Virus record (IMG/VR): IMGVR_UViG_3300020578_000348
Coordinates: 1 to 27,713 of that record
Origin: a virus
Direction: 5' to 3' (one strand)
DNA length: 27,713 bases
Of the stretch, positions 1 through 27,713 are shown in pieces. Numbering within the stretch: the first letter of the stretch is position 1; every line of letters starts with the position of its first letter. The position numbers and the translations under genes were made by a program. The notes beneath the pieces are model-generated. The model searched no databases and was not told the DNA's origin. It saw nothing but the letters and a program-made list of their open reading frames with translations.

Positions 1-217
1 CGGCTTTTTTAACAATATGGTCTGAGGCGAATCCAACTTGTTTAAGCCAATTTTCAAAATGTTTACCTTTTGGATAATATCCTAAAACATATGTTACAGA
101 TGGGTAATATTTCCCATTTCTTCTATAATAACGGGAATCAGGTAATGTTATCTGTTGTGCATCATCTGAGATTTCTAAAATTCGATCATAGGATTTTTTA
201 ATATTCCTTTTTTTCAT
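1..217 (-). CDS. PD-(D/E)XK-type phage nuclease, N-terminal part only
   Basis: The first 72 codons of a gene run off the left edge of the window. The ATG at 217 overlaps the stop of the primase gene in an ATGA junction, so the two are translationally coupled. The visible residues include YYPSVTYVLGYYPKGKHFE followed by NWLKQVGF. This is the N-terminal pattern I know from PD-(D/E)XK (RecB/Cas4-like) exonucleases of T4-like phages, where a serine-valine-threonine segment and a tryptophan helix precede the catalytic core. The catalytic D/E-x-K residues would lie outside the window and cannot be checked. Position after primase supports a role in replication or recombination. The family call is recognition from the N-terminus only. 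Confidence 0.6.
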   Translation of the reverse strand, partial: MKKRNIKKSYDRILEISDDAQQITLPDSRYYRRNGKYYPSVTYVLGYYPKGKHFENWLKQVGFASDHIVKKA

Positions 218-1143
218 ATGGTTAAAAGTTTTTTCTCCATTAAATTGTATTGAGTTAAAGGAGAAACTGTTTGTACTAGTTTAGTAAATTTTTCAAATCC
301 CATTTCACTCGGATCTTTTCCTTGCATTTCTACAAGATAAACTTCTTTTCCAATGTCTAAAAGATGTTCACAAAAGCCAAGGGCTTGTTTTAAAGCATCT
401 GTATCTAGAGCAATGTATATTTTTTGTACCTTAGAGGTAACTATTTTTTTCATTAAATTAGATTGAATATTTTTTCCAAACAATGGAATAGCATTTCTTT
501 TTATTGCTATTGCATCAAATGGGCCTTCACATAATATAATTGGTAAATCCCAATTAATAAACAATTCAAACGGTATTATATCGCGAGACGTTTCAGGGTT
601 GCGGTATTTGATGAAAGCATCTTTTTCGAATGATCTAGCGGTGAAATAATTTAATTTACCATTGTTATCATATGAAGGTATAACAACCATATTATTGTAT
701 GGGCCTGAGTTGCAGTATCCAATATTATATTTTAAAATATCTTGTTTAGATATGTCTCTTTTTTTAAGATATGCTAAAGCATGTCTTGCAGTAAGATCTT
801 TATTATTGATAAAAGTTTTAAATTCTTTTGGAAGTTCTAATATAGATTGGGGGTTTTCCTTTATATCATCTGTAGTGGTGGTTTTTACTAGTTTTCCAAG
901 TTCTTGAAAGTATGATGCATTAACTTGAATTTGTTTAAATAAACTTTTAATTGTTTTTCCTTTTTTACCACATGCCCAACAAGCCCAAGGGTTATTTCCT
1001 TGACTATTTTCTGTAAAATTAACTTCAAGTTTTGGTTTATGGTGATGACAAAAAGGGCATGTGTATGCTTGATTTCCTCTAGCGGTACGTTTTCCTGTTC
1101 CTAAAACAGAATTTACCAAATTAACTAGTAATTCATTTACCAT
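214..1143 (-). CDS. DnaG-type DNA primase (zinc finger plus Toprim)
   Basis: A 309-residue protein when started at the ATG at 1143; the reading frame also opens at a TTG at 1158, which is less likely. An N-terminal zinc ribbon is visible: CPFC at residues 29-32 followed by a histidine run, then CWAC at 55-58. A Toprim fold follows, with the acidic motif ILCEGPFDA (E206, D210) and ALDTDA (D247, D249). This is the arrangement of bacterial DnaG and T4 gp61-type primases, which lay down RNA primers for lagging-strand synthesis. It is shorter than bacterial DnaG (about 600 residues) and has no obvious C-terminal helicase-interaction domain, as is usual in phage primases. The partner helicase is not in the window. 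The gene lies between a GIY-YIG-like gene and a PD-(D/E)XK nuclease. Confidence 0.88.
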   Translation of the reverse strand: MVNELLVNLVNSVLGTGKRTARGNQAYTCPFCHHHKPKLEVNFTENSQGNNPWACWACGKKGKTIKSLFKQIQVNASYFQELGKLVKTTTTDDIKENPQSILELPKEFKTFINNKDLTARHALAYLKKRDISKQDILKYNIGYCNSGPYNNMVVIPSYDNNGKLNYFTARSFEKDAFIKYRNPETSRDIIPFELFINWDLPIILCEGPFDAIAIKRNAIPLFGKNIQSNLMKKIVTSKVQKIYIALDTDALKQALGFCEHLLDIGKEVYLVEMQGKDPSEMGFEKFTKLVQTVSPLTQYNLMEKKLLTI

Positions 1144-1160
1144 AAATAAAAGATACAACT

Positions 1161-1616
1161 TTATTCTTGGGTAACAAAGTCTTTTGCAAAAAATTTGCCT
1201 AAAATATTGGTATTAAGCCATTCCTCTGAGTTTTCTAAAACACCTAATTGGAATAAATATTTGCATTCATAATATGTTAAGAGTTTTTTATTTGATACTA
1301 AATATAATATTTTGCGAGTAAAATCTTTTTGTTTTCCTTGTTTTATTAACTCAAGTATAGGTTTAGCTGAGCCATAGTAGGTTTTCCAATCAGATTCTTT
1401 TTGAATAGTTTGGGTAGTTGATTTACGTCCTCTGCCTGTTTGTTCAGCTAATTCTTTTTTAGTTAATTTTTTCTTTATATTGTGATATAAAGATTTTTTA
1501 CCTAAATATGTTTTACCTGAAGGTTCATGTATTGTTATGTAAATAAAGCCATAAGTATCTTGAGGGAAATCTTCGATAGATTCTATCCATTTGTCATTGT
1601 ATAACCATTTTTCCAT
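1161..1616 (-). CDS. GIY-YIG-like putative nuclease (T4-like conserved family)
   Basis: A 151-residue protein starting at the ATG at 1616. The N-terminal pattern YGFIY (residues 22-26) and TYLGKK (36-41) is a variant GIY-YIG motif. It is followed by a lysine-rich insertion, DWKTYYGS, and a helix with YYECKYLFQLGVL, whose glutamate could be the metal ligand. I recognise this as a family common in T4-like phages and usually annotated as a hypothetical or Seg-like nuclease. The canonical arginine of GIY-YIG enzymes is not obvious after the YLG motif, so activity is uncertain. The gene ends 17 bp before the preferred primase start. The sequence ATTTATAAAT lies just upstream of the start, with no Shine-Dalgarno. 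Confidence 0.62.
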   Translation of the reverse strand: MEKWLYNDKWIESIEDFPQDTYGFIYITIHEPSGKTYLGKKSLYHNIKKKLTKKELAEQTGRGRKSTTQTIQKESDWKTYYGSAKPILELIKQGKQKDFTRKILYLVSNKKLLTYYECKYLFQLGVLENSEEWLNTNILGKFFAKDFVTQE

Positions 1617-1653
1617 AAAAAATTTATAAATCTAAATTAACTTTTTTAAAAAA

Positions 1654-1986
1654 CTACCCCATATACCTTAAAGTAATTTCTTCATCAACATCTATATCAC
1701 GTACAGCTTTTATTGTGACAATTTTATTTACTTCATCTATATCAAAAACACTATTAGGATCGCTACTACTGTTAATTAAACTAGGGTGACCTAGACAAAA
1801 AATTACTCCTCCACTAGGAAAGGGGAATGTATATGGACACATTTCCGGAGGGTAATAGCTACCTATTCCTATTACTATTCCAGGTGATTGTGTTATTATA
1901 TCGTGAGTATTAAAAGTTCTTCGGGAAAATAATCCCCAACCATGGATTGGAGATTTTTTTATATAAACTAAATTATCATTTAACAT
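1654..1986 (-). CDS. Small SET-domain protein, vSET-like lysine methyltransferase
   Basis: A 110-residue protein if started at the ATG at 1986, one base after the stop of the fibre gene. A longer reading from 2028 would overlap that gene and adds residues that do not look conserved. SET landmarks run in order: VYIKKSP then GWGLFSRR (residues 16-23); LGHPSLINSSSDPN (65-78), matching the NHSCxPN pseudoknot motif; and DEEITLRYMG (101-110), matching the GEELTxxY motif with a candidate catalytic tyrosine at 108. The size and motif order resemble the chlorovirus protein vSET (about 119 residues), which methylates histone lysine. The usual histidine of the NHS motif is serine here and there is no post-SET extension. 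The substrate is unknown; adjacency to the fibre gene hints at a virion or host protein target. Confidence 0.7.
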   Translation of the reverse strand: MLNDNLVYIKKSPIHGWGLFSRRTFNTHDIITQSPGIVIGIGSYYPPEMCPYTFPFPSGGVIFCLGHPSLINSSSDPNSVFDIDEVNKIVTIKAVRDIDVDEEITLRYMG

Positions 1987-1987
1987 A

Positions 1988-3445
1988 TTACACTCCAGTA
2001 CCCCACATAGATCCTGTCGCAGAAGCACCCATTGACATAAGTGTTATACTAGAACCAAGTGCACTACATGCAGTGTAATTTGCTGATCCATATGAGGTAT
2101 TATTTATCATCAAACTTCCACCACCCATACCAGTGGTGATTTGTAAAACTAATCCATCTCCTGTTCCATCTTTAACTTTAACTATTTCAACACAACGACC
2201 TGCAGGACTCGTCGATAAAAAAGATGTAATACTCAAGTTTCCATCCCCAACAGCCGATGGCGATCCGGTTGTATTGTCTATTACTAAAATAATATCATCT
2301 GTTGGTAGTATAGCTTCTGTTGGGTTAGTCGAATAACCTGTGATTGTTATTGTTCTAAAATTTCTAACTCGTGAACCGCTTGTAATAAGTGAAGCAGATA
2401 CTGAAAAGTCTGCATTTACTGTAAATTCTTCACTAATTATTTTATTTTCCCAGTCTAGTACAGTATTAGCACTACTATCGTTTAATTGTCTATTATTCCA
2501 ATATATTGAAGCAGCATTAGTATCATCAATTAAAACTCTATTTTCCCAATTTATTGAGTGCTGCCCATCAAGTTTACTATAGGCTAATTGATCTTCCCAA
2601 TTAAAGTAACCGGTTGCATCAGAATTAACTAAATTTCGATTATTCCAATCTATTGATGCAATATTATCTTCATCATGGAAAAATCTATCTTCCCAACTTA
2701 TTGATTGACTTGAATTAGAATCATATGCTACTCTTCCACCCCAATCAATTGAATTTACTTCATTAGTATCAAATCCTATTCTAGTATGCCAATTTATAGA
2801 TGCACTTGAATTAGAATCAAGAGTTACTCTATTGCCCCAATTTATAGATGCACTTGAATTAGAATCAAGAGTTACTCTATTGCCCCAATTTATAGATGCA
2901 CTTGAATTAGAATCAAGAGTTACTCTATTGCCCCAATTTAGTGATTTAATTACACTAGAATCATAAGTTTCTTTAACTTGCCAATCTATTGATAAATCTG
3001 CAGTATTGGAAAAAACTTGTCTATCTTTCCAATTTATTGAAAATTGGTTATTGTCATCATAAGCTTCTCTATTATCCCAATTTATTGAATTTACATTAGA
3101 TGAATCTATTAAGTTTTTAGTATTCCATTGAACAGTAATTTGTCCATTATCATCATGTAATCTATTAAGTTCCCAATCTATTGAAATGTCTTCATTACTG
3201 TTATATGCTATTCTATTATCCCAATTTATTGATTGACTTACATTAGAATCAATTAAACCTGCAACAGCAGTATTAATACCACCATTAGACCCAGATGCAA
3301 CTAAAGATCCAGTTAAATTGAATGAGCCAGAAAGAGAAATATCATATGCTACGGTTCCGGTAAAAGCATCAATTGATTGAGAAACATGATGTGCTTCAAC
3401 TATATTTCCTGTTCCTATTCCTACTTGAGTGAGTATATTTGCCAT
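1988..3445 (-). CDS. Fibre-like structural protein with 17 SINW-type repeats
   Basis: A 485-residue protein. The N-terminus (about 1-70) is glycine/serine-rich and resembles a virion attachment segment. From about residue 75 to 335 there are 17 copies of a roughly 16-residue unit with consensus S-I-N/D-W-x-N-R-x-x-x-D-S-N, each carrying one tryptophan. The remaining 150 residues form a threonine/glycine-rich beta domain ending GSMWGTGV, a plausible tip or trimerisation domain. From memory, SIDW/SINW repeats of this kind occur in fibre or appendage proteins of phages in Bacteroidota-rich metagenomes. Three repeat units are identical at DNA level. The gene is the last structural one before SET and primase. 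An ATATTTAT element lies 5 bp before the start. Whether it is a tail fibre, head fibre or other appendage cannot be told. Confidence 0.72.
   Translation of the reverse strand: MANILTQVGIGTGNIVEAHHVSQSIDAFTGTVAYDISLSGSFNLTGSLVASGSNGGINTAVAGLIDSNVSQSINWDNRIAYNSNEDISIDWELNRLHDDNGQITVQWNTKNLIDSSNVNSINWDNREAYDDNNQFSINWKDRQVFSNTADLSIDWQVKETYDSSVIKSLNWGNRVTLDSNSSASINWGNRVTLDSNSSASINWGNRVTLDSNSSASINWHTRIGFDTNEVNSIDWGGRVAYDSNSSQSISWEDRFFHDEDNIASIDWNNRNLVNSDATGYFNWEDQLAYSKLDGQHSINWENRVLIDDTNAASIYWNNRQLNDSSANTVLDWENKIISEEFTVNADFSVSASLITSGSRVRNFRTITITGYSTNPTEAILPTDDIILVIDNTTGSPSAVGDGNLSITSFLSTSPAGRCVEIVKVKDGTGDGLVLQITTGMGGGSLMINNTSYGSANYTACSALGSSITLMSMGASATGSMWGTGV
2789..2940 (-). repeat. 48-bp tandem repeat, about 3.2 exact copies
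   Basis: Within the fibre gene, sequence repeats exactly with period 48 bp (copies beginning at 2821, 2869 and 2917, plus a partial copy upstream). The unit encodes 16 residues, SINWGNRVTLDSNSSA, so changes in copy number keep the reading frame. Neighbouring units encode the same pattern but have diverged in DNA. The exact copies therefore look like a recent expansion by slippage or recombination. Confidence 0.95.
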
Positions 3446-3450
3446 TTTAT

Positions 3451-3458
3451 ATAAATAT
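3451..3458 (-). promoter_or_regulatory. ATATTTAT element, candidate late promoter
   Basis: ATATTTAT on the coding strand, 5 bp before the ATG of the SINW-repeat gene. It is one of six such elements directly upstream of structural-type genes or the homing endonuclease. It is reminiscent of AT-rich T4-type late promoters but not identical to TATAAATA in this orientation. Confidence 0.3.
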
Positions 3459-4414
3459 TATAAATCTAAGTTAACTAATATTGTTGTGTCAGTAACTGAT
3501 GAAAGGGGTAGTGGTTGGGCTAATTTAGCCACAGCTATAAGTTCACGATTATTATTATGTAAACCTATTGTTGTAACATATGGATTAAAATAAGAACCTG
3601 TTGCATAATCATATATTACACCACTATTTGAACTTCCAGAAATTAAAGTTGGATTTTGGGAAAAATTAAATTCATTTTGTCTAATAGTACATTTATATTG
3701 AGATTCGTATATTGTAACTGTACTTTGAAATGAACAAGTTAAATTAGGAGCATTAATAAAATTATTTATAAATGCTTCATCTCCAACCCCGTATAATCCA
3801 TCTCCATAAATAATATAACCATATCCATCTTGTCCAGGAATACCATCGCTTGTTAATATAATTAACCCATGTTCATATATTACATCTCCTACTTTTAAAA
3901 CACCATATAACATATTTCCTAAACCATCATCTTGCAATGTTATACTTCCAGATGTTAAAATTACAGAAGTAGGTTTTAAATACTCTCCAAATAAATTTGA
4001 AGGAATAGATATTACACCTATTATATCTCCAGATCCTGTAGGGATATATCTGTAAGTAGGTAAAGTGGTTGAAAGATAATTATAATAATTTGGAGTGTAA
4101 GCAGGTCCTGTAATTGTTCCATCTAAATTAAAAGAAGCAGTTCCTGCTGGGGAACCTGAAGGATTGGTTAAGTAGTTAGAGTAATATAATTTTTTGATTG
4201 AATTATATACTAAAACTTTATCTTGAGTATAAATTTGTCCTGTTGGATTTGAACCAGATACCCAAAATGATGAAACTATATTTTGTCCAATGTATCTCTC
4301 AATCCCAACATTTGAAGCAGTTAATTCAGAATTACCTTGAAAAGTAAATAATTTATTTATCTCAAAAGGAGAGATAATAACATCAGAAGTTAAAAATGGT
4401 TTGAGAATACTCAT
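3458..4414 (-). CDS. Virion structural protein, paralogue of the upstream gene
   Basis: A 318-residue, serine/glycine/threonine-rich beta protein. Its last 80 residues align by eye with those of the next gene upstream: both have an x-R-x-x-EFN[FY]S-[QE]NP segment, then an ISGS stretch, TT[IV]G[LM], EL[IL]AVAK and a terminal string of hydrophobic and acidic residues (VNLDL here, VKLDF there). A middle segment has IPSNLFGEYLKPTS and ITLQDDGLGN, which I recognise from structural proteins of large T4-like phages without knowing a named function. No signal peptide or membrane segment is seen. It sits 6 bp after its paralogue. A role in the tail or baseplate periphery is inferred from gene order after the gp6/gp7-type genes. 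Confidence 0.6.
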   Translation of the reverse strand: MSILKPFLTSDVIISPFEINKLFTFQGNSELTASNVGIERYIGQNIVSSFWVSGSNPTGQIYTQDKVLVYNSIKKLYYSNYLTNPSGSPAGTASFNLDGTITGPAYTPNYYNYLSTTLPTYRYIPTGSGDIIGVISIPSNLFGEYLKPTSVILTSGSITLQDDGLGNMLYGVLKVGDVIYEHGLIILTSDGIPGQDGYGYIIYGDGLYGVGDEAFINNFINAPNLTCSFQSTVTIYESQYKCTIRQNEFNFSQNPTLISGSSNSGVIYDYATGSYFNPYVTTIGLHNNNRELIAVAKLAQPLPLSSVTDTTILVNLDL

Positions 4415-4420
4415 TCATTC

Positions 4421-5428
4421 TTAAAAATCAAGTTTTACTCTAATTAGAGCTTCTTTTGTAAAATCTTTTAATAATGGTCTTGACATTTTAGCAACTGCTA
4501 AAAGCTCATTTGAATCATTATACATCCCCACAGTTGTAATATAAACTTGAGGGGAATTTATAAATTCACTATGTACTATTTCACCAGTAGAGCCTGAAAT
4601 AAATGATGGATTTTCTGAATAATTAAATTCACTGTTTCTTACTCTAACAAACACATAATCAGATGTAATAGTTTCTTCTGAATTTAATGAGAATGAAGCT
4701 CCCCCTGAAATGGCATAAAATAATTTTTGGGTATTATTGCCGTTTGAATTATTCGATCGGGAAGGGCTAACGTGAATTGATTGAGAAATAGCAGCGGGGT
4801 TTAAAATAATAGTTCCTAAATCAGGAAACACTAAACCATATGAACCAGAATTAAGTACATATCCACTGTGTGCTAAACTTCCAGCAGTACCATTTGATCC
4901 TGAGATTAATTGGTAAACACGAGATGTACCAATAAATGTATTTACTAAACTATCTTGTGAATCATCTGTTAAATTAACTGAACCTCCTGATCCTGAAAGG
5001 GTTAAATTTAAAGACCCTGGGAATAATGATTGTTTATATCTTGCTCTTTCAATATTAATTACCCAAAAATTAGATCCTGTTAGAATATTAGATCCTTTTC
5101 CAAAAATAAAATTAGCATTTTCATCTTCTAAAATTAATGAACGGTATTGTCCATACATTGTTTTAGTAGGAGAATTTTCAGGAACTATTGAATTATATAA
5201 AGTACTTCCACTTCCCAAAGGATCAGCATACACTATATTAAACTGGCATGGTGAACTATAAGAAGAAGTAGTATAAATACTTAAATAATAATCTCCTGTG
5301 GAATTTATTTCTTGAACAGATGAAGTAAAAAAGGAAGTTAAAATAGGGGCTCCAGTTGACCATAGAGTAGAGGTAATTGAATCACTACTTACTAATAAAT
5401 CTTCAGAATCAAATCTTTTAAATGACAT
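4421..5428 (-). CDS. Virion structural protein, paralogue of the downstream gene
   Basis: A 335-residue beta-rich protein. The N-terminal half is unlike its paralogue, while the last 80 residues share the EFNYSENPSFISGS, TTVGMYND and ELLAVAKMSRPL segments. This suggests two proteins with a common C-terminal docking domain and different exposed parts. It is encoded in the tail/baseplate block with short spacers on both sides (6 bp to the next gene, 19 bp from the previous one). No enzyme motif is visible. The start is the ATG at 5428; the leader is A/T-rich without a Shine-Dalgarno. Confidence 0.58.
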   Translation of the reverse strand: MSFKRFDSEDLLVSSDSITSTLWSTGAPILTSFFTSSVQEINSTGDYYLSIYTTSSYSSPCQFNIVYADPLGSGSTLYNSIVPENSPTKTMYGQYRSLILEDENANFIFGKGSNILTGSNFWVINIERARYKQSLFPGSLNLTLSGSGGSVNLTDDSQDSLVNTFIGTSRVYQLISGSNGTAGSLAHSGYVLNSGSYGLVFPDLGTIILNPAAISQSIHVSPSRSNNSNGNNTQKLFYAISGGASFSLNSEETITSDYVFVRVRNSEFNYSENPSFISGSTGEIVHSEFINSPQVYITTVGMYNDSNELLAVAKMSRPLLKDFTKEALIRVKLDF

Positions 5429-5447
5429 TATATATTAGTTTTTATTA

Positions 5448-6104
5448 TTAATTATGATTAATTATAACAGGAATAGTTAAACGAGCACCACTATCTAAAC
5501 CTATAAATGTTAATGTAGCTGAAAGTTGTGTATTGCTTCCAAATAATGTGTTAACAGTTGTTGCTTTTAAATTAAATTGGCTACCTATTATAGTTTGAGA
5601 TACATTGGTACCTAATGTAGTAGCAACAGTATCAACTGATGTGGCTGTTGTGGGGGATATTCCGGTACCATTAAATATTGACATTAAGCGAACATCTGAA
5701 ATTGTAGCTGAATATCCACTGGTTTCAAATGTTTGGGCATTACCTAGATAATTTAATGTTTGAGGCGTAATTGAAAGTGTAGCTCCTTGTTGTAAAATAA
5801 CAGCAGAATACCCTAAACTAAGTACAGGTAATTTGGCTGTTCCACGAGGTAAAGTGGCTAATTTATATTTCATAATTTGAGTATCTATTGGAAACGCCTC
5901 AAGCAATGGCATATTTTGAATAGCTTCGCCATAAAATGCTGAACCTGATGGGTGGTTCGGATTATATAGAGTGTAGTCTATTTCATCATCTGATAAAGAA
6001 AATTGTGTAATTCTAAAAGAACCATCGTTTCTAGCTAAAAGTTCTCTTCCTTTTGTTGTTAATATAGCGTCAACTGTGACAACTTGATTATTTAAATAGC
6101 CCAA
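5448..6104 (-). CDS. Conserved T4-like phage structural protein, TTG start
   Basis: A 218-residue protein. The N-terminus reads GYLNNQVVTVDAILTTKG, then ARNDGSFRITQFSLSDDEID, and later GEAIQNMPLLEAFP. I recognise these as a conserved signature in structural proteins of T4-like marine and Bacteroidota phages, whose exact place in the particle is unknown to me. The C-terminal half is a threonine/glycine-rich beta domain. No in-frame ATG precedes the conserved N-terminus: the start must be the TTG at 6104, 11 bp after the stop of the homing endonuclease gene. The first internal ATG would remove the conserved block. The unusual start may be a consequence of the endonuclease insertion just upstream. 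Confidence 0.62.
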   Translation of the reverse strand: MGYLNNQVVTVDAILTTKGRELLARNDGSFRITQFSLSDDEIDYTLYNPNHPSGSAFYGEAIQNMPLLEAFPIDTQIMKYKLATLPRGTAKLPVLSLGYSAVILQQGATLSITPQTLNYLGNAQTFETSGYSATISDVRLMSIFNGTGISPTTATSVDTVATTLGTNVSQTIIGSQFNLKATTVNTLFGSNTQLSATLTFIGLDSGARLTIPVIINHN

Positions 6105-6115
6105 TTTTTTAAGTT

Positions 6116-6730
6116 TTAAGAGTTAATATATTTAAATTTTAATTTATCTTTTCTAGTAGATAAAGCTCTCCCAGAGAGAATATTATCTATACTTGATGTT
6201 TTCAAATTGTAAAAAGATGCTGCTTCTTTTATACTTTGATAAATTTTACCATCATTTATACATAGTATAGAAGTTGTGTTTTTACCAAGCATCCCCATTT
6301 CCATATTTTCAATATGGGTAGGAGATGGTTTATATCCTGTCCTAATATTACTTCTTAAGGTTCGTTCTTCCAAGGATTGTTTTCTTCCTTTATTTCTACT
6401 TATTCCCTTATTTCCTTCAGATATGAGTTTATTAGTACTTTTACTATTTTTTCCCCCTTTACCATCTATTCTACAACATAAAGAGGGGGATTTTAAAACT
6501 TTATAAAACTCTTTATAGTATGTCTCTCTTTCTAATAACACCTCTATTGAACATTCTTCTAAAATATCAAATATATGGTTTTCAACTCCGTGTTTTTTTA
6601 AAGAAAAATATAACTTTCTTTGAGCTATACAATGTAATCCTTTATATTCTTTAAATCTTCTTTCTATATTAATACTTTGCCCAATATAGATTTTACCTGT
6701 TGGGGATAATATTTTATAGATTCCGACCAT
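6116..6730 (-). CDS. Free-standing GIY-YIG homing endonuclease
   Basis: A 204-residue protein with a canonical GIY-YIG domain: VGIYKI at residues 2-7, KIYIGQS at 13-19, an arginine pair at 24-25 and a glutamate in a RETYYKEFYK helix. The middle (about 105-145) is basic with a NUMOD3-like GRKQSLEER pattern. The C-terminus (about 155-200) matches a NUMOD1-like DNA-binding segment, with YQSIKEAASFYNLKTSSI then ILSGR. Enzymes of this type cut a specific site in cognate DNA and spread their gene by repair-mediated copying. It sits between the giant baseplate gene and a conserved structural gene, and interrupts neither. Its own ATATTTAT element lies 10 bp upstream of the ATG. The likely cleavage target is a neighbouring structural gene in relatives lacking it. 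Confidence 0.88.
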   Translation of the reverse strand: MVGIYKILSPTGKIYIGQSINIERRFKEYKGLHCIAQRKLYFSLKKHGVENHIFDILEECSIEVLLERETYYKEFYKVLKSPSLCCRIDGKGGKNSKSTNKLISEGNKGISRNKGRKQSLEERTLRSNIRTGYKPSPTHIENMEMGMLGKNTTSILCINDGKIYQSIKEAASFYNLKTSSIDNILSGRALSTRKDKLKFKYINS

Positions 6731-6740
6731 GTTTTTTATT

Positions 6741-6748
6741 ATAAATAT
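6741..6748 (-). promoter_or_regulatory. ATATTTAT element, candidate late promoter
   Basis: ATATTTAT on the coding strand, 10 bp before the ATG of the GIY-YIG homing endonuclease, in the 35-bp gap after the giant baseplate gene. It is the same element as found before four structural-type genes and the 111-residue spike-adjacent gene. Confidence 0.3.
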
Positions 6749-6765
6749 ATTATATTAATAAATAC

Positions 6766-9700
6766 TTACCCAATCAACCCTTTTTCAGTAAGAAGTTGAA
6801 TATATTTATCAGTATTTTCATTTAATTGCGGAACTACATATTCTGGGGTAATAATAAATGAATTAGGGGATGCTCCATTTGCAGGTCTAAATCCTTCAAA
6901 TATTATTTGGGAAGAATCCTCTACATATCTTCTTATTAAAAAATGGTCTAAATTAAATGCTGATGAACTAGCACTAACAGGAAGATTAGCATTAAAATGA
7001 ACTTCAATTGAACCTGTTTGAGAAATACGACCTGATCCACTGTCTCCAGAGGGAAATATTTTTCCTACTTGATATACAAAATCTTCTCTTCCCTCAAACC
7101 TAAATTCATCTCCATATTCAATTGACCATGGTAATGTTATTGGGTTAAACCCAGATTGAGATATATCAGATTGTTTAATATTAACTCCATAAGATTCAAC
7201 TATTTCAGAAACTGATGAAGTTATAATGTATGGGTAATTGATTGGGTCTAAATAACCCCATATTGATCCAGTGTATGCACTTGGGGGCACATATGGTGGA
7301 GTTTGAGATACTGTAATTTGGCTCCATTTGATATATACTTCTTCAGTAAACCATGGGTAATTAGTAGTTGATCCATCACATGTTACTTTAAATGTATATA
7401 TATCTCCAGCATTTAAATCAGATGGTGGAATTGTTAAAGAAATGGTACGGAATTGGCTATCGTTTTGGCCACTTGCATTAATGGTGGTGGAGGAATCAAT
7501 TACAGTCTGGGTACCTTTTAATATTCGCAAAGTAATGTAATAATGATCACCTAAAACATTTCCAAGAGCGCTCCTTCCTGCTATCGTTACATCTACCTTT
7601 ATAGTTAAAGAAACAGCATCATCTACAGCACCTTGGGGGACTTGATAACCACCACCTGTTAAAAATGAACTACCATAAATAGTTGAATTATAATTAATGG
7701 TGGTAGATTGAGGGAAAGGAGCAGATAATATTATTATACTTCCAACATATAAAAATTGGGCTGCGTAATCTCCAATAGAATTAGTACTTGTAGGGAGAAG
7801 ACTTTCAAATAGTATCCCTTCCCAAGTTACATTAGGAGCAACACCTTTTTGAGTATATAAAATTGGTTCAATTCTATATCCTCCTCTAATTATTTTTCTA
7901 AATGCACTTGGTGTATTATTTAAACTAGATTGTCCTAAAATAGAAGCATATCTAAATTTATCTCCTGTATGGAAATTCTGTTGAGTGTTAGGTAAAGAAA
8001 TATCTGAAATGTTTGGGGTGGAAATATTTCCATCCTGATCAATTAAATATTTAATAGTAAATGCTGAAGCATTCATTCGTTCAGGGGCCCAACTTCCATC
8101 CATGTAACCGTATGCTATATATGATTTTAAACTTTCTACTGCTGGGTCTCCATTAGATTGATTATTAAAGGCATATCCGTTATTAACATATGAGAGAAGA
8201 TTGTTAAAACCATTATTACTAGGTTCATTTATTTTATTAGAAGTATTTTTTGAACCAAAATACCTTGGTATAGTATGCCTAAAAGAATCATAATTTGAAT
8301 CTTGTACTTTTGCTCTAGTTGCACTTCCGCTTATTAATTGATCAAAATTAACAGGTTCTATTATACCCCTAGTATAATCAACATCCATGTAATATGAACT
8401 GTCTCTTAATTCAAAAGCATTATTTAATAATGCATTTTCATCACTATTGTAGAAATTTGGGGTTGTAATATAAGGTTCAAATATTACATTTTCACAGCTA
8501 GAAGTACTTACTGCTCTACTTTGGGTAAGTAAAAATTGAATGTTTTGTATCGTTACACTAGTTTGTGGGATGGAAATTAAACTTAATACATAAGAATTGT
8601 TTGTTAAGGAGTAAAATGAACCTGATATTGTGTAAGTAGAAGACCCAGGAGGTAATGAAGCATATCCAGAACCCGGCAAAGTAGCTACAATAGTTGAATA
8701 ATCTGGGGTGGAATAAACTAAAGCAATAGATGGGGTTGTAACACCAGGATTGGTTATAGTTACACTAGCTGTAATTATTAATGCAGTATTTGGGGTATTT
8801 GCAAAAGTAGTATAACCAGAAGAGGAATCATAATAATTTAATATGTTAATACTGGCTGTGGGGGTTAAAATAAGTGGTGGGTTTGAAGGGAGGGTAGTTG
8901 TAATAGGATTAATTATTGAAGCAGAAACAGTATAATCTAATACTTGGTTAGGAAAGAAAGAAGGAATATATGAATTTAATGTAGAATATAAATAATAATC
9001 TGGTTGTTCATTAATGAGTATTAAATTATATGGGACATATGTATTATCTAAAGGGTTATATATTGAAGCTTTATTTATATTTTCTAAAACTATAGTATTA
9101 TTATTTCCATCACAATCAATTCTAGCTATTTTTAAGTATTTAGTTACAAATAAATTATATAAAGGTGGTCCTCCAAAAGTAAAAGGTTCATTGTAAAATA
9201 ATATACTTCCAGATTGAGGAGTAGTTATGCTATTTAAAAATAGATTTTCAAAAATATTATCTTCATTACTTGAAGTAGGATAATAATGTACTTGTCTATA
9301 TTTAAGTGGTTGAAGATTTATTGGGTATGCTTCATTTAATATACCATCAGATACTAATATTACAGATCCACTAAATTCACCATCGTAAAACTCATCTTGA
9401 GCATCATGTAATACATTTACTGAACCAGAAAGGGTTTGAGATGTTTCATACCAACTTTGAGTTAAAAAATATTGATTTTCAGGACCAATACCATTACTTC
9501 CAGATGGAGAGGTAAAGGTTCCATTAAATTGTTCAAAAGTTCCGCCTGTACCTCCACTAAAATTTTCTACAGTACCTGGTTGGTAGTCATTCCATTGTGG
9601 AGCTAGTGTTCCTGTTATTGAGATATCTTGAAAGGTTATTGGGGTATTAAGGGAATAATTCAGTAAATCAAATTCATCTGAAAAAGCAAAAGAAAATGCT

Positions 9701-12700
9701 CCTAAAGATGTATCAAATTTATATGCTATGGTTGAATATGTATCTACTTGTGGTTGTGGGTATTTATTTCTTTCAAGTAAATGTTGTTTAATTACAATTC
9801 CAGAGGCAAGACTTGTACGTGCAGGAACAAAATCTCTAATCATTTTAAATAATGAATTGTCAAAGAATTTAATTAAACGTATAAAGTCAACTAAATCGTA
9901 ATTTTTGATATACTTTTGAAAATATTCATTTCGTAATTGATCTAAAGCAGGGTATGTAACTGCAGAAGAGGATCTTAATCTTGGGTCTCCAATAAATTCA
10001 CCTATATTAAATGAACCAATTTGATCCATTATATCCTCATTTATCTCATTTGTGGGGGAAAAGGCTACCTCTAAATAATTAACATTTTGAGTATAACTTT
10101 GAGATATATTAGATTTTTGAGATAATGACATGAATGGTGATAAAGTATCTCCTTCGGGCATTACATTATTTTCTATTCTAATTTTATCCGAAATAGCATT
10201 TCTAATACCTGCTATTGGTTGATCGTAAAAGAAATATTCTGTGTTAGGGTTAAGAGTTCCATAAAATTGATAAGTAGAATCAGATCCACTAAATGATTGA
10301 GTTATAGCCCAAGATCCTGTTACTTTTGGATGTATGGAAGGTGGGACTTGATTTGGAAGATTTATTTCATAAAGTTCATTTCCTAAAGGTGCTCTAAAAG
10401 CAAGCTCATTTGGGGCACTATTTAATGAATTACCTTCAATAGAAGAAGGATTCATTATAAAATCTTTAAATACACTTTCAGATATTGGGGTGTTATAATA
10501 CCTTAATTCTTGTACAGAACCAGCAAAAAGGCCACTACCTGTTGGATCTAAATTATATGCATATAGTATAGCACCACCTACATTTCCGACATATGCTCCT
10601 GTGTTCCAGAAGTTATTGCTAGTTGTAATTGAGGAAGAAGCAAAAAATCCTAATTTAGTTCCATTATCTCCTCCTTCATATATTTTATTCCCAGCATATA
10701 TATTAAATTCATCTCCATTACGAGTAATCATTAATGACCACCACCCACCATCATAAAAAGGTAAATAAAGACTAGAAGAAGATCCAAACGATGTTGGATT
10801 CATATTATCAAATCCTGGGTAAAATGTTAGAGTTGAATATGGGTTCATTGAAGCAGTGCCATATAAGGAACCACTATATGAACCAGAATCACTATATTCA
10901 TAAGAACCTAATGTAACTATTGAAGAAGAATTAAATTGTTCTCTTACTTCAAATAATAAATTTCCTGAGGGGTAAATAGCACCTACTGATAAATTGGCTG
11001 ATCCTGTAAGAACTAGTTTGGTTTCAGGAATAAAGGGTTTAAATCTAAACATTACTGTTGATGGAAAATTATCTTGAGAGTTCCATGAATGATTTAATCC
11101 CCATTGGGTAGCGGCAAATGCGCCAGTTCCGGATTCACCATAACTAGAGCTTAAAGGGTTATGACCAAGAGCATAATTAAATTCATTTTGCCAATAATCC
11201 CAATCATTTGAATCTACTTTATCTTTTCCTCCATATTCATTAATTCTTAATATAGTATCAGGAATACCATATGAGGTAATTAAAGCGCGTAAACCAGGTA
11301 ATGTACCTTTTGTTTTAAGTAGGTATGGTAAATTATGATAAATACGTTTGTATAACGATTTATTTACATCATCTAATGGCATATAATCGTTAGAAGCAGA
11401 TATAAATTGATCAATATATTCAAATCCAAAAGGTGTAGGTAAAGATCCTGTTATATTTGGAAAAGGAAATAATCCTCCTTGGGGGGTTAAACCTAAAAAT
11501 GCTGTATATAAATCTTCATTTGAAAAATTATTTTGGTATAATTTAACTCCAAAATCACGAATAGCATCTGCAACTAGATCTTTAGATATACCATATTCTA
11601 AACGGTTATCTGCATTGTATTTTTCAGTAACATCTTTATAATATATCCAAATATTATCATAAAATTGAGCTACCATTTGCACAAATAATTCATATTGAGC
11701 ATTATTTGGATCGTCTCTTAAATATTCAGGTATAGAATAAAGTAGGTTATCTTTATTTTCGTTATCATATATTGAAGCTGAAAGTAAAAGGCCACCATAG
11801 TATGGGCTAGATTCATTGGTGCTTCCTATCCATGATAAAACTTGAGGGGTATTTGATTTTGCTAATTCATATGGTTTTTCTGTATTGGTTTTGGGCCAAG
11901 TATATGGGTTATTTTCATAAAATAAAAAATAATCATATCCATCAAAATTAGTTATAATATTATCTATTTTAGATTGATAATCTAAAATACTACCACTTAT
12001 ATTAGAATTAGTAACATGATTTAAAATAGCTATAGAAGAAGAATATTGTTCAATTAATTGAATTTTATAATAAAAATTTCTTAGTCTAGTTTCAGCAGAA
12101 CTAAAATGAATATATTCATTAAAATTAGTATAATCCACATTTATGTCTATTTCTTTTTCTTCAAATAAACTATTTAATTGTTGTAATGAACTAGTTAATG
12201 ATGTAGATATTAAATCAATATACGAATATTCTAATGTTGAATTATTAATTTGATCTTTTATATTAATATTAAAGTTAGGACCTTGAATTAATACAGTATC
12301 ATTTACTTCAAAAACAGGATCATCAAAAACTATAGTATAAGATTGAGATTCTGCTAAAGTAGTTACAACCCAACAAATAGAATTTATATCAAATTCATCT
12401 GGGAGGGGTTCGTAAAGTTTAATAAATATTGTAGGATTAGTAGAATCTTGAGAATTTAAAATTATATTATTAGCAAGTATTAAATTATTTTCTCCAAAAT
12501 TTAAATAAAAATCTACAAAATAATTACTTTCTTGTCTCTCTTGAATAAATTGGGTTGTTTGGAAAGTTAATGAAAGTGCACTTAATGAAGTAGTATCTAA
12601 TTTAACTTCTTTCCTATCATTTGATATTTCAGTTATATAAAGATGTTCTGAAGAAGAACCTATTTTTTTATTTAAAAAATTATAATGAGCTATATATGTA

Positions 12701-13008
12701 CCTTGATCAAAACCATTATCTAATAAAGATTGACTGGGATTTATGAATAAGCTACTTATGCCAAAGCTAGTATTTAAATTTTGATCATTTGAATCAGGCA
12801 ATGATGAGGGGGTCCCATTATCAATTGGAATACTATTAGCAATATACTGGTAGAAATTAGGTTCTGAAAAGAGTAGATCTTCATTAGGAGAATAAACAAA
12901 AAATTCTATGCAACTTTGATTAGTAAATAACTGGGAAGAAAATAATGATCCCCCTGTTAATAAGTTTAATTCTTGTGTTCCATAGGTCTGAATATTAAAA
13001 TTGGGCAT
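6766..13008 (-). CDS. Giant baseplate/tail protein with gpI-like module and LamG-like domain
   Basis: At 2080 residues this is the largest gene in the window. Residues about 435-600 are helical and contain YHNLPYLLKTKGTLPGLRAL then YGIPDTILRINEYGG, the pattern of tail protein I (P2 gpI) type proteins. Residues about 640-860 look like a concanavalin/LamG fold, with GGWWSLMITRNGDEFNIYAG and then VQELRYYNT. Residues about 1000-1085 form a second helical segment containing DFVPARTSLASGIVIKQH. The remaining ~1000 residues are glycine/serine/threonine-rich beta sequence. In known contractile tails the gpI equivalent (T4 gp7) forms the wedge trimer with two gp6 copies. Its place three genes after gp6 fits, so I infer a gp7 equivalent fused to carbohydrate-binding or fibre-like domains. 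T4 gp7 is about half this length. Confidence 0.66.
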   Translation of the reverse strand: MPNFNIQTYGTQELNLLTGGSLFSSQLFTNQSCIEFFVYSPNEDLLFSEPNFYQYIANSIPIDNGTPSSLPDSNDQNLNTSFGISSLFINPSQSLLDNGFDQGTYIAHYNFLNKKIGSSSEHLYITEISNDRKEVKLDTTSLSALSLTFQTTQFIQERQESNYFVDFYLNFGENNLILANNIILNSQDSTNPTIFIKLYEPLPDEFDINSICWVVTTLAESQSYTIVFDDPVFEVNDTVLIQGPNFNINIKDQINNSTLEYSYIDLISTSLTSSLQQLNSLFEEKEIDINVDYTNFNEYIHFSSAETRLRNFYYKIQLIEQYSSSIAILNHVTNSNISGSILDYQSKIDNIITNFDGYDYFLFYENNPYTWPKTNTEKPYELAKSNTPQVLSWIGSTNESSPYYGGLLLSASIYDNENKDNLLYSIPEYLRDDPNNAQYELFVQMVAQFYDNIWIYYKDVTEKYNADNRLEYGISKDLVADAIRDFGVKLYQNNFSNEDLYTAFLGLTPQGGLFPFPNITGSLPTPFGFEYIDQFISASNDYMPLDDVNKSLYKRIYHNLPYLLKTKGTLPGLRALITSYGIPDTILRINEYGGKDKVDSNDWDYWQNEFNYALGHNPLSSSYGESGTGAFAATQWGLNHSWNSQDNFPSTVMFRFKPFIPETKLVLTGSANLSVGAIYPSGNLLFEVREQFNSSSIVTLGSYEYSDSGSYSGSLYGTASMNPYSTLTFYPGFDNMNPTSFGSSSSLYLPFYDGGWWSLMITRNGDEFNIYAGNKIYEGGDNGTKLGFFASSSITTSNNFWNTGAYVGNVGGAILYAYNLDPTGSGLFAGSVQELRYYNTPISESVFKDFIMNPSSIEGNSLNSAPNELAFRAPLGNELYEINLPNQVPPSIHPKVTGSWAITQSFSGSDSTYQFYGTLNPNTEYFFYDQPIAGIRNAISDKIRIENNVMPEGDTLSPFMSLSQKSNISQSYTQNVNYLEVAFSPTNEINEDIMDQIGSFNIGEFIGDPRLRSSSAVTYPALDQLRNEYFQKYIKNYDLVDFIRLIKFFDNSLFKMIRDFVPARTSLASGIVIKQHLLERNKYPQPQVDTYSTIAYKFDTSLGAFSFAFSDEFDLLNYSLNTPITFQDISITGTLAPQWNDYQPGTVENFSGGTGGTFEQFNGTFTSPSGSNGIGPENQYFLTQSWYETSQTLSGSVNVLHDAQDEFYDGEFSGSVILVSDGILNEAYPINLQPLKYRQVHYYPTSSNEDNIFENLFLNSITTPQSGSILFYNEPFTFGGPPLYNLFVTKYLKIARIDCDGNNNTIVLENINKASIYNPLDNTYVPYNLILINEQPDYYLYSTLNSYIPSFFPNQVLDYTVSASIINPITTTLPSNPPLILTPTASINILNYYDSSSGYTTFANTPNTALIITASVTITNPGVTTPSIALVYSTPDYSTIVATLPGSGYASLPPGSSTYTISGSFYSLTNNSYVLSLISIPQTSVTIQNIQFLLTQSRAVSTSSCENVIFEPYITTPNFYNSDENALLNNAFELRDSSYYMDVDYTRGIIEPVNFDQLISGSATRAKVQDSNYDSFRHTIPRYFGSKNTSNKINEPSNNGFNNLLSYVNNGYAFNNQSNGDPAVESLKSYIAYGYMDGSWAPERMNASAFTIKYLIDQDGNISTPNISDISLPNTQQNFHTGDKFRYASILGQSSLNNTPSAFRKIIRGGYRIEPILYTQKGVAPNVTWEGILFESLLPTSTNSIGDYAAQFLYVGSIIILSAPFPQSTTINYNSTIYGSSFLTGGGYQVPQGAVDDAVSLTIKVDVTIAGRSALGNVLGDHYYITLRILKGTQTVIDSSTTINASGQNDSQFRTISLTIPPSDLNAGDIYTFKVTCDGSTTNYPWFTEEVYIKWSQITVSQTPPYVPPSAYTGSIWGYLDPINYPYIITSSVSEIVESYGVNIKQSDISQSGFNPITLPWSIEYGDEFRFEGREDFVYQVGKIFPSGDSGSGRISQTGSIEVHFNANLPVSASSSAFNLDHFLIRRYVEDSSQIIFEGFRPANGASPNSFIITPEYVVPQLNENTDKYIQLLTEKGLIG

Positions 13009-13034
13009 ATTAATTAAGTGTGGTTAGGGGGGCA

Positions 13035-13394
13035 TTAAAAACTAGTTACAGGGGTTTTTGTTTGTAATTCTGCTATTTGTTTTTGGGCATCAAGTAATTC
13101 GATTCTTAATTGGGCTATTTCATTTTGAAGTACTTCTAATTCTTCTTGGTTAGATTCAAAACCTATATATTCACTACTTTGTTTAATTAAGTATTCATGT
13201 GAATTAATTTCCCCTGATTCAGGTATTTCATAAAACATTTCATTGTACATATTAAAAAAATCGTTTAATGTTGGTTGTTCTTCAAGTTGTTGTTGAATTG
13301 GTTGGACTCCTAATTGTTTAAAAGATGTATCAATTATTTTTTCATATTGAAATTTATTAAAGGATTGTTTACTAAAATCTATAAGTTCACTCAT
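13035..13394 (-). CDS. Small coiled-coil protein of the baseplate block
   Basis: A 119-residue acidic protein. The first 75 residues are predicted helical with aromatic patches (FFNMYNEMFYEIPESG). Residues about 80-113 form a clear heptad coiled coil (leucine/isoleucine/alanine spacing in EVLQNEIAQLRIELLDAQ). The start overlaps the stop of the preceding gene by one base (TAATG), so translation is coupled, and the next gene is the 2080-residue baseplate protein. No family recognised. A scaffold, chaperone or small wedge component is possible from position alone. Confidence 0.6.
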   Translation of the reverse strand: MSELIDFSKQSFNKFQYEKIIDTSFKQLGVQPIQQQLEEQPTLNDFFNMYNEMFYEIPESGEINSHEYLIKQSSEYIGFESNQEELEVLQNEIAQLRIELLDAQKQIAELQTKTPVTSF

Positions 13395-14509
13395 TAGTTA
13401 ATAACTTTAAAGTAATAATTATCATCAAAAATTTTAGTAGAACCATTAATATTAGTTTTAATTAAAATAGAATAATATCTTTCAGGTTCGAGTCCACTCA
13501 TATATACATCAAAATAATTTCCATTAACATCAGAACTAATTTGAGTATATTGATTATCGAAATTAATAACAAACTCATTAGTATCCAAGTCTTTTATAGC
13601 ATAATATGAAGAAGTAGGTAAATATTTTAAATTAGTATATAATGAAGATGTTTGGTATATTCTAGGGGGATATAATGGACTTATATTAATGTAAAATCTA
13701 TTTGTGCTTTCCGGGTAAAAAACTTCTGGATTTTCGGACAATGACATTTTTAAATCAGATGTATTTATGATACTACTAGTAGCTGATCCTGTTAATATGG
13801 TTGAATAATCTCTCCATCTAAATTCTAAAGTTGGAGGATAGATTGTATTTGTATCTACACTATAATACTTGAATATAGGTTGAATATTTTCATTTGTACT
13901 AAATTCTTGAGACCCAGTTAATTTAACTATAAATCCATAATTTGGAATTGAAGAACTATACCAAGAATTTACTATATAACTTACATCTAATTCAATATCT
14001 TTTATATCGCGTAAACCAAATGATTCAGTAACCCGAAAGTTAGATCCTGTATACCAGTTTCCACCCCCAGCATTTGGAGAAGAAAAAGAACTAGTATAAA
14101 AATATCCATTATTAGAACCACTTATTGACCAAGAAGATGAACCTGAAATAGAAGGAAAGGTCCAAGAAGCACCATCTTTGGTTTGGGGGGAATCTAAATA
14201 TTTTCCGGTCCCATTATTCCATTGTTGAGCTAGGGTTAATATTTCTATGGAAGTATCAGCATTTATACCTTGAGCAGTTGCTATAAAATTTTTAAAATAT
14301 ATTTTATAGGGATCACCAGATATTTTACTATTTATAATATCTTGTATTTCTTCAGTATTAAACTGAGTTATAAATCTAGCTACTTTAGGACTGCCATCTA
14401 TACCTATAGTATTTGAAGTTTCACATATAGCATCTAAACCAGTGTTTATTAAAGGATAGTTAGAATATAAAGTAGTATCCTTTGTAGGAAAAATTTTATA
14501 AACAGCCAT
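13394..14509 (-). CDS. DNRLRE-like structural protein of the baseplate block
   Basis: A 371-residue protein. Residues 1-200 resemble a DNRLRE-type beta-sandwich: an opening IFPTKDTTLYS, an ARFITQF strand, a WNNGTGKY loop, and a long SFGLRDIKDIELDVSYIVNSW strand before the GFIVKLTGS turn. These features are typical of repeat-free adhesion or stalk domains. The C-terminal part (about 235-371) is another beta domain with NRFYINISPLYPPR. T4 gene 8, a 334-residue beta protein of the wedge, occupies a comparable place near gp6/gp7, but I see no direct similarity to it. An ATATTTAT element lies 15 bp before the ATG. The gene follows gp6 by 27 bp and couples to the coiled-coil gene. Confidence 0.6.
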   Translation of the reverse strand: MAVYKIFPTKDTTLYSNYPLINTGLDAICETSNTIGIDGSPKVARFITQFNTEEIQDIINSKISGDPYKIYFKNFIATAQGINADTSIEILTLAQQWNNGTGKYLDSPQTKDGASWTFPSISGSSSWSISGSNNGYFYTSSFSSPNAGGGNWYTGSNFRVTESFGLRDIKDIELDVSYIVNSWYSSSIPNYGFIVKLTGSQEFSTNENIQPIFKYYSVDTNTIYPPTLEFRWRDYSTILTGSATSSIINTSDLKMSLSENPEVFYPESTNRFYINISPLYPPRIYQTSSLYTNLKYLPTSSYYAIKDLDTNEFVINFDNQYTQISSDVNGNYFDVYMSGLEPERYYSILIKTNINGSTKIFDDNYYFKVIN

Positions 14510-14524
14510 TTATAATGTTTTATT

Positions 14525-14532
14525 ATAAATAT
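14525..14532 (-). promoter_or_regulatory. ATATTTAT element, candidate late promoter
   Basis: ATATTTAT on the coding strand in the 27-bp gap between the gp6-like gene and the DNRLRE-like gene, 15 bp before the ATG. No Shine-Dalgarno accompanies it. Confidence 0.3.
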
Positions 14533-14536
14533 GGTA

Positions 14537-16390
14537 TTATAAAGGAACTACTTTGCCTTTTATATCACTATCAGGATATCTCACTTCAAAAATACTAGGA
14601 TCTAATGAAGGGTATATCACTTGGTTTTCAGTAGCAGCGAGTATATCATATGCATATTGGGAATAACCTAAGTTAGTTCCTGCTTTATTTGTAATAAAAA
14701 TATTTTTTACTGTTTGGACTCCTTTAATTTTATCTAATAATATATATAAATCTCTTAAAAATATAGGTTGATTTATTTGCCAATTATTTATGTTAAAATA
14801 TATTTTTAATTCATTCATACAAGCTAATAATACCTCATTATTATTGTATTCTGGGAGGACTATGATTTCAAAATTTACTCCTATATTAATTATGAAAGCA
14901 TTTCTTATTTCAATATTATCACCAATCATTCTATATTGAGATAAATAAGTTCTTAAATTATTTTTTAATGTATTATTAGCATAATCTAATTTACCTGTAG
15001 AGTTTTGGGATAAAATGTATAAATTTAAAGTTTCAATAGTTGAAACTTGATTATCTGTTATTTTAGGTTTTTCAATGTGAGCTTTAGAAATAGCTCCATA
15101 ATCAGAAGGCATACTTAAAGCTCTAATTAAATAATCATCAGCTGTTACTGAACGTTTTTGGGAGGCTACTAAAGCTAAAGTGTTTTGTCTAATTTCTTCT
15201 ATTGTGTCCCCTCCTTTACCCCCAGAAGATGCTTCAGAGTTAGTTGCAGTTAAAGAATTAAATATGTAATTAGATAAAGTTGGATTTAAATTACGAGATG
15301 GAAAATAAATTTGGGGTGAGTTTAATGGAGTATTAATACTTAAAGTATTAGCAGGAATATTAGATGATAATCCTCCCCCAGTTAAATATCTTACTGTTAA
15401 AGTAGTATTAGAAGGTGCTATCCCGTATGTACCTGTGTATAAAAAATTAACAGGTGAATATGCTGCTGTTAATTTATCTTTTTTAAAAGGTAATCCTAAT
15501 CCTACATTATTAGGATTTGGAATAATTTGCTCATTTATATCATATGGAGATCCTACTCCAAATTGGATTTGAATATTATTTAATGAAGTAATACGTGAAG
15601 AAAATCTTCTAGCAACTTTTTTTAATTTCAATAAATATGGAGTATCTAACTCATTATTTGGATCATTTATATTTGTGTTTTTAACACTATCTAAAACCAT
15701 TTCTTGTCCTAAATGATCTACTTCATACCATCTGTTTCCATCAGAATCAGTAATATCTAATATTTTTAAAAAATTATCAGCATTAATATTTATTGTACTA
15801 AATGGAGTAGGGTCTGTAAAAATAAATGTTTCTGTATTTATGGTAGCTGAAATTGCTTTTCTAGATTTTTTTAAAAGATAATATTGTGGATTTGCACCTG
15901 ACACTTGATAAACTGAAACTAGTGTTGGGTCTTGGGAACTAGATAAAGAAAAATCAATACTTTCCTCACATAAAAACTGGTTTCCATTTTGAGAAGATAA
16001 TATAATATTTTCTTTTAAAGCTATAGTATAATCATAATCAGGAATATAAGTTGAGCCTGAGAGTTTAGAGGGGATTTGTTGGTAAAAATCTATGGTGGTT
16101 TGGGAAGCAACAGAATTTTTAGGCTTATAATTAAACATATATGCTAAATCATATATATTATTAGTTTGTTGAGAATACTGTAAAAATGTTTCTTGAAATT
16201 GGTTATCAAGATAAAAACTTAAAATATCCCCAACATATGCTACTTGTTCCATAAACATCATACCAGGGGAGGCAGGAGAAAAATCTGTATATGTGTTAGG
16301 GAAATAGACTTTTGAGTATTCTATTAATCGTTGTCTTAGATCTGGAAAACTGCGATTTAAATATTTTATATCTCTATTAACAAGGGCCAT
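14537..16390 (-). CDS. Baseplate wedge protein, gp6/gpJ (Baseplate_J) family
   Basis: A 617-residue protein, close to T4 gp6 (about 660). The N-terminus has the family hallmark: PDLRQRLIEYSKVYFP, then SPASPGMMFMEQVAYVGD and SFYLDNQFQETFL. The central Baseplate_J signature is present around residues 395-420: IRQNTLALVASQKRSVTADD followed by YLIRA. The C-terminal helical part with YNNNEVLLACMNELKIYF and FLRDLYILLDKIKGVQ is the conserved dimerisation/inner-ring region. In T4, two gp6 copies and one gp7 make the wedge core whose ring drives the baseplate from hexagon to star on infection. The gene begins 2 bp after gp25 ends, the usual gp25-gp6 pairing of contractile injection systems. Confidence 0.92.
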   Translation of the reverse strand: MALVNRDIKYLNRSFPDLRQRLIEYSKVYFPNTYTDFSPASPGMMFMEQVAYVGDILSFYLDNQFQETFLQYSQQTNNIYDLAYMFNYKPKNSVASQTTIDFYQQIPSKLSGSTYIPDYDYTIALKENIILSSQNGNQFLCEESIDFSLSSSQDPTLVSVYQVSGANPQYYLLKKSRKAISATINTETFIFTDPTPFSTININADNFLKILDITDSDGNRWYEVDHLGQEMVLDSVKNTNINDPNNELDTPYLLKLKKVARRFSSRITSLNNIQIQFGVGSPYDINEQIIPNPNNVGLGLPFKKDKLTAAYSPVNFLYTGTYGIAPSNTTLTVRYLTGGGLSSNIPANTLSINTPLNSPQIYFPSRNLNPTLSNYIFNSLTATNSEASSGGKGGDTIEEIRQNTLALVASQKRSVTADDYLIRALSMPSDYGAISKAHIEKPKITDNQVSTIETLNLYILSQNSTGKLDYANNTLKNNLRTYLSQYRMIGDNIEIRNAFIINIGVNFEIIVLPEYNNNEVLLACMNELKIYFNINNWQINQPIFLRDLYILLDKIKGVQTVKNIFITNKAGTNLGYSQYAYDILAATENQVIYPSLDPSIFEVRYPDSDIKGKVVPL

Positions 16391-16391
16391 T

Positions 16392-16796
16392 TTATAATTC
16401 TATTTCTAAATTATCTGTTATATTAGTATTTTTTACTGTGTATTTTAATTGGATATTCAATGTATTAAAATCATCATTACGTAGTATATTTAATGATAAA
16501 ATATTAATATAAGGAAAAAAATCTTTAATTTGATTTTCAATTCTATTTTCTAATTTAAATAAATTATCTTCAGATATTTGTTCAAATATAAAAGCTCGCA
16601 ACCCTCCCCCAAAATTAGAATTTAAATATTTTTCTCCAGGATTAGTAAGAAAATAATTTATTAAATTATTTTTAATTGCATCTTTAGTAGTAAAATTAGA
16701 TTTAAAAACCGCAGGGCCATTTAATGGTAAATTTATTCCGACAGCAATGTTAGAATTTAAATCAACTGGGTCTATTTGTTGGGGATTAAAAGGCAT
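16392..16796 (-). CDS. Baseplate wedge protein, gp25-like
   Basis: A 134-residue protein, the usual size of gp25 (132 in T4). The signature NPGEKYLNSNFGGGLRAFIF at residues 52-71 is the gp25/TssE/gpW pattern. It follows the DAIKNNLINYFLT helix and precedes a DNFLKLE-type helix and a C-terminal beta hairpin. gp25 sits at the inner wedge and links the gp6 ring to the sheath. It was once annotated as a lysozyme but has a structural role. The start codon overlaps the stop of the preceding small gene (TAATG), and gp6 follows after a single base. Confidence 0.92.
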   Translation of the reverse strand: MPFNPQQIDPVDLNSNIAVGINLPLNGPAVFKSNFTTKDAIKNNLINYFLTNPGEKYLNSNFGGGLRAFIFEQISEDNLFKLENRIENQIKDFFPYINILSLNILRNDDFNTLNIQLKYTVKNTNITDNLEIEL

Positions 16797-17131
16797 TACT
16801 TAGTATTTAATAAACTCATAATTTGTTCCATTCCTACCTCACCATTACCTAAATTACCATTTATAGGATCAGATACTTGAGGCCTAAATGATTGTTGTAT
16901 ATCTTTTGAAGTAAAACTTAAAGCAGTTTCTCCTAATACATCTTTGTACTTTTGTCTTAAATCCATTGTTGGTTGAATAAATGAGGGTTTTGGGGTTTCT
17001 ACAGGATGAATAGATTCTTTAACAATTGTTTTTGGTGAACGAACTGCCTCTAAAAGAATTTCTTTTAGTTCTTCTTGAATTACTTCTCGTACTGCTTCTT
17101 TAATTAATTTTTTAAGTTCTATTGTTTTCAT
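16796..17131 (-). CDS. Small charged structural-block protein, unknown
   Basis: A 111-residue protein. Residues 1-33 form an amphipathic, highly charged helix (MKTIELKKLIKEAVREVIQE and on). The remainder is low in structure, with proline-rich PVETPKPSF and FTSKDIQQSFRP segments, ending in a short helix. I recall similarly sized proteins with the same KKLIKEAVREV-type start in structural clusters of large phages, but no function. It has an ATATTTAT element 6 bp before the ATG and couples to gp25 through a TAATG overlap. Confidence 0.55.
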   Translation of the reverse strand: MKTIELKKLIKEAVREVIQEELKEILLEAVRSPKTIVKESIHPVETPKPSFIQPTMDLRQKYKDVLGETALSFTSKDIQQSFRPQVSDPINGNLGNGEVGMEQIMSLLNTK

Positions 17132-17137
17132 ATGTTT

Positions 17138-17145
17138 ATAAATAT
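17138..17145 (-). promoter_or_regulatory. ATATTTAT element, candidate late promoter
   Basis: ATATTTAT on the coding strand in the 18-bp gap after the 738-residue gene, 6 bp before the ATG of the 111-residue gene. If it is a promoter it would drive the coupled small gene, gp25 and gp6. Confidence 0.3.
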
Positions 17146-17149
17146 AAAA

Positions 17150-19366
17150 TTATTCTGCTTTTAAATCATTTTGTTGTATGTAAAATACTAGTTCATCTAT
17201 TAATATTTGATCAATTGATGAAAATGACCACTCTCCTTTTAACATTACTACCCCTTGTTTATTTCTAGCTGTAGCTCTCCTGCGTTTTAAAGAATTAGTG
17301 GTAGGTTCATTTTCAATACCCATTTCAAATCCATTTACATTTGTAATTACTGGGGATAACTGTTGGGATTGTTGTTGGGTTAATACTAATAAATTATTTA
17401 AAAGTTGTTCTGAGTTATTAGAAAGATTAGAGGGGGGAGAATTGGATAAGAAGCTTTGGAGAAACATATCAAGTAAATATATATATTGCATTAGATTAAA
17501 AAGGGCCTTATTAATTAATTTAAAATCAGATGCTATACTTTTATTAAAAAGTTCTAGAGCGTCTATTTTTTTTTTAATTTTTTCTTTATTATCTTGAAAC
17601 CACAATATAAATTTTACACTTATACCGGGTACATTAGGAGCACCTGTTGATGAGGGGATTGCAGTCTGGTTTTCAATTATAGTATATGCGTTTTTTAATC
17701 CAGTTACAAATTGTGTAGAATAATTAATATACTTATTAAATTTGGTTAATTGTTTTTCAATAGTATTTAGTGATAAAACTAATTGATTTTTTACCTCAAT
17801 TGTTCTATCTAAATCTTTTTTTGGAATAGAAAAATCTATTTTAGATTTTATGGAATCAATTACGGTTATAATTTGTGCAACTTGGTCTTCTGGTGATGAG
17901 GATTTGAAACTTTTTATTTTTACTTTATATTTTTCTTTTTGTTCCTTTATTTTTTCTTTTTGTTCATCTAGTTTTTCTTTATATTTTTCTTTTTGTTCAT
18001 CTATTTTTTCTTTATATTTTTCTTTTTGTTCATCTATTTTTTCTTTATTTATTTTTTTTTGTTCATCTGTTTTTCCTTTATTTTTTTCTTTATATTCATC
18101 TATCATTTGCTTAAGTGATTTATCTGAATTTTTAGATAACATAGATGTAATTTTAGATATAATAAAAGATGGTATTCCAAATTTAGCAAGTTGATTAATA
18201 ATTAGTGGGATAAGTTTAGTATTTAAATTTTGAAGAGCACTAGTTATTTGTTTTTTAAAAAGAAATTCAGGAGTTTGATCAAAATTATTAAGAAATGATA
18301 TTTGATCTGGAGTTAGTTGGGAGGATAAAATTTGGGTGAATCCAAAATCTTTAGAAATTTCAAGTAGTGGAATAATTCCTAATTGTTCTTTTATAGTACC
18401 ATCTCCTTTATATGGAATTATTTCTTTAGTTTCATATCCAGGAGCTGAAATTATTAGTTGGGGAGGAATTTCAGGGTCTAGGGGAGGAACTGAGATTTTT
18501 GTTATGGGTAGAGGTGTCAAAGAAAGAATTTCTCTTGGTTCTTGTGAATTTAAATATGATTCATATTCTATTTTACCTCCGCCATTATAAGATTTTATAA
18601 AATAACTATTGTTCGGATTAGTAGAAGTTGCGTCTAAATCATACTTGCTTTTTTTACCCCATTTTTTAGATAGTTCATCTGTGCTGTTTGCCCAAGTACG
18701 ATAAGCGACAGCTAAATCCTTATTAGATATTTGAGGAATTGGGGGTTGAATTTGAGCTCCTTGAATTGGTTGGTTTGTATTAGCATCTATTAGTGTAACT
18801 GTGGCTACTTGAGGAGTTGTTTGTGAAAATGGGGGATAATTGTTTGGATTAGTATAATGACCAAATATTTGTCTTATATTCATCCCTTTTGATTTTGATG
18901 ATGACCATTGAAAATCAAAAACTCTTTTACTTTCAAATCTATCATCATTTAGTTCATCTGGGAGTTTTTTGATTTTTCTATCATATTGTTTATCTGGGGA
19001 ATTTTTGTGAGTAGAATCAACACCAACATATGATAATGATCCTGCTCCTCCTCTACTGGTTAATCCAACATATGCTTTACCATCTGTACTTTCTCCAATT
19101 AAAACTTCCCATTCTACTACTATTCTACTTTTATTTATTAAATAAGAATCATCAATTTTTACGTTTATAGATAGTATTGCTGGGTTTTTTTTGTAGGTTT
19201 TATAAAAATATTTTAGGACTTTATTTACTTTAGTATCCATTCCCCCCACCACAACACCTCCACGGCTTTGAAAAGTATGGGCTCCATCATAATCTCCTTT
19301 CTCTACATTATAAGAATCTGAAACTAGTACTTGGAAATTATTAAGATATTCTATTTTTTCTGCCAT
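17150..19366 (-). CDS. 738-residue tail/baseplate protein with hendecad coiled coil
   Basis: No named family recognised for the whole protein. Residues 1-180 are a mixed alpha/beta domain that opens EKIEYLNNFQVLVSDSYNVE. Residues about 187-335 resemble a carboxypeptidase-regulatory-like beta sandwich (TVTLIDANTNQPIQGAQI ... LIISAPGYETKEI), often a cell-surface or fibre module, interrupted by a helix with YRTWANSTDELSKKWG. Residues about 415-490 are a lysine/glutamate coiled coil with an 11-residue repeat, KEKIDEQKEKY. The rest is helical with a C-terminal FEMGIENEPTTN and GVVMLKGEWSFSSIDQ segment. It lies between the spike and gp25 genes, so a baseplate-hub or spike-associated role is inferred. 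No tape-measure hydrophobic helices are seen. Confidence 0.6.
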   Translation of the reverse strand: MAEKIEYLNNFQVLVSDSYNVEKGDYDGAHTFQSRGGVVVGGMDTKVNKVLKYFYKTYKKNPAILSINVKIDDSYLINKSRIVVEWEVLIGESTDGKAYVGLTSRGGAGSLSYVGVDSTHKNSPDKQYDRKIKKLPDELNDDRFESKRVFDFQWSSSKSKGMNIRQIFGHYTNPNNYPPFSQTTPQVATVTLIDANTNQPIQGAQIQPPIPQISNKDLAVAYRTWANSTDELSKKWGKKSKYDLDATSTNPNNSYFIKSYNGGGKIEYESYLNSQEPREILSLTPLPITKISVPPLDPEIPPQLIISAPGYETKEIIPYKGDGTIKEQLGIIPLLEISKDFGFTQILSSQLTPDQISFLNNFDQTPEFLFKKQITSALQNLNTKLIPLIINQLAKFGIPSFIISKITSMLSKNSDKSLKQMIDEYKEKNKGKTDEQKKINKEKIDEQKEKYKEKIDEQKEKYKEKLDEQKEKIKEQKEKYKVKIKSFKSSSPEDQVAQIITVIDSIKSKIDFSIPKKDLDRTIEVKNQLVLSLNTIEKQLTKFNKYINYSTQFVTGLKNAYTIIENQTAIPSSTGAPNVPGISVKFILWFQDNKEKIKKKIDALELFNKSIASDFKLINKALFNLMQYIYLLDMFLQSFLSNSPPSNLSNNSEQLLNNLLVLTQQQSQQLSPVITNVNGFEMGIENEPTTNSLKRRRATARNKQGVVMLKGEWSFSSIDQILIDELVFYIQQNDLKAE
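17926..18072 (-). repeat. 33-bp repeats encoding 11-residue coiled-coil units
   Basis: About four units of period 33 bp; the clearest begin at 17977 and 18010. They encode K-E-K-I-D-E-Q-K-E-K-Y units inside the 738-residue protein. An 11-residue (hendecad) period gives a nearly straight, weakly twisted coiled coil. The complementary strand gives a long phenylalanine/serine-rich open frame with no coding support. Confidence 0.85.
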
Positions 19367-19367
19367 A

Positions 19368-20645
19368 TTAAATAGTTTTTACAAAATTAGATTTAATACT
19401 ATCTAATTGAGCTAAAGTTTTATTTAAATTAATATAAGCAGAAGAAGCTACCCCAAATATATTAGGATCTACCTTAAATAATAACGGGGATTGTAATTTA
19501 AGAGAAATATTAATAAGTTCTTTGATTATTATTTCTAGTACTTGAGTTGTTTGATCTCCTAGTAAAATTGGTTCTTTTGCATCTTTAGATCCTAATCTAA
19601 TATCAGGCCCATTAATATAAATATATTCTTCTGCTTCTAAATTAATACTTTTATTTGAAGATAATCCTACTGAGTTTTCTCCACTTATTAAAATACTATC
19701 AGATTTTGCATTTAATATTATTCTATCTGAATTTAGAATTATTTGGGGAGAAAGAAATAGGGGTGGAATAAGAGGTTTATTTTCTTCAGTATATGAATTA
19801 AAATGTTGATGTACTATACTAAATGGAATTTTTTGATATGAAGTTAAATAAATTGAAGATAAATCTTTATTTAAGTCCTCAGTTATAGGAATCCATCCTC
19901 TATCATCTTTTAGTTTTTCAGGTTGACCATTTCTAATAATTAAAATTGGATCCCCATTATTTCCAGATTCAGACCAATTGTTTTTCTTTTCACTTTGTGA
20001 TTTTGCAGTACTACCAAAACGAATACTTTGCCCATATCTTCCTTCCATTAATGAATCACCCATAAAAGGCATTAATGGTTTTATATTTTCTTTTTCAACA
20101 AAGGTATTTTGAGATGAATTAGAAGGACTATTTAATTCAATAGTATTATCTATTCCATCATTTACAGGAGGTGGGGAAACTAATAAGGGATTATTCCCTT
20201 TATTTTTTTTTCTAATCCTATCAAAAATACTAGGATAAGCATCATGGTGAGGATGATTCCAAACCCCTAAAGGTTTTAAATAAAAATATGATTCACTACT
20301 AGTTTGTTTACCTATGTTTTTATTAGGTAAACTTATAAGTAAAACTATTTCATTTACTAAAGGATATGTTTTTAATTGTGAATCATAAGGTAATGCATAA
20401 TTTACATTTAAATTAGTTCCTGATTTATTTACTAATTCAAAATAAACCGCTCCTATACCACTCCACTGGCCAACATCTAAAAAATTTTTATGATTTTCAT
20501 CTAAAACTATATCTGTTACACGAGCAGCAACTATTTTTCCTTGTAAATTTTTTAAGTGAATAGTTAACTCAGAACTATTTTTTGTTTCCGCAGTATTAGA
20601 AGTAAAAGTCGATTGACCTGCACCCGGTTTATATCTACTTCCCAT
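19368..20645 (-). CDS. Baseplate central spike, gp5/gpV type without lysozyme domain
   Basis: A 425-residue protein. Residues about 25-130 form a beta-barrel-like (OB-fold) region. Residues 196-212 have GDSLMEGRYGQSIRFGS, followed by GDPILIIRNGQ; this is typical of tail-spike/hub proteins of T4-like marine phages. Residues about 298-365 are a short-period beta repeat (LNSDRIILNAKSDSILIS, SINLEAEEYIYING, DIRLGSK, PILLGD) consistent with the triple-stranded beta-helix of the gp5 C-terminal domain and gpV spikes. The last 60 residues are helical. The spike pierces the outer membrane. Unlike T4 gp5 there is no T4-lysozyme-like domain in the middle, so peptidoglycan cleavage must be supplied elsewhere. 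It starts 2 bp after the previous gene. Confidence 0.8.
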   Translation of the reverse strand: MGSRYKPGAGQSTFTSNTAETKNSSELTIHLKNLQGKIVAARVTDIVLDENHKNFLDVGQWSGIGAVYFELVNKSGTNLNVNYALPYDSQLKTYPLVNEIVLLISLPNKNIGKQTSSESYFYLKPLGVWNHPHHDAYPSIFDRIRKKNKGNNPLLVSPPPVNDGIDNTIELNSPSNSSQNTFVEKENIKPLMPFMGDSLMEGRYGQSIRFGSTAKSQSEKKNNWSESGNNGDPILIIRNGQPEKLKDDRGWIPITEDLNKDLSSIYLTSYQKIPFSIVHQHFNSYTEENKPLIPPLFLSPQIILNSDRIILNAKSDSILISGENSVGLSSNKSINLEAEEYIYINGPDIRLGSKDAKEPILLGDQTTQVLEIIIKELINISLKLQSPLLFKVDPNIFGVASSAYINLNKTLAQLDSIKSNFVKTI

Positions 20646-20647
20646 TA

Positions 20648-20983
20648 TTATTTAGAATTAAACTTTTGAACCTCGCTCAGTAATTGTTGTTTTTCTTCTT
20701 CAGTCATGCCAAAATTTTCATCTTCAGATTTTCCAGAAGCTAGAGCACGTTGAACAATAGTAGCCATTTTAACTAATTGTTCATCATTTTTAATACCTAA
20801 TTCCATATATTCCTTTATTAAAGGAACTATTAAAGTAGCATCACCGATGTCATTAATTAATGGTTTTAATTCACCTATTAAAGCTGTGATTTGGGCTTCT
20901 TTTTTCTTTTGATTATCGTAAATTTCTTTTAGAAGATCAGAAAACTTTTTTTTACCAAAAATATTTGAATCTAAATTACTCAT
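20648..20983 (-). CDS. Small helical protein preceding the spike gene
   Basis: A 111-residue, mostly helical charged protein: FSDLLKEIYDNQKKKEAQIT, then LIGELKPLINDIGDATLIVP and LIKEYMELGIKNDEQLVKMA, ending in a glutamate/lysine tail. I recall homologues of the same length and pattern next to hub genes in T4-like phages but know no function. Position suggests a chaperone or hub assembly factor. It is followed after 2 bp by the spike gene. An ATATTTAT element lies 15 bp before its ATG, making it the first gene of the tail block read from the right. Confidence 0.6.
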   Translation of the reverse strand: MSNLDSNIFGKKKFSDLLKEIYDNQKKKEAQITALIGELKPLINDIGDATLIVPLIKEYMELGIKNDEQLVKMATIVQRALASGKSEDENFGMTEEEKQQLLSEVQKFNSK

Positions 20984-20998
20984 AGTATTATTTTGAAT

Positions 20999-21006
20999 AT
21001 AAATAT
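20999..21006 (-). promoter_or_regulatory. ATATTTAT element, candidate late promoter
   Basis: ATATTTAT on the coding strand in the 29-bp gap between the gp55-like gene and the 111-residue gene that opens the tail block, 15 bp before its ATG. A second, overlapping TTATTTAT lies just upstream. If real, this would be the main promoter of the tail block. Confidence 0.35.
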
Positions 21007-21012
21007 AAATAA

Positions 21013-21753
21013 TTATAAATTTTGAAATTCTATATATCCCTGATCTAAGTAGAATAAATAATTTTTCTTAAATATATTATGTAATATGTTTGCTATTTTA
21101 GTAATTTTAGGAGTTTTAGCATCTGGGATCATTTCATGAATATAGATATAAAGGGCTTTTTTATTGAATATATCTATTTGGTCTCTTTTTCTAAATAATT
21201 CTATAATAGCATCTGCTATTTTAGCATCATATTCTTTTGGAAAAATATCATATATGTTAAAACTTATATGTTCAATATACTTATCCATAAAATTAGAAAG
21301 GCGTTCATTTGGATCAAAAGATTCTAATGTATATGAATGAGAGTTATCTTTTGATAATTCATCTACTGAGGTTTTATTAATTTTATTTTTATAATTTTTT
21401 TCGTTATATAATATACACCATCGTTTTACAATGGTTCCAAAATAAGAATATGCTTTAGCTCCATTATTAGGATTAAATAAATGAATTTTAGAAAGTAAAA
21501 AAACTATAATTTCATGTTGTAGATGTTCTAAATTTTCTACCTCAGTATTATAAAATTTAAAAGTATGGATTATATTTTGAGTTAATTTAAAAAAAGCATA
21601 ATGTATTTTTTCTTCATATATTTTGCTTCGTAAAGATGGATTAGTTGTATTATTATATAATACAATTGCATCTTCAGTTTCTTGAGTAAAATAATTTTTA
21701 CTTTTAGCTTTTTTTGGCACTTTTTTAATTGAATTTTCTAAGATTAAATTCAT
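21013..21753 (-). CDS. Late-transcription sigma factor, T4 gp55-like
   Basis: A 246-residue helical, basic protein. Residues about 70-125 match the sigma region 2-like core of T4-type late sigma factors. They contain LEHLQHEIIVFLLSKIHLFN, then NGAKAYSYFGTIVKRWCILY, the analogue of the FDETKYKNPHAYITQACFN segment of gp55. The N-terminus has FTQETEDAIVLYNN. gp55 directs host RNA polymerase to late promoters (TATAAATA in T4) together with gp33 and the sliding clamp. It is longer than T4 gp55 (185), with an extra C-terminal helical part. Its ATG lies inside the end of the preceding membrane-protein gene (29-bp overlap). It immediately precedes the late structural block it would serve. Confidence 0.8.
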   Translation of the reverse strand: MNLILENSIKKVPKKAKSKNYFTQETEDAIVLYNNTTNPSLRSKIYEEKIHYAFFKLTQNIIHTFKFYNTEVENLEHLQHEIIVFLLSKIHLFNPNNGAKAYSYFGTIVKRWCILYNEKNYKNKINKTSVDELSKDNSHSYTLESFDPNERLSNFMDKYIEHISFNIYDIFPKEYDAKIADAIIELFRKRDQIDIFNKKALYIYIHEMIPDAKTPKITKIANILHNIFKKNYLFYLDQGYIEFQNL

Positions 21754-22012
21754 TAAGTATATTTTGAATTTCTGTTATTGACTTAAATATAGCACCAACA
21801 TCATCATCTTTTTCAAATATACCAGCACGATCTATCTCTTTAAGTTTTTTTTCCGAAATTTCAATTGTGCGAGATAATTTATCTAGATAATCTAAATAAC
21901 CCACTAAAATATCTTCTGATTTTTCTTGTTTTTTCATCAAATTAAAAGTCGTAAATCCTAAAATTACGACTATCATTGATAAAATACAAATAACAATTAT
22001 TAATCCTGTCAT
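21725..22012 (-). CDS. Single-pass membrane protein with cytoplasmic coiled coil
   Basis: A 95-residue protein. Residues 2-25 (TGLIIVICILSMIVVILGFT) form one transmembrane helix. A charged helical tail follows with YLDYLDKLSRTIEISEKKLK and a VGAIFKSITEIQNILNEF segment. I recall the same architecture in many T4-like phages, unnamed. The ATG overlaps the stop of the HD-domain gene (ATGA) and the 3' end overlaps the sigma-factor gene by 29 bp, so the three are translationally linked. Membrane tethering of a helical partner-binding domain is all that can be inferred. Confidence 0.65.
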   Translation of the reverse strand: MTGLIIVICILSMIVVILGFTTFNLMKKQEKSEDILVGYLDYLDKLSRTIEISEKKLKEIDRAGIFEKDDDVGAIFKSITEIQNILNEFNLRKFN

Positions 22013-22803
22013 ATGCTATCTAATAAATTTTTTAAATTATCACTTTTAAATGAACCTAAAGCTTTTTCTTTAATCGACATTTTTTTAGATGTGTTTGGTT
22101 TTGTCCCTAATGTAAAATTTTCTTTTTTTATATCCACGGATTTTTTACCTTCTTTTAATTTAGGTAACCATTCACGTTCAAATTCAATGCGTGCCGCCAT
22201 TAAATCAGCCTGGTGTAATATATAAGGTAATGAAGTACGGGGTTTTTGTTCTGGCATATAAGTAGCAAGGTATTTTTTATTTGCTTCATCATATAAACCA
22301 TCGTGGGTTTGAATAGCAATCATTTCATTAAATGTATACTGGATACCATGTGATTGGAGTAAAAATAAACCTCTATCTGGAATTGAAGCAAATGGGACTT
22401 TAGTATTAAACATATAATCCTCACCTAATTTATCTTTACGCCATTGGTCAGTCTGGGGAATATATGAATCTTCTACTTCATCACCCATTTTACCTAAATC
22501 ATGATTCAATACTGAAAATATAAGTTCCTCCATAGTAAAGGTAGACATGTCACATCCTTCTTCTTCCCATAAATTATATTGCTTTTTAGCACATCTAATA
22601 ACGCGCAAAACATGTTCAACATACCCACCTGGAAAAGCATTGTGGTATTCTTTTTTATGTGCAGCTGGCATTAACATTAAACGCTCAGCATATTGTTCAT
22701 AAAATTCTAGAAGTTTTTCCCTACGTGGAGAAGATATTTCATTGGAGATAACAAGTATTAGGTCATTCCAATTTTTTTGGATTTGTTCGGCTGTTAGATT
22801 CAT
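22009..22803 (-). CDS. HD-domain metal-dependent phosphohydrolase
   Basis: A 264-residue protein with the HD motif set: H64 in FPGGYVEHVLRV, H101-D102 in LNHDLGKMGD, H167-D168 in QTHDGL and D200 in HQADLMAARIE. The order and spacing fit a metal-dependent HD hydrolase. Substrates of phage HD proteins include nucleotides, cyclic nucleotides and (p)ppGpp; the sequence alone does not choose between them. The C-terminal 50 residues are lysine-rich and poorly structured. It is the first gene of the HD/membrane/sigma trio, preceded by 13 bp after the 56-residue gene. The leader is A/T-rich (AAATAAAAGTTATG) with no Shine-Dalgarno. Confidence 0.85.
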   Translation of the reverse strand: MNLTAEQIQKNWNDLILVISNEISSPRREKLLEFYEQYAERLMLMPAAHKKEYHNAFPGGYVEHVLRVIRCAKKQYNLWEEEGCDMSTFTMEELIFSVLNHDLGKMGDEVEDSYIPQTDQWRKDKLGEDYMFNTKVPFASIPDRGLFLLQSHGIQYTFNEMIAIQTHDGLYDEANKKYLATYMPEQKPRTSLPYILHQADLMAARIEFEREWLPKLKEGKKSVDIKKENFTLGTKPNTSKKMSIKEKALGSFKSDNLKNLLDSI

Positions 22804-22816
22804 AACTTTTATTTAT

Positions 22817-22987
22817 TTATTGATTTTCTCTTTCTATAATGGATTGGGTATCGTCTCTTAATTCGAGAATTTCGTTTAATATTTCACGAGCTGCTTCTAC
22901 ATTTCTTTCATTTAAAGCATTTCTCATTCGTTTTAATTTTCCCTCCATAGACTCCAAGCGTCTTAATACTAATTCTTTATATTTCAT
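22817..22987 (-). CDS. 56-residue charged helical protein, conserved phage small protein
   Basis: A short gene starting at the ATG at 22987. The protein begins MKYKELVLRRLESMEGKLKR and continues with NERNVEAAREILNEILELRD, a predicted helical hairpin rich in glutamate and arginine. From memory, the MKYKELVLR start recurs in small unnamed proteins of T4-like phages. It is 13 bp from the HD-domain gene. The 94-bp upstream gap is almost pure A/T with a TTAATATTAA palindrome and an ATTATT/AATAAT inverted repeat. Confidence 0.7.
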   Translation of the reverse strand: MKYKELVLRRLESMEGKLKRMRNALNERNVEAAREILNEILELRDDTQSIIERENQ

Positions 22988-23081
22988 TTTATTATATTGT
23001 TTATTATTTTTTATAACTTTATATTATTTCAATAATTTAATATTAAAATATAATTAAAGGTAATAACTTTTTTTTAGGGAA

Positions 23082-23534
23082 TCAAGTTTCTTTTAAAGAA
23101 ACTTTAAGAATTTCTTTTTCTATAAACTTTTGAATTTTTATTAAAAAGGCACACTTTTCAAATTCTTCAATATTTTCAAAATATTTTATACTTAATTTTA
23201 AACAGACCAAAAAATCAGAATTAGCACTATTTTGTAATGCTTCTTTCCAATCTTTTCTCTTTGTATTACATTCACTAATCCAATACCAAGCCCTATTAAA
23301 CATCATAAAATCCCCAGCTTCACCAATACCCAATACATCTAAATCTTTATCAGATTTACTAAAAAATCCTACTATTTGTTTTTTAAAATTTGTTCCATTT
23401 AGAATCATTTTAGTAAACATTCCAATTTTGAAAAAAGGAGTTTCTTTAAAATCTTCTATTTTTTTTCTAGTGATTTTATCTTCTTCATTTTCTTCAGAAA
23501 ATCCAAACAATGCAAATATGTTTCCTATTCTCAT
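23082..23534 (-). CDS. 150-residue protein of unknown function
   Basis: No family recognised. It begins with a hydrophobic FALFGFSEE segment. The middle contains GIGEAGDFMMFNRAWYWISE and a helix-rich C-terminal half with FLVCLKLSIKYFENIEEFEK and FLIKIQKFIEKE, resembling a small helical-repeat or peptide-binding fold. No transmembrane helix is convincing. It has its own CGTATATTC element 31 bp upstream of the ATG, directly after the stop of the previous gene. Its last codons lie in a 21-bp inverted repeat (23084-23104). Confidence 0.6.
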   Translation of the reverse strand: MRIGNIFALFGFSEENEEDKITRKKIEDFKETPFFKIGMFTKMILNGTNFKKQIVGFFSKSDKDLDVLGIGEAGDFMMFNRAWYWISECNTKRKDWKEALQNSANSDFLVCLKLSIKYFENIEEFEKCAFLIKIQKFIEKEILKVSLKET

Positions 23535-23564
23535 ATCTCTATATGTATATACAATTTTCCAACA

Positions 23565-23573
23565 GAATATACG
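23565..23573 (-). promoter_or_regulatory. CGTATATTC early-type promoter element
   Basis: CGTATATTC on the coding strand, starting 3 bp after the stop of the 79-residue gene and 31 bp before the ATG of the 150-residue gene. A TTGTATATAC stretch follows at a wider spacing than in the other copies. Member of a set of six in the right-hand 4 kb. Confidence 0.4.
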
Positions 23574-23575
23574 TG

Positions 23576-23815
23576 TTAATTCGTTGATTTTAATGTTTTA
23601 ATTTTTAAATCTAAATCATTAATTTTACTCTCTAAATAAGCTATAGATTTTTTTAATTCATCATAAGCCTTAATTGGATTAATAAAATCAGGATTACCGG
23701 GATGATATTTCCACATTTCATCCAACACATCACAATTATTAATTAATTGATTTTGAAGTAAAATCATTTTATTTTCTAAATCTTGTAGTTCCATATCTAC
23801 AATTTGTTCATACAT
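23576..23815 (-). CDS. Small coiled-coil protein
   Basis: A 79-residue protein with two helical stretches (DLENKMILLQNQLINNCDVL and YDELKKSIAYLESKINDLDL) around a short central loop containing WKYHPGNPDF. The heptad pattern predicts a dimeric coiled coil. It overlaps the end of the T5orf172-like gene by 8 bp, so the two are co-translated. The ATG at 23815 is preceded by AGGAACAAAAT, the closest thing to a ribosome-binding site in the neighbourhood, lying within the upstream coding sequence. No function is known to me. Confidence 0.6.
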   Translation of the reverse strand: MYEQIVDMELQDLENKMILLQNQLINNCDVLDEMWKYHPGNPDFINPIKAYDELKKSIAYLESKINDLDLKIKTLKSTN

Positions 23816-24260
23816 ATTTTGTTCCTATTTGTTCTATAATTTGTTTAGCTTCCTTTAATGATACCCTAAAAAATTCTCTTTGAGGATTAACTCTTTGTTT
23901 TTTAAAATACTTATGAACTTCCTGTTCTATACGCTCACCTTTAAAACATTTAAATGCCCATTCAACCTCAAAACCCACAGGAACTCCTGTTCCACGAGAC
24001 ACTTGAGTTGCCCTATCAAAAGGATCTTTTTTAGTATAACCTATCTTAACCATATCAGGAATCGCGGGATTTGACAAAATATAAACCCATTCATCACCTT
24101 CTCGGCCTACAAATAGACCTCGCTTTTTACCCGTGTAATATGTTATTTTATCCCAACCATCTTGTTGTTCTTGAACCGTAAAATATGTAGGTGGATTATT
24201 TGAATAATCTTCAGAACAAGGAATAAATTTTTTAGCTTCTTCATGTGTAATTCGTTCCAT
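23808..24260 (-). CDS. T5orf172/GIY-YIG-superfamily protein
   Basis: A 150-residue protein. Residues about 57-145 match the T5orf172 (MUG113) domain: WVYILSNPAIPDMVKIGYTK with the paired YIL/KIG strands (residues 59-75), FDRATQVSRGTGVPV with an arginine at 83, IEQEVHKYF with a glutamate in the helix, and REFFRVSLKEA. The domain belongs to the GIY-YIG nuclease superfamily and is frequent in phages, sometimes with DNA-binding modules. The first 55 residues here form a small extra domain (YTGKKRGLFVGREGDE). DNA processing is the best guess; nuclease activity is unproven. The leader has the sequence AATAAAGGTTATAATG, shared in part with the 93-residue gene. Confidence 0.78.
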   Translation of the reverse strand: MERITHEEAKKFIPCSEDYSNNPPTYFTVQEQQDGWDKITYYTGKKRGLFVGREGDEWVYILSNPAIPDMVKIGYTKKDPFDRATQVSRGTGVPVGFEVEWAFKCFKGERIEQEVHKYFKKQRVNPQREFFRVSLKEAKQIIEQIGTKYV

Positions 24261-24278
24261 TATAACCTTTATTTTTAT

Positions 24279-24530
24279 TTAAAATCTAGCTTTAGCACCC
24301 GAACCCTTATACCAAGGTAATCCTTCTCTTTCTTTACATAAATCTTTCCATTTTGCCTCCGTATATTTAATTCCATTTAAATAATACTCACGTTTCCTTG
24401 CATTCCCTTCAGGAATTAAAGCAGGTCCTTCCCAATTATGTAATTTCCCATCAAATGTATACATTATAGTACCATCTGTTTTGGTTAATTTTCTTGATTT
24501 TTGGTATTTACTATTTTCCATTTTTTCCAT
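24279..24530 (-). CDS. Small MORN-like phage protein
   Basis: An 83-residue basic protein. The segment DGTIMYTFDGKLHNWEGPA followed by REYYLNGIKYTEAKWKD resembles a MORN-type beta-hairpin repeat (G-x-L-H-x-x-x-G-P-A and YYLNG-x-x-x-x-E), a pattern common in small proteins of T4-like phages. The start is the ATG at 24530 or the in-frame ATG at 24521; both lie within the last bases of the preceding membrane-protein gene. Function unknown. Confidence 0.62.
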   Translation of the reverse strand: MEKMENSKYQKSRKLTKTDGTIMYTFDGKLHNWEGPALIPEGNARKREYYLNGIKYTEAKWKDLCKEREGLPWYKGSGAKARF

Positions 24531-24792
24531 AAATTAATTCGATAAAAAATTTTTCTAATTCAAATGGTTCAGAATATTTATATATTTTATAACATGTAAA
24601 AATACATCCTAAAATTACCATTATAGATACACCATTAAATGGAATAAAACCCATTATTGTTAAAATAATATCTGCAATGCCTAGGACAACAAACAATAAA
24701 AAAGCAATTTCGTGCTTACGAATCTCACGATTTAATTTTTTTAATCTCTCTTGAGCTTCTTGTTGGCTCATATTTTCCAAATTTTCTAACAT
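24511..24792 (-). CDS. Two-helix membrane protein
   Basis: A 93-residue protein with a charged N-terminal helix (SQQEAQERLKKLNREIRKHE), then two transmembrane helices at about residues 29-48 (IAFLLFVVLGIADIILTIMG) and 53-70 (NGVSIMVILGCIFTCYK), and a short charged tail. Size and topology would suit a holin or other small inner-membrane protein, but no catalytic partner lies beside it, so holin is only a possibility. It has its own promoter-like element (24810-24829) and an AATAAAGGTTATG leader. Confidence 0.62.
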   Translation of the reverse strand: MLENLENMSQQEAQERLKKLNREIRKHEIAFLLFVVLGIADIILTIMGFIPFNGVSIMVILGCIFTCYKIYKYSEPFELEKFFIELIYGKNGK

Positions 24793-24809
24793 AACCTTTA
24801 TTTTAATTG

Positions 24810-24829
24810 ATTTATACCCTGAATATACA
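24810..24829 (-). promoter_or_regulatory. TGTATATTC-GTATAAAT bipartite promoter element
   Basis: TGTATATTCAGGGTATAAAT on the coding strand, 18 bp before the ATG of the 93-residue membrane protein. It has the same two boxes and spacing as the copies at 26947, 27365 and 27548, with the first base T rather than C. Confidence 0.5.
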
Positions 24830-24832
24830 AAT

Positions 24833-24857
24833 AAAAAATTGGTTAGCCAAGGACTTT
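24833..24857 (-). terminator. Weak hairpin plus T-run terminator
   Basis: Directly after the stop of the 112-residue gene the coding strand reads CCTTGGCTAACCAATTTTTT: a short TTGG/CCAA stem with CTAA loop, followed by six Ts and flanked upstream by five As. The stem is short, so efficiency is uncertain. Its position between a stop codon and the next promoter element supports it. Confidence 0.45.
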
Positions 24858-25196
24858 TTAACTTATAGTTAAAGAATACATTCCTGTTCCTTTTAAATAA
24901 TAAGTTGTTCCCGTAACTGCGGAAGTTGGGGTAAAAGTAAAAGATGAATTTCCTGGTTGGACTACAATACTTGCAATATATGATGAAGTTACTAGACCCA
25001 TAGATTCTGAGGTTGAATATGTTCCTCTAAAATTAGTGGCTGAACCTGAATCAAAAAAACCATTATAGTTTGGAATGGTTTCCATAGTAAAATAAGAAGA
25101 TGCACTTGGATTGGTAAAAACAAAAGTTTTTAAACCCGAAAGATTTTCTCCAATTGAGCCTGTTCCTTGAAGTTGTAGATAAGTGTAAGATGCCAT
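24858..25196 (-). CDS. Small structural-type beta protein
   Basis: A 112-residue protein rich in serine, threonine, glycine and aromatic residues (YTYLQLQGTGSIGENLSG, SGSATNFRGTYSTSESMGLV, ending YYLKGTGMYSLTIS), with no charged clusters. The composition is that of virion surface or fibre proteins, and it opens with a classic MASYTYLQL start. No family is recognised. It is the third gene of a tight cassette after the 64- and 31-residue membrane peptides, starting one base after the latter's stop. An ATATTTAT element lies 13 bp upstream, inside the 31-residue gene, suggesting late expression. Confidence 0.6.
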   Translation of the reverse strand: MASYTYLQLQGTGSIGENLSGLKTFVFTNPSASSYFTMETIPNYNGFFDSGSATNFRGTYSTSESMGLVTSSYIASIVVQPGNSSFTFTPTSAVTGTTYYLKGTGMYSLTIS

Positions 25197-25292
25197 TTAT
25201 CGTTTTGTGATAAATATTTCAAAAAAACTAATTATAGCGGTAATTGTTAAAGATAAGATTCCTAAGGGTAAATATATTAGTTTACTTAACAT
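25197..25292 (-). CDS. 31-residue membrane peptide
   Basis: An ATG at 25292 overlaps the stop of the preceding gene (TAATG). The peptide starts MLSKLIYLPLGILSLTITAI and ends FFEIFITKR: one transmembrane helix with a basic C-terminal end. It fills the gap between two genes exactly, with its stop directly abutting the ATG of the next. Position and coupling are the main evidence. Function is unknown. Confidence 0.55.
   Translation of the reverse strand: MLSKLIYLPLGILSLTITAIISFFEIFITKR
25210..25217 (-). promoter_or_regulatory. ATATTTAT element, candidate late promoter
   Basis: ATATTTAT on the coding strand, 13 bp before the ATG of the 112-residue structural-type protein and within the 31-residue gene. 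A TTTG lies just upstream. Confidence 0.3.
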
Positions 25293-25486
25293 TATGCAAA
25301 CATTAAAAATCCTATGGCTATACCTGCAGATATACCTATAATAGTGCCTGTAAGGTATTTTGTATCGTTAATTTTTTCTTCCATTTCTTTGGCTTGTTCA
25401 AAAATTTGGGTTTCTGATAATTCACAAGTTCCATTAACAATTTTAATTATTTGGTCTTGAAACCATTCTACTGCTGATTTTTTCAT
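25292..25486 (-). CDS. Small AVEW-family protein with C-terminal membrane helix
   Basis: A 64-residue protein. Residues 1-35 (KKSAVEWFQDQIIKI ... QIFEQAKEMEEK) match a very common small phage protein family with an AVEW start and a KEMEK helix, seen by me mainly in phages of Bacteroidota. Normally that family is soluble. Here it continues into a transmembrane helix, YLTGTIIGISAGIAIGFLMF (residues 44-63). The promoter-like element at 25503 lies 16 bp before the ATG. The next gene, another membrane peptide, starts in its stop codon. Confidence 0.65.
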   Translation of the reverse strand: MKKSAVEWFQDQIIKIVNGTCELSETQIFEQAKEMEEKINDTKYLTGTIIGISAGIAIGFLMFA

Positions 25487-25502
25487 ATTTTATGTTTATT
25501 TA

Positions 25503-25511
25503 GAATATACG
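25503..25511 (-). promoter_or_regulatory. CGTATATTC element in a 12-bp palindrome
   Basis: CGTATATTC on the coding strand, part of the perfect palindrome ATATACGTATAT (25505-25516). It is followed by TAAATAAACATAAAAT and the ATG of the 64-residue gene. A TTTG lies about 20 bp upstream, at the spacing of a Bacteroidota -33 box. It is the promoter-proximal end of the non-coding region. Confidence 0.42.
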
Positions 25512-25516
25512 TATAT

Positions 25517-25799
25517 CTTTTATCAATGGCAAAGATCTTTTAAAAAGAAGAATTTTGATTTTTGTGGGTTTTTATTCCTTTGGCTTATTTGAAAATTGTG
25601 GGTGTGATGTGGGGAGATATATAGTTATATACAATGTCGATGGGTAAAGATCGTGTTCGAGTTGTGAAGTGGTCTAAGCACCGTTCCTCCCCACCCCGTC
25701 ATATATTGACAACGGCGCGCGTGGGGATGTATAACCATATTATTACTATATCACTACCATATATATACCGCCGTACCACACCAAATCTACCACCTTTAT
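25517..25799. other. Non-coding stretch with complementary G-rich/C-rich blocks
   Basis: No convincing gene lies on either strand. The sequence changes from A/T-rich (25517-25600) to mixed. GTGGGGAG at 25609-25616 is complementary to CTCCCCAC at 25687-25694, and CCCCAC there can also pair with GTGGGG at 25721-25726, giving two mutually exclusive stems. A short GC-rich minus-strand frame (25625-25738, 37 codons) is open but unsupported. This could be a structured RNA, a leader or simply the edge of the repeat array. Confidence 0.4.
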
Positions 25800-26420
25800 A
25801 TCTTAGGCCTTATACCTCATACCTTCACCATATCACAGAATCACCATATTCACAGGGTCACAGGGTTATTGGATCACAGGGTCTCTGGTCTCATACCTCC
25901 ACAATCCTGGGTCTCTATGGTCTCGGGTCTCATATCTCATACCTCATATCTCTGGTCTTATACCTCATACCTCCAGGCTACCAGGGTTACCAGATTCTCA
26001 TACCTCATACCTTATACCTTAGATCTCATACCTCAGGTCTCATACCTCCAGGGTCACCAGGGTCACCAGGGTCTAAGGGTCTTATATCTCATACCTCATA
26101 CCTCATGTCTCGGATCTCATACCTCAGGTCTCTGTTCTTATACCTCTACCATATCACCAGGGTCACAGGGTATCTGGTCTCGGGGTCTCATACCTCATAC
26201 CTCATGTCCCAGATCTCCATGTTACCCAGATTACCAGGGTCTAAGGGTCTAATACCTTATATCTCATACCTCATACCTCTAGGGTCACCAGGGTTACCAT
26301 GGTCTCGGGTCTCATACCTCATACCTCATACCTCATACCCCCAAATTCTCAGACCCCATATCTCAGGTCTCGGGTCTAAGGTCTCATATCTCAGTTCTCA
26401 TACCTCATACCTCCACTGTC
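25800..26420. repeat. GC-rich interleaved short-repeat array (CTCATAC / CAGGGTCAC / TCTCGGGTCT)
   Basis: About 620 bp is built from a few short units, all in one orientation. On the plus strand: CTCATAC, found about 21 times, often in tandem (four in a row at 26311-26338); CAGGGT, 11 times, including three tandem CCAGGGTCA at 26048-26074; and TCTCGGGTCT-type links. Larger blocks recur, for example GGTCTAAGGGTCT followed by ATCTCATACCTCATACCTC near 26070 and 26238. By hand count, lines 26041-26100 and 26281-26340 are 50-53% G+C against about 25% at 24601-24660. The minus (transcribed-sense) strand is rich in GAGGTATGAG purine tracts. Plus-strand frames stay open only because the units contain no stops. 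Confidence 0.9.
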
Positions 26421-26459
26421 TCACCATTTCACCTGTTTCGAGGTTTGGGATCTTACCAC

Positions 26460-26591
26460 TTACCCATTTTCAAACCAGTAAAACGCTAGCTTACCCTCGG
26501 GTGTTAAGACTGTAATTATGGCTTCATCAAAGTTACCGTCTATATTTTGGATTCGGGGTCTATTAATCTTAATAAATGTGTCTACGCTCAT
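26460..26591 (-). CDS. 43-residue small protein
   Basis: An ATG at 26591 opens a frame reading MSVDTFIKINRPRIQNIDG then FDEAIITVLTPEGKLAFYWF, ending with ENG and TAA. It has normal amino-acid composition, an alternating beta-strand pattern and codons richer in G/C (CCC, CGA, GTC, GAG) than the rest of the window, like its two neighbours. The start lies 3 bp after the GGGG that follows the hairpin at 26602-26619, so the hairpin is either the terminator of the previous gene or a leader attenuator. It ends just before the repeat array. No family is recognised. Confidence 0.6.
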   Translation of the reverse strand: MSVDTFIKINRPRIQNIDGNFDEAIITVLTPEGKLAFYWFENG

Positions 26592-26594
26592 GAA

Positions 26595-26620
26595 CCCCAA
26601 AAGCCCGATTGCTCGGGCTC
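26595..26620 (-). terminator. Hairpin terminator or attenuator
   Basis: The coding strand reads GAGCCCGAGCAATCGGGCTTTT: a perfect 7-bp AGCCCGA/TCGGGCT stem with a 4-base loop, then TTTTGGGG. It lies between the 96-residue gene's stop and the 43-residue gene's ATG. It is a near copy of the element at 26996-27023, including the ACACCCTG before and TTTTGGGG after. The U-tract is only four or five long. Confidence 0.7.
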
Positions 26621-26652
26621 CAGGGTGTATAATTAAAAGATAAAATTGTTAC

Positions 26653-26943
26653 TTATTCAAAATCCATGTGAGCCATCTCATCATGTAGGTCTTGGAGCCG
26701 CTGTCTATCATACATCTCCTCTTTGTATGTCTTGGGCTTAACCAATCTAAAACTATCATCACCGAGACCCTCAAACATCACATCGTACTCATCCCATACC
26801 TGTCTTGCTTCTTCAAACGTGGAGAATACATCTTTTGGCTCCATCTCTAGGGTATAGGTCTTGATCTCATTAAACTTGGTTACCAATCCTAACTCACGCT
26901 CTAATACTTCTCTTACAATCACTTTTACTCTCATATGTCTCAT
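26653..26943 (-). CDS. 96-residue acidic protein of unknown function
   Basis: I choose the ATG at 26943 because a promoter element ends 3 bp upstream (26947-26966). An extension to 27024 would run through the promoter and hairpin. The protein begins MRHMRVKVIVREVLERELG, a beta-strand and helix. It continues with YTLEMEPKDVFSTFEEARQV (an FSTFEEA turn typical of small alpha/beta phage proteins) and ends in an acidic, histidine/methionine-rich tail (LQDLHDEMAHMDFE). Codon use is more G/C-rich than the structural genes. No family is recognised. Confidence 0.65.
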   Translation of the reverse strand: MRHMRVKVIVREVLERELGLVTKFNEIKTYTLEMEPKDVFSTFEEARQVWDEYDVMFEGLGDDSFRLVKPKTYKEEMYDRQRLQDLHDEMAHMDFE

Positions 26944-26946
26944 TTT

Positions 26947-26966
26947 ATTTATACACCCAATATACG
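26947..26966 (-). promoter_or_regulatory. CGTATATTG-TGTATAAAT bipartite promoter element
   Basis: CGTATATTGGGTGTATAAAT on the coding strand, 3 bp before the ATG of the 96-residue gene. The second box contains TATAAAT, close to the T4 late consensus. An ACACCC/GGGTGT inverted repeat (26953-26958 with 26971-26976) spans the element. The leader would be nearly absent. Confidence 0.55.
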
Positions 26967-26995
26967 AACCGGGTGTCTGATCTCCATGTCCCAGA

Positions 26996-27023
26996 CCCCA
27001 AAAGCCCGGATCAACCGGGCTCA
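26996..27023 (-). terminator. Hairpin terminator
   Basis: The coding strand reads GAGCCCGGTTGATCCGGGCT then TTTTGGGG: a perfect 7-bp AGCCCGG/CCGGGCT stem with a 5-base loop. It follows the 39-residue gene by about 45 bp and precedes the promoter at 26947. The loop and one stem pair differ from the copy at 26595-26620 while the stem is kept, which is compensatory evidence for a functional hairpin. Confidence 0.75.
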
Positions 27024-27067
27024 CAGGGTGTATAGTTAAAAGATAAGTGCTGTCTCTCCAGCTGTCA

Positions 27068-27187
27068 TTATTGTATCTTTATTGGCTTAATACCTTGAGG
27101 TGTTTTTACGGCCATATATTTTTCTCCAATCCGGATCAACTTTCGGGTGTTCTGGCATATCAGTTCAAATGGGGCTATCTTAATCAT
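27068..27187 (-). CDS. 39-residue small protein
   Basis: An ATG at 27187 overlaps the stop of the preceding 33-residue gene in an ATGA junction. It reads MIKIAPFELICQNTRKLIRI then GEKYMAVKTPQGIKPIKIQ, and ends TAATGA. It is basic and has beta character, and codon use (CCC, CGG, CTG, GCC) is G/C-richer than the structural genes. A strong hairpin terminator follows. Unknown function; coupling and terminator are the support. Confidence 0.55.
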   Translation of the reverse strand: MIKIAPFELICQNTRKLIRIGEKYMAVKTPQGIKPIKIQ

Positions 27188-27285
27188 ATCTTTCTAGATT
27201 CTTTAATTGAATCGATAATAACCCTAATCCCAACACATATAAGTGCTAACCATATTATTCCAACTACTATTTTTACTATTTCCAT
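27184..27285 (-). CDS. 33-residue membrane peptide
   Basis: An ATG at 27285 opens MEIVKIVVGIIWLALICVGI followed by RVIIDSIKESRKI: one transmembrane helix and a basic cytoplasmic tail. It couples to the 39-residue gene by ATGA. A 69-bp A/T-rich leader separates it from the promoter at 27365; that leader contains a short frame (27287-27355, 22 codons) that is too weak to call. Confidence 0.5.
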   Translation of the reverse strand: MEIVKIVVGIIWLALICVGIRVIIDSIKESRKI

Positions 27286-27364
27286 TTTATCCTATATTTA
27301 CTAAAATTATATACTTTAAACTAATAACTAAACAACTTAAAACTAATACTATCATTTTCTTTTT

Positions 27365-27384
27365 ATTTATACACTCAATATACG
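27365..27384 (-). promoter_or_regulatory. CGTATATTG-TGTATAAAT bipartite promoter element
   Basis: CGTATATTGAGTGTATAAAT on the coding strand, upstream of the 33- and 39-residue genes and 25 bp after the stop of the 41-residue gene. It differs from the 26947 copy by one base. Confidence 0.55.
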
Positions 27385-27409
27385 AACTATACTTTAATTA
27401 TGTTATTCC

Positions 27410-27535
27410 CTAGTTAGGTCTAATTATACTATCCCTAAATACTAATACTTCAGGCATAAAAATAATTTGCACCTGTGATTCTTGCAAAAACAAAAAACTC
27501 AATAATCTTAATTCTCTTTCTTCTCTTTTACTCAT
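27410..27535 (-). CDS. 41-residue small protein
   Basis: An ATG at 27535 opens MSKREERELRLLSFLFLQES then QVQIIFMPEVLVFRDSIIRPN, ending TAG. A charged N-terminal helix leads into a hydrophobic patch too short and polar for a sure membrane helix. It follows the promoter element at 27548 with a GATAAA leader. Support is the promoter and plausible composition only. Confidence 0.5.
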   Translation of the reverse strand: MSKREERELRLLSFLFLQESQVQIIFMPEVLVFRDSIIRPN

Positions 27536-27547
27536 TTTATCTTTTTT

Positions 27548-27567
27548 AATTATACAATCAATATACG
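27548..27567 (-). promoter_or_regulatory. CGTATATTG-TGTATAATT bipartite promoter element
   Basis: CGTATATTGATTGTATAATT on the coding strand, directly downstream of the hairpin terminator at 27572-27600 and 12 bp before the ATG of the 41-residue gene. Terminator and promoter are almost back to back, marking a separate transcription unit. Confidence 0.55.
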
Positions 27568-27571
27568 AAAC

Positions 27572-27600
27572 AAAAATAAAGCTGCTTATTCCTAAGCAGC
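27572..27600 (-). terminator. Strong hairpin terminator overlapping a stop codon
   Basis: GCTGCTTA/TAAGCAGC (27581-27588 with 27593-27600) is a perfect 8-bp stem with a 4-base loop, followed on the coding strand by TTTATTTTTG. The last codons and the stop of the AT-hook-like gene form the left arm. Confidence 0.8.
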
Positions 27601-27713
27601 TATTTCATTATTATCATTTTTTATCATTTTAGGTCGTCCTCGTTTTAACAAACCTAACTCTCTTTTTTCATTTAACTCTTTAATCCTTAATTGTCTTACA
27701 CTATTTTCATTTA
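27592..27713 (-). CDS. C-terminal part of a basic protein with AT-hook-like motif
   Basis: The gene enters from the right edge; about 40 C-terminal residues are visible. They include VRQLRIKELNEKRELGLLKR then GRPKMIKNDNNEIAA. The KRGRPK core matches an AT-hook (minor-groove DNA-binding) motif, and the preceding helix is strongly basic. This would suit a small DNA-binding protein in an AT-rich genome, but the rest of the protein is not visible. The stop codon lies in the terminator hairpin. Confidence 0.6.
   Translation of the reverse strand, partial: NENSVRQLRIKELNEKRELGLLKRGRPKMIKNDNNEIAA

Follow-up and report, generated by a model that had tools for sequence, protein, structure and literature searches.

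In one survey, heptamers were reported to outnumber every other class of long simple repeat in most genomes, and heptameric repeats have been ascribed to polymerase slippage (PMC4679880, PMC4692102). Intergenic examples include TAACTGA in Beggiatoaceae, Cyanobacteria and Bacteroidetes (PMC4679880), and GGGAATC in Xanthomonas and GGGGA(C/T)T in Nostoc (PMC4692102). Xanthomonas heptamers lie between the same gene pairs, with extensive variation in length and sequence (PMC4679880, PMC4692102). The tandem repeats of the archaeal Borgs are perfect, A-rich and distributed genome-wide, with about half of them in genes (PMC9879509).

Here we describe a repeat array in an IMG/VR record of 27,713 bp, hereafter the window (the whole stretch of DNA that was analyzed), which is likely a genome fragment. 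The phage has a relative in Flavobacterium phage immuto (160 kb), with approximately 51% identity in the primase and 44% in the baseplate wedge protein. The sample type of these contigs points to a freshwater origin. The genes of the window lie on the minus strand, and the array is flanked by a conserved non-coding element (CE) on one side and a small gene, termed gene A, on the other (Table 1).

Table 1. Features of the array locus, in window coordinates.
Feature	Position	Strand	Evidence
Repeat array (minisatellite)	25777..26459	.	Unit counts and spacings, shuffles, TRF; variable or absent in relatives
Single G-quadruplex-type motif GGGTCACCAGGGTCACCAGGGTCTAAGGG in the array	26051..26079	+	Motif scan
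Conserved non-coding element (CE)	25500..25776	.	30 other IMG/VR contigs; alignment of 26 distinct sequences
Gene A, small conserved protein MSVDTFIKINRPRIQNIDGN...FYWFENG	26460..26591	-	Same-place orthologues in 15 relatives
Small gene, 98 aa, early-type region	26653..26949	-	Next after gene A; query that found relative L013
Small gene, 64 aa, across the CE from the array	25292..25486	-	Relatives found by search
ORF, 293 aa, across the array; judged spurious	25634..26515	+	In-frame stop in L008

Results

Extent, units and composition of the array

The array occupies the whole spacer between the CE and the gene A stop codon. Positions 25800–26420, given as its full extent in an earlier sequence-only reading, represent the core of a slightly longer repetitive spacer. 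Within this core CTCATAC occurs 21 times and CAGGGT 11 times, exactly as that reading had counted, and neither is found on the opposite strand; the maxima reached in 1000 dinucleotide-preserving shuffles were 3 and 7, respectively. The core also holds three copies of CCAGGGTCA and three dispersed copies of TCTCGGGTCT. Self-match of the array at period 7 was 0.50, compared with 0.27 ± 0.02 in shuffles, and the spacing between successive CTC-type units was exactly 7 nt in 22 of 35 cases. TRF identified imperfectly repeated higher-order blocks of 62, 75 and 91 bp, bearing out the earlier description of units recombined into larger blocks. The reported G+C contrast holds against the window as a whole (0.473 in the array versus 0.294) but is smaller against the surroundings, the right-hand genes at 26461–27030 having a G+C content of 0.416.

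Near-identical contigs of this phage end within the array (L014/L020, which are one contig, and L015), as expected of a real repeat that breaks assemblies, while two contigs of another phage (L032 and L033) have one array in common with only two substitutions. The array is real, and its copy number is that of the assembly. It shares with bacterial intergenic heptameric simple sequence repeats (SSRs) and minisatellites short tandem units in direct orientation, a non-coding location, and length variation at the same place among close relatives. The uniform 7-nt period of a pure heptameric SSR was not found, since 8- and 9-nt units are interleaved with the dominant 7-nt unit; these units, together with the dominance of period 8 in relatives L024 and L186, assign the array to the minisatellites rather than to pure heptamer SSRs.

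A single plus-strand G-quadruplex motif occurs in each of six of ten arrays (window, L008, L024, L029, L032 and L045) and in none of those of L186, L021, L043 and L013. Such motifs are rare in shuffles, and tandem GGGT words generate them by themselves.

The absence of a gene, as claimed from the sequence alone, stands insofar as the array is non-coding, although a 293-aa plus-strand ORF that spans it had been overlooked. This ORF was rejected as a gene: the corresponding frame in L008 ends at a stop codon once 12 codons have been read, and the heptamer gives LIPHTSY whatever the frame. Searches for tRNAs and against Rfam returned no match, in agreement with the earlier statement on tRNAs. The predicted folding stability of array RNA was not above that of shuffles (z = 0.25 for the minus strand and 1.80 for the plus strand), so that neither an above-shuffle fold nor a known family marks the array as a structured non-coding RNA.

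The same spacer across relatives

A spacer flanked by the CE and gene A was compared directly in 16 phages. It measures 10–15 bp and carries no array in L023, L025, L026, L034, L036, L037, L038, L042 and L046; 79–93 bp in L021, L029 and L043; and 339 bp in L032, 398 bp in L008, 542 bp in L024, 683 bp in the window and 1,134 bp in L186. Two further phages, L045 (420 bp) and L013 (81 bp), have the array beside a different gene. L023 and L186 illustrate the range most sharply, with CEs that are 91% identical and spacers of 10 and 1,134 bp. Long arrays fall in four separate clades of the CE tree, interspersed with sisters that have a short array or none; this tree rests on approximately 300 columns, and recombination could distort its topology.

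The repeat unit changes along with the length. Period 7 predominates in the window, L008 and L032/L033, period 8 in L024 and L186, and a mixture of 7–9 in L045. Window units are CTCATAC and CCAGGGT, with CTCATAC confined, among these phages, to the window and its close relatives; those of L024 and L186 are the octamers CAGGGTCA and CCAGGTAA; and those of L032 are GGGTCTC and GGGTCTA. Recovery of the same units at the same locus in relatives had been set beforehand as a test, and the location proved to be conserved while the unit did not. Within clades the arrays are partly colinear (75% over 352 columns for the window and L008, 73% over 490 for L024 and L186), which indicates that expansion acts on inherited copies. 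The homologous arrays are all G+C-rich (0.47–0.62) in AT-rich genomes, and words such as CAGGGT and GGGTCTC are common to arrays of different clades.

Arrays were seen at this one spacer only, and two long records that are array-free here, G001 and G002, contained no other recognizable short-period non-coding array. Over the homologous arrays the minus-strand purine fraction ranged from 0.48 to 0.62 and the GC skew from −0.36 to +0.03. GAGG occurs 21 times in the window and 13 times in L008. The purine-rich, GAGG-rich minus-strand transcript that had been proposed thus describes this phage and its nearest relative and fails for eight other arrays, in which GAGG occurs once or not at all.

The conserved element and neighboring genes

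CE-bearing contigs were found through a neighboring-gene search and then a search with the conserved DNA beside the array; they (L008, L013 and L020–L047) include the records G001 (173,789 bp) and G002 (166,116 bp). The CE is approximately 280 bp long and comprises three related blocks with TATAT-type cores, including CATATATTGAC..CGCGCGTGG, and a terminal ACCATATATATACCGCCGTAC. It has no Rfam match and no consistent RNA fold, as the fold varies from sequence to sequence and the consensus structure is weak. A local G+C-skew shift is present near the CE in G001 and G002, genomes in which one strand carries almost all of the long ORFs and whose skew shows no clean whole-genome origin signature. 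If any part of the locus is functional, it is most likely the CE, which may act as an origin, as a promoter region or as a control site of another kind; if there is an origin here, the CE rather than the array is the candidate for it.

The array borders the gene A stop codon. Gene A encodes a protein of approximately 56 aa in relatives and 43 aa in the window, where a stop codon at 26460–26462 costs it about 13 C-terminal residues that are retained in L008. No match to the full-length L008 protein was found in Pfam or PHROG, the next gene (98 aa) likewise has no family match in either, and 25500–27000 has no DNA match in named phages. In front of the small genes to the right of the array, immediately ahead of the start codons, lies the motif TTCGTATATTG..TATAA(A/T)TAAAA, and G+C-rich hairpins (AGCCCGGTTGATCCGGGCT) occur between the genes. 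Both were observed at 26920–27060, 27370–27400 and 27550–27575, and also in L013 and L021–L047, and are probably a repeated promoter and terminator.

Farther away in the window, a 246-aa protein (21013–21753, minus strand) matched sigma-70 region 2 below the threshold and is possibly a late sigma factor. A 48-bp repeat was noted at 2692–2993, within a coding region (1988–3445, minus strand).

The heptamer in other genomes

(CTCATAC)3 occurs between genes in unrelated phages, with six stretches in viral contigs versus one for a reversed-heptamer control. It was also found in at least 113 bacterial genome stretches, mostly from Bacteroidota and often mixed with other heptamers. A survey of 299 Flavobacteriaceae genomes yielded (CTCATAC)3 in two and the reversed control in none; a Flavobacteriaceae host as the direct source of the heptamer is therefore unsupported. 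Varied heptamers, among them CTCGTAC, CTTATAC, GGGAGAT and AATTCAG, lie side by side in bacterial intergenic regions (L081, L124, L145, L079 and others), a possible general heptamer habit.

Discussion

Fixed place, variable length and a changing unit are the pattern of a minisatellite. We propose, with a probability of roughly 70%, that the array is a locus-specific non-coding minisatellite, produced by slippage and unequal recombination in the spacer that runs from the CE to the 3′ end of a small gene. Slippage-driven expansion had been one of several options in the sequence-only reading and is the one that the comparison supports. In such a process, replication slippage would copy seed words already in the spacer (CAGGGT, GGGTCTC and CCATGGTCTC) 7–9 nt at a time, and unequal recombination would then rearrange the copies in larger blocks. 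G-quadruplex motifs could aid polymerase pausing and slippage. Slippage and recombination would thus have made the array, which probably has no conserved sequence-specific role.

The G+C richness in four clades and the words common to them are not predicted by pure neutral slippage unless the arrays are young or share seeds. In an unlikely alternative, the CE and the array of an undescribed phage group would together serve as a control region, either for the start of replication or as a late-gene switch, with the array kept for an effect of its composition or length while its units turn over. It is slightly less probable that the spacer itself acts through its composition or length, for instance as a G+C-rich slippery buffer upstream of the CE that needs no fixed sequence. 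Such a role is consistent with the constant place and high G+C content in four clades and with the lone plus-strand G-quadruplex motif that six of the ten arrays carry; however, array-free relatives exist, the longest array (L186) has no such motif, and tandem GGGT words suffice to yield it.

The direct heptads in one orientation, with CTC-type units so often exactly 7 nt apart, could also be read as a protein-binding array, namely an operator or partition site resembling omega2/parS, or as a recombination or packaging site. The omega2 heptad is WATCACW, which occurs once in the array but in none of nine homologous arrays, and unit sequence and period vary by clade, unlike a conserved binding site; we consider this reading quite improbable.

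The two remaining options of the sequence-only reading invoke a minus-strand transcript. Since neither its purine bias nor its GAGG content is conserved, both proposals fit one lineage and not the locus. R-loop-primed origins are known from T4 oriF and oriG, and a minus-strand array transcript that stays hybridized to its template could likewise prime replication. The window transcript is 62% purine with a GC skew of −0.36, a CE with AT-rich stretches adjoins the array, and two large relatives have the local skew shift near the CE. Against this, many relatives have no array, the purine bias, skew and GAGG words are lost in homologous arrays, and array-free regions (23000–24750 and 26500–27250) have a similar negative skew; an R-loop origin in the array is thus very improbable. 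Least credible is a role as a long non-coding RNA, whether in titrating the anti-Shine-Dalgarno or in some other RNA function, to which the 21 minus-strand GAGG words and the Flavobacterium context lend some sense (ribosomes that keep the anti-Shine-Dalgarno and mRNAs without Shine-Dalgarno sequences; PMC6847099), but against which stand the near-absence of GAGG from the homologous arrays of eight other phages, the absence of AGGAG from every array compared, and the shuffle-level folding on both strands with no Rfam family.

The array itself most likely represents ordinary repeat turnover under the minisatellite reading. Its value lies in a natural series of phages with one spacer at approximately 10, 80, 340, 400, 540, 680 and 1,130 bp, in which the origin, growth and unit changes of short repeats can be followed, a subject usually studied in bacteria and eukaryotes. 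The CE, 280 bp of non-coding DNA conserved across large phages of an uncultured group, makes a good control-region candidate.

Comparison with described systems

The likeness to T4 oriF and oriG consists solely in the idea of a purine-rich transcript beside an AT-rich conserved region; unlike those origins, the phage array is missing in many relatives and its purine bias is not conserved. Borg tandem repeats, like the array, are fast-evolving, independently formed and partly intergenic, and belong to an extrachromosomal element (PMC9879509), whereas the phage array is imperfect, G+C-rich and restricted to one spacer. Bacterial heptameric SSRs resemble it in their head-to-tail 7-nt units between genes, in the G-quadruplex motifs that some of them carry, and in the slippage proposed as their cause. 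In contrast to these SSRs, the array is found at one phage locus, where units of 7, 8 and 9 nt are interleaved in one mosaic and the dominant unit differs from clade to clade.
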